This document shows positions 1 to 64,000 of a DNA stretch of 64,000 bases, in pieces. The position numbers and the translations under genes were made by a program. The stretch spans positions 62,001 through 126,000 of the forward strand of contig NZ_JAGIZB010000003.1 in the NCBI RefSeq assembly GCF_017813395.1, given 5' to 3'. Within the stretch, counting starts at the first letter, position 1, and each line of letters opens with the position of its first letter. Origin of the DNA: Pararoseomonas baculiformis (GTDB lineage: Bacteria; Pseudomonadota; Alphaproteobacteria; Acetobacterales; Acetobacteraceae). Under the pieces are notes generated by a model. It was given only the letters and a program-made list of their open reading frames with translations. It searched no databases and was not told the origin of the DNA.

Positions 1-662
1 GCGACCGCGCCTACTGGGTGGTGCGTGCCATCGAGGAAGGTGAGGCGCATGACAATGCCGCCGCCGAAACCACCTTCGCCCAGCTGCGCGAGGTGTTCGG
101 CGAAACGGTCCGCCTGGCCCATGGCGCACAGAGCCTGGATGTGCGCGAGGCAGCCCTGGGGGACTTCGCGGCCGGCCGCGCCCAGCTTCTCGTCGCGACC
201 ACTGTGGTGGAGGTTGGGGTGGACGTGCCGGAAGCCACCATCATGATCATCGAGCAGGCGGAGCGCTTCGGCCTCTCGGCCCTGCACCAGCTGCGCGGGC
301 GGGTCGGGCGCGGCACCGCCCAGTCCTACTGCCTCCTCCTGCCCTCCGCCGAGCTGCTGGAGGGTGAGAAGCGCCGGCTGTCCGTCATCCGCGACACGGA
401 GGACGGCTTCCTGATCGCCGACGCCGATCTCGACCATCGTGGCGGCGGCGACGCGCTGGGCACACGCCAGGCGGGGCAGATCGGCCGCCGCATCGCGGAC
501 CCGCAGCGCCATGGGGGTCTGGTGCGCGTGGCGCATCAGGAGGCGGAGCTGCTGCTGCAAAAGGATCCGGGCCTTTCGGCCACGGAGCGGGGCCGGGCCG
601 CGCGGAGCCTGCTTGCCCTCTTCGACCATGATCCCAGCCTGAAGCCCCTGGCGGCAGGGTAG
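1..662 (+). CDS. recG: ATP-dependent DNA helicase RecG, C-terminal part (5' truncated by window edge)
   Basis: RecG is the superfamily 2 helicase that remodels stalled replication forks and branched DNA in the cytoplasm. Only the C-terminal ~219 residues are here; the reading frame is open from base 3 (D-R-A-Y-W-V). It carries helicase motif V (LLVATTVVEVGVDVPEA), motif VI (HQLRGRVGRG) and the RecG-type tail that follows (LGTRQAGQ-like segment, then an acidic C-terminus). These motifs and their order are typical of RecG rather than Mfd or PriA. The wedge domain and Walker A lie outside the window. The stop is followed by about 100 non-coding bases before the ABC gene, so co-transcription is possible but not shown. 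Confidence 0.93.
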   Translation, partial: DRAYWVVRAIEEGEAHDNAAAETTFAQLREVFGETVRLAHGAQSLDVREAALGDFAAGRAQLLVATTVVEVGVDVPEATIMIIEQAERFGLSALHQLRGRVGRGTAQSYCLLLPSAELLEGEKRRLSVIRDTEDGFLIADADLDHRGGGDALGTRQAGQIGRRIADPQRHGGLVRVAHQEAELLLQKDPGLSATERGRAARSLLALFDHDPSLKPLAAG

Positions 663-766
663 CCACCCGCGCGCGGCGGGGTCTTGCGCCCCTTCCCCGC
701 CCGCCGTAACCCGGCGGCGCGGGGGCTCCGACGTCTTCGGCGAAATGGCCCCCGCCCCAGGGGAAA

Positions 767-1495
767 GTGACCGTGGACGCCGCGCATATCGAGATCGACC
801 GCCTGACCAAGCGCTTCGGCGCCTTCACGGCCGTGGACGACGTCTCCTTCACCGTCCGGGCCGGCGAGGTTCTGGGCTTTCTCGGCCCGAACGGCGCCGG
901 GAAATCCACCACCATGAAGATGCTGGCGGGCTTCGTGACACCCACGGCCGGCACGGCGCGAATCATGGGAGAGGATGTGGTGGACCGCCCCGTGGCGGCG
1001 AAGCGCCATCTCGGCTTCCTGCCGGAAGGCGCGCCGACCTATCCGGAGATGACGGTGCAGCGCTTCCTTGCCTTCACCGCCCGCGCCCGCGGTTTCCGCG
1101 GCACCGATGCCGCGGACCGGGTGCATGATGCCATGCGCATGACCCAGCTGGAGGAGGTCCGCCTCCAGCCGATCGAAACCCTGTCCAAGGGCTTCAAGCG
1201 GCGCGTCGGCCTGGCCCAGGCGCTGCTCCATGATCCGCCCGTGCTGGTGCTGGACGAGCCGACCGACGGGCTGGACCCGAACCAGAAGCACGAGGTCCGC
1301 AACCTCATCGCCCGGATGGCGCCCAGCAAGGCCATGATCATCTCGACCCATATCCTTGAGGAGGTCGGCGCGGTCTGCACCCGCGCCATCGTCATCGCGC
1401 GCGGCCGCGTGGTGGCGGACGCGACGCCCGCGGAACTCGCGGCGCGGGGCCCGGACCTGGACGCGGTGTTCCGCAGCCTGACGGAGGCCGCGTGA
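767..1495 (+). CDS. ABC transporter ATP-binding protein, GldA/CcmA-like
   Basis: Cytoplasmic ATPase of an ABC-2 type system, 242 residues, GTG start. Walker A is GPNGAGKST near residue 43. The signature region is a slightly unusual LSKGFKRR in place of LSGGQ, followed by Walker B LVLDEPTDGLDP and the switch His in STHILEE. LSKG variants are normal in the GldA/ABC-2 branch. The next gene starts inside its stop codon (TGATG), and the following genes encode a permease, a GldG-like protein and a DUF4340 protein. That is the arrangement seen in Gld-like exporters outside gliding bacteria. The substrate is unknown; gliding motility is not implied. Confidence 0.92.
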   Translation: MTVDAAHIEIDRLTKRFGAFTAVDDVSFTVRAGEVLGFLGPNGAGKSTTMKMLAGFVTPTAGTARIMGEDVVDRPVAAKRHLGFLPEGAPTYPEMTVQRFLAFTARARGFRGTDAADRVHDAMRMTQLEEVRLQPIETLSKGFKRRVGLAQALLHDPPVLVLDEPTDGLDPNQKHEVRNLIARMAPSKAMIISTHILEEVGAVCTRAIVIARGRVVADATPAELAARGPDLDAVFRSLTEAA

Positions 1496-2226
1496 TGGGC
1501 GGCGCGATGACCGTGGCCCGGCGCGAGCTGGCCTCCTATTTCGCCACCCCGGTGGCCTATGTTTTCATCGTCATCTTCCTCGTCATGTCGGGGGCGCTGA
1601 CCTTCACCCTGGGCGGCTTCTTTGCCCGCGGCACCGCGGACCTGCAGCCCTTCTTTGCCTTCGTACCCTGGCTGTTCCTGTTTCTCGTCCCGGCCATCAC
1701 CATGCGGCTCTGGGCGGAGGAACGGCGGCTCGGCACGATCGAGCTGCTGCTGACCCTGCCAATCGCCCAGTGGCAGGCGGTGCTGGGGAAGTTCCTGGCG
1801 GCCTGGGCCTTCTGCGCCATCGCGCTCGCGCTCACCTTCCCGCTCGTCATCACCGTCAATATCCTCGGAAATCCGGATAACGGGGTGATCGCCGCGGGCT
1901 ATCTTGGCTGCCTGATGGTGGCCGGCGCCTTTCTCGCGATCGGCGCAGCCATCTCGGCCCTGACGAAGAACCAGGTGATCGCCTTCGTGCTCGCTGTCGC
2001 CGTGTGCTTCCTCTTTGCCGCCGCCGGCTCCCCGGTGGTGATCGAGTTCCTCAGCCGCAACACACCGGTCCTGGCCGAGGTGGCGCGCGGCCTCTCCGTC
2101 ACGGACCGCCTCGCGGCCTTCTCGCGCGGCGTCGTCGCGCTGCGCGATGTCATCTTCTTCGCCAGCTTCATTGGCACCTGGCTTTTCGCCAATGCCATCG
2201 CCGTCGATCTGCGGAAGGCGGACTGA
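1495..2226 (+). CDS. ABC transporter permease, GldF-like (ABC-2 family)
   Basis: Inner-membrane permease of 243 residues with about six hydrophobic segments: residues ~20-45, 55-72, 100-128, 137-160, 165-190 and 215-235. The N-terminal V-A-R-R-E-L-A-S-Y-F motif and the W-A-E-E-R-R-L-G-T-I-E-L-L-L-T-L-P motif after the second helix are hallmarks of the ABC-2/GldF permease family. ATG at 1495 overlaps the ATPase stop; a GTG one codon earlier (1492) is also in frame but less likely. It should pair with the ATPase upstream and the large GldG-like protein downstream. No substrate can be read from the sequence. Confidence 0.9.
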   Translation: MGGAMTVARRELASYFATPVAYVFIVIFLVMSGALTFTLGGFFARGTADLQPFFAFVPWLFLFLVPAITMRLWAEERRLGTIELLLTLPIAQWQAVLGKFLAAWAFCAIALALTFPLVITVNILGNPDNGVIAAGYLGCLMVAGAFLAIGAAISALTKNQVIAFVLAVAVCFLFAAAGSPVVIEFLSRNTPVLAEVARGLSVTDRLAAFSRGVVALRDVIFFASFIGTWLFANAIAVDLRKAD

Positions 2227-2230
2227 TCCC

Positions 2231-4159
2231 GTGAGCGACACCACCCTTCCCAAGCCGCGCGGGCGCGGCACCTGGCTCTCCGTCGGCGCGCTGCTGGCCG
2301 TGCTGGCCCTTGCGGTGGCCGTGAACCTCCTCGCGGACCGGCTCCTCGGCCGCGCGCGGATCGACCTGACGGAACAGCGCCTCTACACTCTATCGGACGG
2401 CACGCGGCAGGTCGTCTCCAACCTGCGCGATCCCATCACGCTCAGGCTCTTCTATTCCCGCCGCCTCGGCGCGGCCGTGCCGGTCTTCGGTGCCTATGCG
2501 GACCGCGTGCGGGAAATGCTGCGCGAATATGTCGCGCTCTCCGATGGCAGGATCCGGCTGGAAATCCTCGATCCCGAGCCCTTCTCCGAAACGGAGGACC
2601 GCGCGCTCGCCTATGGGCTTCAGGCCGTGCCGCTCGATAATGCGGGGGAGCAGGTCTATTTCGGGCTCGCCGGCACCAACCTGCTGGATGACGAGCGCAC
2701 CGTTCCGTTCTTCCAGCCGGACCGCGAGCGTTTCCTCGAATACGACCTGACGCGGCTGGTGCATGAGCTGTCGAACCCGACGCGGCCCGTGCTCGGCGTG
2801 CTCTCCTCCCTGCCGCTGAATGGCGATCCGCGCGCACTGATGATGCGCGTGCCCGGCGCAGGGCAGCCCTTCCAGGTCATGACGCAGCTGCGCCAGTTCT
2901 TCACGGTGAGGGAGGTGGCGGCGGACGCCCAGCTCATCCCGGCCGATGTGCAGGTGCTGATGGTGGCGCATGCCCAGGACCTGCCCGAGCCGACCCTCTA
3001 CGCCATCGACCAGTTCGTGATGCGCGGGGGCAAGCTGTTCGCGCTGACCGATCCGCATAGCGAGAGCCAGGCCGCGCGCCCGGACCCGACGGGGCGTCCG
3101 CCGGCCTCCACCGCCTCCAACCTGGACCGGCTGTTCAATCCCTGGGGCATAGAGGCCCCCTCGGACAGGGTGGTGGTGGACCAGCGCGGCGCCTGGCGCG
3201 TCCGCGCCGGCCCGAATGACCGGGTGCAGGGCGTGGACTACCTCGCCTGGTTCAGCGCCCAGGGCGACAGCCTGAACCGCACCGACGTGGCCAGCGCAGA
3301 ACTCTCGCAGGTCACTTTTGCCAGCGCCGGCGCGGTGCGGAAGCGCGAGGGAGCCGATCTGGAGGTCACGCCGCTCGTCACCTCCTCGGCGCAGTCCGCG
3401 CTGATCGAGGCGGAGCGCGTGCGGCAGGCCCCGGATCCCGCGCGCATCCTGGCGGAGTTCAGGCCCAATGACGGGCGCCACGTCCTGCTCGCCCGGGTGC
3501 GCGGCGTGCTGAACTCGGCCTTCCCCGATGGCGCGCCCGCCCTGCCGGAAGGCGTGCAGCGCGCCGAAGGGCTTCCTGCCCATCTCCCGCGGACCAGCGG
3601 CCCCGCCAACCTCGTGATCGGCAACGACACGGACATACTGGAGGACCGCTTCTGGGTCCGCGTGCAGGACTTCTTCGGCCAGCAGGTCGCCACGCCCACC
3701 AGCGACAATGGCGCCCTGGTGGCGAACCTGGCCGACACGCTGGCTGGCGGCGACTCCCTCATCTCGCTCCGCTCCCGCGGGGAAAGCCTGCGGCCCTTCA
3801 CCCTGGTGGAAGCCATGCGGGCCGAGGCCGAGGCGCGCTACCGGCAGACCGAGCGCGGGCTGACCGAGCGCCTGCAGGCCACGGAGCGCCGCCTGCGAGA
3901 GTTGCGCCAGGGGCCGGCCGGCAACAACCAGGCCGTCATCACGCCGGAGCAGCGCGCGGAGATCGAAGCCGCCCGCGCCGAGATCGTGAGCACCCGCCAG
4001 CAGCTGCGCGCCGTTCAGCGGGAGCTGCGGCAGGGCATTGAGGGGCTGGAGAGCCGGCTGCGACTGGTAAACATCGCCCTTGTCCCGGTGCTGATCACGC
4101 TCTTCGCCATCGGGCTGGCCCTTCTCAGGACCCGGCGCCGCGCGGCGGCCCGGGGGTAA
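2231..4159 (+). CDS. GldG family ABC-type auxiliary/extracytoplasmic protein
   Basis: 642-residue protein with an N-terminal membrane helix (residues ~14-32), a long extracytoplasmic region of the GldG / ABC_transp_aux type, and a C-terminal membrane helix (~615-633) followed by a basic tail. The R-I-D-L-T-E-Q-R-L-Y-T-L-S-D-G-T segment right after the first helix is the typical opening of this family. Residues ~555-612 are Glu/Arg-rich heptads that probably form a coiled coil. GTG at 2231, four bases after the permease stop, is chosen over an in-frame TTG/ATG inside the permease because it precedes the membrane helix closely. Its role (scaffold or substrate handling for the ABC pump) is inferred from the operon. 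Confidence 0.88.
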   Translation: MSDTTLPKPRGRGTWLSVGALLAVLALAVAVNLLADRLLGRARIDLTEQRLYTLSDGTRQVVSNLRDPITLRLFYSRRLGAAVPVFGAYADRVREMLREYVALSDGRIRLEILDPEPFSETEDRALAYGLQAVPLDNAGEQVYFGLAGTNLLDDERTVPFFQPDRERFLEYDLTRLVHELSNPTRPVLGVLSSLPLNGDPRALMMRVPGAGQPFQVMTQLRQFFTVREVAADAQLIPADVQVLMVAHAQDLPEPTLYAIDQFVMRGGKLFALTDPHSESQAARPDPTGRPPASTASNLDRLFNPWGIEAPSDRVVVDQRGAWRVRAGPNDRVQGVDYLAWFSAQGDSLNRTDVASAELSQVTFASAGAVRKREGADLEVTPLVTSSAQSALIEAERVRQAPDPARILAEFRPNDGRHVLLARVRGVLNSAFPDGAPALPEGVQRAEGLPAHLPRTSGPANLVIGNDTDILEDRFWVRVQDFFGQQVATPTSDNGALVANLADTLAGGDSLISLRSRGESLRPFTLVEAMRAEAEARYRQTERGLTERLQATERRLRELRQGPAGNNQAVITPEQRAEIEAARAEIVSTRQQLRAVQRELRQGIEGLESRLRLVNIALVPVLITLFAIGLALLRTRRRAAARG

Positions 4160-4163
4160 CGCC

Positions 4164-5168
4164 ATGCCGCTGAACCGACGCCATCTCTTCACCCTCGGCG
4201 GCACGGCGGTGGTCGCGGCCGGCGCCGCCGCGCTTCTCGTGCCGGAGGAGGCGCCCGGCCCCGCGCCTTCCGAGTCCCCGCTCGCCTTCCCCGGCCTGCC
4301 CGGGCGCCTCGATGCCGCGCAGCGCATCGAGATCCGGCAGGGACCACAAAGCCTTGTGCTGCAGCGCGGCCCGGATAACGCCTGGCTGCTGCCGGAGAAG
4401 GGCGGCTATCCCGCCCGGGGCGAGCGGGTGCGCGAGCTGCTGGTCGGGCTCACCGAGCTGCGCCTCACCGAGCCCCGCACCGCTGATCCCCAGTCCCTGG
4501 CGCGGCTCGGGCTGGAGGAACCCGGCCCCACATCCACGGCCGTGCTCCTCCGCGTGCTCGACGGCGCGGGCACGCCGATCGCCGCGCTCGTCATCGGCCG
4601 CCGCCGAACCCGCACCCAGGGCGGCGTGCCCGAAAGCGCCTATGTGCGGCGCCCCGGCGAGAATCAGTCCTGGCTCGCCGAAGGACGGATCCCCGTGGAT
4701 GCGGATGCCCAGCTCTGGATCGACCGCGAGATCGCCAACCTGCCGGAGGAGCGCGTGCGGCGCGTGATCGCGGTGCGCGACGGCCGGACCGTGGAGCTGT
4801 TGCGGGAAGAAGGGCCCGATGGGCGGCTACGCATCGTGCTGCCCGGCGATGCCCCGGCCGCCGACGAGGTTTCGCTGGACGAGGTGGGCCGAGCCCTGGA
4901 GGGGCTCACGCTTCTCGATGTCCGCCCCGAGGCGCAGATCCCCGGCCAGCCCGCCGGTGAGGGTCGCTTCATCCTGACCGACAATCTCACCATCACGGCC
5001 AGGCTGCGGCAGGATGGCGGGAATGTCTGGATGACCATCGCCGCGACCGGTGACGAGGAAGCCGCGCGGCTCAACGCCCGCTGGCGCGGCTGGGCCTATC
5101 AGGTCGGCACATGGAAGCTCCCGGCTTTCGCGCCGAGCATCGAGACGCTGCGGAAGCGCGAGGGGTGA
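4164..5168 (+). CDS. DUF4340 domain-containing protein
   Basis: 334 residues. The N-terminus has a twin-arginine-like, hydrophobic membrane anchor (N-R-R-H-L-F-T-L-G-G, then an Ala/Val-rich helix to ~residue 27), so the body is probably periplasmic. The rest matches DUF4340: the repeated beta-rich halves contain an L-L-P-E-K-G-G-Y-P segment, the W-x-D-R-E-I-A-N-L-P-E-E motif and V-R-R-V-I-A-V. DUF4340 genes regularly follow gldG homologues. Here the start lies four bases after the GldG stop and the stop overlaps the NUDIX start, so it belongs to the same operon. Molecular function is unknown. Confidence 0.85.
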   Translation: MPLNRRHLFTLGGTAVVAAGAAALLVPEEAPGPAPSESPLAFPGLPGRLDAAQRIEIRQGPQSLVLQRGPDNAWLLPEKGGYPARGERVRELLVGLTELRLTEPRTADPQSLARLGLEEPGPTSTAVLLRVLDGAGTPIAALVIGRRRTRTQGGVPESAYVRRPGENQSWLAEGRIPVDADAQLWIDREIANLPEERVRRVIAVRDGRTVELLREEGPDGRLRIVLPGDAPAADEVSLDEVGRALEGLTLLDVRPEAQIPGQPAGEGRFILTDNLTITARLRQDGGNVWMTIAATGDEEAARLNARWRGWAYQVGTWKLPAFAPSIETLRKREG

Positions 5169-5602
5169 GCGGGCGGGAATATCCGGACCGGCCCTGGGTC
5201 GGCATCGGCTGCCTCGCCTTCCGCGGCGAGGACGTGCTGCTGGTTCGACGCACCCGCCCGCCGCGCATGGGCGAGTGGACGGTGCCCGGTGGCGCGCAAA
5301 GCCTGGGCGAAACCGCCGAGGATTGCGCCCGGCGCGAACTGCGCGAGGAAACCGGGGTCGAAGTGGGCCCCCTCACCCTCGCTGCCTGCGTGGACATCGT
5401 CATTCCCGGTGACTCGGGCGGCATCCGCTTCCACTACACCATCGTGGACTTCGCCGGCCGCTGGGTATCCGGCGAGCCCGTGGCGGGAGATGACGCGAGC
5501 GAGGCCCGCTTCTTCTCTCCCAGCGAACTCGGCGCGCTGAGCCTGTGGGACGAGACGATCCGGGTGATCGCCGAGGCGAGGCGGCGCCTCGCCCCGGAAT
5601 AG
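5165..5602 (+). CDS. NUDIX hydrolase
   Basis: 145-residue cytoplasmic hydrolase of a nucleoside-diphosphate-linked substrate. A complete Nudix box is visible: G-A-Q-S-L-G-E, seven residues, then R-E-L-R-E-E-T-G-V, matching Gx5Ex7REUxEExGU. GTG at 5165 overlaps the DUF4340 stop (GTGA). An ATG at 5111 is in frame but would lie wholly inside the upstream gene. The start of the fold (W-V-G-I-G-C-L-A-F-R-G-E-D-V-L-L-V-R-R) and W-T-V-P-G-G before the box resemble ADP-ribose/8-oxo-dGTP type enzymes, but substrate cannot be assigned. It is the last gene of the Gld-like operon and converges with the msrP-like gene. Confidence 0.92.
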   Translation: MSGREYPDRPWVGIGCLAFRGEDVLLVRRTRPPRMGEWTVPGGAQSLGETAEDCARRELREETGVEVGPLTLAACVDIVIPGDSGGIRFHYTIVDFAGRWVSGEPVAGDDASEARFFSPSELGALSLWDETIRVIAEARRRLAPE

Positions 5603-5605
5603 GTA

Positions 5606-6541
5606 TCAGGCGTAAAGCCGCTCGTTCTGCAGGTTCTTGTAGATATCGGCGACGAACTCGCCATAGCCGTTGAAGATCCGCGTCGGCACCCGCTCGTTCG
5701 AGCCGAGCAGGCGCTCGCTCGCCTGGCTCCAGCGGGGATGCGCCACTTCCGGGTTCACATTGGCCCAGAAGCCGTATTCGCTGGCCTGCAGCTTTTCCCA
5801 GTATCCCACCGGGCGCGCGGCCTGGAAGGTGACGCGCACGACGGATTTCGGCGCCTTGAACCCGTATTTCCAGGGCATGATGGCCCGGATCGGGGCCCCG
5901 TTCTGTGGCGGCAAGGCCTTGCCGTACATCCCCGTTGCAATGAAGGCGAGCTCGTTCCGCGCCTCCTCGATGGTGAAGCCATCGGTATAGGGCCAGGGAT
6001 ACCAGGACTGCCGCAGCCCGGGCATGGTGTCGCGCTGGGTCGCCGTCTCGAACACGACGTATTTGGCTTCGGGCCTGGGGGCCGCCAGCCGCACCAGCTC
6101 CGCCATCGGGAAGCCGGTCCAGGGGACGGTCATGGCCCAGGCCTCCACGCAGCGGAAGCGATATACCCGCTCCTCCAGGCTTACCTGCTTCAGCAGGTCC
6201 TCCAGCCCGATCTCGCGCGGGTTCTCCACCAACCCATCGATGCGGATGGACCAGGGGCTGACCTTCAGGCGCTGTGCCGCGGAGGCGATGCTCTTGGAGG
6301 TGCCGAACTCATAGTAGTTGTTGTAGCTCGCCACGTCCTTTTCGGGCGTCGGCTCGCGCCCGGGCTGGTAGCGCGTGTTGCGCATGGCCTGCGCGGCCGG
6401 CTGGGCCCATGCGGGTGGGGCCAGCGCCGCGCCCGCCAGCAGCGCCCCGGCTCCCAGGGCCGCGCGCCGTCCCATCACCACCGCCTCGGGCGTCGCGGCG
6501 CTTTCGGGCAGTTCCCACCCGCGGCGGATGCGGATCAGCAT
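5606..6541 (-). CDS. msrP: Protein-methionine-sulfoxide reductase catalytic subunit MsrP (YedY)
   Basis: Periplasmic molybdopterin enzyme that reduces methionine sulfoxide in envelope proteins. 311 residues from ATG 6541, with a Tat-type leader (G-R-R-A-A-L-G-A-G then a hydrophobic run ending P-A-W-A-Q). The sulfite-oxidase fold is recognisable: Y-R-F-R-C-V-E-A-W-A-M contains Cys131, the expected Mo ligand, followed by P-W-T-G-F-P and the C-terminal W-x-K-L family features. An upstream in-frame start at 6595 would add 18 residues before the leader and is unlikely. MsrP normally works with the haem membrane subunit MsrQ (YedZ), often encoded next door; no msrQ is visible here. Confidence 0.93.
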   Translation of the reverse strand: MLIRIRRGWELPESAATPEAVVMGRRAALGAGALLAGAALAPPAWAQPAAQAMRNTRYQPGREPTPEKDVASYNNYYEFGTSKSIASAAQRLKVSPWSIRIDGLVENPREIGLEDLLKQVSLEERVYRFRCVEAWAMTVPWTGFPMAELVRLAAPRPEAKYVVFETATQRDTMPGLRQSWYPWPYTDGFTIEEARNELAFIATGMYGKALPPQNGAPIRAIMPWKYGFKAPKSVVRVTFQAARPVGYWEKLQASEYGFWANVNPEVAHPRWSQASERLLGSNERVPTRIFNGYGEFVADIYKNLQNERLYA

Positions 6542-6604
6542 AGTGGCCTCCGAAAAGGGGTCCCCCTGAACTCGGTGGCCCGGCGCAGGGTTCAAGGGCC
6601 GCCC

Positions 6605-7588
6605 TTAGCGACCCAGTCGTAATTCCGCACGCTGGACGATCCCGCGGAACTTCGCCAGTTCCGCCGCCAGGAAGGTACGGGTTTCCTCCGGGGTGGTGGC
6701 GGGGGCGGGATCCACCCCGGCGGAGGCCAGCCGCTCACGCACGCTGGCATCGCCGAGGCTCGCTATCATCGCGGCGTTGATCGTGTTCAGCACGGGCTGG
6801 GGCATGCCCTTGGGCCCCAGCAGGACGTTCCAGGTGGTCACGTCAAAGCCCGGCGCCACCGTCTCGGCCACGGTCGGGATGTCCGGGAACAGCGGATGCC
6901 GTGCGCTGGAGGTGACCGCCAGCCCGCGCGAAAGGCCGTCCCGCAGATGAGGAGCTGCGGAGGCCAGCACCTCGAAGGAATAGGCAACCTCTCCCTTTGC
7001 CAGCGCTTCCATCACGGCCGAGCCGCCGCGATAGGGCACATGCTCGGCTTCCATCCGGCCCACCGAGATCTTCAGATACTCCCCGGTGAGATGCCCGACG
7101 CCCCCGACGCCGGATGTGGCCCAGGAGAGCGCGCCGGGCCGCATGCGGACCTCCGCGACCAGCTCGGCGAGGCTGCGGTGAGGCGAGGACGCGGGAACCA
7201 CCACCACCAGCGGCCCGCCGCCGAGCACCGCCACCGGCGAGAAATCCGCCACGGGATCATAGGGCGTCTGGGAGGGAAGCGCGGCCGGGTTGGTCGCATG
7301 GGACGAGGCGGTACCGACCAGAAGCGTATAGCCGTCGGCGGGCCGCTGGCGCACCCACTCGCTGCCCACGGCGCCACCCGCCCCGGCGCGGTTTTCCACG
7401 ATCACCCGCCCGCCGGGCCCGAGGCGCGGCCCCATGCGCTCGGCCAGCACGCGGGCCGCGATATCCGTGGACCCGCCGGCCAGGAAGGGCACCACCAGCG
7501 TGATCGGCCGATCCGGAGCCCATCCCTGCGCGCGGGCGGCCAGGGCCGGGGTGGACAGGGCGGCGGCAAGCAGGGCGCGGCGGCGCAT
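6605..7588 (-). CDS. Bug/TctC-family tripartite tricarboxylate transporter substrate-binding protein
   Basis: Periplasmic solute-binding protein, 327 residues, with a signal peptide (M-R-R-R-A-L-L-A-A-A-L-S-T-P-A-L-A-A-R-A-Q). Family landmarks are W-A-P-D-R-P-I-T-L-V-V-P-F at the mature N-terminus, the G-G-S-T-D-I-A-A-R loop, V-E-N-R-A-G-A-G-G near residue 65, and H-V-P-Y-R-G-G in the second lobe. No TctA/TctB permease genes are nearby. Such orphan Bug genes are abundant in Acetobacteraceae and Burkholderiales. Ligand (a carboxylate or aromatic acid) is unknown. Confidence 0.92.
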   Translation of the reverse strand: MRRRALLAAALSTPALAARAQGWAPDRPITLVVPFLAGGSTDIAARVLAERMGPRLGPGGRVIVENRAGAGGAVGSEWVRQRPADGYTLLVGTASSHATNPAALPSQTPYDPVADFSPVAVLGGGPLVVVVPASSPHRSLAELVAEVRMRPGALSWATSGVGGVGHLTGEYLKISVGRMEAEHVPYRGGSAVMEALAKGEVAYSFEVLASAAPHLRDGLSRGLAVTSSARHPLFPDIPTVAETVAPGFDVTTWNVLLGPKGMPQPVLNTINAAMIASLGDASVRERLASAGVDPAPATTPEETRTFLAAELAKFRGIVQRAELRLGR

Positions 7589-7680
7589 CGGCGTCTCTCT
7601 CCATCGCAGCCCTCCTGCCCGCAGGCGTGGGCCTTCCCCGCTACATTGTCAGCACCTGGGCCGGTTTGGAACCGGGCCGC

Positions 7681-9120
7681 CTAGCGCGGTCGGGGCAGCA
7701 GCGCCATCGGCTGCTCGCCCGCAGGCGTTTCAACCCGCAGCAGCCGGTAGCACTCCGCCTCCACCCCTGAGCGGGAGCGGATGATCTCTCCGATCGGCGC
7801 CGCGCCCGGCCAGAGGGAAGGTCCCTCGCCGCGCCGGAGGCTGCGCAGCATCACCCCGCCCTGCCCGTCGGGCGGCGCGGGAAGGTTGAACAGGTCCCAG
7901 CGATCTCCGATGGCCACCACTGGCACGCCCGGGGGCAAGTGCAGGGCCAGCTCGGCCGCCAGCCCATACTCCTCGGCCGCGATGAAGCTTGCGCCTGCCT
8001 GCAGCCGCGCCTCATTGACCTGCCGGGCCAGATCGGGCCAGCCACCGAGCCGCGCGAGCGTCGGGTCGGCCGATCGTGGCAGGGCCAGCGGCGCGAGGCC
8101 GGCCTGGAGGAGGACGACCGCGCTCAGTGCACCGCCCAGCCATGCCCCGATGCGCTGCCAGCGAAGCGCGGTGAAGGCGGCCGCCGCCAGGGATGCGCCG
8201 GGGTAGAGGATGGCGGGCCAGTTCCCCTGAACCCGGCTTCCGAGTGCCTGCCAGAGGAACAGCAGCGCCGCGGGGAAGACCAGCGTCGCGATCAAGCCCG
8301 CCCCGGCGTCGCGCCGCCGCACCCAGGCCATGGCCGCCGCCCAGCTTCCCACGGCGCAGAGGATGAGAAGGATCGGAGAGGCGAGGCCGAGCTGGCCGGC
8401 AAGCAGTTCCCCCAGATAGCGGAAGCCGAAATCCGCGCCCGCCCCGGCCCTCCCGCCCTGCTTGGCGAAGGAGGCCCAGCCATGCGCCGCGTTCCAGACA
8501 AGCACGGGCGAGAAGACCAGCACGGCGAGGAGCCCGCCCGCATAGAGCCGCCAGTCCCGCCACCAGCGTCGGGCAGAAGGTTCCGCCAGCAGCCAGAGCA
8601 CCAGCCCCGCGCCGAGCAGCACCGCCGTATATTTGGAGAGCAGCGCGCAGCCGGCGAACAGCCCAACCGTGAACCACCAGTTCCCGCGACCTGAGGCATG
8701 CAGCCGCGCGACGGCCCAGATCGTGCAGCACCAGAAGACGAAAAGCGGGGTATCCGGCGTCATCAGCACGGCGCCCGCATTGGTCACGGGCATGGCGTTC
8801 AGCAGCAGCGCTGCCCAGCGGCCCGGGCGATGCTCCGGCATCAGCCGGTCGCCCGCATCCGCCAGGGCCAGGGATGCGGCCGCCAGCCCGAGCGGGCCGA
8901 GCAAGCGTATCCCGGCCGGCCCATCCCCTCCGATGAAGGTTCCGGCCGCGATCCAGAGCGCGACCATGGGCGGATGGTCGAGATAGCCGGGCTGCAGGGT
9001 CCGGCCCCAGACCCAGTAATAGGCCTCGTCCGGGGAAAGCGGCAGGAGCACCGTCGCGCCGAGGCGCAGCAGCGTCAGCGCCAGCAATCCGGCCAGCCAG
9101 GGGTTCACCGGCTGCGCCAT
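7681..9120 (-). CDS. Glycosyltransferase family 39 (ArnT/PMT-like) membrane protein
   Basis: 479-residue polytopic membrane protein with about 11-12 hydrophobic helices and a periplasmic C-terminal domain. The first loop after helix 1 carries L-S-P-D-E-A-Y-Y-W (the catalytic Asp-Glu of GT-C enzymes), followed by G-Y-L-D-H-P-P-M. Enzymes of this kind transfer a sugar from a polyprenyl-phosphate donor on the outer face of the inner membrane. ATG at 9120 overlaps the 3' end of the GT2-GtrA gene by 16 bases. The pair fits donor synthesis followed by transfer, as in ArnC/ArnT. The acceptor (lipid A, protein or hopanoid) cannot be told. Confidence 0.9.
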   Translation of the reverse strand: MAQPVNPWLAGLLALTLLRLGATVLLPLSPDEAYYWVWGRTLQPGYLDHPPMVALWIAAGTFIGGDGPAGIRLLGPLGLAAASLALADAGDRLMPEHRPGRWAALLLNAMPVTNAGAVLMTPDTPLFVFWCCTIWAVARLHASGRGNWWFTVGLFAGCALLSKYTAVLLGAGLVLWLLAEPSARRWWRDWRLYAGGLLAVLVFSPVLVWNAAHGWASFAKQGGRAGAGADFGFRYLGELLAGQLGLASPILLILCAVGSWAAAMAWVRRRDAGAGLIATLVFPAALLFLWQALGSRVQGNWPAILYPGASLAAAAFTALRWQRIGAWLGGALSAVVLLQAGLAPLALPRSADPTLARLGGWPDLARQVNEARLQAGASFIAAEEYGLAAELALHLPPGVPVVAIGDRWDLFNLPAPPDGQGGVMLRSLRRGEGPSLWPGAAPIGEIIRSRSGVEAECYRLLRVETPAGEQPMALLPRPR

Positions 9121-10220
9121 ACGAGGGTGGACGAGATGGCGTAGTTCCAGACCACCGTCAGCAGTGCCCCGGCCGCCCCGGCCAGCCCCCATCCCGCCAA
9201 CTCTTCCCGCAGCAGCATCCCCGCCACGCCCACATTGGCGGCCGCGCCGATGCCACAGCCCAGGTAGAAGATGACGAGGCCACGGACCAGCCCTGCCCCG
9301 CGCAGCCGCATGTCGCGGTAGGTGATCCGGTTGTTCAGCAGGAAGTTCACCGTCATCGCCACGAAGGTCGCGATCCACTGCGCGGTCTCGAACCGGATCC
9401 CCGGAACCTGCACCGCCAGGAACAGCGCGGCCATGTGCACCACCACGCCCACCGCCCCAACGGCGGCAAAGGAAACGAAGCGCCAGGGAAGCCACCCGCC
9501 CAGCGCCTTGTCCATCAGCAGCCCGAGGAATTCGAGCAGCACGGTGGCATCGAGCTTCGACTCGCCCGCCAGCCGCGGGCGGAACTGGTAGGGGATTTCG
9601 GCAACCCGCAATGGGCGCCCGGCGGAGAGCAACAGGTCCAGCAGGATCTTGAACCCGCGCCCCGAGAGCTTCGGTGCCAGTGCCTCGAACAGGGCGCGCG
9701 GCATCAGGAAGAAGCCGCTCATCGGGTCCCCGACCGGGGTGGGCAGCAGCAGCGCGGCCAGCCGCGTGCCCGCATCGCTCACCTTCGCCCGTGCGGCCGA
9801 GAAGCCGCCCTCGGCCTCGCCACCTTCCACATGGCGGCTTCCGATCGCCACCTCCGCTCCCTCGCGCACGGCGGCCAGCATCGCGGGCAGCGCCGTCTCG
9901 TCATGCTGAAGGTCGCCGTCGATCACGGCCACGTAGCGGGCGGATGAGGAGAGCACGCCCTCCGTCACCGCAGAGGCAAGGCCGCGCCGCCCGATGCGCC
10001 GCAGCCCGCGAACGCGCGGGTCCCGTGCCGCCAACTCGCGGACCTCTGCCGTGGTGCCGTCCGGGCTGTCGTCATCGACGAAGACCACCTCCCAGGCGAT
10101 CCCGCCCAGGGCCGCGTCCAGCCGCGCCACCATCGGAGCGACATTCGCCGCTTCCTTGTAGCAGGGTACTACCACGGTGAGTTCCGCGGGCAGATCGGCA
10201 ATGTGGGTCTCGGCCGGCAC
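9105..10220 (-). CDS. GT2 polyprenyl-phosphate glycosyltransferase fused to a GtrA-type membrane domain
   Basis: 371 residues. Residues ~12-235 are a DPM1/ArnC-like GT2 domain: V-V-P-C-Y-K-E-A-A-N-V at the N-terminus, V-V-F-V-D-D-D-S-P-D-G-T, and the metal-binding V-I-D-G-D-L-Q-H-D. Residues ~240-371 are a GtrA-like domain with four membrane helices and the N-F-L-L-N-N-R-I-T-Y-R motif. The protein should build a polyprenyl-phosphate sugar on the cytosolic face and may help flip it. It is translationally overlapped with the GT39 gene downstream, which would use that donor. Sugar identity is unknown. Confidence 0.92.
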   Translation of the reverse strand: MPAETHIADLPAELTVVVPCYKEAANVAPMVARLDAALGGIAWEVVFVDDDSPDGTTAEVRELAARDPRVRGLRRIGRRGLASAVTEGVLSSSARYVAVIDGDLQHDETALPAMLAAVREGAEVAIGSRHVEGGEAEGGFSAARAKVSDAGTRLAALLLPTPVGDPMSGFFLMPRALFEALAPKLSGRGFKILLDLLLSAGRPLRVAEIPYQFRPRLAGESKLDATVLLEFLGLLMDKALGGWLPWRFVSFAAVGAVGVVVHMAALFLAVQVPGIRFETAQWIATFVAMTVNFLLNNRITYRDMRLRGAGLVRGLVIFYLGCGIGAAANVGVAGMLLREELAGWGLAGAAGALLTVVWNYAISSTLVWRSR

Positions 10221-10344
10221 GGCGGCGGCTTAGCCCGCGCCGCCCGGCGCAGGAAGGGGTTGGCGGCGGGGGCAGCCTCGCATAGCCGGACCTTCCGGCC
10301 CGGCGGCGATGGCGGTAGCGGGGCGCAACCAGCCGGAGTGCCGC

Positions 10345-11124
10345 ATGCCCGACCTTTCCTTCCTGCCGGCAGGCATGCCGTCCATCGGCGCCATGGGCCC
10401 GGCGATCGCCATCATCGGCCTCTCCGCCGTCTTTCGAGGGTTCACCGGCTTCGGCTTCGCGATCATTGCCGTCCCGCTGCTCAGCCTGGCGCTTCCGCCG
10501 CTCCTGGCGGTGGCCCTGGCAGCCGGGCTGCAACTTCTGGGCGGGCTGATGGACCTGCCCCAGGCCTCGCGCAGCTGCCACTGGCCCTCGGTGCGCTGGC
10601 TCCTGGCGGGGGCGCTGCTTGCCTCCCCACTCGGCACTCTCCTCCTGGCCTGGCTTCCCGCCGACTGGGCGCGGCTTGCCCTGGCTGCCGCCTGCGGCGC
10701 GGCCGTACTCGCCCTCGCCTCGGGCTTCGGCTTCCGCCACATCCCGGGCCGGGCGGCCACGGCCGGTGCCGGGGTCCTTTCGGGCCTGTTCAACGGGCTG
10801 GCCGCCATGCCCGGCCCACCCGCCCTCGCCTATTACCTCGCCCTACCTCTCGCCCCAGCGCAGGTCCGCGCCTCGCTGATCGCGTTCTTTGCCTTCTCCG
10901 CCATGGCCTCCACCGCAAGCCTGACCGTGATCGGGGCCATCGGCTGGCGCGAGCTGCTGCTCGTCCTGGCCGGTCTCCCGCTGATGATCGGCGGGTCCCG
11001 GCTGGGTGCGGCCCTGTTCCGCCGCGCGGGCGGGGCCCATCGGGGCATTTCCCTGGCGACCCTCGCCCTCGTCGCGCTCCTCACTGCCGCAAGGGGGCTT
11101 TCCGGCCTGATCGGCGGCCCCTGA
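10345..11124 (+). CDS. Sulfite exporter TauE/SafE family protein
   Basis: 259-residue inner-membrane protein with about eight hydrophobic segments in two repeated halves, as in the TauE/SafE (former DUF81) family. The opening G-L-S-A-V-F-R-G-F-T-G-F-G-F-A-I-I-A-V-P-L-L is the conserved first repeat. ATG at 10345 has GGAG seven bases upstream and is preferred to an in-frame ATG at 10309. Members move sulfite, sulfoacetate or other small organosulfur anions, but the substrate here is not deducible. It diverges from the GT2-GtrA gene with a 124-base spacer in which I see no clear promoter. Confidence 0.88.
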   Translation: MPDLSFLPAGMPSIGAMGPAIAIIGLSAVFRGFTGFGFAIIAVPLLSLALPPLLAVALAAGLQLLGGLMDLPQASRSCHWPSVRWLLAGALLASPLGTLLLAWLPADWARLALAAACGAAVLALASGFGFRHIPGRAATAGAGVLSGLFNGLAAMPGPPALAYYLALPLAPAQVRASLIAFFAFSAMASTASLTVIGAIGWRELLLVLAGLPLMIGGSRLGAALFRRAGGAHRGISLATLALVALLTAARGLSGLIGGP

Positions 11125-11162
11125 GGGATCGGCCTGTGCACGAAAGCGTGTAGGCTGGGTCC

Positions 11163-11879
11163 ATGCTCGAACTCACGGATGTCACCCGGTCCTTCAAGGT
11201 CGGTCCCGGCCAGATGCCCATCCTGCGCGGCATCTCGCTCCGGGTGGAGAAGGGGGAGCTGGCCTCGATCATGGGCGGCTCGGGGTCGGGCAAGACCACG
11301 CTGATGAACATCATCGGCCTTCTGGACAAGCCGAGTAGCGGATCTTACGCGGTGGGCGGCCAGGATGTTCTGCGCGCAGAGGCGAATGAGCTCTCGCGCC
11401 TGCGGAACCGCCTTATCGGCTTCGTCTTTCAGTCCTTCTTCCTGCTGCCCCGGATGAATGCCTGGCGCAACGTGGCCCTGCCGCTGATGTACCGTGGCGT
11501 GCCGGAGGCGGAGGCACGCCGCCGCGCCCTCGCCATGCTGGAGCGGGTCGGGCTGGCGGAACGCACTGACCACATGCCGGCCCAGCTTTCCGGTGGGCAG
11601 CGGCAGCGCGTCGCCATTGCCCGCGCGCTGGTGGGCGAGCCCGCGGTGGTCCTGGCCGACGAGCCGACCGGCGCGCTGGATCCGAAGGTCTCGCAGGAGA
11701 TCATGGAACTCTTCCTCGAGATGAACCGGGAATTGGGCGTGCTGATCATCATCATCACCCATGACCCCGGCGTGGCCGCTCAGTGCCCGCGGCGCATCCA
11801 TCTGGATGCCGGCCGCATCGCCTCGGACACGGGGCCGGGAAGCGGGCTCGGCGGCATGCCCATCCGGCGCGTGGCATAG
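11163..11879 (+). CDS. MacB-type ABC transporter ATP-binding protein
   Basis: 238-residue ATPase of the LolD/MacB type (mechanotransmission exporters). Motifs: Walker A G-G-S-G-S-G-K-T-T near residue 37, Q-loop F-Q-S-F-F-L-L-P, signature L-S-G-G-Q-R-Q-R, Walker B V-V-L-A-D-E-P-T-G-A-L-D, and His switch I-I-T-H-D. The permease starts directly after its stop codon with no spacer, so in this locus ATPase and permease are separate proteins, unlike E. coli MacB. Together with the TolC-like channel and adaptor at 13.4-16.8 kb it probably forms an export pump. Confidence 0.94.
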   Translation: MLELTDVTRSFKVGPGQMPILRGISLRVEKGELASIMGGSGSGKTTLMNIIGLLDKPSSGSYAVGGQDVLRAEANELSRLRNRLIGFVFQSFFLLPRMNAWRNVALPLMYRGVPEAEARRRALAMLERVGLAERTDHMPAQLSGGQRQRVAIARALVGEPAVVLADEPTGALDPKVSQEIMELFLEMNRELGVLIIIITHDPGVAAQCPRRIHLDAGRIASDTGPGSGLGGMPIRRVA

Positions 11880-13046
11880 ATGTTCGGCCGCGTGATCCGG
11901 GAGGCCCTGGCCGGCCTTCTCGCCGCCCGCCAGCGCGCCGTCCTCGCGCTGCTCGGCATCGTGGTCGGCGCCGGCGCCGTGATCGCCATGCTGAATGTCG
12001 GCGCCATCGCGCGGAATGAGACCGTGCGGCAGTTCCGGGAAATGGGCACGGATATCCTCATGCTCCGCACTGGAGGCTTCAGCGGCGCCTTCAACCCGGC
12101 CGACCTGGAGGCGCTGCCCGCCCTGGTACCGGCCATCGAGGATGTGGCGCCCTTTGCCATCGGTGGCGGCGTGGTAGGCCATGAGGGCATGACGCAGACC
12201 GTGTCCACCCTGGGCACGACAGGCAGCTTCGCCCGCGCGGCACGGCTGCCGCTGGCGCAGGGCCGCTTCCTCACGGAGCATGACCGCTACGAGCTGTTCG
12301 CGGTGCTCGGCGCGCGGTTGGCGGCCGATCTTTCCTCCCCCTTCGCACCGGTGCGCATCGGCAGCCAGCTCCGGATGGGCCGCTATGTCTTCACCGTGGT
12401 TGGCATCCTCGCCCCGGTCCTGCCCAGCCCGATGATGCCGGTGGATGTGGACGGCACCCTCTTCGTCTCCATCCCCAATGCGCGGCGCGTCATGCCGGAT
12501 TCGGGAATCAGCACGGTGATGGTGCGGCTCCGCCCCGATGCGGACCCGGAGGCGGCCACGATCCCCATCCGGCGGCATCTCGAGCCAAGGTTGCGCGATG
12601 GCGGGCTGAACGTGCAGAGCGCGCGGCAGCTGATCGCGGGCATGGCGGGCCAGATGCGCCTCTTCACCGTGCTGCTCGGCGCCATCGGGGCCATCGCGCT
12701 CCTGCTCGGCGGAGTCGGGGTGATGAACATTATGATCATCTCCATCGCCGAGCGTAGGCGGGAGATCGGGATACGCTTGGCGATCGGAGCGCGCCGGGCG
12801 GAGATCCGCAGCCTTTTCCTCGCCGAAGCCGTGATCCTCGCCCTTGCCGGCGGGCTGCTCGGCATCGCCGTCGGGATTGCCGGCGCCTATGGCTTCGCGC
12901 GGGTTTCAGGGTGGGAATTCATCCTCTCTCCGGCCGCGGCGCCCCTCGGGGCCGGAGTCTCGGCGGCAGTGGGGATCTTCTTCGGCTTCTACCCCGCCGT
13001 GATGGCCTCCCGCCTGGATCCGATCGAGGCGCTGCGCTCGGAATAG
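11880..13046 (+). CDS. MacB/FtsX-family ABC transporter permease
   Basis: 388 residues with the MacB topology: one N-terminal membrane helix (~20-40), a large periplasmic domain (~45-255), then three C-terminal helices (~262-290, 315-345, 352-378). The V-G-V-M-N-I-M-I-I-S-I-A-E-R-R-R-E-I-G motif followed by I-G-A-R between helices 2 and 3 is diagnostic for MacB-like permeases. The C-terminus ends M-A-S-R-L-D-P-I-E-A-L-R, also typical. ATG follows immediately after the ATPase stop. It should pass a substrate from the periplasm toward the adaptor and TolC-like channel encoded just downstream. Confidence 0.94.
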   Translation: MFGRVIREALAGLLAARQRAVLALLGIVVGAGAVIAMLNVGAIARNETVRQFREMGTDILMLRTGGFSGAFNPADLEALPALVPAIEDVAPFAIGGGVVGHEGMTQTVSTLGTTGSFARAARLPLAQGRFLTEHDRYELFAVLGARLAADLSSPFAPVRIGSQLRMGRYVFTVVGILAPVLPSPMMPVDVDGTLFVSIPNARRVMPDSGISTVMVRLRPDADPEAATIPIRRHLEPRLRDGGLNVQSARQLIAGMAGQMRLFTVLLGAIGAIALLLGGVGVMNIMIISIAERRREIGIRLAIGARRAEIRSLFLAEAVILALAGGLLGIAVGIAGAYGFARVSGWEFILSPAAAPLGAGVSAAVGIFFGFYPAVMASRLDPIEALRSE

Positions 13047-13061
13047 GCGAGCCAGGGCAGC

Positions 13062-13292
13062 CTACGGCACAAGCTCCGGCATCGAGCCGCCATGCGGCGC
13101 GCGGTTTGGCCGGTTCGGCAGGGAGATGGGCGGCGCGCCGGTCGGCTCTGCGAGCCGAAGCACGGGCACGGCGCCGCCAGCGACAGGGGCCGCCATCTCC
13201 GGCCGGGCCACGGGCTGGCTGAGCACCGCCGGCGGGGCGCATCCGCCCAGGAGCAGCAATGCCGCCAGAAACACCTTGGGGCTTGCCCGCAT
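13062..13292 (-). CDS. Small Pro-rich predicted lipoprotein
   Basis: 76 residues on the strand opposite the surrounding export genes. The ATG at 13292 is preceded by a consensus AGGAGG Shine-Dalgarno with about six bases of spacing, which argues for real translation. The leader M-R-A-S-P-K-V-F-L-A-A-L-L-L-L-G-G-C carries a good lipobox (L-G-G-C, Cys18). The mature part is short, rich in Pro and Ala, and without a recognised domain; the tail reads N-R-P-N-R-A-P-H-G-G-S. It converges with the MacB-like permease gene (15-base gap) and diverges from the tolC-like gene. Function unknown. Confidence 0.72.
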   Translation of the reverse strand: MRASPKVFLAALLLLGGCAPPAVLSQPVARPEMAAPVAGGAVPVLRLAEPTGAPPISLPNRPNRAPHGGSMPELVP

Positions 13293-13412
13293 CACGCCTC
13301 CTGTGACCGCCGCGCCATCCCATTCCGGAATCGCACGGGCTCCGCCGCCCCGCCCAATCCACCGGCCGTGGCGGCCTTGCCGGCCCGGGAGACAGGGTGA
13401 GATAAACCTTTC

Positions 13413-14957
13413 ATGAGCCCTCCGGAACAGACGAAGGGGCCTGCCCGCGCGGAACCGCTCGGCGGAGGGCCGGCGGCATGGCGCCATCTTGCCGCACCCA
13501 TGCTGGCATTCGCGCTGCTCGCCCTCCCCGCCGCCGGGCCGGCTTCAGCGCAGTCCCACGGGCGCGCTCCGGCCCAGCTGCCCGGCCAGGAGGCACCGGC
13601 CGGCGCCGCCGCCCTCAGCCTTCCGGAAGCCGTGTATCTGGGGTTGCGGAACAACCGGGTGATCCGTTCCGAATATCTCCAGCGCGTGGCGGACCGCTTT
13701 GCTCTGCGCGTAGAGGAGAGCCGCTTCACGCCGCGCCTCGACATCGCCGCGACCACGAACCGGTCCCGCTCCGCCGGGGTGAACACGACCGCAGCCAGGC
13801 TCGGCCCCGTGCTGAGCTGGGACGCACCCACAGGGGCTCGCCTCAACTTCGGCTGGCAGGCGGCGCAGACGAATATCCGCGGCCAGCCCGGCAACGGCGC
13901 GGGCAACCTCTCCTTCGAGTTGGTCCAGCCACTGCTTGCAGGCGCAGGGATCGACTACGCCACGGCTCCGCTCCGCATTGCCCGCATCAGCGAGCAGAAT
14001 GCGCGGCTGCGCGTGAAGCAGACCGTCTCCGAGCAGGTCACCTCCATCGTCCTGGCCTATCGCACGCTGCTGCAAAGCCAGGAGCAGCTGCGCATCGCGG
14101 AGGACGGGCTGCGGCGCGCACGCGAACTCGTGGAGGTGAACCGCCTGCTGATCGCCGCGGGCCGCCTCGCCCAGGTCGAGATTGTTCAGTCCGAGGCGAG
14201 CGTCGCCCAGCAGGAACTGGCACTTCTCGCCGCGCAGAACGCGAATGAGGAGGCCAGGCTGGCGCTCCTGGTCCTCATCGCCGCCGACCCGGCTTCCCGT
14301 ATCTGGGCCGCGGACCGTCCCTCCGCACCGTCGGTGCGCGTGGACCTCCAGCGGGCGCTTGCCACGGCCTATGCCAACCAGCCCGCCTATCTCGGCCAGC
14401 TCTTCAACATCGAGATCAACCGCATCAACCTCGATGCGGCGCGAAACCAGCGGCTCTGGGAACTGAACATCGTCGCCGGGGCGGGGCAGCAGGCCACGCG
14501 GCGGAACGTGCTGGATACGGTGGACGCGCTGCGGCAGGTGCGGTCGGACTTCAACATCGGCCTGCAGCTGAACATCCCCATCGGCTATCTCGCGCGCGAG
14601 CAGCTGGAGGTGAACGCGACCACCGCGCTGCGCCAGTCCGAGCTTGCGGCCGAGCAGGCGCGCGACGCGCTGCGTAAGAGCGTGGAGGACGGCGTACGGA
14701 ACGTGGAAACCCAGCGCCGCCAGGCCGAGTTGGCGCGGCGCGCACGGGAACTCGCCCGGCAGCAGCTGGAGGTCGAGCTTGCCCGGCTGCAGGCCGGCCG
14801 CTCCAGTAATTTCCAGGTGGTCTCCTTCCAATCAGCGCTCCAGCAGGCCGAAAGCGCGGAACTGGGCGCGGTGATTGCGTATCTGAACGCCCTGAACCAG
14901 CTGGACCTCGTTCTCGGCACCGTGCTCGAAACCTGGCAGATCACGCTGAACGAGTGA
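13413..14957 (+). CDS. TolC family outer membrane efflux protein
   Basis: 514 residues with an N-terminal hydrophobic leader ending around A-S-A-Q (residue ~47), longer than usual because of a charged pre-segment. The mature protein shows two OEP repeats rich in Ala, Arg, Gln and Leu heptads with alternating beta segments (for example L-N-F-G-W-Q-A-A-Q and F-N-I-G-L-Q-L-N-I-P), as in TolC-type alpha-barrel/beta-barrel channels. The helical parts (~195-285 and ~405-495) are long amphipathic coils. The stop overlaps the start of the PAS-adaptor gene (TGATG), so channel and adaptor are translationally coupled. No lipid-anchoring Cys is seen. Confidence 0.9.
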   Translation: MSPPEQTKGPARAEPLGGGPAAWRHLAAPMLAFALLALPAAGPASAQSHGRAPAQLPGQEAPAGAAALSLPEAVYLGLRNNRVIRSEYLQRVADRFALRVEESRFTPRLDIAATTNRSRSAGVNTTAARLGPVLSWDAPTGARLNFGWQAAQTNIRGQPGNGAGNLSFELVQPLLAGAGIDYATAPLRIARISEQNARLRVKQTVSEQVTSIVLAYRTLLQSQEQLRIAEDGLRRARELVEVNRLLIAAGRLAQVEIVQSEASVAQQELALLAAQNANEEARLALLVLIAADPASRIWAADRPSAPSVRVDLQRALATAYANQPAYLGQLFNIEINRINLDAARNQRLWELNIVAGAGQQATRRNVLDTVDALRQVRSDFNIGLQLNIPIGYLAREQLEVNATTALRQSELAAEQARDALRKSVEDGVRNVETQRRQAELARRARELARQQLEVELARLQAGRSSNFQVVSFQSALQQAESAELGAVIAYLNALNQLDLVLGTVLETWQITLNE

Positions 14958-16789
14958 TGTTCCCCACCCTCCCCGCCACTGCGCAGCCGCCCGAGGGAGC
15001 ATCGGAGCCGCATGGGGCCGATGCCGCGCTCGATCGCCTGGCGCAGGACTACCGCAGCGCGCTCGACAGCATGGCGGATGGCGTGCTCACCGTCGGGCCA
15101 GATGGCCGCATCTCCACCCTGAACCGCGCGGGCGCCGACATCCTGGCCTGCGATCCGGAGACGGCGATTGGCGGCACGCTGCAATCCCTCCTTCCCGAGG
15201 ATGGCAGTGCGGATGCGTTCTTCGACGCGGTGCTGGAGCCTGTCGGGCAGGAAGGCGCGGTCGCTCGGCACCGGGTCGAAGCCCGTCTCGGTGACCGGGA
15301 CCGCCATCTTGAGGTCACCAGCCGGGCCTACCGCATCCGTATCGGTCCGCAAGCTGGCCGCCTCGCTCTCACCGCCGTCTTTTCGGACGTCACCGAGCTC
15401 GCGCGGCTCTCGGAGGCCGAGGCCGCGCTGAACCGTGAGCTGCGCGAGCAGCACGCGAAGCTCCAGGCGGCCTATCTGCAGCTGGAGCAGTCGGCCGAGC
15501 GGCTCCGCACCACGGGCCGTCGCCTGGCCGCGATCCGCTGGGCGGCAACGATCGGCGTCTTCGCCCTTTTCGTCGGCGCCGGGCTCTATGCCTGGGAGCC
15601 CGGACCCGGCTTCGGCAGGGCAGTTACCGCAGAGGCGCTGCCCTCTTTCGGCACGCTGCCGGTCACCACCCAGCCGGTCTCGCTCCGGATCGCTGTGGTG
15701 GGGGTGCTGGATGCGGGCTCCCTCGTCTCGGTGGTGGCGCCCTTCGACGGTCTCGTCCGGGAGCGGAACTTTCGCTACGGCAACCAGGTGGAGCGCGGTA
15801 CCTCCCTGATCCGGCTCGACGTCAACGACGTCGAGGTTCGCCTGCGGGAGGCCCGCTCGGCACTCATCCGTGCGCGGCAGAAGGTTGAGGAGCTGCGCGG
15901 ATGGACCACGGGGCAGGAGGTGTCCCGCGCCCGCCGCCAGCTCTCCGCCGCCGAGATGGAGGCGAACGACATCCGCGCGCGCCTTGCCCAGACGAAAATC
16001 CTGCTGGACCGCGGCATCGTGCCCGCCGAGGAATACCGCACCCTCCAGCAGCAGCAGCGAAACCAGCAACTGCAGCTGCAGGCCGCCCGGGCCGATCTGG
16101 AAGCCACCCTGGCCCGCGGGGACTCGGAGCATCTCCGCATCGCGGAGTTCGAGATGGCGAATGCGGAGGTGAAGGTGCGCGAGCTGGAATCCGATCTCGG
16201 CAGCGCCGTTGTCTCCGCTCCCGTGACCGGCGTGGTGCTGATGCCGCCCGATCCGGGCGGCGGCCGCCGTGCCGAGACGATGGAGCCGGGCAGCCGCGTC
16301 ACGCGTGGCCAGGCCATGTTCACCATCGGCGATCTCGAAAGCTTCCAGGTGCGCGCTTCGGTGGATGAGATCGACGTGGGCAAGGTCCGCGTCGGCCAGC
16401 CCGTCTCCGTAACCGGCGACGCCTTCCCGGGCATCGAGCTTACGGGCCGCGTCACCAGCGTCGCGGCGCAGGCGAGCGGCGAGACCTCCGCACGGACAGG
16501 CATGCCTGTCTTCGGGGTCACGGTCGCGATCGAGAACATCCCGCCGGAGGAGCGGCGCCGCCTTTCGGTCGGCATGTCGGCGAACCTCTCCATCATCGCC
16601 TATGACAATCCTGAAGCGATCGTCCTGCCCCCGGACGCCATCCGCACCGAGGGCGAGCAACGAGTGGTCCAGCTGCGGGATGCGCTCGGCGCGGTGCGAC
16701 GCGTGCCGGTGAGGCTGGGCATCAGCACGCCGGGGGGCATCGAGATCCGGGAAGGCTTGTCGCCCGGCGACACGGTGGTGCTGTGGTGA
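14957..16789 (+). CDS. PAS-domain/HlyD (MacA-like) periplasmic adaptor fusion
   Basis: 610 residues. Residues ~31-148 form a PAS domain: D-S-M-A-D-G-V-L-T-V-G-P-D-G-R-I-S-T-L-N-R-A opens it and V-F-S-D-V-T-E closes it. Residues ~149-190 are a charged coiled coil, and ~194-213 one membrane helix. Residues ~245-600 are a full membrane-fusion protein: lipoyl half-motif V-A-P-F-D-G-L-V-R-E, alpha-hairpin ~290-412, second half-motif V-S-A-P-V-T-G-V-V-L, then beta-barrel and membrane-proximal domains. Adaptors of MacA/HlyD pumps normally have only a signal or short cytosolic tail. Here a complete sensor lies in the cytoplasm. The gene overlaps the tolC-like stop by one base; ATG 14957 is preferred to GTG 14954. 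No His-kinase or GGDEF output exists, so the adaptor itself is the likely output. Confidence 0.93.
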   Translation: MFPTLPATAQPPEGASEPHGADAALDRLAQDYRSALDSMADGVLTVGPDGRISTLNRAGADILACDPETAIGGTLQSLLPEDGSADAFFDAVLEPVGQEGAVARHRVEARLGDRDRHLEVTSRAYRIRIGPQAGRLALTAVFSDVTELARLSEAEAALNRELREQHAKLQAAYLQLEQSAERLRTTGRRLAAIRWAATIGVFALFVGAGLYAWEPGPGFGRAVTAEALPSFGTLPVTTQPVSLRIAVVGVLDAGSLVSVVAPFDGLVRERNFRYGNQVERGTSLIRLDVNDVEVRLREARSALIRARQKVEELRGWTTGQEVSRARRQLSAAEMEANDIRARLAQTKILLDRGIVPAEEYRTLQQQQRNQQLQLQAARADLEATLARGDSEHLRIAEFEMANAEVKVRELESDLGSAVVSAPVTGVVLMPPDPGGGRRAETMEPGSRVTRGQAMFTIGDLESFQVRASVDEIDVGKVRVGQPVSVTGDAFPGIELTGRVTSVAAQASGETSARTGMPVFGVTVAIENIPPEERRRLSVGMSANLSIIAYDNPEAIVLPPDAIRTEGEQRVVQLRDALGAVRRVPVRLGISTPGGIEIREGLSPGDTVVLW

Positions 16790-16805
16790 GCGGAAAAACG
16801 GTGCA

Positions 16806-17774
16806 ATGAACCTGGCTGGGCTGAGCTTCCGCGACCTCGAATACCTCGTCGCGGTCGCGGACCACCTGCATTTCGGCAAGGCCGCCACGGCCTGCGCGGT
16901 CAGTCAGCCGACTCTGTCCGCGCAGATCCGCAAGCTGGAGGACTATCTCGGCGTCCAGGCGTTCGAGCGCGCGAGTCGCAGCGTGATGGTGACGGAACGC
17001 GGCGCGGAGATCGTGGCGCAATGCCGCACCATCCTGGCCGAGGGCCGGCGCCTGCTGGAGATGGCGCAGTCCCGCGGCGAGCCGCTGGGCGGGCAGTTCC
17101 GGCTCGGAGTCATTTCCACCCTGGCGCCCTATCTCGCCCCGATCATCCTGAACCCGCTGCGCAGCCGCTTCCCCAACCTACGCCTCCACCTCGTGGAAGG
17201 GCTCACGCATGGCCTCGTCCGCACGCTAGAGGCCGGCGAGATCGATGCGCTGCTCGCCTCGTCACCCATCCGCGACATCGAGCTTTCCGAGCTGCCGATC
17301 TTCCATGAGAGCTTCGTCCTCGCGGTTCCGCGGGACCACAGGCTCGCGGTGATCGACCGCGTGACAATGGAGGATGTGCCCGCGGCGGAGCTGATCCTGC
17401 TAAGCGAGGGCCATTGCCTGCGTGACCAGACACTCGCCCTCTTCCCCGCCTGCCAGCGAGCCGCGCAGAGCGGCACGGGGGTGCAGGCCACCAGCCTGGA
17501 AACACTGCGCCAGATGATCGGTGCCGGGATGGGCTGCTCCCTCCTGCCCCAGCTTGCGGTGCAGGTCGGCACGCTCCTGGACGACATGGTGGCCTACCGC
17601 CTCGTTCGGGCGACCCCCCTGCCCGGCCGCGACATCTCCCTGTTCCATCGGCCGAGCTTCGGGCGAATCCGGGAGGTGCGCCTGCTTCGCGACGTGGTGC
17701 GGGACGCGATCGCGGGGCTGGGCACGGTGAAGGTGCATGGCAGGCCGGAAACCCGCGCTCTCGTGGCTGCCTGA
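16806..17774 (+). CDS. oxyR: OxyR-type LysR family peroxide-responsive regulator
   Basis: 322 residues. N-terminal winged helix-turn-helix (residues ~6-65, F-G-K-A-A-T-A-C-A-V-S-Q-P-T-L-S) and LysR substrate-binding domain (~95-300). The OxyR redox loop E-G-H-C-L-R-D-Q places the peroxidatic Cys at 204. A second Cys is at 216, twelve positions on rather than nine as in E. coli (C199/C208). OxyR activates peroxide-defence genes when the disulfide forms. The gene begins 16 bases after the PAS-adaptor stop on the same strand, so it may share that transcript. Only a weak ribosome site is seen. Confidence 0.9.
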   Translation: MNLAGLSFRDLEYLVAVADHLHFGKAATACAVSQPTLSAQIRKLEDYLGVQAFERASRSVMVTERGAEIVAQCRTILAEGRRLLEMAQSRGEPLGGQFRLGVISTLAPYLAPIILNPLRSRFPNLRLHLVEGLTHGLVRTLEAGEIDALLASSPIRDIELSELPIFHESFVLAVPRDHRLAVIDRVTMEDVPAAELILLSEGHCLRDQTLALFPACQRAAQSGTGVQATSLETLRQMIGAGMGCSLLPQLAVQVGTLLDDMVAYRLVRATPLPGRDISLFHRPSFGRIREVRLLRDVVRDAIAGLGTVKVHGRPETRALVAA

Positions 17775-17826
17775 GACGACCCCTTGTTCTGCACGGCTGT
17801 GCTGGAAGCGGGGGCGGCCGTCTCAG

Positions 17827-17863
17827 AAGGCTCGCATCTATCGGAATCATAGACGCCCTCTCC
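17827..17863. promoter_or_regulatory. Candidate OxyR operator
   Basis: The intergenic stretch after oxyR contains CTAT-N7-ATAG (17838-17852), exactly the central half-sites of the OxyR consensus ATAG-N7-CTAT-N7-ATAG-N7-CTAT. The outer elements at the expected 7-base spacing are degenerate (AAGG and CTCC, two of four matches each). It lies ~85 bases before the secreted protein gene at 17947. The match is by eye; binding is inferred. Confidence 0.35.
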
Positions 17864-17946
17864 TGGCAACGGGACACGATCCGGCGCATCGTTCCGCTAC
17901 CGGATCCCAACACGGGATCGCGAGAACGAGACACGGAACGCCGCAT

Positions 17947-18357
17947 ATGAGCCGCTTTACGAAGCCCCTGGCCGCCTTCGCGACCGCAGGTGCCATCCTG
18001 GCCCTTGCCGCCCCGGCCAGCGCGCAGCAATCCCGCTACTGCGACGGCAACCTGACCGCCAACTCCTTCTACTCCAACGTCCTGTCCGATGGCACGACGG
18101 CGCGTGTGGAGTATCACGGACAGTTCCAGAACGTGGACCGGCAGCGCCGCGTCATCACCGCCACGATGATCCAGCTGCGTCAGGTCGGCCAGTTCACGGT
18201 GATCTCGCAGATCCAGCGCTTCGAACTGAAGCCCTTTGAGCAGAAGGACATCACCCTGCTCTCCGTGCGGACCAACAACCCCGGCGGCTCTGGTGCTCCC
18301 AGCCCGTCCCAGGTGGGCCAGCAGATCCGCTTCACCTGCGCATACCGCGCGCAGTAG
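17947..18357 (+). CDS. Secreted protein of unknown function
   Basis: 136 residues with a clear signal peptide (R-F-T-K-P-L-A, hydrophobic Ala/Leu run, cleavage after A-S-A). The mature protein of about 110 residues has two Cys, near its ends (Y-C-D-G-N at residue 32 and F-T-C-A-Y at 131), that could form a disulfide closing the domain. The middle is predicted beta-rich (R-V-E-Y-H-G-Q-F, I-T-A-T-M-I-Q-L, F-T-V-I-S-Q-I-Q-R-F). I recognise no family. It follows oxyR with a 172-base gap containing a possible OxyR site, so it may be a periplasmic stress protein; that is inference. Confidence 0.75.
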   Translation: MSRFTKPLAAFATAGAILALAAPASAQQSRYCDGNLTANSFYSNVLSDGTTARVEYHGQFQNVDRQRRVITATMIQLRQVGQFTVISQIQRFELKPFEQKDITLLSVRTNNPGGSGAPSPSQVGQQIRFTCAYRAQ

Positions 18358-18364
18358 CCGGACG

Positions 18365-18391
18365 GGCCCGCTGCCCTCGCGGCGGCGGGCC
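18365..18391 (+). terminator. GC-rich hairpin after the secreted protein gene
   Basis: An 11-bp stem (GGCCCGCTGCC with GGCGGCGGGCC, one G-T pair, loop CTCGC) starts eight bases after the stop at 18357. No T-run follows, so it may be a Rho-assisted or weak terminator. Confidence 0.4.
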
Positions 18392-18467
18392 GCCCCATGT
18401 GGCGGGGCCGGGCGCAACCCTTCGCACCGCCCAAGCGATGGAAGCCGGAACTCCGTGATCCGAGCCG

Positions 18468-20279
18468 ATGCGGTCCAACCTCACCCAGCGTCCAGACGCC
18501 GGCCATGTCCGGGACGCCCCCGTAGCGGAGGGCAAGGCGCGCTTCCGGGCACTCGCGCAGCGGCTCGGCCGCTTTCGCGACTGGATCCGCGCGACGGAGC
18601 CCGGCCTTGTCGTCCTCGCGATCCTGATCGGGGTGGCGAGCGGACTCGTCGCCTCGGCTATGAGCGGCATCGCACATGCCATGCAGGCCCTCCTCTTCGA
18701 CACCGATCATGGGCTCAGCGCCTCCGGGCTGGACGAGCCCTGGCGCCTTCTTTTTCCCGCCTTAGGGGGAGCCCTCCTCGGGCTTCTCAACCTGGCGTTC
18801 GCACGCTGGCAGCTCCGCCAGCCGATCGATCCGATCGAGGCCAATGCTCTTCATGGCGGCCGGATGGCCATGCGCGATGGCGCGGTGGTCGCCAGCCAGA
18901 ACCTGATCTCCAACGGCTTCGGCGCCTCGGTCGGGCTGGAGGCAGGCTATACCCAGGTGGCGGGCGGCCTCGCCTCGCGCTTCGGCAGCCTGGCCGGGCT
19001 CAGGCGGGGTGACCTGCGCGTGCTGGTCGGGTGCGGCGCGGCCGGCGCCATCGCCGCCGCCTTCGATGCTCCGCTCACCGGCGCCTTCTATGCGTTCGAA
19101 CTGGTGATCGGCACCTATGCCATCGCCAGTCTCGCTCCGGTGGTGGCAAGCGCGGTCGCGGCCACCCTCGTTGCACGAGCGCTGCATGGTCAGACCTATC
19201 TGGTGCAGCCGGGCGGGGTTGCCTCCCCGGGATGGGACGGCCATGCCCTGGCCATCCTGCTCGGCATCGTCTGCGCCCTGGCTGCCATCCTGCTCATGCG
19301 GAGCGTGGGCTGGATCGAAACACTGATGAAGCGTGGCATCCCCTGGTCCGGGCTGCGCCCGGCCCTGGGCGGGCTCGTGGTGGGTGGGCTCGCCATGCTC
19401 ACCCCGGCGGTTCTCTCATCCGGCCATGGGGCGCTGCATCTTGCCTTCAGCACGGAAGGCCCGGTCCAGGCGGCGCTGACTCTCCTGCTGCTGAAAGCGC
19501 TCGCCTCGGCCGTCTCGCTCGGTGCCGGCTTTCGCGGTGGGTTGTTCTTCGCATCCCTGCTGCTCGGGGCCTTGCTGGGAAAGGTGGCGGCGCTCGGCAT
19601 GATGCTGGCGGGGCTGCCGCTGGTGGACCCTCTCTTCCTGGCGGTGGTGGGCATGAGTGCCTTCGGTACGGCCGTGATCGGCGCCCCTCTCGCCATGACC
19701 TTCCTCGCCCTGGAGACGACCGGGAATTTCCAGGTGGCCGGAGCTGTGCTGGCGGCGGTTGCCGTTTCGGGGATCGTGGTGCGGCGTCTCTTCGGCTACT
19801 CCTTCGCCACCTGGCGTTTCCACCTGCGGGGGGAAGCGATCCGCTCGGCCCATGATATCGGCTGGCTGCGGGAGCTGACGGCGGGGCGCATGATGCGCCG
19901 GGATGTCCGGACCGTCCGCGCCGACACGCGCATTTCCGCCTTCCGGCGCGACTTCCCCCTCGGCTCGACGGAGCGCGTGGTCGCCCTCGACGATTCCGGC
20001 CTCTACGCAGGGGTCGTCATGGTGGCCGAGGCTCATTCGGCCCCGCCGGAGGTGGAAACCCTGGCCCCCCTGCTCCGGCACCGGGACCGGGCCCTTCTTC
20101 CGGCCATGAATGCGAAGGAGGCGATGGCCGCCTTCGACGCCACCGAGGCGGAGGCGCTGCCGGTGATCGACAGCAAGGAGGGGCGCCGGGTCATCGGCCT
20201 GCTGACCGCAAGCCATGTGCTGCGCCGCTATGGGGAGGAGGTGGACAAGCGGCGACAGGAGGAGGTCGGGCTCACCTGA
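18468..20279 (+). CDS. ClC-family chloride channel/transporter with C-terminal CBS-like region
   Basis: 603 residues: cytosolic N-terminus, about ten or more membrane segments (residues ~45-460), then a ~140-residue C-terminal region that resembles paired CBS modules. Ion-pathway motifs are altered. The filter segment is S-V-G-L-E-A-G-Y (gating Glu at 158) instead of GREGP. The stretch A-A-F-D-A-P-L-T-G-A-F-Y-A-F-E-L keeps E211 (E. coli E202) but has Leu212 where E. coli ClcA has the internal proton Glu203. The N-terminal GSGIP motif is replaced by D-P-I-E-A-N-A. This suggests a channel-like or different-anion member. Start is the ATG at 18468. Confidence 0.9.
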   Translation: MRSNLTQRPDAGHVRDAPVAEGKARFRALAQRLGRFRDWIRATEPGLVVLAILIGVASGLVASAMSGIAHAMQALLFDTDHGLSASGLDEPWRLLFPALGGALLGLLNLAFARWQLRQPIDPIEANALHGGRMAMRDGAVVASQNLISNGFGASVGLEAGYTQVAGGLASRFGSLAGLRRGDLRVLVGCGAAGAIAAAFDAPLTGAFYAFELVIGTYAIASLAPVVASAVAATLVARALHGQTYLVQPGGVASPGWDGHALAILLGIVCALAAILLMRSVGWIETLMKRGIPWSGLRPALGGLVVGGLAMLTPAVLSSGHGALHLAFSTEGPVQAALTLLLLKALASAVSLGAGFRGGLFFASLLLGALLGKVAALGMMLAGLPLVDPLFLAVVGMSAFGTAVIGAPLAMTFLALETTGNFQVAGAVLAAVAVSGIVVRRLFGYSFATWRFHLRGEAIRSAHDIGWLRELTAGRMMRRDVRTVRADTRISAFRRDFPLGSTERVVALDDSGLYAGVVMVAEAHSAPPEVETLAPLLRHRDRALLPAMNAKEAMAAFDATEAEALPVIDSKEGRRVIGLLTASHVLRRYGEEVDKRRQEEVGLT

Positions 20280-20392
20280 GGCCCCGCGCCGGCCGCACGC
20301 GCCTCACAATCCTGCCAGCCCATGCCGGCTGTCGATGCGGGCGGGCCCCCGCCTTCCCAGATGGCGGGCATGGACTGGAAGGGAAATGCGGC

Positions 20393-20875
20393 TTGAGGCT
20401 TTGGGGGATGCTGGTTCTGAGTGCCACACTGGTGGCCGGCTGCATGGGCGTAGCGCCCGCACTGGCAAAGGCGGCTTCTACGACACGGGGTAAGGCGGAG
20501 CATGCAAGGCCCCATCCGGCGGCCCAGCACGGCCATGCCTCGATCTATGCGAGGAGCCTCGCCGGGCGCCGCATGGCCGACGGTACCCGCTTCGACCCCC
20601 GCGCCGCCACGGTGGCCAGCCGGACCCTGCCGCTGGGCAGCCGGGCACGGGTAACGAATCTGCGGAACGGGCGGAGCGTCACGGTGAAGGTCACCGACCG
20701 CGGGCCGCATATCCGCCAACGTATCCTGGATGTGAGCCCGGCCGTCGCGAGCAGCCTTGGGATGGGTGGATCCGGCACGGCGCTGGTTTCCGTGATCCCG
20801 GTCAGCATGATCGCAGTGACCGGCCGCGCCGAGGCAGCCGCCCCACCGGCGCGCCGGGGTCGTTCCAGGCGCTGA
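20393..20875 (+). CDS. RlpA-family septal-ring lytic transglycosylase-like protein
   Basis: 160 residues from a TTG start preceded by GAAGGGA; ATG at 20408 is an alternative. The leader contains L-V-A-G-C, a usable lipobox, but also an ordinary A-L-A cleavage site eight residues later, so it may be a lipoprotein or a secreted protein. Residues ~47-125 form the double-psi beta-barrel: H-A-S-I-Y-A-R-S-L-A-G-R-R-M-A-D-G-T-R-F, then T-L-P-L-G-S-R-A-R-V-T-N and V-T-D-R-G-P, where the Asp is the expected catalytic residue. There is no SPOR domain; the tail is short and Arg/Ala rich. It should act on peptidoglycan in the envelope. Confidence 0.9.
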   Translation: MRLWGMLVLSATLVAGCMGVAPALAKAASTTRGKAEHARPHPAAQHGHASIYARSLAGRRMADGTRFDPRAATVASRTLPLGSRARVTNLRNGRSVTVKVTDRGPHIRQRILDVSPAVASSLGMGGSGTALVSVIPVSMIAVTGRAEAAAPPARRGRSRR

Positions 20876-20905
20876 CCCGGCTGCCCCCGCGACCCGGAGG
20901 CTGAA

Positions 20906-21448
20906 TTATCTGCCCCAGCCGCGCCCGATCCGCGTCCAGCGCCGGCTGGGCCCGACATCCAGGTGCACGAAGCGCGGGTAGACGCCGATCCCCATGAAGC
21001 CGAGGCGCTCCGAGAGGGAAAGCGCAACCAGGGCGAGGTCCGGGTGGTCGATCCCGGGCATTGAGACATCCGCGGCAAGCCCGCGCAAGTGCAGGCTCGC
21101 CGGCGCGGCCCCTTCGGACATGGCATTCGTGCGGGGCGTGCGGAATCCGGAATTCAGCAGAAGCGGCAGGGCGTAGCCCCAGGCCTCCTGCAGCACCGAG
21201 AGCATGTCCACCAGCATCTCCGGCAGGGGACCCTGGGTTCCTTCGTGCAGGTCCCGGAACAGGTGCCGCAGTCGTTGCAGGACCGCTGCGTCATAGGTTT
21301 CGCCGTGACGATAGGCGGCGCGGACTTCCTCGCCCGCACGATTCTGCATCCAGATCTGCCGTGATGCGCCCGTGGCCGCGCGGGCCGGAACATCTGCCAG
21401 GGCAAGCAGCATGGCGGAGCGGGCAAGGAGCCCGCGCCGCGAAAGCAC
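20906..21448 (-). CDS. DUF882/YcbK-like peptidase M15 family protein
   Basis: 180 residues from GTG 21448, giving a Tat-like leader S-R-R-G-L-L-A-R-S-A-M-L-L-A-L. A longer reading frame to 21517 would run into the tRNA gene and is rejected. The M15 zinc-peptidase pattern is present: S-L-H-L-R-G-L-A-A-D (His and Asp ligands) and F-V-H-L-D-V-G (second His). The preceding N-S-G-F-R-T-P-R-T-N is also typical of DUF882/MepK-like endopeptidases that cut peptidoglycan cross-links. It converges with the rlpA-like gene, so two cell-wall enzymes lie side by side. Confidence 0.88.
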   Translation of the reverse strand: MLSRRGLLARSAMLLALADVPARAATGASRQIWMQNRAGEEVRAAYRHGETYDAAVLQRLRHLFRDLHEGTQGPLPEMLVDMLSVLQEAWGYALPLLLNSGFRTPRTNAMSEGAAPASLHLRGLAADVSMPGIDHPDLALVALSLSERLGFMGIGVYPRFVHLDVGPSRRWTRIGRGWGR

Positions 21449-21481
21449 GAACCCGCCTGTCGAAGAAGCAGGAAAGAAAGG

Positions 21482-21557
21482 TGGTGCGCCCGCTGGGGCT
21501 CGAACCCAGGACCCCAAGATTAAAAGTCTCGTGCTCTACCGACTGAGCTACAGGCGC
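21482..21557 (-). tRNA. tRNA-Lys (anticodon TTT), CCA encoded
   Basis: On the minus strand a full cloverleaf folds: acceptor GCGCCTG with CGGGCGC (one G-U pair), D-arm GCTC/GAGC with AGTCGGTA, anticodon arm CGAGA-CTTTTAA-TCTTG, variable GGGTC, T-arm CTGGG-TTCGAGC-CCCAG, discriminator A. The genomic CCA follows at 21484-21482. The anticodon TTT reads AAA/AAG lysine codons. Confidence 0.97.
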
Positions 21558-21560
21558 CGA

Positions 21561-21589
21561 AGCGGGGCCGACCTTTGGAAGGCCCCGCT
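21561..21589. other. Perfect 9-bp inverted repeat between cyclophilin gene and tRNA-Lys
   Basis: AGCGGGGCC (21561-21569) pairs with GGCCCCGCT (21581-21589) around an 11-base loop that can itself form CC/GG. It lies just 3' of the cyclophilin stop and four bases 5' of the tRNA on the minus strand. No T-run follows, so it may be a processing or leader hairpin rather than a terminator. Confidence 0.55.
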
Positions 21590-21609
21590 CATTTCGTCAA
21601 GCCAGGAGA

Positions 21610-22182
21610 TCAGGCGGCCGTCGCCGGGCGCATCTTCACGATGCGGTCCGGGTTCTGAACCATGCCCGAGCTGCCGGAGCCGCGCTTGATCTTGTCCACA
21701 TGCTCCATGCCGGAAACCACGCGGCCCCAGATGGTGTACTGGCCGTCCAGGCTCGGATAGGGCCCGAACATGATGAAGAACTGGCTGTTCGCGCTGTTCG
21801 GGTTGCCCGAGCGCGCCATGCCACAGGTGCCGCGCAGGAAGCGGGCCTTGGCCGGCGGCGTGAACTCGGCGGGCAGGTCCGGAAGCTGGCTGCCGCCCGT
21901 GCCGGTGCCCGTCGGGTCGCCACCCTGGGCCATGAAGCCCTCGATCACGCGGTGGAAGGGCGTGTTATCGTAGAAGCCCTGGGAGGCCAGCGTCTTGATA
22001 CGCTCGCAATGCTTCGGCGCCAGGTCCGGGCGAAGCTCGATCACCACCCGGCCATCCTTCAGGTCGAGGTGAAGCGTGTTCTCGGCATTGGCCTGCGCCT
22101 CAGCCTCATTGGTGGTGGCGTCGCTCATAAGGGCTCCCGTGGCGGTCGCAAACGAAGTGGCAAGAAGGGTCCGGCGCCGCAT
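21610..22182 (-). CDS. Cyclophilin-type peptidyl-prolyl cis-trans isomerase
   Basis: 190 residues. Cyclophilin core from residue ~36: F-H-R-V-I-E-G-F-M-A-Q-G-G-D-P-T-G-T-G-T-G-G contains the catalytic Arg, followed by C-G-M-A-R-S-G-N-P-N-S-A-N-S-Q-F-F-I and the W-G-R-V-V-S-G region. It speeds proline isomerisation during protein folding. The first 18 residues (R-R-R-T-L-L-A-T-S-F-A-T-A-T-G-A) look like a short export leader, suggesting periplasmic location. ATG at 22128 would give a cytosolic form. It lies on the same strand as coaD and gyrA. Confidence 0.93.
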   Translation of the reverse strand: MRRRTLLATSFATATGALMSDATTNEAEAQANAENTLHLDLKDGRVVIELRPDLAPKHCERIKTLASQGFYDNTPFHRVIEGFMAQGGDPTGTGTGGSQLPDLPAEFTPPAKARFLRGTCGMARSGNPNSANSQFFIMFGPYPSLDGQYTIWGRVVSGMEHVDKIKRGSGSSGMVQNPDRIVKMRPATAA

Positions 22183-22223
22183 GGCGTGTGACTCCCGGTT
22201 CTGTAGGCGTTTCCCGCCGCCGA

Positions 22224-22719
22224 TCAGCCGGGGCGGACGCGGGCGAGCGTGCGCTCGAGCGTCAATTGGGGCACGAAGCTCGAAATGTCTCCCCCCAACC
22301 GCGCGATCTCCTTCACGAAGCGCGAGGAGATGAACTGGTTCCGCTCGCTCGCCATGAGGAAGACGGTCTCGACCTCCTGGTCCAGCCGGCGATTCATGCC
22401 AGCCATCTGGATCTCATAGTCGAAATCCGAAACGGCGCGGAGGCCGCGGACGATCATGTCCGCCCCGACCTCCCGCGCCAGCGTCACCAGCAGGCCGTCG
22501 AAGGGCACCACCTCGATCCGGGCACCGGTCTGGGCGGCGATCCCGCCCGTCTCGGCCCGGACCAGCTCCACCCGCTCGTCTATCGGGAAGATGGGGCCCT
22601 TCCCGGCATTCATCGCCACCCCGATCACCAGCCGGTCCAGCAGGCGCGCGGCCCGGTGGATCACGTCGAGATGCCCGTTCGTCACGGGATCGAATGTGCC
22701 GGGATAGACCCCAACCCGT

Positions 22720-22727
<8 letters not shown>
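22224..22727 (-). CDS. coaD: Pantetheine-phosphate adenylyltransferase
   Basis: 167-residue cytoplasmic enzyme that adenylates 4'-phosphopantetheine to dephospho-CoA, the penultimate step of CoA synthesis. The nucleotidyltransferase motif [12 protein letters not shown] is at the N-terminus. [12 protein letters not shown] and the I-S-S-R-F-V-K-E motif complete the active site. ATG 22727 overlaps the gyrA end by eight bases; an in-frame ATG at 22745 would add six residues. Overlap with gyrA suggests a gyrA-coaD transcript, an arrangement familiar in Rhodospirillales. Confidence 0.96.
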
Positions 22728-25488
<2,761 letters not shown>

Positions 25489-25507
25489 TTGTTGTTATCC
25501 AATTCGA

Positions 25508-26056
25508 TCAAAACGGAATGTCGTCATCCAGGTCGGCCTTGGGGGCATCCCAGCCGCCGCCGCCGCCGCCGCCGCTGCGCGGCTTGCTCGCGCCGGCCCC
25601 GCCCGAGGAACGGCCGCCATAGCCGCCGCCGGAGGATCCCCCGCGCTCACCCCGGTCGCCGCCACCGCCGCCATAGCCGCCTTCGTCCCCGCCGCCACCG
25701 CCGGCCTGGTTGCGGCCGCCGATCAGGGCGAGTTCCCCGCGGAACTGGCGCAGCACGATCTCGGTGGAGTAGCGCTCCTGGCCCTCCTGCGTGGTCCACT
25801 TCCGGGTTTCCAGCTGGCCCTCCAGATAGACCTGGTTGCCCTTCTTCAGGTAGCGCTCGGCGATCTCGCCCAGCTTTTCATTGAAGATGGCCACGGAGTG
25901 CCACTCGGTGCGCTCCTGCTGGTTCCCCTCGCGGTCCTTGTAGCGCTCGCTGGTCGCCACGCGGAGGTTCACCACCTTGCCGCCGTTCTGGAAGTTCCGC
26001 ACCTCGGGGTCGCGCCCCAGCGTGCCGAGGATGATCACCTTGTTGACGCCGGCCAT
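25508..26056 (-). CDS. ssb: Single-stranded DNA-binding protein
   Basis: 182 residues. N-terminal OB fold (A-G-V-N-K-V-I-I-L-G-T-L-G-R-D-P-E-V-R, then W-H-S-V-A-I-F-N-E-K-L and V-Y-L-E-G-Q-L-E-T-R). A long Gly-rich linker follows (~residues 116-170, runs of G with R, S and Y). The acidic tip D-D-D-I-P-F is the conserved docking tail for repair proteins. ATG 26056 is used; a GTG three codons earlier is in frame. It lies upstream of gyrA on the same strand and diverges from uvrA with an SOS box between. Confidence 0.97.
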   Translation of the reverse strand: MAGVNKVIILGTLGRDPEVRNFQNGGKVVNLRVATSERYKDREGNQQERTEWHSVAIFNEKLGEIAERYLKKGNQVYLEGQLETRKWTTQEGQERYSTEIVLRQFRGELALIGGRNQAGGGGGDEGGYGGGGGDRGERGGSSGGGYGGRSSGGAGASKPRSGGGGGGGWDAPKADLDDDIPF

Positions 26057-26275
26057 GCCACCCACATCCCTGTCCGGCCAGGGCAGCCGCTATTGGCAGC
26101 CCGGGCCCGAACCTCATCCATACCATGGTTTGGCGCCGCCGCGTGCCGGGGCCGCGCGAATCGCCGTAGCCCGCCCGGGAAACCCTGGCGGGTCGCGGAA
26201 GCTACCCCCCAGGAGGCGGCGAGGCCACCCCCCGGGGGGAAAGGATCGGGGCGCCCCCCGGCGACCCCTTTCCGT

Positions 26276-26290
26276 CACCATTATATGGTG
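26276..26290. promoter_or_regulatory. Palindrome with TATAAT element between ssb and uvrA
   Basis: CACCAT-TAT-ATGGTG is a perfect 6-bp inverted repeat in an otherwise GC-rich spacer. Read on the minus strand it contains TATAAT (26285-26280), a consensus -10 box. The -35 position 17 bases upstream would fall on the SOS box. Promoter use for ssb is inferred; it would give a ~220-base leader. Confidence 0.4.
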
Positions 26291-26302
26291 GCACAAGCCC
26301 GT

Positions 26303-26317
26303 GAACACAATGCGAAC
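26303..26317. promoter_or_regulatory. Alphaproteobacterial LexA (SOS) box
   Basis: GAAC-ACAATGC-GAAC matches the alphaproteobacterial LexA operator GAAC-N7-GAAC exactly. It ends 17 bases before the uvrA GTG and lies in the shared region with divergent ssb. It predicts DNA-damage induction of uvrA, possibly of ssb. Confidence 0.85.
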
Positions 26318-26334
26318 GAAGGGTCGGATATCCC

Positions 26335-29268
<2,934 letters not shown>

Positions 29269-29280
29269 GGGCGCGCGGCC

Positions 29281-30264
29281 CTATTCCAGCCTCGCCCCGG
29301 TGGCCCGCGCCAGCGCGGACCAATGGCGGGCCTCCTGCGCCATGATGCTGGCAAGCTCCTCCGGGCTGACCGGAGCGGCAGGCTGGAGCCCCGCAGTGGA
29401 CAGGGCGTGGCGAAGCTCGGCATCGGCGGCCGCTTCGGCGCAGGCGGCCGACAGCCGCTCGACCGCGTGCCTTCCCGTGCCGGCCGGGAGAAGCATGTAG
29501 ATGCCGGGCGCCGCCTCGAAGCCGGGCAGCGTCTCGCCCGCGGCCGGCACATGCGGCAGGCCAGGCAGGCGATTGGCCGAAGTGACAGCGAGCAGATCGA
29601 CACCTCCCGCGCCGAGCGCCGGCACGATGGAGGGCAGGCTTGCCACGGAAAGCTCCGTCTCGCCGGATCGCAGCGCGGTCACCGCCGGCGCCCCGCCGCG
29701 ATAGGGTACGTGTTCCAGTTCAACCCCGCTGGCCTGCCGGAGCATTTCACCCACCAGATGGTGCGCCGTGCCTACGCCAGGGGTCCCGAAGCGCCATGGG
29801 GCCGGCGCCGCGCGGGCCCGCTCGAGCGCCTGCCGGAGATCGGCCAGCCCAAGGGACGCCGTGGCGGCAATGCCCAGCGGCGCCGTGGCTATGCGCATCA
29901 CCGGGATGAAATCCGCCACCGGATCATAGCGCGCGGCCGGGTAGAGAACGGGGCCGATGAGCAGCGCAGTTTCGGCCACCATAACGGTGCTGCCGTCCCG
30001 CGCTGCCTGCAGCACCTGGGCTGCGGCCAACGTGCTGCCCGCCCCGGGCCGGTTCTCCACCAGTACGGGCAGCCGCAGGACCTCTGTGAGCCGCCGCGCG
30101 ACGAGCCTTGCCGCGATATCCACCCCGCCCCCGGCGGAAAAGCCCACCACGGCCCGCAGCGGTCGAGCAGGAGTTGTTGCTTCTGTGGCCCCCCATCCCG
30201 TTCTGTCGAAAGGGAGGACGGCAGGGAAGGCAAGCAAAGCCCGCCTGGAGATGCCGCGTCCCAT
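29281..30264 (-). CDS. Bug/TctC-family substrate-binding protein (second copy)
   Basis: 327-residue periplasmic binding protein. Leader G-I-S-R-R-A-L-L-A-F-P-A-V-L-P is Tat-like. Family landmarks: V-V-G-F-S-A-G-G-G-V-D-I-A-A-R, V-E-N-R-P-G-A-G-S and H-V-P-Y-R-G-G-A-P-A-V. ATG 30264 is chosen because GGGAGGA precedes it at suitable distance; GTG 30291 is in frame but lacks a site. It differs clearly from the Bug protein at 6605-7588. No permease partners are present. Its start lies just beyond the 3' end of the phytoene-synthase-like gene on the same strand. Confidence 0.9.
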   Translation of the reverse strand: MGRGISRRALLAFPAVLPFDRTGWGATEATTPARPLRAVVGFSAGGGVDIAARLVARRLTEVLRLPVLVENRPGAGSTLAAAQVLQAARDGSTVMVAETALLIGPVLYPAARYDPVADFIPVMRIATAPLGIAATASLGLADLRQALERARAAPAPWRFGTPGVGTAHHLVGEMLRQASGVELEHVPYRGGAPAVTALRSGETELSVASLPSIVPALGAGGVDLLAVTSANRLPGLPHVPAAGETLPGFEAAPGIYMLLPAGTGRHAVERLSAACAEAAADAELRHALSTAGLQPAAPVSPEELASIMAQEARHWSALARATGARLE

Positions 30265-30291
30265 CGCTTCTCGTCCTCCCCTCTCGGGCAC

Positions 30292-31101
30292 TCACACCCG
30301 GCCGCGCAGGCCGGCCCAGCTGAGTGCCAGCCTGTCCCCACCGCCGCGCGGCGCCGGGGCGGCTGCCCAGTTCCAGTCAGGTGAGGATAGGCGTTTCAGG
30401 TCACGATCGGCGAGGATCACCGGCAGGGCAGCGGCGATGGAGCGCCTGGGCAGATCCCGCAGGGCCGACCGGGCTTCCCGTGCGATGCCGAGACCCCAGG
30501 CCGCGAGGGCATGGAGCTCCCGCGCCATATCCGGCCCCGGTTTCGCCTCTGTCGGCAGGCAGCCCGGCGGAAGCGGCTGCCGCCCCTGCGCGGCGAGGAC
30601 CGGCAGGCTCCGCAACGTGCCTGCCAGGCCATAGGCCATCCCGGCCCGGCACAGCGAATCGAAGCAGCTGGCGGGGGCGCCGAGCACCCGCCCCGTCTCG
30701 GCCGCCAGCTCTCCCGCCGTGCCGCGAAGCTGCCTCTCCAGGGCCGCGCGATCCTCGGGCGGCTCCTCCGCCTCCCGTGCCTCGGCCATCCGGAGCAGCG
30801 CGCCGGGATCGAGCCGTCCCTCCTGCAGCGCAACCGCGACAGGCCCGGCCACCTCATGCCGGCGGGGCGGCTTGCCGGCCATCGCCTCCTCGATCGTGTC
30901 CCGCCACCATTGCAGCCGGATCAGTGCCATCATCGGCTCGCGCGCCACCTCCCGCGCCCGGGCGAGCTCGTGGTTGAAGCCGATCAGGGTGAAGATCGTC
31001 TCCCGCGCGGCGGAAGGCACGAAAAGCGCGCAAAGGAAGCGGTCCGGGTCCGCGCGCCGGGCCAGCGCGGCCATTGGGGAAAGCGCGTCAGCCTCAGCCA
31101 T
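30292..31101 (-). CDS. Squalene/phytoene synthase-fold protein, NDUFAF6-like
   Basis: 269 residues with the all-helical isoprenoid-synthase fold: F-N-H-E-L-A-R-A-R-E-V-A and L-I-R-L-Q-W-W-R-D-T-I-E-E match the family. The first Asp-rich motif (DxxxD) of true phytoene/squalene synthases is absent, and no second D-x-x-x-D is visible in the C-terminal half. That is the pattern of NDUFAF6-type proteins, which assist respiratory complex I assembly. A catalytic role in carotenoid or hopanoid synthesis is therefore unlikely. In related alphaproteobacteria this gene usually closes a yajC-secDF group; here sodB stands between it and yajC. Confidence 0.82.
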   Translation of the reverse strand: MAEADALSPMAALARRADPDRFLCALFVPSAARETIFTLIGFNHELARAREVAREPMMALIRLQWWRDTIEEAMAGKPPRRHEVAGPVAVALQEGRLDPGALLRMAEAREAEEPPEDRAALERQLRGTAGELAAETGRVLGAPASCFDSLCRAGMAYGLAGTLRSLPVLAAQGRQPLPPGCLPTEAKPGPDMARELHALAAWGLGIAREARSALRDLPRRSIAAALPVILADRDLKRLSSPDWNWAAAPAPRGGGDRLALSWAGLRGRV

Positions 31102-31238
31102 GCCGGCCCCTTGGACCCGCAGCGTCCGCCTGTCCAGCGGGCCCGCCGCCTATCGCGCCGGATTGAGCCTCCCCGGCCTTGGCCTTCGCCGCCACAAGGG
31201 CGACATTGCGGCCCGAATCACCCGGAAGGAGATGCCTC

Positions 31239-31874
31239 ATGGCCTTCAGCCTGCCCCCCCTGCCCTATGATGCCGCCGCCCTCGCCGCCCGCGGCATGCA
31301 GCAGGAGACGCTGGAGCTGCATCACGGCAAGCACCACCAGGCCTATGTCACCGCGCTGAACGGCCTGATCGAAAGCAAGGGCCTGCAGGGCAAGACCCTG
31401 GAGCAGATCGTGGCCGAGGCTGGCAAGGCCGGGGCCGATGGCCTGCCCGTGCTGAACCAGGCCGGCCAGCACTGGAACCATCTGCTCTTCTGGCAGTGCA
31501 TGTCCCCCGATGGCGGCGACGACAAGATCCCGGGTGCCCTCGCCTCGAAGATCGAGAGCGACCTCGGCGGGCTGCAGAAGTTCAAGGACGACTTCAAGCA
31601 GGCCGGCGTGACCCAGTTCGGCTCGGGTTGGGCCTGGCTGGTCCAGGATGGCTCCGGCAAGCTGAAGATCACCAAGACCCCGAACGGCTCCAACCCGATC
31701 GCCACCGGTGAGGGCACGCCCCTGCTCGGCGTCGATGTGTGGGAGCACTCCTACTACCTGGACTTCCGCAACCGCCGCCCGGACTACCTGACCAACTTCC
31801 TGGACAAGCTGGTCAACTGGGAATTCGTCGCCTCGCTGCTCGACAAGGGCATGAAGTCCGGCCAGACCGCCTGA
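31239..31874 (+). CDS. sodB: Superoxide dismutase [Fe]
   Basis: 211 residues; converts superoxide to hydrogen peroxide and oxygen. Metal ligands are His28 (L-H-H-G-K-H-H), His81 (W-N-H-L-L-F-W), Asp166 and His170 (V-D-V-W-E-H-S-Y-Y). Gln77, four residues before His81, is the outer-sphere glutamine at the Fe-type position; the Mn-type Gln later in the chain is absent. ATG 31239 has AAGGAG eight bases upstream; an earlier in-frame ATG (31179) is rejected. It is bounded by a strong terminator shared with yajC. Confidence 0.96.
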   Translation: MAFSLPPLPYDAAALAARGMQQETLELHHGKHHQAYVTALNGLIESKGLQGKTLEQIVAEAGKAGADGLPVLNQAGQHWNHLLFWQCMSPDGGDDKIPGALASKIESDLGGLQKFKDDFKQAGVTQFGSGWAWLVQDGSGKLKITKTPNGSNPIATGEGTPLLGVDVWEHSYYLDFRNRRPDYLTNFLDKLVNWEFVASLLDKGMKSGQTA

Positions 31875-31922
31875 CGCGGGGCTGCCCCGGCTTTATCTCC
31901 GGGGCACAACGCCGGAACGGAA

Positions 31923-31955
31923 AAGGGCGCCACGGGTACTCCCCGTGGCGCCCTT
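31923..31955. terminator. Bidirectional terminator between sodB and yajC
   Basis: A perfect 14-bp stem (AAGGGCGCCACGGG with CCCGTGGCGCCCTT) surrounds the 5-base loop TACTC. A-run before and T-containing end after it allow termination for both convergent genes. Confidence 0.88.
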
Positions 31956-31977
31956 CCCATATCCGGTGAACGGGCGC

Positions 31978-32322
31978 TCAGCTCTTGGCGGGCGCCGCAT
32001 CATTGGCGGGGGTGGGGCGGATCACGCTGGCGATCGTCCCGCGCACCACGGTCACCCGCACATTCGGCGCGATCTCGGCCTCCATCTCGTCCGAGCCTTC
32101 CTTCACCTTGGTGATGGTGGCGACGAGGCCGCCCGCGGTCACCACGCGGTCCCCGCGCTTGAGCGCCAGCAGCATCTCGCGATGCTCCTTCATCTTCTTC
32201 TGCTGCGGGCGGATGAGGATGAAGTAGAACACGACGAAGATCAGGATCAGCGGCGCGAACTGCATGACCAGTCCGGTGGCGCCGCCGGCGGCGTCCTGGG
32301 CGTAGGCCGGGGAGATGAACAT
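31978..32322 (-). CDS. yajC: Sec translocase accessory subunit YajC
   Basis: 114 residues. One membrane helix (~residues 20-37, P-L-I-L-I-F-V-V-F-Y-F-I-L-I) followed by R-P-Q-Q-K-K-M-K-E-H and the small cytosolic domain L-K-R-G-D-R-V-V-T-A-G-G, which is the YajC signature. It joins SecDF in the SecYEG holo-translocon. secD and secF, normally directly downstream in alphaproteobacteria, are missing here; sodB converges instead. It diverges from the DUF815 ATPase gene. Confidence 0.96.
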   Translation of the reverse strand: MFISPAYAQDAAGGATGLVMQFAPLILIFVVFYFILIRPQQKKMKEHREMLLALKRGDRVVTAGGLVATITKVKEGSDEMEAEIAPNVRVTVVRGTIASVIRPTPANDAAPAKS

Positions 32323-32436
32323 GGGGCTGGGCTTCCGTCCGGGCGTTTGGGGTGCGAAGGAGGGCGGAAACTAACCCCCCGCCCCCCCGCGTCAAGCCGA
32401 GGCGGCGGGCCGGCCCGAGGACTCCCAGGAAACACC

Positions 32437-33288
32437 ATGGACGAAGCCCTGCTGACCCGCATCGCGGAGGCGCTGGAGCGCATGGCGCCCGCACCCCATG
32501 CCGCCCCCCGCCTGGACGGCGCCGATGCATTCATCTGGCACCCGACGCCCCTGCCCCGGCTCTCGCCGGTCCGCCGGGTCTCCGCCGTGGACATCGCGCT
32601 GCTTCAGGGCGTCGAGCAGCAGAAGCGCCTGCTTCTGGAGAACACGCTGCGCTTCGCCCGGGGCCTGCCGGCGAACAACGCCATGCTCTGGGGCGCGCGC
32701 GGCATGGGCAAGTCCTCCCTGGTCAAGGCCGCTCATGGCCAGGCGAACCGGGAGATCCCGGGCAGCCTCGCGCTCATCGAGATCGCGCGCGAGGACATCA
32801 CCACCCTTCCGGAACTGCTTGAAATCCTGCGGGAACAGCCGCGCCGCGTGCTCGTCTTCTGCGACGACCTCTCCTTCGAGCGGGAGGATGCCGACTACAA
32901 GGCGCTGAAATCCGTGCTGGACGGCGGCATCGCGGGCCGGCCGCCGAACGTGATCTTCTACGCCACCTCAAACCGTCGCCACCTGATGCCGCGGGACATG
33001 ATCGAGAACGAGCAGCAGCGTGCCATCCATGCCAGCGAATCGGTCGAGGAGAAGGTCTCCCTTTCCGACCGCTTCGGCCTCTGGATCGGCTTCCACAATT
33101 GCGACCAGACCACCTATTTCGCGATGGTCGAGGGCTACGCCCAGGCGCTGGGCCTGCCGATCGAGCGGGAGGCCCTGCTGGCCCGCGCCAAGGAATGGAC
33201 CATCACCCGCGGCTCCCGCTCCGGCCGCGTCGCCTGGCAGTTCGCGCTCGACATGGCCGGCGAGCTGGGCGTGAAGGTCCAGGCTTGA
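32437..33288 (+). CDS. DUF815 family AAA+ ATPase
   Basis: 283-residue cytosolic ATPase. Walker A G-A-R-G-M-G-K-S-S near residue 89, Walker B V-L-V-F-C-D-D-L-S-F near 148, and sensor-1 type Y-A-T-S-N-R-R-H-L. These segments and the S-L-S-D-R-F-G-L-W motif identify DUF815. Its function is unknown; it is commonly found beside yajC in alphaproteobacteria, as here. ATG 32437 (AGGA about seven bases upstream) is chosen over much longer frames reaching back into yajC. Confidence 0.92.
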   Translation: MDEALLTRIAEALERMAPAPHAAPRLDGADAFIWHPTPLPRLSPVRRVSAVDIALLQGVEQQKRLLLENTLRFARGLPANNAMLWGARGMGKSSLVKAAHGQANREIPGSLALIEIAREDITTLPELLEILREQPRRVLVFCDDLSFEREDADYKALKSVLDGGIAGRPPNVIFYATSNRRHLMPRDMIENEQQRAIHASESVEEKVSLSDRFGLWIGFHNCDQTTYFAMVEGYAQALGLPIEREALLARAKEWTITRGSRSGRVAWQFALDMAGELGVKVQA

Positions 33289-33298
33289 GGCTGGGCCG

Positions 33299-34264
33299 GT
33301 GAAGCGGGGCGCGGGCCGCGCGGCCGATGGCCGTTTCCTGAACCCTGAGGGCGAGCAGGCGGGCCATCCGCTCCGCGATGTCTGGCGGATGATGCGGGAA
33401 GGCCGGGGCAGTTCCTGGCCGCGGCAGGTCACCGACGCGCCTGAGCCGCCCCCGGCCGCCCCGCCACCCGGCCATGCCGCCATCACCTTCATCGGGCACG
33501 CCACCTTCCTTATTCGGATCGCGGGCGGCCCCACCCTGCTGACCGATCCCATCTGGTCGGACCGCTGCAGCCCCTTCGCCTTCGCCGGTCCCCGCCGCGC
33601 GCGTAGCCCTGGCCTGGCGTTGGAGGCCCTGCCGCCGATCGACGCGGTGCTGCTTTCCCACAACCACTATGACCACATGGATGTCCGAACGCTCCGGCTG
33701 CTGGACCCGCCCCGGATCATCACCGGCCTGGGCAACGCCCCAATCCTGGCGCGCAACGGCATAGGACGTGCCGAGGAGCTGGACTGGTGGGACGAGGTGC
33801 GCATCGGCTCCGCCGCCATCACCTACCTGCCCGCCCGCCATTTCTCAGCACGCGGCATCCGGGACCGGGGCTGGGCGCTCTGGGGTGGCTTCGCCATCCG
33901 CACCCCCGGGGGCAGCCTCTTCTTCGCGGGCGACACCGCCTATGGCGGGCATCTCGCCAGGATCGGCGCCGAGGCCGGGCCATTCGCCATCGGCCTTATC
34001 CCGATCGGCGCCTATGAGCCGAACTGGTTCATGCGCACGGTCCACATGAACCCGGGGGAGGCGCTGCGCGCCCGAGCCGAGAGCCGGACCGCCACCGCCA
34101 TCGCCATGCATTTCGGCACCTTCAAGCTGACGCAGGAGGCGATCGACGAGCCGCCCCGGCTGCTGGAGGCCGCACGCGACGCCGCGGGGCTGCCGCCCGA
34201 GGCCTTCATCGTCCCCCGCTTCGGGCAGACCCTGACCCTGCCGCTCGCCTCCCCGCGGGCCTGA
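33299..34264 (+). CDS. MBL-fold metallo-hydrolase, NAPE-PLD-like
   Basis: 321 residues; GTG start ten bases after the DUF815 stop. Metallo-beta-lactamase fold: F-I-G-H-A-T-F-L-I near residue 65, the metal motif S-H-N-H-Y-D-H-M-D, then A-R-H-F-S, F-A-G-D-T-A-Y-G-G and a C-terminal A-M-H-F-G-T-F. The N-terminal ~50 residues rich in Arg and Pro and the order of His motifs match the NAPE-hydrolysing phospholipase D branch. Lipid hydrolysis is plausible; the substrate is not known. Confidence 0.88.
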   Translation: MKRGAGRAADGRFLNPEGEQAGHPLRDVWRMMREGRGSSWPRQVTDAPEPPPAAPPPGHAAITFIGHATFLIRIAGGPTLLTDPIWSDRCSPFAFAGPRRARSPGLALEALPPIDAVLLSHNHYDHMDVRTLRLLDPPRIITGLGNAPILARNGIGRAEELDWWDEVRIGSAAITYLPARHFSARGIRDRGWALWGGFAIRTPGGSLFFAGDTAYGGHLARIGAEAGPFAIGLIPIGAYEPNWFMRTVHMNPGEALRARAESRTATAIAMHFGTFKLTQEAIDEPPRLLEAARDAAGLPPEAFIVPRFGQTLTLPLASPRA

Positions 34265-34274
34265 ACCTCCGCCT

Positions 34275-35144
34275 ATGAACCACGCCCGATCTCCCCTGCC
34301 CCGCGTGACCGTGGTCACGGTCACGCATAACAGCGCCGCCGCCCTGCGCGGCATGCTGGAGGCCCTGCCCGCCGGGCTTGCCGCCATCATCGTGGACAAT
34401 GCGAGCACGGATGACGGGCCCGAGCTGGCCGAGGCCGCCGGCGCGCGGGTGATCCGCAGCTTGCGCAACCTCGGCTTCGGGGCCGGCTGCAATCTCGGGT
34501 TGGAAGCGGCCCTCACCGAGTTCGCACTGGTGCTGAACCCGGATGCCCGGATCGACGAGACCGCGCTGGCCGCCCTGGCGGAGGCCGCCGACCTCTTTCC
34601 CGAGGCCGCCATCTTCGCGCCGGTCCAGATGGGCGGGGACGGCCGGCCTCATCGCTCCTGGAACGCCGCCCAGCCCCGGCGGCGCCAGTTCGGCGGCAAG
34701 CGGGACGCGGAACCCTGGCCCGAGGGACCCTTCTGCGCCGATTATGTCCAGGGCGCGGCCCTGCTGCTGCGCCGCGAGGACCGGCTGCGCTTCGATGAGA
34801 GCTTCTTCCTGTTCTACGAGGATGACGATCTCTGCGCGCAGGCCCGGCGCATGGGCCGAAGCGTGGTGCTGGTTCCCGCGGCCGTCATCACCCATGCAGG
34901 GGGGCGCTCCTCGCGCCCGTCACCCGGCCTGCACTGGAGAAAGGCCCGCCACATGGCCTTTTCCCGCCTCCACTTCGCCAGCAAGCATGAGGGCCAGGGA
35001 GCTGCCGCGCGCCAGGCCCGCGCCCGGCTGGCGCATCACGCCTGCAAGGCACTGGGCCATACGCTGACCCTCCGGCACCGGAAGCTCTGGACCGACCTTG
35101 CGGGGTTGGCCGGCACGATAGGCTGGATCATCCGGCGGCGTTGA
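34275..35144 (+). CDS. Glycosyltransferase family 2 protein (WbbL-like)
   Basis: 289 residues. GT-A fold with V-T-V-V-T-V-T-H-N-S at the start, I-V-D-N-A-S-T-D-D-G, N-L-G-F-G-A-G-C-N-L-G, and the metal motif L-N-P-D-A-R. Later F-F-L-F-Y-E-D-D-D-L-C is the typical acceptor/base region of the rhamnosyltransferase-like group. It should add a sugar to a surface polysaccharide precursor at the inner membrane. It starts ten bases after the metallo-hydrolase; no polysaccharide cluster surrounds it. Confidence 0.9.
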   Translation: MNHARSPLPRVTVVTVTHNSAAALRGMLEALPAGLAAIIVDNASTDDGPELAEAAGARVIRSLRNLGFGAGCNLGLEAALTEFALVLNPDARIDETALAALAEAADLFPEAAIFAPVQMGGDGRPHRSWNAAQPRRRQFGGKRDAEPWPEGPFCADYVQGAALLLRREDRLRFDESFFLFYEDDDLCAQARRMGRSVVLVPAAVITHAGGRSSRPSPGLHWRKARHMAFSRLHFASKHEGQGAAARQARARLAHHACKALGHTLTLRHRKLWTDLAGLAGTIGWIIRRR

Positions 35145-35186
35145 GCCACGCCGCCGGGGCCGCCGCGCCCGGCCAGGGGACAAGTC

Positions 35187-35654
35187 CTAGCGCGTCGTCC
35201 CGAAGATCCGCTGCTCCACCTTGTCGCCCACGCGGATGCCCAGCCGCTCCGCCGTGCCGGCTGCCAGTTCCAGCGTCGCCCGGACCGGGCCGTTGGAGCT
35301 GACGGTGGCAAGGCTATGCGGCACCGTGCGCTCGGCGATGCGCAGCACCGTCCCGTTCTGTGTGATGAACAGCATGTCGAGCGAGGTGATGGTGTTGCGC
35401 ATCCACATGCTGCTCTCGCGGGGCTGGCCCCAGTCAAACAGCATGCCCTCCTGCGGGCCGACGGAGGGGCGGAACATCAGCCCCACCATCTGCTGCTGGG
35501 GCTCCAGGGCCATTTCCACCTGGAACTCGTGCCGCTTGCCGTCGCGTGTGACAATCACCAGCGGCTCGGTGGGCAGCTTCGGCTGCGGCCCGTCCTGCGC
35601 CAGCGCGGCGGCTGGCGCGAGGGCCAGGAGGCCGAGGAGAAGACGGCGCCTCAT
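35187..35654 (-). CDS. DUF192 domain-containing secreted protein
   Basis: 155 residues with a signal peptide (M-R-R-R-L-L-L-G-L-L-A-L-A-P-A-A-A-L-A-Q). The DUF192 core is clear: M-V-G-L-M-F-R-P, G-M-L-F-D-W-G-Q-P, S-M-W-M-R-N-T, then L-D-M-L-F-I and G-T-A-E-R-L-G-I-R-V-G-D near the end. The family is envelope-associated and of unknown function. Its ATG overlaps the stop of the ICL/PEP-mutase gene (ATGA), so the two are translationally coupled. Confidence 0.92.
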   Translation of the reverse strand: MRRRLLLGLLALAPAAALAQDGPQPKLPTEPLVIVTRDGKRHEFQVEMALEPQQQMVGLMFRPSVGPQEGMLFDWGQPRESSMWMRNTITSLDMLFITQNGTVLRIAERTVPHSLATVSSNGPVRATLELAAGTAERLGIRVGDKVEQRIFGTTR

Positions 35655-36571
35655 CGCTGCGGCATCCCCTCGGGGATCACGGTCTTCACCAGCGTCTGAT
35701 CCAGCGCCTCGTATTCGTGGTAGCCAATGGTCTCGTAGAGCTGCGCGCGGGTCTGCATCCGGTCCACCATGCCCTGGGTACCGCCATCCCGGCCGATCGC
35801 GGCGTAGAGCTCCTCCATGGCGCGGTTCGCGACGCGGAGGGCCGAGACAGGCCAGATCACCATGGCATAGCCCATCTCCTCGAACTCCTTGTCCGTGAAG
35901 AATGGTGTGCGGCCGAACTCCGTCATGTTCGCCAGCAGCTTCACGCCGGGCATCCGGCGGGCGAATTCCCGGAACATCTCGGCGGTGGTCAGCGCCTCCG
36001 GGAAGATCGCATCGGCCCCGGCCTCGAGGTAGAGCTTCGCCCGGGCCACGGCGCCGTCGATGCCCTCGCTGGCCGCCGCGTCCGTGCGCGCGATAATGTA
36101 GAGATGCCGCCGCGCCTTCCGTGCCGCCGCGACCTTGGCGGCCATGTCGTGCGGGTCGGCCAGCTTCTTGTCGTTCAGGTGACCACACTTCTTCGGGAGA
36201 AGCTGGTCCTCCAGATGCACCGCCGCGGCCCCGGCTTCCTCGAAGGAGCGGACCATGTGCATCACGTTCAGGGCCTCGCCATAGCCCGTGTCGCCATCCA
36301 CCAGCACGGGAAGGGCAGCGGCGCGGGCCACCTGGCGGATATACCAGCACACGTCGTCCACGGTGATCATGCCGAGATCCGGCAGCCCCATATTCGCCGA
36401 CATCGCGGCGCCGGACATGTAGAGTGCATCGAAGCCGGCCCGCTTGGCCAGCAGCGCCGCCATGCCGGTATGGGCACCGGGCAGGCGGAGGATGCCGGGG
36501 CGTTCCAGCAGGGCGCGGAAGCGACTTCCGGCCGGCGCATCCGGCAGGTCTTCACCGATCACATAGGGCAT
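35651..36571 (-). CDS. Isocitrate lyase/PEP mutase family enzyme
   Basis: 306 residues, TIM-barrel lyase. Landmarks: M-S-G-A-A-M-S-A near residue 52, D-G-D-T-G-Y-G (Mg ligands), H-L-E-D-Q and the catalytic loop K-K-C-G-H. Methylisocitrate lyases (PrpB) usually have K-R-C-G-H-R; here it is K-K-C-G-H-L, and the N-terminal barrel resembles carboxyvinyl-carboxyphosphonate mutase or oxaloacetate decarboxylase-like members. No prpC or prpD is nearby. ATG 36571 with a GGGAGG site is chosen over a frame extending into coxG. Exact reaction unresolved: C-C bond cleavage of a 2-hydroxy-acid is likely. Confidence 0.85.
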   Translation of the reverse strand: MPYVIGEDLPDAPAGSRFRALLERPGILRLPGAHTGMAALLAKRAGFDALYMSGAAMSANMGLPDLGMITVDDVCWYIRQVARAAALPVLVDGDTGYGEALNVMHMVRSFEEAGAAAVHLEDQLLPKKCGHLNDKKLADPHDMAAKVAAARKARRHLYIIARTDAAASEGIDGAVARAKLYLEAGADAIFPEALTTAEMFREFARRMPGVKLLANMTEFGRTPFFTDKEFEEMGYAMVIWPVSALRVANRAMEELYAAIGRDGGTQGMVDRMQTRAQLYETIGYHEYEALDQTLVKTVIPEGMPQR

Positions 36572-36796
36572 GGATACCTCCCGGATGCAGCGCGCGGGGC
36601 GCGGTTCCCGGCGTTCCGCCGGGGCGGCAGGGCGCCTCCGCCTTGGCCCGAAGGCTATCACCGGCAGGAAAGGCGGGCCAGAGAGGGACCGGCGCCCCTT
36701 TCCCCTGGGCCGCCCCTCCCCTAGTTTGCGGCGCGAGACGGCTGGGCGCCGCGGGCGGAAGCCATGCGGCGCGGGCGAGAAAATGGAGCAGCACGC

Positions 36797-37492
36797 ATGG
36801 ACATGACGGGGAGCCGCCGGATCGAGGCGCCGCGCGAGCGGGTCTGGGAGGCGCTGAACGACCCCGCCATGCTTCAGGCCGCGATCCCGGGCTGCGAGTC
36901 GGTCGAGCGCACCGGCCCTGACAGCTTCCAGGCGCGCGTCGCCGTCCGCATCGGGCCGATGTCCGCCAAGTTCGGCGGCAAGGTCACGCTGACCAACATC
37001 CGGCCGCCCGAGGGCTACACCATCACCGGCGAGGGCCAGGGCGGCGCCATGGGCTTCGCCCGTGGCGGCGCCGATGTGTCCTTGGTGGAGGAGAGCCCCG
37101 GCGTCACCCTCCTCAACTACGACGTCAAGGCGCAGGTGGGTGGGAAGATGGCCCAGCTCGGCGCGCGGCTGGTGGACAGCACCGCCCGCCAGATGGCCGA
37201 CCAGTTCTTCGACCGCTTCGCCGCCCAGCTCGCCACCGCCCCTGTAACCGAGACCGAAACCATGGCCTCCAACGACACCGTCCCCACCACGCCCGGCGCC
37301 ATCGGCTCCAATGGCCAGCCCGTGACCGAGCGCCGCACGGCCACGGCCGCGCTGCGCCCCGGCCAGGCCAAGGGTGGCCTCATGGACCTGCTGATGGCGA
37401 TCCCCCGCGAACCCTACGGGATGCCGATCACCTTCTGGCTCGGCAGCGCGGTGATGCTGGTCATCCTCGCCCTGCTCTTCGTCATTGGCTGA
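36797..37492 (+). CDS. coxG: CoxG-type SRPBCC protein with C-terminal membrane anchor
   Basis: 231 residues. Residues ~1-145 are the CoxG/SRPBCC fold (G-S-R-R-I-E-A-P-R-E-R-V-W-E-A-L-N-D-P, P-G-C-E-S-V-E, G-P-M-S-A-K-F-G-G-K). A ~50-residue Thr/Ala linker and one C-terminal membrane helix (P-I-T-F-W-L-G-S-A-V-M-L-V-I) follow. In carboxidotrophs CoxG helps dock CO dehydrogenase to the membrane. It opens the cluster of Mo-hydroxylase maturation genes; the next gene's TTG overlaps its stop by eight bases. Confidence 0.88.
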   Translation: MDMTGSRRIEAPRERVWEALNDPAMLQAAIPGCESVERTGPDSFQARVAVRIGPMSAKFGGKVTLTNIRPPEGYTITGEGQGGAMGFARGGADVSLVEESPGVTLLNYDVKAQVGGKMAQLGARLVDSTARQMADQFFDRFAAQLATAPVTETETMASNDTVPTTPGAIGSNGQPVTERRTATAALRPGQAKGGLMDLLMAIPREPYGMPITFWLGSAVMLVILALLFVIG

Positions 37493-38387
37493 GTTCCCGC
37501 CGCCCGACATCGCCGCCACCCAGGCCCTGCTTGAGGCCGGCGGCTATGTCGCGGACCGCGCCCTGGCCACCACGGTGCACTTGGCCCTCGCCATGGGTCG
37601 GCCTATCCTGCTTGAGGGTGAGCCGGGCACCGGCAAGACCGAGATCGCCAAGGTCCTGGCGGCGCAGCTTCCGCGCCGTCTCGTCCGGCTGCAATGCCAC
37701 GATGGGATGGACCTGGCCTCGGCTGCCTATGAATGGAACCATGCGCGGCAGCTCATGGCGATCCGGCTGGCCGAGGCCGCTGGGGAGGCCGACCGCTCGG
37801 CGCTGGAGCGTGGCCTTTATGACCGCCGCTTCCTGGAACCGCGGCCGCTGCTCCAGGCGATCGAGGGCAGCCCCGCGCTGCTGCTGATCGACGAGCTGGA
37901 CCGGGCCGACGAGCCCTTTGAGGCCTTCCTGCTAGAAGTGCTGGCCGATTTCCAGATTACCGTTCCCGAGCTGGGCACCATCCGCGCCCATACCCCGCCG
38001 GTGGTGGTCATCACCTCCAACCGCACCCGCGAGGTGCATGACGCCATCCGGCGCCGCTGCCTCTATCACTGGGTGGACTATCCCGACGCCGCACGGGAGC
38101 GCGCCATCCTCGCGCGGCGCGCGCCGGACGTGCCGGCGGCCCTTTCCGCCCAGGTCGTTGCCTTCGCCCAGGGTCTGCGCGGGGGTGACACCTTCTTCAA
38201 GCCGCCCGGAGTGGCGGAGACGGTGGACTGGGCCCGCGCGCTCACCGCCCTGAACCGGAGGGAGCTGGAACCGGACGCCGCGGAGGCAACCCTCGGCGTG
38301 CTGCTGAAGTACCAGGACGACATCGCCAGGCTGCGCGGCGCCGAACTGGCGCGGCGCGTGGAGGAGGCGCGCGAGGCGGCGTCTTGA
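37485..38387 (+). CDS. MoxR-family AAA+ ATPase (CoxD-like)
   Basis: 300 residues, TTG start overlapping coxG. Walker A G-E-P-G-T-G-K-T-E near residue 46, Walker B L-L-L-I-D-E-L-D-R-A-D near 130, sensor-1 I-T-S-N-R-T-R-E and the arginine-finger region R-R-C-L-Y-H-W. MoxR ATPases paired with a VWA protein are metal/cofactor inserting chaperones; CoxD with CoxE matures the Cu-S-Mo site of CO dehydrogenase. The next gene encodes that VWA partner, overlapping by four bases. Confidence 0.92.
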   Translation: MAEFPPPDIAATQALLEAGGYVADRALATTVHLALAMGRPILLEGEPGTGKTEIAKVLAAQLPRRLVRLQCHDGMDLASAAYEWNHARQLMAIRLAEAAGEADRSALERGLYDRRFLEPRPLLQAIEGSPALLLIDELDRADEPFEAFLLEVLADFQITVPELGTIRAHTPPVVVITSNRTREVHDAIRRRCLYHWVDYPDAARERAILARRAPDVPAALSAQVVAFAQGLRGGDTFFKPPGVAETVDWARALTALNRRELEPDAAEATLGVLLKYQDDIARLRGAELARRVEEAREAAS

Positions 38388-39541
38388 ACGCCCTCGCCCC
38401 CAATCTCATCGCCTTTGGGCGTGTCCTCCGCCGGGCTGGCCTGCCCGTCGGTCCTGCCGAGGCGCTGGGCGCTGCCGAGGCGCTCGGCCACGTCCCCTTT
38501 TCGGACCGCGAGGCTTTCCGCGCCGCGCTGCGGGCCACCATGGTGCATCGCCGGGACCATTTCGAGGTTTTCGACGCCGCCTTTGACCTCTTCTGGCGGA
38601 ACCCCGACCTCCCGATCCGCCCTCCCGACCCGGATGAACAGCCACCGGACACCTTTCCCGCCGCGACCAGGCGTGCCTCCGAGGCCATGCTCGGGGCGAG
38701 CCAACCCCGTTCCTCGGCGGGCGAGCCGGAGCGGAGGCAGGACGCAGCGCTCACCGTCAGTGACAACGAACTGCTTCAGAGTCTTGATTTTGAAGCAATG
38801 TCTGCGGAGCAGCTCTCCGAGGCGAAGCGCGAGATCCGCCGGCTCGTCCTGCCCCTCTCCGAACGCCCTACCCGCCGTTTCCGCTCGGACACGACGGGAC
38901 CACGCATCGATCTCCGCGCGACCTTGCGCGGCTCGATGCGCCTCGGAGGCGAGATCGCCAGCATCGCCCGGCGACGGCAGATCACCCGCCCGCCGCCGCT
39001 GGTTCTGCTCTGCGACGTGTCGGGAAGCATGGCTCGCTACGCGCAGATTTTGCTGCATTTCATGCATGCCGTCGCAAATGACCGGGCGCGCGTGCACAGC
39101 TTCGTCTTCGGCACGCGGCTGACCAACATCACCCGCGCCCTGCGCAACCGCGACCCGGAAGTCGCCTTCCAGGCCGTCTCCCATATCCTCCCGGACTGGT
39201 CCGGCGGCACCCGCATCGGCGAGGCGCTGGACCGCTTCAACCGCCTCTGGGCCCGCCGGGTGCTCGGCCAGGGGGCGGTGGTGCTTCTGATCACGGATGG
39301 GCTGGACCGCAGCGGGGCGGAGGGCCTCTCGGAGGCGGCCGAGCGCCTGTCCCATTCCTGCCGCCGCCTGATCTGGCTGAACCCCCTGCTTCGCTTTGCC
39401 GGGTTTCAGCCCCGCGCCGCGGGCATAAGAGCGCTCCTCCCGCATGTTCACGAGCATCGCCAGGTGCATAATCTGAACAGCCTGCGCGCCCTCGTCGCGA
39501 CTCTGTCCGCCGATGGGCGCAGCCACAGGAGATCCGCATGA
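38384..39541 (+). CDS. coxE: VWA domain-containing protein CoxE
   Basis: 385 residues, TTG start overlapping the MoxR stop (TTGA). The C-terminal half (~from 205) is a von Willebrand A domain with the metal-ion site D-V-S-G-S-M, the Thr of G-G-T-R-I-G-E-A and the Asp of L-I-T-D-G-L-D. The N-terminal half is Arg/Pro-rich and helical, as in CoxE. It partners the MoxR ATPase in cofactor maturation. The last four bases overlap the XdhC-N gene. Confidence 0.9.
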   Translation: MNALAPNLIAFGRVLRRAGLPVGPAEALGAAEALGHVPFSDREAFRAALRATMVHRRDHFEVFDAAFDLFWRNPDLPIRPPDPDEQPPDTFPAATRRASEAMLGASQPRSSAGEPERRQDAALTVSDNELLQSLDFEAMSAEQLSEAKREIRRLVLPLSERPTRRFRSDTTGPRIDLRATLRGSMRLGGEIASIARRRQITRPPPLVLLCDVSGSMARYAQILLHFMHAVANDRARVHSFVFGTRLTNITRALRNRDPEVAFQAVSHILPDWSGGTRIGEALDRFNRLWARRVLGQGAVVLLITDGLDRSGAEGLSEAAERLSHSCRRLIWLNPLLRFAGFQPRAAGIRALLPHVHEHRQVHNLNSLRALVATLSADGRSHRRSA

Positions 39542-39858
39542 GCGGCACCGAGGACATCCTGGAAACCGCCCGCGCCTGGCGGGCGGAAGGGGAGAAGGTG
39601 GCCCTGGCCACCGTGGTCGAGACCTGGGGCTCATCGCCCCGCCCTGCCGGCTCGCGCCTCGCCGTCACCGGGACAGGCCGGCTCGCCGGCTCCGTCTCGG
39701 GTGGCTGCATCGAGGGCGCGGTGGCCGATGTCGCGCAGCAGGTGATGCGGGACGGCACGCCGCAGCTGCTCGATTTTGGAATCAGCGACGAGCGCGCCTG
39801 GGAGGTCGGGCTGGCCTGCGGCGGCAAGCTCAAGGTCTTCGTGGAACCGCTGGCGTGA
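39538..39858 (+). CDS. XdhC/CoxI N-terminal-domain protein
   Basis: 106 residues; XdhC_CoxI family: A-L-A-T-V-V-E-T-W-G-S-S-P-R-P-A-G-S-R-L, then S-V-S-G-G-C-I-E-G-A with the conserved Cys, and L-A-C-G-G near the end. XdhC chaperones receive the Mo cofactor and favour its sulfuration before handing it to a Mo-hydroxylase. Here the N-terminal module is a separate gene; its stop overlaps the GTG of the gene encoding the second half. Confidence 0.92.
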   Translation: MSGTEDILETARAWRAEGEKVALATVVETWGSSPRPAGSRLAVTGTGRLAGSVSGGCIEGAVADVAQQVMRDGTPQLLDFGISDERAWEVGLACGGKLKVFVEPLA

Positions 39859-40535
39859 CGCCCGAAACCCTCGGGATTCTTCTGGCGGCCCGGGCTGCGC
39901 GGCGCCCCGTGGCGCTGCTGACCCGCCTGCCGGATGGCGCGCAGATCCTCTACCCGGACCAGCCCGCCCCGCCCGCCCTGGCGGAGGCGGCCGAGGCCGC
40001 GCTGCGGGATGACAGGGCCGGGCCCGTTTCCCTGGGGGCGGAGAATTGGTTCATCCAGCCCCAGGCCCCGCCGCCCCGGCTCATCATCATCGGCGCCGTG
40101 CATGTGGCGCAGGCTCTGGTTCCGATGGCCGCCGCGGTCGGGCTCGCTGTCACCGTCGTGGACCCCCGCCGCGCCTTCGCGACCGAGGAACGTTTCGCCG
40201 CAGACGCCACGCTGGTGGATGAATGGCCCGACGACGCGCTGAAGGCTCTCCGGCCGGAGTCGCGGACCGCCATCGTCACCCTCACGCATGATCCGAAGCT
40301 GGACGATCCTGCCCTGGATGTCGCGCTGCGCTCCGAGGCTTTCTACATTGGCGCCCTCGGCAGCCGGCGGACCCATGCCAAGCGCGTGGATCGCCTGACC
40401 GCGGCGGGCCACGGGCCAGAGGCCATCGCCCGCATCCACGCGCCAGTCGGGCTGGACATCGGCGCCGTCACGGCGCCGGAGATCGCCCTCTCGGTCATCG
40501 CGCAGGTCGTGGCCGCCCGCCGCGGGAAGCTCTGA
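39855..40535 (+). CDS. XdhC Rossmann-domain protein
   Basis: 226 residues from GTG 39855. It contains the second half of XdhC: a Rossmann fold L-I-I-I-G-A-V-H-V-A-Q-A near residue 78, V-V-D-P-R-R-A-F, T-L-T-H-D-P-K-L-D-D and the closing Y-I-G-A-L-G-S-R-R-T-H and P-V-G-L-D-I-G-A. Together with the 106-residue protein it makes one complete XdhC split over two overlapping genes. A longer frame back to 39513 would overlap coxE and is rejected. Confidence 0.9.
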   Translation: MTPETLGILLAARAARRPVALLTRLPDGAQILYPDQPAPPALAEAAEAALRDDRAGPVSLGAENWFIQPQAPPPRLIIIGAVHVAQALVPMAAAVGLAVTVVDPRRAFATEERFAADATLVDEWPDDALKALRPESRTAIVTLTHDPKLDDPALDVALRSEAFYIGALGSRRTHAKRVDRLTAAGHGPEAIARIHAPVGLDIGAVTAPEIALSVIAQVVAARRGKL

Positions 40536-42157
40536 TGCTCTTCGGCCCTACCCCGCTGGACGAGGCGCGCGGCGCCATCCTGGCCCATACGCTCCGCCTG
40601 CCGGATCGCGTCCTGAAGAAGGGCACGGTGCTCGACGCCGCCGCCATCGAAGCCCTGCGCGCCGCCCGGCACGGCGAGGTGATCGCCGCCAGGCTCGAGT
40701 CCGGCGACGTGCCGGAGGACGAGGCGGCGGACCGGATGGCCAATGCCATGCTGCGCCCGCTGGTCGCCCGCAGCCGCGCCGCGACCGGCCGCGTGAACCT
40801 GCTGGCCGAGACCCATGGCCTGCTGCGCGTGGATGTTGCGCTGATCGACCGGGTGAATGCCCTGGATGAGAGCCTCACCCTCGCCACCCTGGCCGACTTC
40901 AGCGTGGTGCAGCCGAAGGACATGCTCGCCACGATCAAGGTGATCCCGTTCTCCGTGCCTGCGGCGCCGCTGCAGGTGGCCGAGGCCATGCTCCGGGGTG
41001 CGCCCGCCCTCACCCTCCATCCCTTCCGGCCGCTCCGGGTCGGACTGGTCAGCACGGAGCTGCCCGGGATGAAGGAAGCCATCTTCGAGAACGGGGTGGA
41101 GGCGACACGGGTCCGCATCGAGGCCCTGGCGGGCACCCTCCTTCCGCCTGAGCGCTCCGCGCATGAGACAGCCGCTGTCGCGGATGCGCTCACCCGTCTC
41201 CGCAGGGCCGGGGCGGAGCTGCTGCTCATCCTCGGCGCCTCCGCCGTGGTGGACCGCCGGGACGTCGCCCCTGCCGGCATCCTCCGGGCGGGCGGGGTGA
41301 TCGAACATTTCGGCATGCCGGTGGACCCGGGAAATCTGCTCTGCCTCGGGCGCGTCGGCCCGGTGCCGGCCCTGGTCCTGCCGGGCTGCGCGCGCAGCCC
41401 CAAGGTGAACGGCTTCGACTGGGTGCTTGAGCGGCTTCTCGCGGGGGTTCCCGTCACGCCGAAATCCCTGATGCGGATGGGGGTGGGCGGGCTGCTGAAG
41501 GAGATCGACACGCGGCCGCTGCCGCGCGGCGATGCGCCCCGCAGCGCCGCCACCACCGCCCCGCGCCGGCCGCGCCGGGTGGCCGCCCTGGTTCTTGCCG
41601 CCGGCCGGTCGCGCCGCATGGCGCCGCTCAACAAGCTCATGGTCACCGACCGCTCGGGCCAGGCCATGGTCGCGCGGGTGGTGGACAACGCCCTCGCCAG
41701 CCGGGCGCGCCCCGTTCTCGTCGTCACCGGCCATGAGCGGGAGCGGGTGGAGGATGCGCTGGCTGGCCGCCCCGTGCTGATGACCCATGCCGAGGACTAT
41801 GCCGAGGGACTGTCCTCCTCCCTCAAGGCCGGCATCGCCGCCCTGCCGCCGGATGTGGAGGGCGTGCTGGTCATGCTGGGCGACATGCCCCTGGTCAGCC
41901 CGGCGATGCTGGACCGGATCATCGCCGGTTTCGACCCCGAGGAAGGCCGCGCGATCGTGCAGCCGACCTTCCGGGGCAAGCAGGGCAATCCTGTTCTCTG
42001 GGGCCGCGAGTTCTTCGGGGAGATCCTGTCGATCTCCGGCGATGTCGGGGCCCGGCACCTGACGGGCCGCCACGCGGAACGCCTCCACAACGTGGAGATG
42101 GCGGATGACGGCGTGCTGCGCGACTTCGACACTGTGGACACGCTGAAGGGATTGTAG
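40535..42157 (+). CDS. Molybdopterin-binding / MocA-like nucleotidyltransferase fusion
   Basis: 540 residues. Residues ~1-335 resemble a MoeA/MogA-type molybdopterin-binding protein, with G-L-V-S-T-E-L-P-G-M-K, then L-I-L-G-A-S-A-V-V-D-R-R-D-V-A and H-F-G-M-P-V-D-P-G-N-L. After an Arg/Ala linker, residues ~347-540 are a MobA/MocA NTP-transferase (L-V-L-A-A-G-R-S-R-R-M-A-P-L-N-K-L, later M-L-G-D-M-P-L-V). MocA makes molybdopterin cytosine dinucleotide, the cofactor form used by CO dehydrogenase-like enzymes. It overlaps the XdhC gene (TGATG) and ends the cluster. Confidence 0.9.
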   Translation: MLFGPTPLDEARGAILAHTLRLPDRVLKKGTVLDAAAIEALRAARHGEVIAARLESGDVPEDEAADRMANAMLRPLVARSRAATGRVNLLAETHGLLRVDVALIDRVNALDESLTLATLADFSVVQPKDMLATIKVIPFSVPAAPLQVAEAMLRGAPALTLHPFRPLRVGLVSTELPGMKEAIFENGVEATRVRIEALAGTLLPPERSAHETAAVADALTRLRRAGAELLLILGASAVVDRRDVAPAGILRAGGVIEHFGMPVDPGNLLCLGRVGPVPALVLPGCARSPKVNGFDWVLERLLAGVPVTPKSLMRMGVGGLLKEIDTRPLPRGDAPRSAATTAPRRPRRVAALVLAAGRSRRMAPLNKLMVTDRSGQAMVARVVDNALASRARPVLVVTGHERERVEDALAGRPVLMTHAEDYAEGLSSSLKAGIAALPPDVEGVLVMLGDMPLVSPAMLDRIIAGFDPEEGRAIVQPTFRGKQGNPVLWGREFFGEILSISGDVGARHLTGRHAERLHNVEMADDGVLRDFDTVDTLKGL

Positions 42158-42207
42158 CCCGGTCAAGGCCTGACCTTCCGGCCCGGGCACCCTATCTCCA
42201 GGGCCGA

Positions 42208-42693
42208 ATGCCGACCGCCTATGCCATCCCCTTCACGCCGGAGGCGACGCCGGCCGTGGCCCCGCGCGCGCTCCTTCAGGCCTGGGACGCGGCGCGGGAG
42301 GCCGCGACCGCGGCCCTGCACGGCCCGCCCCGCCAGTTCCGCTTCCAGCCTCCTGGCAGCTCTGCCCCCGCACTCGACCTCCTGCTGGAGGACCGGGACG
42401 CGTGCTGCTGGGCCGAGGCGCTCGACCGGCGCATCGGCCTCGACCATGCCGAAGGCATGGCCGTTCTCTTTCGTCTCCTCGCCCTCCTCGAGGTGATGAG
42501 CCGGGCACCCTGGATGCGCGCCCTGTTCGATATCGGGCGGGAGGGAACGGTGCTGCACCCCGATCTTCTTCGCGCCGCGGCCACGCAGCCCCTGGACGGC
42601 GCGGCCCGCTTCGATGAAGAGGGGTTGCGGCACCGCCTCGCGCGCCCGCGCCTGACGAAGCCGAACGAGACCACTGGAGCGACGCCCGCATGA
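42208..42693 (+). CDS. Conserved-looking protein of unknown function
   Basis: 161 residues, no signal peptide or membrane helix, mostly helical and Ala/Leu/Arg-rich; two adjacent Cys (A-C-C-W-A-E-A) and an M-A-V-L-F-R-L-L-A-L-L-E-V-M-S-R helix stand out. I recognise no family. It begins 50 bases after the MocA fusion and overlaps the next small lipoprotein gene by four bases (ATGA), so the two are probably co-translated. Confidence 0.68.
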   Translation: MPTAYAIPFTPEATPAVAPRALLQAWDAAREAATAALHGPPRQFRFQPPGSSAPALDLLLEDRDACCWAEALDRRIGLDHAEGMAVLFRLLALLEVMSRAPWMRALFDIGREGTVLHPDLLRAAATQPLDGAARFDEEGLRHRLARPRLTKPNETTGATPA

Positions 42694-43097
42694 AGTCCCT
42701 GACCTTCGCGCTGATGCCCGCGCTCCTGCTCGCCGCCTGCGCGAACCAGGCGCCCGCGCCTGCGCCCGTGAGCGGCCCCCAGGGCGCCAGGGCCGCGTTG
42801 AACGCGGCCTGCACGGCCGAGGCCGAGCGCGTGGTGCGCTACCGCGACCGCGGCCAGCTCATGCGCCAGGACGAGTACAATGCCCGGGTCGGCACCACCT
42901 CGCATCTCGGCCCGCAGGTGATCTCCGACCAGCTCGCCCAGGTTTATGAGCGCGATCGCATGGCCGCCGAATGCGTGCGCGGGGCGAATGCAGCCCAGCC
43001 CGCGAACGCGCCTGCCGCGGCGGTGCAGCCGGACGCCGTTCCTGCCGCGGCCACCCCGGCCCCGAGCCGTCGCCGCGGGGGTGCGACCGGGCGCTGA
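42690..43097 (+). CDS. Predicted lipoprotein of unknown function
   Basis: 135 residues. Leader K-S-L-T-F-A-L-M-P-A-L-L-L-A-A-C has a lipobox (L-A-A-C, Cys16). The mature part has Pro/Ala-rich ends and a central helical domain with two Cys (N-A-A-C-T-A-E-A-E-R and A-A-E-C-V-R-G) and Y-R-D-R-G-Q-L-M-R-Q-D-E. GGAG precedes the ATG. No known domain is recognised. The tail is Ser/Arg-rich. Likely anchored in the outer or inner membrane facing the periplasm. Confidence 0.75.
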   Translation: MKSLTFALMPALLLAACANQAPAPAPVSGPQGARAALNAACTAEAERVVRYRDRGQLMRQDEYNARVGTTSHLGPQVISDQLAQVYERDRMAAECVRGANAAQPANAPAAAVQPDAVPAAATPAPSRRRGGATGR

Positions 43098-43104
43098 GGC
43101 GCCC

Positions 43105-44394
43105 TTGCGCTCCCCCTTCTCCCGAATCGTCGCCGGGCCGCTCAGCCGGGCCTTTTCAAGCCGCAACGCGCGCATCTTCTTCGGCGCGAGCCTGAGTGCC
43201 TGGACCGGGCTCTGGATGCACAGGATCGGCGTGGCCTGGCTCGCCTGGGAGCTGACGCGCAGCCCCGCCTGGGTCGGGCTCATCGCCTTCGCCGACCTTG
43301 CCCCGGCCGTGCTGGTGAGTCCCATCGCCGGTGCCGTGGCGGATCGGGTGGACCGGGTGCGCCTGACCATGCTGTCCCAGGGCACCATCGCGGCCGAGGC
43401 GGCGGTGGTCGCGGCCCTGGCGGCGACCGGCAACATCTCCATCGGCCTTCTCTTCGCGCTGGAAATGGTCAGCGGCACCGCCGCCTGCTTCTCCCAGCCC
43501 GCACGGCAGACCCTGATCCCCGCCCTGGTGGCGCGGGAGGACCTTCCCGCGGCGGTGGCCGCGAACAGCCTTCTCTTCAACGTCGCCCGCTTCGTTGGGC
43601 CCGGCCTGGCCGGCCCTTTGATCGCGGGCTGGGGCGTGGCCCCCGCCATCTTCTGCAACGCGATCGGGCATGGCTTCGCCACGCTGTCCATGCCGTGGCT
43701 CCGCGTGGACGCGGCCCAGCGCCGGGGACATCCCGCCACCACCTCCCTGCTGGCGGAGACCCTGGAGGGGTTCCGCTACGCCGCGCGGCACCCCGGCCTC
43801 GGGCCGATCATCGCCTTCTCCGCCCTCAGCTCCGTCCTTCTCCGCGGCGTGCAGGAAATCCTGCCGCCCTATGTGGAACGCCTCTTCGGGCGTGGCGCCG
43901 AGTCCCTGGCGATGCTGACAGCCGCTTTCGCCGTCGGGGCCCTCGTGTCGGGGCTGGTCGTCGCCTCGCGCGGGCGATTGCAGGGCACCACGCGGATCGC
44001 GGTGCTCGCCATCCTGGCGCAGGCCGCGGCCACCGCGGGCTTTGTCGCCACGAACCATTTTGCCTTCGCCCTGCTCTGCGGGGCGGCGATCGGGGCGGCG
44101 GCCTCCGCGCACGGCATTTCCGTCCAGGTCCTGGCGCAGACGGCGGCCTCGCCATCCATGCGCGGGCGGGTCATGTCGCTCTGGGCCCTGGTCACCCGAG
44201 CCTGCCCTGCGCTCGGCGCCCTGGCGCTGGGGCTGGCCGGAGAGGCCATGGGGCTGCGCATCCCGACCCTGGTGGCGGTCACGCTCACGCTGCTGGTCTT
44301 CGCCTGGGGCATGTCCTGCCGGAGCAGGATCGCGGCATCGCTTGAGACATCGCCGGAGAGGAAGCCGGCCACGACCGAGGGGGAGAAGCACTGA
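43105..44394 (+). CDS. MFS transporter (EntS-like, MFS_3)
   Basis: 429 residues from TTG 43105 (GAGG five bases upstream); GTG 43081, inside the lipoprotein gene, is the main alternative. About 11-12 membrane helices. The A-G-A-V-A-D-R-V-D-R-V-R loop between helices 2 and 3 is the MFS motif A, and F-S-Q-P-A-R-Q-T-L-I-P and N-V-A-R-F-V-G-P are hallmarks of the MFS_3/EntS exporter group. Substrate unknown. The stop overlaps the start of the Gfo/Idh/MocA gene (TGATG). Confidence 0.9.
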   Translation: MRSPFSRIVAGPLSRAFSSRNARIFFGASLSAWTGLWMHRIGVAWLAWELTRSPAWVGLIAFADLAPAVLVSPIAGAVADRVDRVRLTMLSQGTIAAEAAVVAALAATGNISIGLLFALEMVSGTAACFSQPARQTLIPALVAREDLPAAVAANSLLFNVARFVGPGLAGPLIAGWGVAPAIFCNAIGHGFATLSMPWLRVDAAQRRGHPATTSLLAETLEGFRYAARHPGLGPIIAFSALSSVLLRGVQEILPPYVERLFGRGAESLAMLTAAFAVGALVSGLVVASRGRLQGTTRIAVLAILAQAAATAGFVATNHFAFALLCGAAIGAAASAHGISVQVLAQTAASPSMRGRVMSLWALVTRACPALGALALGLAGEAMGLRIPTLVAVTLTLLVFAWGMSCRSRIAASLETSPERKPATTEGEKH

Positions 44395-45371
44395 TGCTGG
44401 ATGCTGCGCTGGTGGGAATGGGCCGCTGGGGCCAGGTGCTGGTGAACAGCGTGCAGGGGCGAAACGGCACGGGAATCCGCTTCGTGGCCGGGACCACCCG
44501 CACGCCGGAGAAGGCGCGGGCCTGGGCCGCCGAGAAGGGTGTGGACCTGCTGCCCGACTATGAGGCGGTGCTCGCCGATCCACGGGTCCGGGCCGTGGTC
44601 CTGGCCACGCCCCATGGGCAGCATGTCGAGCAGGTGATCGCGGCCGCCCGTGCGGGCAAGCATGTTTTCGTGGAGAAGCCCTTCAGCCTTTCCCGTGCGA
44701 GCGCCGAGGCCGCCGCCGCGGCCTGCCGCGAGGCCGGTGTGGTGATGGCCCTGGGGCATAACCGCCGTTTCCTGCCGGCCGTGGCGGAGATGAAGCGCAT
44801 GCTGGCGGATGGGGCGCTCGGTACCCTTCTGCATGTGGAGGGGCAGATCAGCGGCGCCGCCGCCGATAACTGGAAGCCCGGCATGTGGCGCGCAGACCCC
44901 CGCGAGAGCCCGCTTGGCGGCATGGGCGCCATGGGCATCCACATGATCGACATGATGATCAACCTGGCCGGCCCGATCGAGCAGGTCTCCGTCATCAGCC
45001 AGGCCCGGGTGCTGACCATCGGGCTGGACGACACCACCGCCATGCTCTGCCGATTCCGGGAGGGCCCGACGGGGCTCTTCGCCACCCTGGCCTCCGCGCC
45101 GCGGATGTGGCGCGTGGGGCTGTTCGGCACCCAAGGGCGGCTGGAGCAGCGGGAACCGGAGACCCTGGTCTTCCACCCGCGGGAGGGCGAGGGCTGGGAG
45201 CGCCGATTCGACACGGTGGATATCGAGCGGGCCGAGCTCGAGGCTTTCGCCGCTGCCGTGGCGGGCGGCCCCGCCTATCCGCTTTCCCCGGAAGAAGCCG
45301 TTCATGGTGCGAGTGTTTTCGAGGCGATGATCCACGCCAAAGCCAGCGGCGGCCCGCAACTGGTGGCCTGA
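44394..45371 (+). CDS. Gfo/Idh/MocA family NAD(P)-dependent oxidoreductase
   Basis: 325 residues. N-terminal Rossmann fold A-L-V-G-M-G-R-W-G-Q, then T-P-H-G-Q-H-V-E-Q and H-V-F-V-E-K-P-F-S with the family lysine. The C-terminal alpha/beta domain has G-G-M-G-A-M-G-I-H-M-I-D-M-M, where the His is the expected catalytic residue. These enzymes oxidise or reduce sugars, inositols or related polyols. It is coupled to the MFS gene upstream; a sugar-linked role is possible but unproven. Confidence 0.9.
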   Translation: MLDAALVGMGRWGQVLVNSVQGRNGTGIRFVAGTTRTPEKARAWAAEKGVDLLPDYEAVLADPRVRAVVLATPHGQHVEQVIAAARAGKHVFVEKPFSLSRASAEAAAAACREAGVVMALGHNRRFLPAVAEMKRMLADGALGTLLHVEGQISGAAADNWKPGMWRADPRESPLGGMGAMGIHMIDMMINLAGPIEQVSVISQARVLTIGLDDTTAMLCRFREGPTGLFATLASAPRMWRVGLFGTQGRLEQREPETLVFHPREGEGWERRFDTVDIERAELEAFAAAVAGGPAYPLSPEEAVHGASVFEAMIHAKASGGPQLVA

Positions 45372-45460
45372 AGCATGGGTTCGCGGGGGCGGCTCGCCTT
45401 GTCGCCCCCCTTTCCCGCGCCCTAGAAGCGCCAGGCCATTCCGGCATGGAGCTTCCAGAT

Positions 45461-45811
45461 ATGAGCGCGATCATCCGCAAGGGCGGCGGCCCGGTCCTCT
45501 CGACGTCGGTCGAGTATCACGGCTTTGTCTACCTGGCCGGCATCACCGCCGACGACCTCTCCCAGGACGTCTCGGGCCAGACCAAGCAGATCCTCGACAA
45601 GATCGATGCCGCGCTTGAAGAGCACGGCACCGACAAGACCCGGCTGCTCCAGGCCCAGGTGTGGCTGAAGGACATCCGGGACCGCGACGCCCTGAACAAG
45701 CTCTGGACGGCTTGGCTGCCGCAGGGCGGCGCTCCGGTCCGCGCCTGCGTGGAGGCCAACATGGCCGATCCGCGTCATCTTGTTGAAATCATGGTCACTG
45801 CCTGCCGCTGA
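45461..45811 (+). CDS. RidA family protein
   Basis: 116 residues; RidA/YjgF fold with P-V-L-S-T-S-V-E-Y-H-G-F-V-Y-L-A-G, Q-T-K-Q-I-L-D-K-I-D-A-A-L, V-W-L-K-D-I, and the ending R-A-C-V-E-A-N-M-A-D-P. The Arg in P-V-R-A is the one that binds imine/enamine carboxylates in RidA deaminases. ATG 45461 with GGAG nine bases upstream is used; ATG 45446 is in frame. A much longer frame back to 44885 lies inside the oxidoreductase gene and is a shadow. Confidence 0.92.
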   Translation: MSAIIRKGGGPVLSTSVEYHGFVYLAGITADDLSQDVSGQTKQILDKIDAALEEHGTDKTRLLQAQVWLKDIRDRDALNKLWTAWLPQGGAPVRACVEANMADPRHLVEIMVTACR

Positions 45812-46112
45812 GCGGGGCCTGTGAACGGCGCCGGGAGTCCGGCGTCGTTCCGGCAACGGCCTGTGGCCACACGGCCGCAACACTGTGTCCCGAACCTTCC
45901 CGAGCCTGTTTTTGTAGGAATTTGCTCCCGATACCTCGCCGTGGAGCTTGGCCTGACGGGCTAATCACGCCTCGTTGCGGCCTGAAACAGCATCGCTTCT
46001 TGCCCGGGTTTCACCGCGCCGGGTAACACCCCCGTGACATCACCGGACCGAGAAGTGCCGTTCAAGGCGCGCCGGGCTGGTTGGGAAACGAGGCTTGATG
46101 CTGGGGGACTAC
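45812..46112. other. Intergenic region between ridA-like and CHAP genes
   Basis: About 300 bases without a convincing gene. It holds a hairpin at 45824-45849 (11-bp stem AACGGCGCCGG with CCGGCGTCGTT, loop GAGT, no T-run) that may end the ridA transcript. An AT-richer patch around 45907-45923 (TTTTTGTAGGAATTT) could be part of a promoter for the CHAP gene, but I cannot assign -35 and -10 boxes. Confidence 0.5.
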
Positions 46113-46883
46113 ATGCAGGCAAAAAGCGCCGCCGTTGCCATCGCCACCATTTGCGGCCTGATGCTGGTGCCGCAGCTGAGCTCGACGGCCGACGCTTCCT
46201 CGCCCAACCGGGGGGGCGCCAAGCACAGTTCGGCTTCCCGGCAGGCGGCGCCTGTGGTGCGCGAGGCCTCGGTCCGTCCCACGCGCTTCTCGGGCGCCAA
46301 GGCTGCCTCCCGCCGCGTCGAGCGGAGCGAGAGCGAGGTCGCCTCCTTCGGGCGCATCTCCTGCGTTCCCTATGCCCGCATGGTCACCGGCATGCAGGTC
46401 AGCGGTAATGGCGGGACCTGGTGGCACAATGCCGCCGGCCAGTATGCCCGCGGCAACCGCCCGGAGGCCGGTTCGGTCCTCGTCTTCCGGTCCTCGGGCG
46501 GGATGCGCGCAGGCCACGTTGCAGTGGTGGAGCGCCAGGTGAGTGCCCGCGAGATCACGATCCACCACGCGAACTGGGAGGGCCCGGGAATCCGCAAGGG
46601 CACCGTGACCCGGAACGTGTCGGTGATCGATGTCTCCGACGCGAATGACTGGACCGCCGTGCGGGTGCAGGTGGGCTTCGATGGCAGCACGCATGGCCGC
46701 GTGTATCCGACCTACGGCTTCATCTTTAACCGCCCCGACGGGGTTCCGGCCGCGCGTGGCCCGATGATGGTCCGGAACGAGGGCAGCAGCCTTCAGGAAG
46801 TGGCCGAGGCCCCGGCGCAGAGCTCGCATCGCCGCTTCATCAACACCTCGGTCGGCGGCCTCGGGATCGAGTCCGCCCGCTGA
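46113..46883 (+). CDS. Secreted CHAP-domain protein
   Basis: 256 residues from ATG 46113, preceded by GGGGGA at good spacing; in-frame TTG 46095 and ATG 46098 are possible. Signal peptide Q-A-K-S-A-A-V-A-I-A-T-I-C-G-L-M-L-V-P. Residues ~85-190 are a CHAP amidase/peptidase domain: R-I-S-C-V-P-Y-A-R (catalytic Cys), T-W-W-H-N-A-A-G, G-S-V-L-V-F, G-H-V-A-V-V (catalytic His) and H-H-A-N-W. It probably cleaves peptidoglycan peptides. The linker before it is Ser/Arg-rich. Confidence 0.9.
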   Translation: MQAKSAAVAIATICGLMLVPQLSSTADASSPNRGGAKHSSASRQAAPVVREASVRPTRFSGAKAASRRVERSESEVASFGRISCVPYARMVTGMQVSGNGGTWWHNAAGQYARGNRPEAGSVLVFRSSGGMRAGHVAVVERQVSAREITIHHANWEGPGIRKGTVTRNVSVIDVSDANDWTAVRVQVGFDGSTHGRVYPTYGFIFNRPDGVPAARGPMMVRNEGSSLQEVAEAPAQSSHRRFINTSVGGLGIESAR

Positions 46884-46909
46884 GGGGATCCCCGTAAGGG
46901 GTATCGGGA

Positions 46910-46949
46910 GGGGGCAGCGGATAGGGGGTCCGCTGCCCCCTTTCTTTTT
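46910..46949 (+). terminator. Intrinsic terminator after CHAP gene
   Basis: GGGGGCAGCGGA pairs perfectly with TCCGCTGCCCCC (12 bp) around a 7-base loop and is followed by TTTCTTTTT. It ends the CHAP transcript and sits before the 3' end of the convergent pleD gene. Confidence 0.93.
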
Positions 46950-47015
46950 GCGGGCCAGATGCGGCGCAGCACGGGATGACGGCGCAGGCGCTCCGGGCGG
47001 CCGCGGGGCCGGTGT

Positions 47016-48386
47016 TCAGGCCTCGCTACGCGCCCAGTCGCTGGGTTCCGCGATCTCAACCCGGTTCCGGCCGAGCGCCTTGGCCCTGTAGAGCGCGATA
47101 TCGGCCGTGGCTGCCAGCTCATCCACCGTGCAGTCCGGCCGGGCCACAGCCACGCCGATGCTGATGCTGATATCGAGTGACTTGTCGCCCACCTGCACCG
47201 GCCGCTCACAGACGGCAAGCCGCAGGCGCTCCGCCACCAGCCCGGCGTCGTCGGCTGGCTGGGGCGCCATGGCGACCACGAATTCCTCACCGCCAAAGCG
47301 GGCGACGACATCCACGGCGCGGAGATGCAGGCGCAGGCGCTCTGCCACCTCGCGCAGGACGGTATCGCCGATGGCATGGCCATAGGTGTCGTTGACGGAT
47401 TTGAACCGGTCCACGTCGATCAGCAGAAGCGTCGCACCACCGGCGCGCAGCAGCCCTTCCAGGTGGCGGGTGACATAGCGGCGGTTGCGGAGGCCGGTCA
47501 GGCTGTCCGTGACCGCCATCTCCAGGCTGCGCTGCAGGTCCGCCCGCAGCCTTTCCTGGTAGCGCTTGCGTCGGATCTGGTTGCGCGCCCGGGCGCGCAG
47601 CTCATTGGCATCCACGGGCCGCAGCACATGATCGTTCGCGCCAAGGTCGAAGCCCCGTAGCACCTGGTTCCGCTGATCCGTATCGGCCACCAGCAGCACC
47701 GGCACCTCGCGCGTCGCGGATTGCGCCCGCATGCGCGAGGCCAGACGCAGCCCTTCGCCGTCATCGAGCCAGAGGCTGAGAACAGCGATGTCGAACTCCT
47801 CGTGCAGCAGGCGGTCCCAGGCGATGTTCACATCCGAGGCGCGGGTCACCACGATGCCGTCCTGGGCGAGGATACCGGACAGCGCCGTGGCTTCCGCTTC
47901 ATCCTCGGTCGCGAGAAGGGCATGGGCTCCCGCGACGCTGCGGGACGGGTCCGGCATCGGTTCGAAGCCCAGGTCCCTCGCCGTCTCGGCACGAAGGCGG
48001 AAGGCATCGAGCACCTGCTTCGTCCGCAGAAGGGCCCGGAGCCGCGCGAAGAGGGTGGCGTGGTCCACGGGCTTGGACAGGAAGTCATCCGCCCCTGCCT
48101 CCAGCCCCCTCACCCGCTCGGCCTGATCCACCAGGGCGGTGATCATTACGACCGGAATATGGGCGGTGACAGGCGATGCCTTGAGCAGCCGGCACACCTC
48201 GTAGCCGTCCATCCCAGGCATCATCACATCCAGCAGGATGACGTCCGGCCCCCAGGACTGTGCCTGGCGCAGCGCCTCCGGCCCCGAGCTCGCAAGCGAG
48301 ACTTCATAATACTCGGCATTGAGCCGGGCTTCGAGAAGCTTCAGGTTGGCGGCGATGTCATCGACCACCAGGACACGCGCGGTCAT
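47016..48386 (-). CDS. pleD: PleD-type response regulator / diguanylate cyclase
   Basis: 456 residues. First receiver domain (1-120) has D-D at 9-10, phospho-acceptor Asp53 (I-L-L-D-V-M-M-P-G) and Lys in L-S-K-P-V. A second, degenerate receiver (~150-270) lacks a clear acceptor in V-L-S-L-W-L-D-D. The GGDEF domain (~295-450) has G-G-E-E-F at 365-369, so it should make cyclic di-GMP. R-A-V-D at 356-359 is the RxxD inhibitory site for product feedback. Domain order matches Caulobacter PleD. No divK is beside it. Confidence 0.95.
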   Translation of the reverse strand: MTARVLVVDDIAANLKLLEARLNAEYYEVSLASSGPEALRQAQSWGPDVILLDVMMPGMDGYEVCRLLKASPVTAHIPVVMITALVDQAERVRGLEAGADDFLSKPVDHATLFARLRALLRTKQVLDAFRLRAETARDLGFEPMPDPSRSVAGAHALLATEDEAEATALSGILAQDGIVVTRASDVNIAWDRLLHEEFDIAVLSLWLDDGEGLRLASRMRAQSATREVPVLLVADTDQRNQVLRGFDLGANDHVLRPVDANELRARARNQIRRKRYQERLRADLQRSLEMAVTDSLTGLRNRRYVTRHLEGLLRAGGATLLLIDVDRFKSVNDTYGHAIGDTVLREVAERLRLHLRAVDVVARFGGEEFVVAMAPQPADDAGLVAERLRLAVCERPVQVGDKSLDISISIGVAVARPDCTVDELAATADIALYRAKALGRNRVEIAEPSDWARSEA

Positions 48387-48826
48387 TGGGCGGCTTTCCC
48401 GCCTCCGGCCTGCCGGGACCGAGTCGTTGGGTCACATATGAGGCGAAGGCTGCAACGCACTGTATGTGTAGCCATCGTCGGACTGGAAGCCATCAAGCTC
48501 TAACGACTCCCGCCAGATGCACAGCGCAGCCTGTTCTCAGACCCCCATATAAGCAATAGACGCGCCGAGAGAAATGCCTGCCGGCACATAGGCGCAATCT
48601 TCCGCCTGCGTCAGCAACGGCTTCCGTCATGCCGGCCCACCGCGCCGTGTGCGGGCCTGCGCTTGGGGTGCCGGGATCAGAATTGCATCGGGACCGGTGC
48701 GGGCGGTCACCGTCACGTCCTTCGTCGTTAAGACAGCGGCCATGTCCCGAAACTCCTGTCATGATTCCAGGAATCTTGGGGCGAACGGGGCGCTGGCAAG
48801 ACAAGTGCCCCGTCCCTGGAGCCGGA
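48387..48826. other. 440-base gap between pleD and serine-glyoxylate aminotransferase genes
   Basis: Lower GC than the neighbourhood in places (for example CCCCCATATAAGCAATAG near 48541). Both flanking genes are on the minus strand, so this is the pleD upstream region. It probably holds the pleD promoter, but I cannot fix boxes. The only coding candidate is a 38-codon minus-strand ORF (48627-48743), listed separately. No RNA gene is recognisable. Confidence 0.5.
48627..48743 (-). CDS. Possible small protein, 38 residues
   Basis: ATG 48743 is preceded on the minus strand by AGGAG with about ten bases of spacing and opens a 38-codon frame. It begins M-A-A-V-L-T-T-K-D-V-T-V-T-A-R and ends in an Arg-rich tail (R-A-R-T-R-R-G-G-P-A). 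It resembles nothing I know. It lies in the upstream region of pleD, so it could also be a leader peptide or chance. Confidence 0.25.
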   Translation of the reverse strand: MAAVLTTKDVTVTARTGPDAILIPAPQAQARTRRGGPA

Positions 48827-50011
48827 TCAGGCGTTGCCGGAGAGGTAATCCATCGCCGCGGCGACGCCGGCAGGCTGGTGCGGCACGCCGGCGACCCGCA
48901 ATCCCATCTCCACCCCGCTCAGCGTTCCCATGAGCGAAAGGTCATTGAATGTGCCGAGATGGCCGATCCGGAAGACGCGATCGTTCAGCCGCCCCAACCC
49001 GTTGCCGAGCGACATGTCGAACCGCTCCAGGATCGTGGCGCGAAGCGCGTTGGCCGAGTGCCCCTCGGGCAGCCGCACCGCCGTGAGCGCGGAGGAGTAG
49101 TGCCGGGGCTCGGCGCATTGCACCTCAAGCCCCCAGGCGCGCACGGCGCGGCGGGTGGCCTCGGCGTGGCGGTCATGCCGGGCGAAGACATTGGGCAGGC
49201 CCTCGGCCATTAGCATGTCCAGCGCCGTGTCCAGGGCGTAGAGCATGTTCGTGGCGGGGGTATAGGGGAAATAGCCCGTGGCGTTGGCCGCCAGCATCGG
49301 CTTCCAGTCCCAGAAGGCGCGGGGCAGCTTCGCCGTCTCACTCGCCTTGAGCGCCTTTTCCGAAACGGCGTTGAAGGACAGGCCCGGCGGAAGCATCAGC
49401 CCCTTCTGGCTGCCGGAAACCGTGACATCCACGCCCCATTCTTCGTGCCTGTACTCGATCGAGCCGAGCGAGGAGATCGTGTCCACCAGCAGCAGGGCCG
49501 GATGCCCGTCCGCGTCCAGGGCGCGGCGGACCTCATCGATGCGGGAGGTGCAGCCGGTGCTCGTCTCGTTGTGCACCACGCAGACGGCCTTGATCTCATG
49601 CCCCTTGTCGGCGCGCAGCGCGGCCTCGATCGCGGGCACATCGGCGGCCTGGCGCCAATCGGTCTCCAGCAGCCGGGGCTTGAGGCCGAGGCGCTCCGCC
49701 ATCTCGCGCCAGAGATGGGCGAACCAGCCCGTCTCGCACATCAGCACGGTGTCGCCCGGCGAGAGGGTGTTGACCAGCGCCGCTTCCCAGGCGCCCGTGC
49801 CGGAGGCCGGGTAGATGATCACCGGCCCGGTGGTGCCGAAGACCGGCTTCAGCTTGTCCAGCACCTGCTTGCCAAGCAGCCCGAAATCCGGGCCACGATG
49901 GTCCATGGTGGGGTTGTCGAGCGCACGGAGCACGCGGTCCGGCACATTGGTCGGGCCGGGGATCTGCAGGAAATGCCGGCCGTTTTCGGGCCGGGTGCTG
50001 AAATAGGCCAT
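48827..50011 (-). CDS. sgaA: Serine--glyoxylate aminotransferase (class V)
   Basis: 394 residues, PLP enzyme converting serine plus glyoxylate to hydroxypyruvate plus glycine. The start F-L-Q-I-P-G-P-T-N-V-P and M-D-H-R-G-P-D-F are the conserved substrate loop. S-G-T-G-A-W-E-A-A binds PLP phosphate, V-D-T-I-S-S-L-G gives the PLP Asp, and S-G-S-Q-K-G carries Lys203, the Schiff-base residue. It diverges from the FAD/Fe-S dehydrogenase gene across ~140 bases; together they fit glycolate/glyoxylate metabolism. Confidence 0.94.
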   Translation of the reverse strand: MAYFSTRPENGRHFLQIPGPTNVPDRVLRALDNPTMDHRGPDFGLLGKQVLDKLKPVFGTTGPVIIYPASGTGAWEAALVNTLSPGDTVLMCETGWFAHLWREMAERLGLKPRLLETDWRQAADVPAIEAALRADKGHEIKAVCVVHNETSTGCTSRIDEVRRALDADGHPALLLVDTISSLGSIEYRHEEWGVDVTVSGSQKGLMLPPGLSFNAVSEKALKASETAKLPRAFWDWKPMLAANATGYFPYTPATNMLYALDTALDMLMAEGLPNVFARHDRHAEATRRAVRAWGLEVQCAEPRHYSSALTAVRLPEGHSANALRATILERFDMSLGNGLGRLNDRVFRIGHLGTFNDLSLMGTLSGVEMGLRVAGVPHQPAGVAAAMDYLSGNA

Positions 50012-50151
50012 GGGCGTCCTCCGCTCTCGGCGCCGGTCTAGCCCCCTGCCCCACGAAGTGCCAATGAGTTCGGCATGTTCGATTGATGAGGATTATGGAT
50101 GCGACGGCCCAGCCCGCCTCGGCTAGTTTGCCGTCCGCAGGAGACGCCCGA

Positions 50152-53073
50152 ATGAATGCCATCACCCGGTCGCGCATCACCCCCGGCGACAGCCGCCTGG
50201 CCGCGCGCCTGAAGAAGGAGACGCAGGGGGAGGTGCTGTTCGGCACCGGTGACCGCGGCCGCTACGCCACGGATGCCAGCATCTACCAGGTCGAGCCCAT
50301 CGGCGTGCTCATCCCCCGCAGCGTGGAAGACGTGGCGGCCGCCATGGCGATATGCCGGGAGGAGGGCGTGCCGGTCCTGCCGCGCGGCGGCGGCACCAGC
50401 CAGTGCGGGCAGACGGTGAACCGCGCCCTGGTGCTGGATTGCAGCAAGCACCTGCGGAACGTCACCTCGGTGGACAAGGCGGCGATGCGGGCAACGGTGC
50501 AGCCCGGCATCGCGCTCGGCGCGCTGAATGATGCGTTGAAGAAGGACGGGCTCTTCTTTCCCGTCGATCCCTCCACATGGGCGCGCTGCACCATCGGCGG
50601 CATGGCCGCCAACAATTCCTGCGGCTCCAAGTCGATCCGCTACGGGCTGATGGCCGACAACGTGAGCGCCATCGATGCCCTCCTGCCCGGAGGGGAGCGC
50701 TTCACCTTCGGCGAACTGCCGGACAACCTGGGCGAAGGCGTGCCGGGCAGCGTGGCCGAGCTGGTGAACCGGCTGCGCGCCCTAGGCGCGGCGGAGGCGG
50801 CGGAGATCGCGGCGCGCTTCCCCAAGGTGCTGCGGCGCGTTGGGGGCTATGATCTGGAATCCCTCACGCCCGGCGCGCGGGCCAGCGGCCGCGGCAATCT
50901 CGCCCGCATCCTGGTGGGCAGCGAGGGCACCCTGGCCTTCTCGGCGGGGCTGGAGCTGAAGCTCTGGCCGATCAAGCCGCGCAAGGCGCTGGGCATCTGC
51001 CAGTTCCCGACCTTCCGTGCCGCCATGGCGGCCTCCCAGCACCTCGTCACCCTCGATCCCGAGGCGGTGGAGCTGGTGGACCGGACCATGATCGATCTCG
51101 GCCGCTCCATCGGCATCTACCGCCCGACCATCGACCGCATGGTGATCGGCGAGCCGGACAGCCTGCTGATCGTCGAGTTCCACGGCCATGACGACGCGGT
51201 GCTGGCGCGAGAGCTGAAGCGTCTCGACGAGATGATGGGCGATCTCGGCTATCCCGGCGCCGTGGTCGAGTGCATCGACCCCGGCTTCCAGGCCGCGGTT
51301 GCCGAGGTGCGCGAGGCCGGGCTGAACATCATGATGTCCATGAAGGGCGATGGGAAACCCGTCTCTTTCATCGAGGACACGGCCGTGCCGCTGGAGGATC
51401 TGGCCGACTACACCGAGCGCCTGAACGAGGTTTTCGAGCGCCACGGCACCAAGGGCACCTGGTATGCCCATGCGAGCGTCGGCTGCCTGCATGTCCGCCC
51501 CGTGCTGAACATGAAGGATGGCGAGGATGTGCGCCGCATGCGCCAGATCGCCGAGGAATGCTTCGCCCTGGTGCGCGAATACAAGGGCAGCCATTCCGGC
51601 GAGCATGGCGACGGCATTGTCCGCTCCGAGTTCCATGAGGAGATGTACGGACCCCGCATCGTCCGTGCGTTCGAGGCGGTGAAGGACGCCTTCGACCCTA
51701 CAGGGCTGATGAATCCGGGCCGCGTTGTCCGCGCACCGCGCATGGATGACCGCAGCCTGTTCCGCTACCTGCCTGATTACTCGGCCGATCCGGCCGTGAC
51801 TCCGGTGCTGGACTGGTCGGCCTGGCCTGGTCCGCAGGGCGGTTTTCTGGCCGCCGTGGAGATGTGCAACAACAACGGCACCTGCCGGAAGTTCGATGCC
51901 AATGTCATGTGCCCAAGCTTCCGGGCCACGCGGAACGAGCGGGATCTGACGCGCGGCCGCGCCAACACGCTGCGCCTCGCCCTCACCGGACAGCTCGGGC
52001 CCGATGCGCTCGCTTCGGACGAGGTGGCGGAGGCACTTTCGCTCTGCGTCTCCTGCAAGGGCTGCAAGCGCGAATGCCCGACGGGCGTGGACATGGCCAA
52101 GATGAAGATCGAGGCCCAGTACGCCCGCGCGAAGAAGCATGGCGTCTCTGCCAAGGACCGGCTGATCGCAACGCTTCCCCAATGGGCGCCGCTAGCGTCC
52201 CGCGCGCCGGTCCTGGCCAATGCACGCGAATGGGTGCCGGGCGCCCGCGCCATCGGGGAGAAGCTGCTGGGCTTTTCGAAGGAACGCGCCCTGCCCCGCT
52301 TTGCCCCGGATCCGTTCCGCGACCTGGGCGGGGAGGCGCCGGCACCCCGCGGCGACGTGCTGCTGCTTGCTGATACCTTCAACCGCTATTTCGAACCGGA
52401 GAACCTGCGCGCTGCCGTGCGGGTGCTTCGCGCGGCCGGTTACCGCGCCGTCTCGCCCAAGGCGGCGGACAGCGCTCGCCCGCTCTGCTGCGGCCGGACC
52501 TATCTGGCGGCCGGCATGGTGGAGGAGGCGCGGGCCGAGGCACGGCGGACCATGGATGCGCTCTCCGGCTCCGACCTGCCGGTGCTGGGGCTGGAGCCCT
52601 CCTGCCTGCTGACCTTGCGGGACGAGTTCAAGTCGCTGCTGCCGGGCGAAGCGGCGGACCGGCTCTCGGACAGGGCTGTGCTGCTCTCGGAGTTCCTGGT
52701 GCGGGAGAAGGCAGAGCTTCCGCTGCAGCCGGTGGCACCGGCCGCGCATATCCACGGCCACTGCCACCAGAAGGCCTTCGGCGCTTTCCCGGCGGCGGTG
52801 AAGGCGCTGCGCGGCGTGCCCGGGCTGGAGGTGAAGCCGATCACCTCCTCCTGCTGCGGCATGGCGGGCGCTTTTGGCTATGATGCGCGCCGGATCGAGG
52901 CATCCAGGGCCATGGGAGAACTCTCCCTTGCCCCTGCCGTCCGCGCCGCTCCGGCCGATGATGTGATTGTGGCCGACGGCACTTCCTGCCGCCACCAGAT
53001 CGAGGACCTGACCGGCCGGAAGGCGCTGCACAGCGTACGACTGCTCGACATGGCTCTCGGAGGCGAGCGGTGA
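50152..53073 (+). CDS. FAD-linked oxidase / Fe-S oxidoreductase fusion (YdiJ/GlcD-GlpC-like)
   Basis: 973 residues. Residues ~30-270 are a PCMH FAD-binding domain (P-R-G-G-G-T-S-Q-C-G, G-G-M-A-A-N-N-S-C-G), then the FAD-oxidase C-terminal domain ending G-E-H-G-D-G and D-P-T-G-L-M-N-P-G. An Fe-S part follows (C-N-N-N-G-T-C-R-K and C-V-S-C-K-G-C-K-R-E-C-P), then two CCG motifs (L-C-C-G-R-T and S-S-C-C-G-M-A-G). It oxidises a 2-hydroxy acid (lactate, glycolate or 2-hydroxyglutarate) and passes electrons toward quinone. ATG 50152 with AGGAG is chosen; 50083 is in frame. Confidence 0.93.
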   Translation: MNAITRSRITPGDSRLAARLKKETQGEVLFGTGDRGRYATDASIYQVEPIGVLIPRSVEDVAAAMAICREEGVPVLPRGGGTSQCGQTVNRALVLDCSKHLRNVTSVDKAAMRATVQPGIALGALNDALKKDGLFFPVDPSTWARCTIGGMAANNSCGSKSIRYGLMADNVSAIDALLPGGERFTFGELPDNLGEGVPGSVAELVNRLRALGAAEAAEIAARFPKVLRRVGGYDLESLTPGARASGRGNLARILVGSEGTLAFSAGLELKLWPIKPRKALGICQFPTFRAAMAASQHLVTLDPEAVELVDRTMIDLGRSIGIYRPTIDRMVIGEPDSLLIVEFHGHDDAVLARELKRLDEMMGDLGYPGAVVECIDPGFQAAVAEVREAGLNIMMSMKGDGKPVSFIEDTAVPLEDLADYTERLNEVFERHGTKGTWYAHASVGCLHVRPVLNMKDGEDVRRMRQIAEECFALVREYKGSHSGEHGDGIVRSEFHEEMYGPRIVRAFEAVKDAFDPTGLMNPGRVVRAPRMDDRSLFRYLPDYSADPAVTPVLDWSAWPGPQGGFLAAVEMCNNNGTCRKFDANVMCPSFRATRNERDLTRGRANTLRLALTGQLGPDALASDEVAEALSLCVSCKGCKRECPTGVDMAKMKIEAQYARAKKHGVSAKDRLIATLPQWAPLASRAPVLANAREWVPGARAIGEKLLGFSKERALPRFAPDPFRDLGGEAPAPRGDVLLLADTFNRYFEPENLRAAVRVLRAAGYRAVSPKAADSARPLCCGRTYLAAGMVEEARAEARRTMDALSGSDLPVLGLEPSCLLTLRDEFKSLLPGEAADRLSDRAVLLSEFLVREKAELPLQPVAPAAHIHGHCHQKAFGAFPAAVKALRGVPGLEVKPITSSCCGMAGAFGYDARRIEASRAMGELSLAPAVRAAPADDVIVADGTSCRHQIEDLTGRKALHSVRLLDMALGGER

Positions 53074-53636
53074 GGAACGAGATCCTCGATGCCTGGTTCG
53101 GCGGTGAGCCGGACCTGTTCCGGCAGTCCTGGTTCCAGTCCGATCCCGCCTTCGATGCGATGCTTCGGAACCGCTTCGCCGAGGCGGCGGACAGGGCCGC
53201 GGCCGGTGCCTTCGCGGACTGGATGGATGAACCCGAAGGTGCGGTCGCCCTGTGCCTCCTGCTCGACCAGGTGCCGCGCAACATCCATCGCGGCACCCCG
53301 CGCGCCTTCGCTTCGGACCCCGCCGCCCGTGCCGCTGCGGCCGAGGCTGTCCTGGCGCGCCGGCACGATCTTCGGCTGCCCATCATGCAGCGCGTCTTTC
53401 TCTACCTGCCCTTCGAGCATTCCGAGGAGATGGCGGACCAGGACCTGTCGGTCGCGCTCTTCGAAGGGCTTCGGGATGACACGCGCACGACGAAGCCGGG
53501 CGGCGTGATCGATTATGCGTGGCAGCACCATGCGGTGATTCGCCGATTCGGGCGCTTCCCACACCGGAACGCTTCCCTCGGCCGGCCGACTACCCCGGCG
53601 GAACGCGCTTTTTTGGAGACGAATGGCGGCTTCTGA
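53070..53636 (+). CDS. DUF924 family protein
   Basis: 188 residues, GTG start overlapping the dehydrogenase stop and preceded by GGAGG. All-helical DUF924 protein: L-D-A-W-F-G at the start, L-L-L-D-Q-V-P-R-N-I-H-R-G-T, F-L-Y-L-P-F-E-H-S-E and the closing F-G-R-F-P-H-R-N. Function unknown, cytosolic. Coupling to the 2-hydroxy-acid dehydrogenase gene suggests co-expression, not necessarily a shared pathway. Confidence 0.93.
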   Translation: MRNEILDAWFGGEPDLFRQSWFQSDPAFDAMLRNRFAEAADRAAAGAFADWMDEPEGAVALCLLLDQVPRNIHRGTPRAFASDPAARAAAAEAVLARRHDLRLPIMQRVFLYLPFEHSEEMADQDLSVALFEGLRDDTRTTKPGGVIDYAWQHHAVIRRFGRFPHRNASLGRPTTPAERAFLETNGGF

Positions 53637-53784
53637 CGCGTTGGTACGCGTGTATGTTGCAGGGCAGCAACACGCGACTTCCCGATGACAGCGCAGGGGT
53701 GAAGCAGCCCGGTCGCTGCGGCATATTCGCGGCGACAAGATGCCCTGCCCGCAGGGATGCACCCCAGAAGGAAGATCAGCCCCG

Positions 53785-54918
53785 ATGCCCCGCCTACGCG
53801 CAGCGCTCCTCGCCACGACCCTGCTCACCCTGCCGCTCGCCGCGCAGGCCCAGCCGGTGACCGGCCTCTATATCGGCGTGGGTGGCGGCTATAACTACCT
53901 GCAGGGCACGGAGCGCTCCCTCTCGGGCGCCACGGCGGCCAATGCCCGCGCGGCCGGCCTGCCCACCACGGTCGAGGTGAACTGGGATGCCGGCTGGGTC
54001 GGCGCCGCCGCCCTTGGCTGGGGCTTCGGCAATGGCCTTCGCGCGGAGATCGAGGGCTTCTACCGCCAGAACGACTTCCACGGGTCCACCGCGGCCGGCC
54101 TTTCCAGCCGTACCAATGCCGGCCATGTCTGGCAGGCCGGCGCCATGGCGAACCTGCTGTTCGACGTGGATCTGCGCCGCTTCGGCTGGGCGCAGCCCAT
54201 CCTCTACCCCTATATCGGCGGCGGCATCGGCTGGTCCCACATCGAGCTGGACGGCGTGCGGGCCGATTTCCGCCCGACCCGCTCGCAGGTTGGCTTCGGT
54301 GACGGCGCGGACGACGTCTTCGCCTTCCAGGGCATCGCCGGCGCCTCCTTCCCGCTTGGCGTTCCCGGCCTGAGCCTGACGGCCGAGTACCGCTTCTTCG
54401 GCACCACCGAGCCGACCTTCCCCGTGCGCCGCACGCAGACCCTGGCCGGCGCGACGAGCTCCACCGTTCCGGGGATGGAGAACTACAACCACAGCGCCAT
54501 GATCGGCCTGCGCTACGCGTTCAACACGCCGCGCCCGGCTCCGGTCGCCGCCGTCGCCCCGGCTCCCGCCGCTGCTGCCCCGGCTCCGGCCCGCACCTAC
54601 CTGGTGTTCTTCGACTTCGACCGCGCCGACCTGACGGACCGCGCCCGCCAGATCATCGGCGAGGCCGCCCAGGCCGTGCAGAGCACCGGCACGACGCGCA
54701 TCGAGGTGGCCGGCCACGCTGACCGCTCGGGCACGCCGCAGTACAACCAGCGCCTGTCCATGCGCCGCGCCGAGGCGGTTGCCGCCGAGCTGTCGCGCCG
54801 TGGCATCGCCCGCAACCAGATGTCGATCCAGGCCTTCGGCGAGAGCCGTCCGCTGGTCCCGACCGCCGATGGCGTGCGTGAGCCGCAGAACCGCCGCGTC
54901 GAGATCGTGCTGCGCTGA
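53785..54918 (+). CDS. OmpA-family outer membrane protein, copy 1
   Basis: 377 residues. Signal peptide ends A-Q-A-Q at about residue 24. Residues ~25-265 are an eight-stranded OMP beta-barrel (G-L-Y-I-G-V-G-G-G-Y-N, A-A-L-G-W-G-F-G-N-G, final strand I-G-L-R-Y-A-F). A Pro/Ala linker (P-A-P-V-A-A-V-A-P-A-P) precedes the OmpA peptidoglycan-binding domain (~290-377: F-F-D-F-D-R-A-D-L, N-Q-R-L-S-M-R-R-A, N-R-R-V-E-I). It anchors the outer membrane to peptidoglycan. The 3' third is nearly identical to the next gene. Confidence 0.93.
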   Translation: MPRLRAALLATTLLTLPLAAQAQPVTGLYIGVGGGYNYLQGTERSLSGATAANARAAGLPTTVEVNWDAGWVGAAALGWGFGNGLRAEIEGFYRQNDFHGSTAAGLSSRTNAGHVWQAGAMANLLFDVDLRRFGWAQPILYPYIGGGIGWSHIELDGVRADFRPTRSQVGFGDGADDVFAFQGIAGASFPLGVPGLSLTAEYRFFGTTEPTFPVRRTQTLAGATSSTVPGMENYNHSAMIGLRYAFNTPRPAPVAAVAPAPAAAAPAPARTYLVFFDFDRADLTDRARQIIGEAAQAVQSTGTTRIEVAGHADRSGTPQYNQRLSMRRAEAVAAELSRRGIARNQMSIQAFGESRPLVPTADGVREPQNRRVEIVLR

Positions 54919-54978
54919 TCCGCAGCACCTCTCGCGAGGGAAAAGAGGGGGCGGGGCCGAAAGGCTCTGCCCCTTTTT
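54585..54978 (+). repeat. Direct repeat, unit 1 (3' part of OmpA copy 1 plus terminator)
   Basis: From the codons for the linker end to the terminator, this ~390-base block matches 55948-56341 almost base for base; I count roughly a dozen differences, mostly single bases with one GGCGAG/GCGGAT block. The upstream barrel-coding halves are much less similar. Confidence 0.9.
54948..54978 (+). terminator. Intrinsic terminator after OmpA copy 1
   Basis: GGGGCGGGGCC pairs with GGCTCTGCCCC (11 bp, two G-U) around the tetraloop GAAA, followed by TTTTT. The same element follows copy 2. Confidence 0.92.
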
Positions 54979-55132
54979 CATGCCAGTGCCGGAACGGATG
55001 CGTGGCATTCTTGCCACAGGGCAATTCTATGACCGCGGTTGATGTCGGGACCGCAAACCCCGGGGCTCGTTGGGCTTTCTCACCATGCCGCAACTGATAG
55101 CGGCCCGCCCCCCAACGAAGGATGAGTTCCTA

Positions 55133-56281
55133 ATGTCGTTCCGTAAGGCCCTCCTCGCGGCCACCGTCATCGCGGTGCCCGCCTCCGCCATGGCCCAGAC
55201 CTCTCCGGCCCCGGTGACCGGCCTCTATATCGCTGGCGGCGCCGGCGTGAACTGGCTGATGGACCGCGACATCGAGGCGCGTGGCGGGAACCGCACCTAC
55301 TTCACCGACCGCAACACCAATGCCTATGGCGAGACCCGCCAGGACACGGGCTGGGGCGGTGCGGTCGCGCTCGGCTGGGGCTTCGGCAACGGCGTGCGAG
55401 CCGAAGTCGAGGGCAACTACCGCCAGAACGAGGTCGACAAGATCGGCGGCTTCGGCGGCCCGACGACCTCTCGCGCCTTCCGTAACAATGGCGGCGATAT
55501 CCGCCAGTACGGCGTGATGGCCAACGCCTATTACGACTTCAACATCCCGAACTTCCCGGTGGTGCCCTATATCGGCGCCGGCGCGGGCTATATCTGGACC
55601 GAGTATGACGGTGTGCGCGGCACCCGCCAGGCCGCCGGCTCCAACTCGGTCGTGATCGACGGCACGGATGGCAGCTTCGCCTGGCAGGGCATCGCCGGCG
55701 CCGCCTACCCGATCCGCTCCGTCCCCGGCCTCGCCCTGACCCTTGAGTATCGCTACATGGGCACGCTGGAGCCGAACCTGAACGGCCGGGTGGTGAACCC
55801 GCAGGGCCAGACGGTTTCCTCGGGCAAGTACCGCGCCGACAACGCCGAGAACCACTCGATCTTCCTTGGCGTGCGCTATGCCTTCAACCAGCCGCGTCCG
55901 GCGCCGGTCGCCGCCTTCGCCCCGGCTCCCGCCGCCCAGGCTCCGGCCCCGGCCCGCACCTACCTGGTGTTCTTCGACTTCGACCGCGCTGACCTGACGG
56001 ACCGCGCCCGCCAGATCATCGCGGATGCCGCCCAGGCCGTGCAGAGCACGGGCACGACGCGCATCGAGGTGGCCGGCCACGCCGACCGCTCGGGCACGCC
56101 GCAGTACAACCAGCGCCTGTCCATGCGCCGCGCCGAGGCGGTTGCCGCCGAGCTGTCGCGCCGTGGCATCACCCGCGATCAGATGTCGATCCAGGCCTTC
56201 GGCGAGAGCCGTCCGCTGGTCCCGACCGCCGATGGCGTGCGTGAGCCGCAGAACCGCCGCGTCGAGATCGTGCTGCGCTGA
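55133..56281 (+). CDS. OmpA-family outer membrane protein, copy 2
   Basis: 382 residues, signal peptide S-F-R-K-A-L-L-A-A-T-V-I-A-V-P-A-S-A-M-A. The barrel half (~residues 25-270) differs strongly from copy 1 in loops (R-D-I-E-A-R-G-G-N-R-T-Y, then W-T-E-Y-D-G-V-R-G-T) but shares the strand scaffold. The linker and OmpA domain differ from copy 1 at only about six positions, mostly conservative. ATG 55133 follows AAGGA. It has its own terminator, so the two genes are separate transcription units with possible read-through. Confidence 0.93.
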   Translation: MSFRKALLAATVIAVPASAMAQTSPAPVTGLYIAGGAGVNWLMDRDIEARGGNRTYFTDRNTNAYGETRQDTGWGGAVALGWGFGNGVRAEVEGNYRQNEVDKIGGFGGPTTSRAFRNNGGDIRQYGVMANAYYDFNIPNFPVVPYIGAGAGYIWTEYDGVRGTRQAAGSNSVVIDGTDGSFAWQGIAGAAYPIRSVPGLALTLEYRYMGTLEPNLNGRVVNPQGQTVSSGKYRADNAENHSIFLGVRYAFNQPRPAPVAAFAPAPAAQAPAPARTYLVFFDFDRADLTDRARQIIADAAQAVQSTGTTRIEVAGHADRSGTPQYNQRLSMRRAEAVAAELSRRGITRDQMSIQAFGESRPLVPTADGVREPQNRRVEIVLR

Positions 56282-56341
56282 TCCGCAGCACCTCTCGCGA
56301 GGGAAAAGAGGGGGCGGGGCCGAAAGGCCCCGCCCCTTTCT
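55948..56341 (+). repeat. Direct repeat, unit 2 (3' part of OmpA copy 2 plus terminator)
   Basis: Second copy of the ~390-base block. Its hairpin arms are fully Watson-Crick, where unit 1 has two G-U pairs. Non-coding bases between stop and terminator are also identical, which points to gene conversion or recent duplication rather than protein-level constraint alone. Confidence 0.9.
56311..56341 (+). terminator. Intrinsic terminator after OmpA copy 2
   Basis: GGGGCGGGGCC pairs perfectly with GGCCCCGCCCC (11 bp) around GAAA, followed by TTTCT. Confidence 0.9.
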
Positions 56342-56399
56342 CATGCCGGGCGGCCGGAAGGCGGTTCCCCCCGCGCCAGATCGGGCGTAACGGAACCCC

Positions 56400-56672
56400 A
56401 TGACAGCCCGGCCCGACCGCCCCGCCCTGCAGGCCGAGATCCTGCGCCAGGCCGAGGCCTGCCCACCCGGACGCAGCCTCAGCCCCAGTGACATCGCAAA
56501 GGCCCTTTATCCAGAGAACTGGCAGTCCATCCTCACGCCCGTCCGGCAGGCCGCAGTCGCGCTCCAGCGGGAGGGCAGGCTGGAGGTGCTGCGCAAGGGC
56601 AAGCCCGTTCCCCCCGCCGAAGTGCGCGGCGTGATCCGCCTTCGCCTGCCCGCCACACCGCCGACGGATTGA
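56400..56672 (+). CDS. DUF3253 domain-containing protein
   Basis: 90 residues. The pattern P-G-R-S-L-S-P-S-D-I-A-K-A-L-Y-P-E-N-W, then V-R-Q-A-A-V-A-L-Q-R-E-G-R-L and R-K-G-K-P-V-P-P, matches DUF3253, a small winged-helix-like family without assigned function. Possibly nucleic-acid binding. It lies shortly after the OmpA terminator and its stop overlaps a TTG that could start the next ABC gene. Confidence 0.85.
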   Translation: MTARPDRPALQAEILRQAEACPPGRSLSPSDIAKALYPENWQSILTPVRQAAVALQREGRLEVLRKGKPVPPAEVRGVIRLRLPATPPTD

Positions 56673-56731
56673 CCGGCGCGGCCGGCAGGAGACACTCACC
56701 GGCTCGAATATCAGCCGGACACCTTCAGGCG

Positions 56732-58462
56732 ATGCGCTACACCTCCGCCGCCCTGCGCGATGCATGGGCTCTCTCGCGGCCCTTCTGGAAAGGCGAGCAG
56801 CGATGGGCGGCCCGCGGGCTGCTCACCGTGGTCGTGCTGCTCAACCTCGCCCTCGTCGGGATGAACGTGCTGCTTACCTACTGGCAGCGCGGCTTCTACA
56901 ACGCGCTGGAGACGAAGGACTGGGATGCCTTCATCAGCCTGCTGATCCTGGGCGGGCCGACCGAGCAGTTCGGCTTCATCCCGGGCTTTTGCATCATCGC
57001 GGCGATCTACATCCTCGTTGCCGTCTACGCGCTCTATCTCAAGCAGGCGTTGCAGATCCGCTGGCGGCGCTCGCTCACCGGCTCCCTTGCCAATCGGTGG
57101 CTGGACCACCGCGCCTACTACCGGATGGCGGTGCAGGACCGGGCGACGGACAACCCGGACCAGCGCATCTCGGAGGATGCGCGCCTCTTCGTGGACAGCA
57201 CCCTCACGCTCGGGCTGGGGCTGATGCGGGCGGTGGTGACGCTGCTCTCCTTCATCTTCGTTCTCTGGGGCATCTCCGGAGAGATCACGGTGTTCGGCGT
57301 CACCATCCCCGGCTATCTCGTCTGGGTGGCACTGGCCTACTCGGCCCTGGGCACCTGGCTCACCCATCTCATCGGGCGCAAGCTCATCACCCTCAACTTC
57401 GTGCAGGAAAGGGTGGAGGCGGATTTTCGCTATGCCCTGGTCCGCGTGCGCGACAATGTGGAAGGCATCGCCCTCCATCGCGGTGAGGCCGAGGAGAAGG
57501 CTGCGCTGGAGGGACGCTTCGGCGCGGTGATCGGCAATTGGTGGGCCATCATGACCGCCACCAAGCAGCTCACCTTCTTCACGGCGGGCTTCTCTCAGGT
57601 GGCGACGATCTTTCCCTTCGTCGTGGTCGCGCCGAACTACTTCGCCGGCCGCATCCCGCTGGGCGGGCTGATCCAGACCTCCACCGCCTTCGGATCGGTC
57701 CAGGAGGCGATGTCCTGGCTGGTGAACAACTATTCCGAGGTCGCGGCCTGGCGCGCGACCGTCCAGCGCCTTTCGGGCTTCCACGAGGCGATTGCCGCCG
57801 CCGAGGCCCATTCCGGCGAAGGGCCGAGCCTGCGGCCCGAGCCGCGCGACGGGCTGAAAGCGAGCGGCCTGACCGTCACCCTGCCGGACCGGCGGCCTTT
57901 GCTGGAGGATGCGGCGCTCTCCGTCGCCCCTGGCGAGGCGGTGCTGGTTACCGGCGCCTCGGGTAGCGGCAAGTCCACCCTGTTCCGGGCGCTCGCCGGC
58001 ATCTGGCCATTCGGGCAGGGCGAGGTTTCGGTGCCGGAGGGCAAGCGCATGCTCTTCCTGCCGCAGCGCCCCTATCTTCCCCTCGGCAGCCTGCGGCGAA
58101 ACCTGGCCTATCCCTCGCCCGAGCGCAGCTTCGGCGACGCGGCGCTGCTGGCCGCGCTGGAGGATGTGGGCCTGGCGCATCTCGCCCCGCGGCTGGACAT
58201 GGTCGAAAGCTGGGATCGCGTGCTGTCCGGCGGTGAACAGCAGCGGCTGGCCATCGCCCGCGCCCTTCTGCAGCGCCCCGACATCCTGTTCCTCGATGAG
58301 GCGACGGCCAGCCTGGATCCGGTGGCGGAGGAGCGACTCTACCGCCTCCTGCGGGAGCGGCTGGCGGAGAGCGCGGTTATTTCCATCGCCCACCGCCCGG
58401 CCGTGGCTGCCTTCCACGATCGGGGCCTGCGGCTTCAGGACCGCAAACTCGTCCCGGCATGA
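56732..58462 (+). CDS. ABC transporter, fused permease-ATPase, SbmA/YddA-like
   Basis: 576 residues. Residues ~30-330 carry about six membrane helices of the SbmA/BacA-like type-1 fold (L-T-Y-W-Q-R-G-F-Y-N-A-L-E at helix 1-2, N-P-D-Q-R-I-S-E-D coupling region). Residues ~375-570 form the nucleotide-binding domain: G-A-S-G-S-G-K-S-T, L-S-G-G-E-Q-Q-R, I-L-F-L-D-E-A-T-A-S-L-D, H-R. Relatives (YddA, ABCD-like, Rv1819c) take up peptides, cobalamin or lipids. ATG 56732 is preferred; TTG 56669 would overlap DUF3253 and add 21 residues. Confidence 0.9.
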   Translation: MRYTSAALRDAWALSRPFWKGEQRWAARGLLTVVVLLNLALVGMNVLLTYWQRGFYNALETKDWDAFISLLILGGPTEQFGFIPGFCIIAAIYILVAVYALYLKQALQIRWRRSLTGSLANRWLDHRAYYRMAVQDRATDNPDQRISEDARLFVDSTLTLGLGLMRAVVTLLSFIFVLWGISGEITVFGVTIPGYLVWVALAYSALGTWLTHLIGRKLITLNFVQERVEADFRYALVRVRDNVEGIALHRGEAEEKAALEGRFGAVIGNWWAIMTATKQLTFFTAGFSQVATIFPFVVVAPNYFAGRIPLGGLIQTSTAFGSVQEAMSWLVNNYSEVAAWRATVQRLSGFHEAIAAAEAHSGEGPSLRPEPRDGLKASGLTVTLPDRRPLLEDAALSVAPGEAVLVTGASGSGKSTLFRALAGIWPFGQGEVSVPEGKRMLFLPQRPYLPLGSLRRNLAYPSPERSFGDAALLAALEDVGLAHLAPRLDMVESWDRVLSGGEQQRLAIARALLQRPDILFLDEATASLDPVAEERLYRLLRERLAESAVISIAHRPAVAAFHDRGLRLQDRKLVPA

Positions 58463-58487
58463 AAAAGGCCGGGGATGGCCCCGGCCT
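58462..58487 (-). terminator. Terminator downstream of bacterioferritin gene
   Basis: AGGCCGGGG and CCCCGGCCT form a 9-bp stem around ATGG. On the minus strand it is followed by TTTT, so it serves the bfr transcript; it touches the ABC gene stop on the other strand. Confidence 0.85.
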
Positions 58488-58534
58488 CATCATCCGAAGG
58501 TCTGGCCGGAGGATCCGTCCTCCGGCCGCGCGCG

Positions 58535-59023
58535 TCAGTGATCCTGGTCCGGCGCTGCGTCGGAGTTCAGCAGCGTGTAGCGCTCCTCCCCGATCTTCTC
58601 GATCAGGGTGAACTGCGCGTGCAGGAAGTCCTCATGCTTCTCCTCATCCGCAAGGATGCGGATCAGCAGGTCGCGCGAGACATAGTCCCGCACGGCCTCG
58701 CAATGGGCGATGCCGTCCTTGAGGTCCTGGATCGCCTTCTGCTCCAGCCTGGAGTCGCACTCCAGGACCTCCTTCACGGACTGGCCGATCAGGATCTGGT
58801 TCAGGCGCTGGACGTTGGGCAGGCCGTCCAGGAAGAGGATGCGCTTGATGAGATCGTCGGCGTGACGCATCTCCTCGATCGATTCCTCGTATTCGTGCTT
58901 GCCCAGCTTCGTCACGCCCCAATGGTTCAGCGTCCGGGCATGCAGGAAGTACTGGTTGATCGCCGTCAGCTCATTGGTGAGCTGGATGTTCAGATATTCG
59001 ATGACCTTCGGGTCGCCGGCCAT
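58535..59023 (-). CDS. bfr: Bacterioferritin
   Basis: 162 residues, four-helix bundle iron-storage protein forming a 24-mer. Ferroxidase ligands Glu18, Glu51, His54 and the later Glu/His pair (A-D-E-E-K-H-E) are in place. Met52 in I-E-E-M-R-H-A-D is the haem ligand that sets bacterioferritin apart from ferritin. It lies 85 bases downstream of bfd on the same strand, a typical arrangement for iron storage and release. Confidence 0.96.
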   Translation of the reverse strand: MAGDPKVIEYLNIQLTNELTAINQYFLHARTLNHWGVTKLGKHEYEESIEEMRHADDLIKRILFLDGLPNVQRLNQILIGQSVKEVLECDSRLEQKAIQDLKDGIAHCEAVRDYVSRDLLIRILADEEKHEDFLHAQFTLIEKIGEERYTLLNSDAAPDQDH

Positions 59024-59087
59024 GGCTCACGCCTCCGTGCTTCTCGGATCCCGAGATGGAGCGGTGCGCCTCTCCGGTCAAGTCTTT

Positions 59088-59097
59088 GTTTTAAAAC
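59088..59097. promoter_or_regulatory. AT palindrome upstream of bfr
   Basis: GTTTTAAAAC is a perfect 10-bp palindrome in very GC-rich surroundings, 65 bases before the bfr start. It may be part of a promoter or an iron-regulator site (Irr/Fur type); the identity is inference. Confidence 0.3.
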
Positions 59098-59108
59098 GGC
59101 CTGTGCGA

Positions 59109-59312
59109 CTAATTCGCGACTGCCGCCATGGCGGCCTCGCCTTCGGCCTGGGCCGGGCGGCTGCGGAGCATGCAAAGGATGCTGGCCGTGCAGGAACCGC
59201 ACTGCGCCCGGCAGTTGCACGCGGCGTAGACGTCATGCGTGCGACCGGCGCCGGACGCGATGGCCGACTGGATCTGGGTGTCGGTCAGCGCATTGCAGAT
59301 GCAGACATACAT
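59109..59312 (-). CDS. bfd: Bacterioferritin-associated ferredoxin
   Basis: 67 residues, [2Fe-2S] protein that delivers electrons to bacterioferritin for iron release. Starts M-Y-V-C-I-C-N-A-L-T-D with Cys4 and Cys6, then N-C-R-A-Q-C-G-S-C with Cys34, 38 and 41; the C-x-C and C-x-x-C ligand pairs match Bfd. The last ~18 residues are an Ala-rich extension. Not to be confused with a long frame covering the antisense of the P450 gene, which ends in the same codons. Confidence 0.93.
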   Translation of the reverse strand: MYVCICNALTDTQIQSAIASGAGRTHDVYAACNCRAQCGSCTASILCMLRSRPAQAEGEAAMAAVAN

Positions 59313-59384
59313 GCGGAGCGGAACCTCACTCGCGCCTCCCCGGGCGCCCCGGGGTTCTAGCAGTTGCGAAGGAGGATGCAAGGC

Positions 59385-59398
59385 ATTCTCATCTAAAT
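59385..59398 (-). promoter_or_regulatory. Possible iron-responsive element upstream of bfd
   Basis: On the minus strand, ATTTAGATGAGAAT lies 73 bases before the bfd ATG. It is AT-rich in a GC-rich context and resembles half a Fur/Irr box (GAGAAT). bfd genes are commonly induced by iron shortage. The assignment is tentative. Confidence 0.25.
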
Positions 59399-59456
59399 AC
59401 ACATCCGTGCCGGTGCGGCGTTGCTGCCCCCCCGCTCGCGCTGCCATGATGCGGCG

Positions 59457-60905
59457 ATGCAGCACAGGGCCGCCCCCTGCCCCTGCCCCATGCCCCATAC
59501 CGGCGCGGCCGGGCCCATGCGGGCCAGGAGTCCAGCCCTGAATTCCCCCTCCTCTCTCCCACCCCGGCCGGAACCGCCGGCCCGCACGCCCGGGCTGTTG
59601 AAGGCGCTTACCGTGCTTCGCGGCGATGTGCTGGCCGCCCTGCCCCGCGTGGCCTATCGCCGCCAAGTGATGGCGGTCCGCATGGGACGCCGGCAGATCA
59701 TCGCGGTGAATGATCCGGAGGTGGTGCGGGAGGTCTTCATCGCCCGCGCCGCCAATTACGGCCGCAAGAGCCATTTCAAGGAACAGGCGTTGCGCCCCGT
59801 GATCGGGGAGAGCCTTTTCGCCAACCATGGCGAGATCTGGTCCTCGCGGCGTCCCCCCATCGGCCGCCTGCTGCATCCATCCGGCATCGGCAAGCTCCAG
59901 CCCCTGTTCCAGAGCGTGGGCGGCCAGCTGGCGACACGCTGGGCCCGGCTTGCCGGGCCGGCGGGCGGGTTGGTGGACGTGGCGCCGGACCTGGCGACGG
60001 CGACGCTGGACGTGATGCTCCTTGCCATCTTCGGCCCCGGCGTTCCCGAGGGCGAGGCGCGGGCCATCGCGGAAGCCTTCACGCGGTTCCAATCCGGGGT
60101 TCAGGTCATCGACCTCCCCTATCTCCTGGGCCTGCCCAACTGGTTGGCCGGGCGGCACCGCCGCGCCACGCTGCGGGCCGCGACGGATATCCGGCACCGG
60201 GTTGCCGGCCTGATCGCCAGCATGCCCGGGGAGGAAGGCTATCTCGGCGGAATGCGCGCCCTTCGCGGGGAGGACGGCAAGCCCCTGCTGGACGAGATCG
60301 GCCTGCTGGAGGAAGTGGCCATGCTCCTCCTCGCCGGCAGCGAGACGGCGGCCAACGCCCTGGCCTGGACGCTCTATCTTCTGGCCACCCACCCCGAATG
60401 GCAGGACCGTGCGCGGGAGGAGACGACCACCCTGCTCGGCGACCGACCGCCGGAAGCGGCGGACCTGAACGCGCTGGTGGTGGCCAAGGCGGTGATCCAG
60501 GAGGCTATGCGCCTCTACCCGCCCGTCGCCGTGCTCGCGCGCCAGCCGGCTGCGACCGACCGCATCCGGCGCTGGACGATCCAGCCTGGCGACACGCTTC
60601 TCTGCATCCCCTGGCTGCTGCACCGTCATGAGTCGATCTGGGAACACCCGCACAGCTTCCGCCCCGAGCGCTTCCTGCCCGAGAACGCGAAGGCTATCCC
60701 CCGCTTCGCCTATCTTCCCTTCGGCCTCGGGCCGCGGGTCTGCGCTGGCGCGGCTTTCGGCATGGCCGAGATGACGACCTTCCTGGCCATTCTGCTGCAG
60801 CGCTTCGAGTTCGCGGCCGGCCCGGTGCCCGTCCCGCGCTTCCGCCTCACGCTGCGTCCGGAAGGCGGGATGCGGATCATGCTGCGGCCGCGTGCCAGCC
60901 GCTGA
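59457..60905 (+). CDS. Cytochrome P450
   Basis: 482 residues from ATG 59457; TTG 59421 and ATG 59517 are also possible since no ribosome site is clear. I-helix L-L-L-A-G-S-E-T-A-A-N carries the AGxxT oxygen-activation motif. E-A-M-R is the ExxR motif, and F-G-L-G-P-R-V-C-A-G gives the haem thiolate (about Cys429). The F-R-P-E-R-F segment is the PERF motif. No membrane helix is apparent, so probably soluble. Substrate unknown; no dedicated ferredoxin or reductase is adjacent, though bfd is divergent. Confidence 0.95.
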   Translation: MQHRAAPCPCPMPHTGAAGPMRARSPALNSPSSLPPRPEPPARTPGLLKALTVLRGDVLAALPRVAYRRQVMAVRMGRRQIIAVNDPEVVREVFIARAANYGRKSHFKEQALRPVIGESLFANHGEIWSSRRPPIGRLLHPSGIGKLQPLFQSVGGQLATRWARLAGPAGGLVDVAPDLATATLDVMLLAIFGPGVPEGEARAIAEAFTRFQSGVQVIDLPYLLGLPNWLAGRHRRATLRAATDIRHRVAGLIASMPGEEGYLGGMRALRGEDGKPLLDEIGLLEEVAMLLLAGSETAANALAWTLYLLATHPEWQDRAREETTTLLGDRPPEAADLNALVVAKAVIQEAMRLYPPVAVLARQPAATDRIRRWTIQPGDTLLCIPWLLHRHESIWEHPHSFRPERFLPENAKAIPRFAYLPFGLGPRVCAGAAFGMAEMTTFLAILLQRFEFAAGPVPVPRFRLTLRPEGGMRIMLRPRASR

Positions 60906-60914
60906 AGCGCTGCC

Positions 60915-61334
60915 TCAGCGCGGGCCAGCCGCGCGCAGCCATGTGGAGGTGGCATGCGCGCAGGGCTTCTCCTGGCCCTCGCCGCGCATCCACACCTCGG
61001 CATAGAGGCTCATCCGCCCCTGGCGGACGATGCGCACCTCGGCCAGCACGCCGGCATCGCCGGCGGGGCGGAGGAAGCTGATCTGCAGCTGGGCTGTGCG
61101 CGTCTCATCCGCCCCGCCCGTCGCGACCAGCAGCGGCACCCAGATCCCCACATCGGCAAGGGTCATGAGCGAAGGGCCGGAGGCCGTGCCGCCCGGGCGG
61201 AGCGAGAGGGTGGAGGGCGGCAGCCGCAGCAGCGCCGTGTCCTGCCCGGCGCGCAGCACCTCGATGCCCAGGGCGCCAGCGAGCGGAACCCCTTCCCTCA
61301 CCCGCCTCGTCAACTCCTCCGGTGTCACGCGCAT
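60915..61334 (-). CDS. PaaI-family hotdog thioesterase
   Basis: 139 residues. Hotdog fold with G-I-E-V-L-R-A-G-Q-D-T-A-L-L-R-L, G-P-S-L-M-T-L-A-D-V-G-I-W-V (catalytic helix with Asp) and T-A-Q-L-Q-I-S-F-L-R-P-A. It should hydrolyse an acyl-CoA thioester. GGGGAGG directly abuts the ATG at 61334, too close for use, but stands six bases before an in-frame GTG at 61328, so the true start may be that GTG. It converges with the P450 gene. Confidence 0.88.
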   Translation of the reverse strand: MRVTPEELTRRVREGVPLAGALGIEVLRAGQDTALLRLPPSTLSLRPGGTASGPSLMTLADVGIWVPLLVATGGADETRTAQLQISFLRPAGDAGVLAEVRIVRQGRMSLYAEVWMRGEGQEKPCAHATSTWLRAAGPR

Positions 61335-61367
61335 CCTCCCCTGGTCCGCCCCTCGCGCGACGGATAG

Positions 61368-62522
<1,155 letters not shown>

Positions 62523-62528
62523 TCCGCC

Positions 62529-62553
62529 GCGAGGGCGCCGGCGGCGCCCTCGC
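62529..62553. terminator. Hairpin between frmA and deacetylase gene
   Basis: GCGAGGGCGCC pairs perfectly with GGCGCCCTCGC (11 bp, loop GGC), and TGATC/GATCA flanks extend the symmetry. It lies between convergent stops; no T-run, so efficiency is uncertain. Confidence 0.6.
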
Positions 62554-62557
62554 ACGA

Positions 62558-63451
62558 TCAGTCGCCGGGGATGCTTCCCTCCGGCAAGGTGCAGGCGTGC
62601 TCGAAGATCGCCCCGGCGGTCGTGATCCAGACATCCTCCCGCCGCACGGCGATATGGGACAGGGCGCGCCGCAGGGCCCGCATCCGGTAGGGCTGGCCGA
62701 TGATGTAGGGATGGAGGGCAATGCCCATCACCTGCGCGACCCCGTCCCGCACCTGTCGCAGCCGCTCGTCGAAGTCCTCGATGATCATCGCCGCGAACTG
62801 CGCCGCCCCGTCCTTGCGCGCCACGATGGAGGGAATGTCGTTCACCTCCTGCGGGTAGGGAATGGCCATGAGCGGGCCGTGACCTGTCCGGTGCCAGACC
62901 GGCTGATCGTCGCTGCACCAGTTGAGGGTGTAGCGATAGCCCGCCTCCGCCAGCAGGTCGGGCGTGGCATGGCTTTCCGCGATCCAGGGCGAGAGCCATC
63001 CGCGGGGCGCCACCCCCTCCCGCGCGGCCATCTCGGCCGTCGCGGCGGCGATCAGGGCGCGCTCCTCCGGCTCGGGCAGGATGGATTGCCGCTCGGAATT
63101 CGTCCGGCCATGGCCGGCCATCTCGTCGCCCCGCGCGCGATGGGCGGCGGCGAGTTCCGGAGCGTGCGCGTAGATCGCGCTGTTCAGCAGCACCGTGCAG
63201 GGCAGCGCAAGCTCGTCCAGCGTCTCCAGCAGGCGCCAGGCGCCGACGCGGTTTCCATAGTCGCGCCAGGCGTGGTTCAGCACGTCCGGCTGTGGCCCGC
63301 CGGGCGCAAGCTCCGCGCCCAGCCCCTCGCCGAAGGCGAAATGCTCAAGGTTCACGCCCAGGTAGACGGCCAGCCGCGCTCCGCCGGGCCAGCGCCATTG
63401 CGGGCGGCCGCGCCAGGAGTGGTAGCCATGCCGGCCATGGGTCGGGAGCAT
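62558..63451 (-). CDS. Polysaccharide deacetylase family protein (PuuE-like)
   Basis: 297 residues from ATG 63451, preceded by AAGG. NodB-like barrel: L-A-V-Y-L-G-V-N-L-E-H near the start, then V-G-A-W-R-L-L-E-T-L-D, H-A-P-E-L-A-A-A-H-R-A-R-G-D-E-M-A-G-H-G-R-T-N and W-L-S-P-W-I. The canonical first Asp-Asp motif of NodB enzymes is replaced, as in the allantoinase PuuE group, and the N-terminus R-H-G-Y-H-S-W is typical of this subfamily. An amide/cyclic-amide hydrolase role is likely; substrate unknown. Longer in-frame starts (63481, 63562) lack ribosome sites. Confidence 0.85.
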   Translation of the reverse strand: MLPTHGRHGYHSWRGRPQWRWPGGARLAVYLGVNLEHFAFGEGLGAELAPGGPQPDVLNHAWRDYGNRVGAWRLLETLDELALPCTVLLNSAIYAHAPELAAAHRARGDEMAGHGRTNSERQSILPEPEERALIAAATAEMAAREGVAPRGWLSPWIAESHATPDLLAEAGYRYTLNWCSDDQPVWHRTGHGPLMAIPYPQEVNDIPSIVARKDGAAQFAAMIIEDFDERLRQVRDGVAQVMGIALHPYIIGQPYRMRALRRALSHIAVRREDVWITTAGAIFEHACTLPEGSIPGD

Positions 63452-63541
63452 CGGGCGCCTTCGGTGAAACAGGGACAGCATCGCATGCAGGCCGCGTGCC
63501 GCATTTCGCGCGGCGCCGCTTTGCCCTAGATACGGTGCGCA

Positions 63542-64000
63542 ATGCCCCGACGCGCCGGACATGACCGCCCCCGTGACCCTGGCCGCGCCCTTCTCTCCGC
63601 CGCTGCGCGGGAGGGGCGCCCGGCCCTGATGCGGCCGATCCTGCTCGGTCTCGCGGCCACGGGCTGCGGGATCGCGCAGGCCTGGATCCTGGCCACGCTC
63701 CTCGCGGCCCTGCTCGGCCTGGGCGAGGCCGGCTGGACGGAGCTTGGAATGGCCGCGGCCCTGGCCCTGCTCCAGGTCGCGCTCGGCGTGGCGCAGGAAA
63801 GCGCCTCGGCCCAGGCCGGCGAAGCGGCGCGCTCGGGGCTGCGCCGGCGCATCTTCGCCCGCCTGCTCGCAGAGCCGCCGGCCTCCCGCCCCGCGGGCGA
63901 GGGCGCGACCCTCGCCGTCGATCGCGTGGAAGCCATGGACGGGTATTTCGCCCGCTGGATCCCTGCCGCCGCCCTGGCCGTGACCGCCCCGCTGGCCGTC
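63542..64000 (+). CDS. cydD: Thiol reductant ABC exporter CydD, N-terminal part (truncated by window edge)
   Basis: The frame is open from ATG 63542 to the window end, 153 codons. It begins with a basic cytosolic segment (R-R-A-G-H-D-R-P-R, then A-R-E-G-R-P-A-L), followed by two membrane helices (~residues 33-52 and 58-80, A-Q-A-W-I-L-A-T-L-L-A-A-L-L), then G-L-R-R-R-I-F-A-R-L-L in the coupling region and the start of further helices. The I-A-Q-A-W-I-L-A motif in helix 1 and the R-V-E-A-M-D-G-Y-F-A-R-W-I-P motif are characteristic of CydD. CydDC exports cysteine/glutathione and is needed for cytochrome bd assembly. The ATPase part is outside. Confidence 0.85.
   Translation, partial: MPRRAGHDRPRDPGRALLSAAAREGRPALMRPILLGLAATGCGIAQAWILATLLAALLGLGEAGWTELGMAAALALLQVALGVAQESASAQAGEAARSGLRRRIFARLLAEPPASRPAGEGATLAVDRVEAMDGYFARWIPAAALAVTAPLAV

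What the first reader, a model, noticed from the sequence alone, without database searches (positions are those of the whole stretch)
14957..16789. A cytoplasmic PAS sensor fused to a MacA/HlyD-type periplasmic adaptor
One uninterrupted frame encodes PAS (residues ~31-148), coiled coil (~149-190), a single membrane helix (~194-213) and a complete membrane-fusion protein (~245-600). Adaptors of tripartite pumps are not normally sensors, and PAS proteins normally end in a kinase, cyclase or DNA-binding output. Here the only possible output is the adaptor. A ligand or redox change in the cytosol could be passed through the coil and helix to the pump. The gene is co-translated with the TolC-like channel.
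Basis: partly seen in the sequence, partly recalled or inferred. Interest (0 to 1): 0.85.

Follow-up and report, generated by a model that had tools for sequence, protein, structure and literature searches.

The report
Pump adaptor with built-in cytoplasmic sensor
A bacterial export pump has a connector protein that carries, on the inside of the cell, a sensor domain joined to it by a helix whose length is kept in strict register in related bacteria, which suggests that export is switched directly by a signal from inside the cell.

Summary
Window 14957-16789 is one intact frame (610 aa): PAS (Pfam PAS_4, 36-149), coiled coil (~144-189), one membrane helix (~190-213), HlyD/MacA-like adaptor. 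It overlaps the TolC gene, beside a MacB-type ATPase and permease. It is no assembly error: 25 PAS-adaptors passing Pfam cut-offs occur in 24 genomes of six family codes, each directly after a TolC gene. Seven relatives carry GAF-PAS; the window copy has no GAF. Sister adaptors without any sensor exist, so the sensor is an add-on.

The strongest sign of signalling is the linker. From the PAS D-V-T motif to the arginine before the membrane it is 45 residues (18 of 26 rows) or exactly seven fewer (8 of 26), and the next 24 residues are constant (26 of 26), while PAS core and periplasmic linker vary. That is the signature of a register-locked coil. Ligand, direction of signalling and cargo are unknown; cargo may be small Sec-exported proteins, as for other MacB-family pumps. 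PAS domains fused to MFS transporters are mentioned in print; my searches found no paper on a sensor fused to a tripartite-pump adaptor. I rate it a new variant of a known kind.

The parts
14957..16789 (+). PAS-coil-TM-HlyD adaptor, 610 aa (GTG 14954 is an alternative start)
15062..15403 (+). PAS domain, residues 36-149; nearest solved relatives by profile are histidine-kinase PAS domains (WalK, E 7e-10)
15386..15523 (+). register-locked coiled coil, D144 to R189 (45 residues; 38 in 8 of 26 rows)
15524..15595 (+). single membrane helix region, residues 190-213
15680..16786 (+). periplasmic adaptor part, residues ~242-610
13413..14957 (+). TolC-like outer membrane channel, 514 aa; stop overlaps the adaptor's start
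11880..13046 (+). MacB-type permease (MacB_PCD + FtsX), 388 aa
11163..11879 (+). separate MacB/LolD-type ATPase, 238 aa, Walker A, signature, Walker B and H-loop motifs present
13062..13292 (-). small putative lipoprotein (76 aa, lipobox LGGCAPP) on the opposite strand between permease and TolC; look-alikes in G210, G281, G332 and Azospirillum B510
   Evidence: resemblance judged by eye
17947..18357 (+). small protein with an N-terminal Sec-type signal (by eye); possible cargo, inference only
16806..17774 (+). LysR-type regulator; also next to the locus in G018, G400, G109 and beside the decayed locus of G008

Best explanation
It is the adaptor of a MacB-type tripartite exporter with a cytoplasmic PAS sensor built in. 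Shown by sequence: the PAS, its C-terminal D-V-T-E motif, a heptad coil of fixed register, a membrane helix at a fixed distance, and the adaptor, encoded after TolC and beside MacB-type ATPase and permease genes. Inferred: a cytosolic cue alters the PAS (paired along the coil, three pairs if the adaptor is a hexamer as MacA is), the coil turns or shifts, and this is passed through the membrane helix to the adaptor ring and/or to the MacB ATPase dimer beside it, setting the rate or assembly of the pump. Relatives swap or trim the input (GAF-PAS, trimmed GAF-PAS, PAS, in one distant case another GAF) while keeping coil and output. Cargo is possibly a small Sec-exported protein taken up from the periplasm, as in other MacB-family pumps.
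For: Domain hits. PAS above Pfam cut-off in 25 of 26 rows, HlyD in 26 of 26; 24 genomes, six family codes; TolC directly upstream in 25 of 26 rows, none in view for G238. Linker D144-R189 is 45 residues in 18 of 26 rows and 38 in 8 of 26; the TM stretch is 24 in 26 of 26; the periplasmic linker takes 10 lengths (the D-to-R distances confirmed without alignment) and the PAS from N56 to D144 seven lengths in 24 rows. Heptad a/d positions are hydrophobic (permutation p 0.00035; register chosen by eye first, about 0.0025 after correction for seven registers). L151 is invariant in 24 of 24 rows, L169 and A172 in 26 of 26 and Q165 in 25 of 26, all at a/d. dN/dS of the PAS is below 1 in 18 of 18 pairs, 0.04-0.75 (pairs share branches and are not independent). 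G930 joins a different GAF to a coil, TM and adaptor. 0 of 23 other adaptors of relatives match PAS or GAF. Seven-residue dependence of signalling on linker length is reported for the LOV kinase YF1 (PMC6798134, passages).
Against: No ligand or cofactor known and no conserved His/Cys in the PAS. Sensorless sister adaptors exist (G033 and others). The seven-residue deletion may be one event: holding its eight carriers together is not rejected (p-AU 0.098), so the lengths may rest on a single change. A coil packed in a fixed way without signalling would also keep its register. AlphaFold models were poor (pLDDT 52.6 and 58.8, two-row alignments), so there is no structural test. None of 14 congeners has the gene intact; G008 has a remnant. 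G238 has a stop just before residue 51 of the PAS, so one copy may be broken or wrongly assembled.
Confidence: 0.55

Rival explanations
1. The PAS and coil are a constitutive assembly device: they pair adaptor subunits in the cytosol so that the ring forms around the ATPase, without sensing anything.
For: No recognisable ligand site; PAS domains and coils often dimerise (established knowledge); register locking would also follow from a fixed coil packing; the GAF has been trimmed or lost while coil and PAS stayed.
Against: Sister adaptors without it exist; input domains differ between lineages (GAF-PAS, PAS, other GAF), as in sensors; the D-V-T-E motif and PAS N56 are kept.
Confidence: 0.25
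2. Signal runs outward-in: engagement of TolC, cargo or the envelope moves the adaptor, and the PAS reports this to a cytoplasmic partner such as the MacB ATPase or an unlinked kinase or regulator.
For: Closest PAS relatives by profile are kinase PAS domains; a LysR gene neighbours the window copy; MacB works by long-range coupling across the membrane (PMC8277102, passages).
Against: The LysR was seen in five of 26 regions, the window's included. Kinase or cyclase neighbours were not searched for systematically; none is among the six window genes named.
Confidence: 0.12
3. The PAS is a passenger, kept by descent without a function in the pump.
For: G033 and G192 lack it; the GAF region evolves fast in some lineages (dN/dS up to 1.26).
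Against: PAS dN/dS below 1 in 18 of 18 pairs; linker register kept across six family codes.
Confidence: 0.06
4. Sequencing or assembly error joining two genes.
For: None found.
Against: Same fusion in 23 other genomes at 33-63% identity; uniform codon-position G+C.
Confidence: 0.01

Closest known systems
MacA of MacAB-TolC
   Same: Adaptor with an N-terminal membrane anchor, works with a MacB-type ABC protein and TolC; C-terminal part similar (PDB 4dk0, putative MacA, E 5.7e-9).
   Different: MacA lacks a cytoplasmic domain (PMC13328181, section 8); here ~190 cytoplasmic residues with PAS and coil; MacA equivalog score 33.3 of 342 needed; ATPase and permease are separate genes.
Cex/Aat exporters of enteric E. 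coli
   Same: Separate ATPase and permease, adaptor (named there for Cex) and TolC-like channel; Cex accepts Sec-exported cargo from the periplasm, Aat exports the 10-kDa dispersin (PMC8277102, section 43).
   Different: No sensor is mentioned in that section; a CexD/AatD-like gene was not sought here; cargo of the window pump unknown.
HlyD of type I secretion
   Same: Adaptor with a cytoplasmic N-terminus before one membrane helix.
   Different: HlyD's cytoplasmic part is small and binds the substrate's signal (PMC13328181, section 8); type I HlyD score 42.2 of 208.65.
MFS transporters fused to PAS, CBS, CNBD or UspA domains
   Same: 'Plug and play' cytoplasmic sensor domain joined to a transport protein (PMC10710835, passage).
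   Different: There the sensor sits on the transporter itself; here on the periplasmic adaptor, across the membrane, through a register-locked coil.
PAS/LOV histidine kinases with heptad linkers (YF1) and the signalling helix (S-helix)
   Same: PAS-type sensor and a register-dependent coil that relays signal (PMC6798134, PMC1592074, passages).
   Different: Output there is usually an enzyme; here an adaptor across the membrane. The S-helix 'ERT' signature is absent from the 26 coil rows.
CusB metal-sensing adaptor
   Same: An adaptor that senses (PMC13328181, passages).
   Different: CusB itself binds metal ions (periplasmic, established knowledge); here the sensor is a separate cytoplasmic domain.

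Membership tests
PAS domain (Pfam PF08448 PAS_4) | score above curated cut-off | tested here: met
   42.6 against 23.1 bits, residues 36-149
RND_mfp adaptor subfamily (TIGR01730) | score above curated cut-off | tested here: met
   109.7 against 94.9 bits; partner genes are however ABC (MacB type), not RND
MacA (NF008606) | score above equivalog cut-off | tested here: not met
   33.3 against 342 bits
MacA (NF008606) | no cytoplasmic domain | tested here: not met
   about 190 residues with PAS and coil before the membrane helix; the defining statement is from PMC13328181
Type I secretion HlyD (TIGR01843) | score above subfamily cut-off | tested here: not met
   42.2 against 208.65 bits
MacB/FtsX-type tripartite exporter | ATPase plus permease with MacB_PCD and FtsX domains beside adaptor and TolC-like channel | tested here: met
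   PF00005, PF12704, PF02687 and PF02321 above cut-off in the window; home-made gene clusters of TolC, adaptor, permease and ATPase hold 20, 20, 19 and 17 of 26 regions
MacB/FtsX-type tripartite exporter | four membrane helices in the permease | tested here: inconclusive
   simple hydropathy gives five peaks, one weak
MacB/FtsX-type tripartite exporter | physical assembly and export from the periplasm | not testable with these tools
   needs experiment
Register-locked signalling coil (PAS/LOV kinases) | linker lengths differ by multiples of seven | tested here: met
   45 (18 of 26) or 38 (8 of 26)
S-helix | ERT signature in the central heptad | tested here: not met
   no ERT in 26 coil rows; definition from PMC1592074
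Cex/Aat exporter | small Sec-exported cargo encoded nearby | tested here: inconclusive
   small signal-peptide ORFs more frequent near the locus, 14 of 87 against 2 of 95, 11 of 19 loci; rule written after examples had been seen
Haem or LOV-flavin PAS | conserved His or Cys ligand | tested here: not met
   no His or Cys kept in six or more of 24 rows; which residues such PAS domains use is recalled

The most novel reading that the evidence does not exclude
A class of cytosol-gated tripartite exporters: interchangeable cytoplasmic sensors (GAF-PAS, PAS, an unrelated GAF) plugged through a register-locked coil into the adaptor, so that a cytosolic cue directly sets the release of small Sec-exported proteins across the outer membrane, without kinase or transcription.
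Probability: 0.45. Interest if true: 0.85.

Novelty: new variant of a known kind. Interest (0 to 1): 0.66.

Why it matters
A 2026 review says that MacA and MdtA adaptors appear to lack direct structural tuning and adapt mainly through transcription (PMC13328181, passages). A sensor covalently wired into the adaptor would be post-translational control of an envelope-spanning machine, and the conserved linker gives an immediate test (add one to seven residues). It would also show that the adaptor's membrane helix carries signals and is not only an anchor.

Tried and rejected
Assembly error: rejected by independent copies. Strict MacA or type I HlyD membership: rejected by cut-offs. Haem or LOV-type PAS: no conserved ligand residue. 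Structure prediction: two jobs with two-row alignments (window + L032) gave pLDDT 52.6 and 58.8; both show a long helix running from the coil into the membrane stretch but are too weak, so no fold search was run. More GAF-adaptors in the order of G930: of 48 genomes searched only G930 itself at E <= 1e-30. Plasmid collection: P0001 matches 533 records and P0002 338, no place over 80% of the query. Promoter/terminator scan: 0 and 1 sites against 0.4 and 2.3 expected. Pfam on nine candidate cargo proteins and the lipoprotein: nothing above cut-off (the window reference there began one residue before the Met). Clade tests: PAS-bearing adaptors as one clade rejected (p-AU 0.003), seven-residue-deletion carriers as one clade not rejected (p-AU 0.098); groups were named after the tree was seen and long branches (G930, G1019) are in it.

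Rows dropped or weak: G396 and G238 (PAS incomplete in the row used) were left out of the PAS columns. A first count of PAS lengths (8 values) was spoilt by a start chosen too late in G109; the count from N56 (7 values, 24 rows) replaces it. The 24-column GAF value of G000/G018 in the dN/dS table is not used. Two of 25 control adaptors (L020, L029) gave no BLAST match and were left out of the 23; two of the 23 (L007, L009) are cut by the end of the locus on the N-terminal side. An earlier count of 26 intact PAS-adaptors in 25 genomes was mended to 25 in 24 after G238 failed the PAS scan.
Full report
OBSERVATION. The frame at 14957-16789 is intact and codes 610 residues. Pfam finds PAS_4 at 36-149 and the HlyD_3 and HlyD_D23 families in the C-terminal part, above curated cut-offs; NCBIfam's RND_mfp subfamily is passed, MacA and type I HlyD are not. 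The membrane helix lies at about 190-213, with more positive charge on the N-terminal side (4 K/R against 1). The start overlaps the TolC stop. Upstream lie a MacB/LolD-type ATPase with its motifs and a MacB-type permease. The window lies in contig C33 of a 5.25 Mb genome. G403, in the same family code, holds the same protein as L032, a record titled Acetobacteraceae MAG.

HOW WIDESPREAD. A profile of four homologues (A2) found 21 of 397 genomes of the window's family code at E <= 1e-60 (two candidates scored per genome). Eighteen have a PAS above cut-off (G396 in two contig pieces); G238 has a stop before residue 51 near the start of its contig and no PAS match; G033 starts at the membrane helix; G192 has a GAF-like stretch with no Pfam match. 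In 385 genomes drawn from the class, five genomes with other family codes carry PAS-adaptors (G576, G772, G682, G460, G681, again two candidates per genome, so a lower bound; Pfam). An order search of 36 genomes added G1136 with two copies. In 398 genomes drawn from the phylum (partly the same genomes), eight adaptors without a sensor-sized N-terminus were listed (judged by reading, not by Pfam) and one, G930, with another GAF; its order gave no second case in 48 genomes. In all, 25 PAS-adaptors in 24 genomes of six family codes, all 25 directly after TolC. In 34 rows with TolC in view, PAS-bearing or not, the adaptor start as chosen by my script overlaps the TolC stop in 29. As a control, 23 adaptors of other subfamilies from relatives match HlyD families and none matches PAS or GAF.

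ARCHITECTURE AND HISTORY. GAF above cut-off plus PAS: G018, G023, G403, G392, G414, G210 and the split G396. A shortened region in the place of the GAF, with no GAF match (G407, G400) or one under cut-off (G332, G352), plus PAS. PAS without GAF: G000, G380, G281, G336, G109, G290, G371 and the seven rows outside the family. The tree of the adaptor part alone (42 rows) needs at least 3 changes for PAS presence and 4 for GAF presence among 20 rows of the family. The PAS rows as one clade are rejected (p-AU 0.003), so PAS was lost or gained more than once, if the long branches do not mislead. None of 14 congeners has the gene intact; G008 keeps a remnant, residues 1-64 of the ATPase near residues 487-610 of the adaptor, beside a LysR 88% identical to the window's.

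THE COIL. From D144 of the PAS D-V-T-E motif to R189 the distance is 45 residues in 18 of 26 rows and 38 in 8 of 26; R189-W213 is 24 in 26 of 26; the periplasmic linker that follows takes 10 lengths. G238 is among the 26 (its coil is complete); without it the count is 17 and 8 of 25. From N56 to D144 the PAS takes seven lengths in 24 rows. A count without alignment gives D to A-Y/F 28 or 21 and D to R 45 or 38. Heptad a/d positions are hydrophobic (p 0.00035 by permutation of 30 columns; register set by eye first). L169 and A172 are the same in 26 of 26 rows, Q165 in 25. The deletion of seven maps to two places on the tree, but a single event is not excluded. In the LOV kinase YF1 a seven-residue dependence of signalling on linker length is reported (PMC6798134, passages).

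SELECTION. By a simple counting method PAS dN/dS is below 1 in 18 of 18 pairs (0.04-0.75), adaptor 0.09-0.63, coil 0-0.69, TM up to 1.43. The GAF region gives 0.83-1.26 in pairs of G018, G407, G400; 0.39 and 0.64 in G332/G352 and G392/G332; and 0.16 and 0.56 in two pairs with full GAFs (G414/G210, G403/G414). Pairs share branches and synonymous sites are partly saturated, so the values are rough. The PAS is kept; the GAF appears to be shed in some lineages.

WHAT THE PUMP MOVES. MacB-family pumps take cargo from the periplasm, including small Sec-exported proteins (PMC8277102, section 43 and passages). Small ORFs with a Sec-type signal lie within 2 kb of the locus more often than farther away in the same regions: 14 of 87 against 2 of 95 (Fisher p 0.001), in 11 of 19 loci, three of them (G033, G192, G930) without a PAS. 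The genes were called by a script of mine and the rule was written after examples had been read; at least one hit is a lipoprotein; the window's own candidate (17947-18357) is missed by the rule. This is a lead only. Pfam has no family for the nine looked at.

MECHANISM. Most likely a cytosolic cue read by the PAS is relayed by coil and membrane helix to the adaptor ring or the ATPase dimer. Everything from cue to effect is inference; the parts and their fixed spacing are shown. The nearest PAS relatives by profile are kinase PAS domains (WalK, E 7e-10). Ligand unknown.

LITERATURE. Searches of the open-access library for PAS or GAF with HlyD, periplasmic adaptor, membrane fusion protein, MacA or TolC listed no paper whose title or abstract start describes such a fusion; of the listed papers only PMC10710835 was opened (passages). 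It says that MFS transporters are found fused to PAS and other domains, a 'plug and play' idea; sensor-transporter fusion as such is therefore not new, and for that I lowered interest from 0.68 to 0.66. I recall, without a test here, that GAF-HlyD architectures may exist in other phyla; these were not searched. One review states that MacA lacks a cytoplasmic domain (PMC13328181, section 8); another that ABC-linked adaptors typically have sizeable cytoplasmic domains of little-known structure (PMC8277102, passage).

VERDICT. Real, conserved, and a new variant of a known kind.

Noticed in passing
window 13062-13292 (-): A 76-aa putative lipoprotein lies on the opposite strand between permease and TolC, so TolC-adaptor may be a separate transcript; look-alike small lipoproteins occur in G210, G281, G332 and Azospirillum B510.
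   Followed up: partly
L037 (G008) 9101-9708: Congener keeps only the start of the ATPase and the end of the adaptor beside the same LysR: a decayed, internally deleted copy of the locus.
   Followed up: yes
L131 (G930) 8011-9921: A different GAF domain fused through a coil to a distant adaptor of the same type beside TolC.
   Followed up: partly
L140 2536-3513, L127 6180-7722, L128 1-2948, L046 2514-4948: Duplicated small secreted or hypothetical proteins beside the pump genes, different in each lineage; possible cargo families.
   Followed up: partly
L055, L058, L056, L057: GAF region shortened and fast-evolving in front of a conserved PAS and coil.
   Followed up: partly
L066 (G238) 1-200: Stop codon just before residue 51 of the PAS near the contig start: broken copy or assembly edge.
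   Followed up: partly
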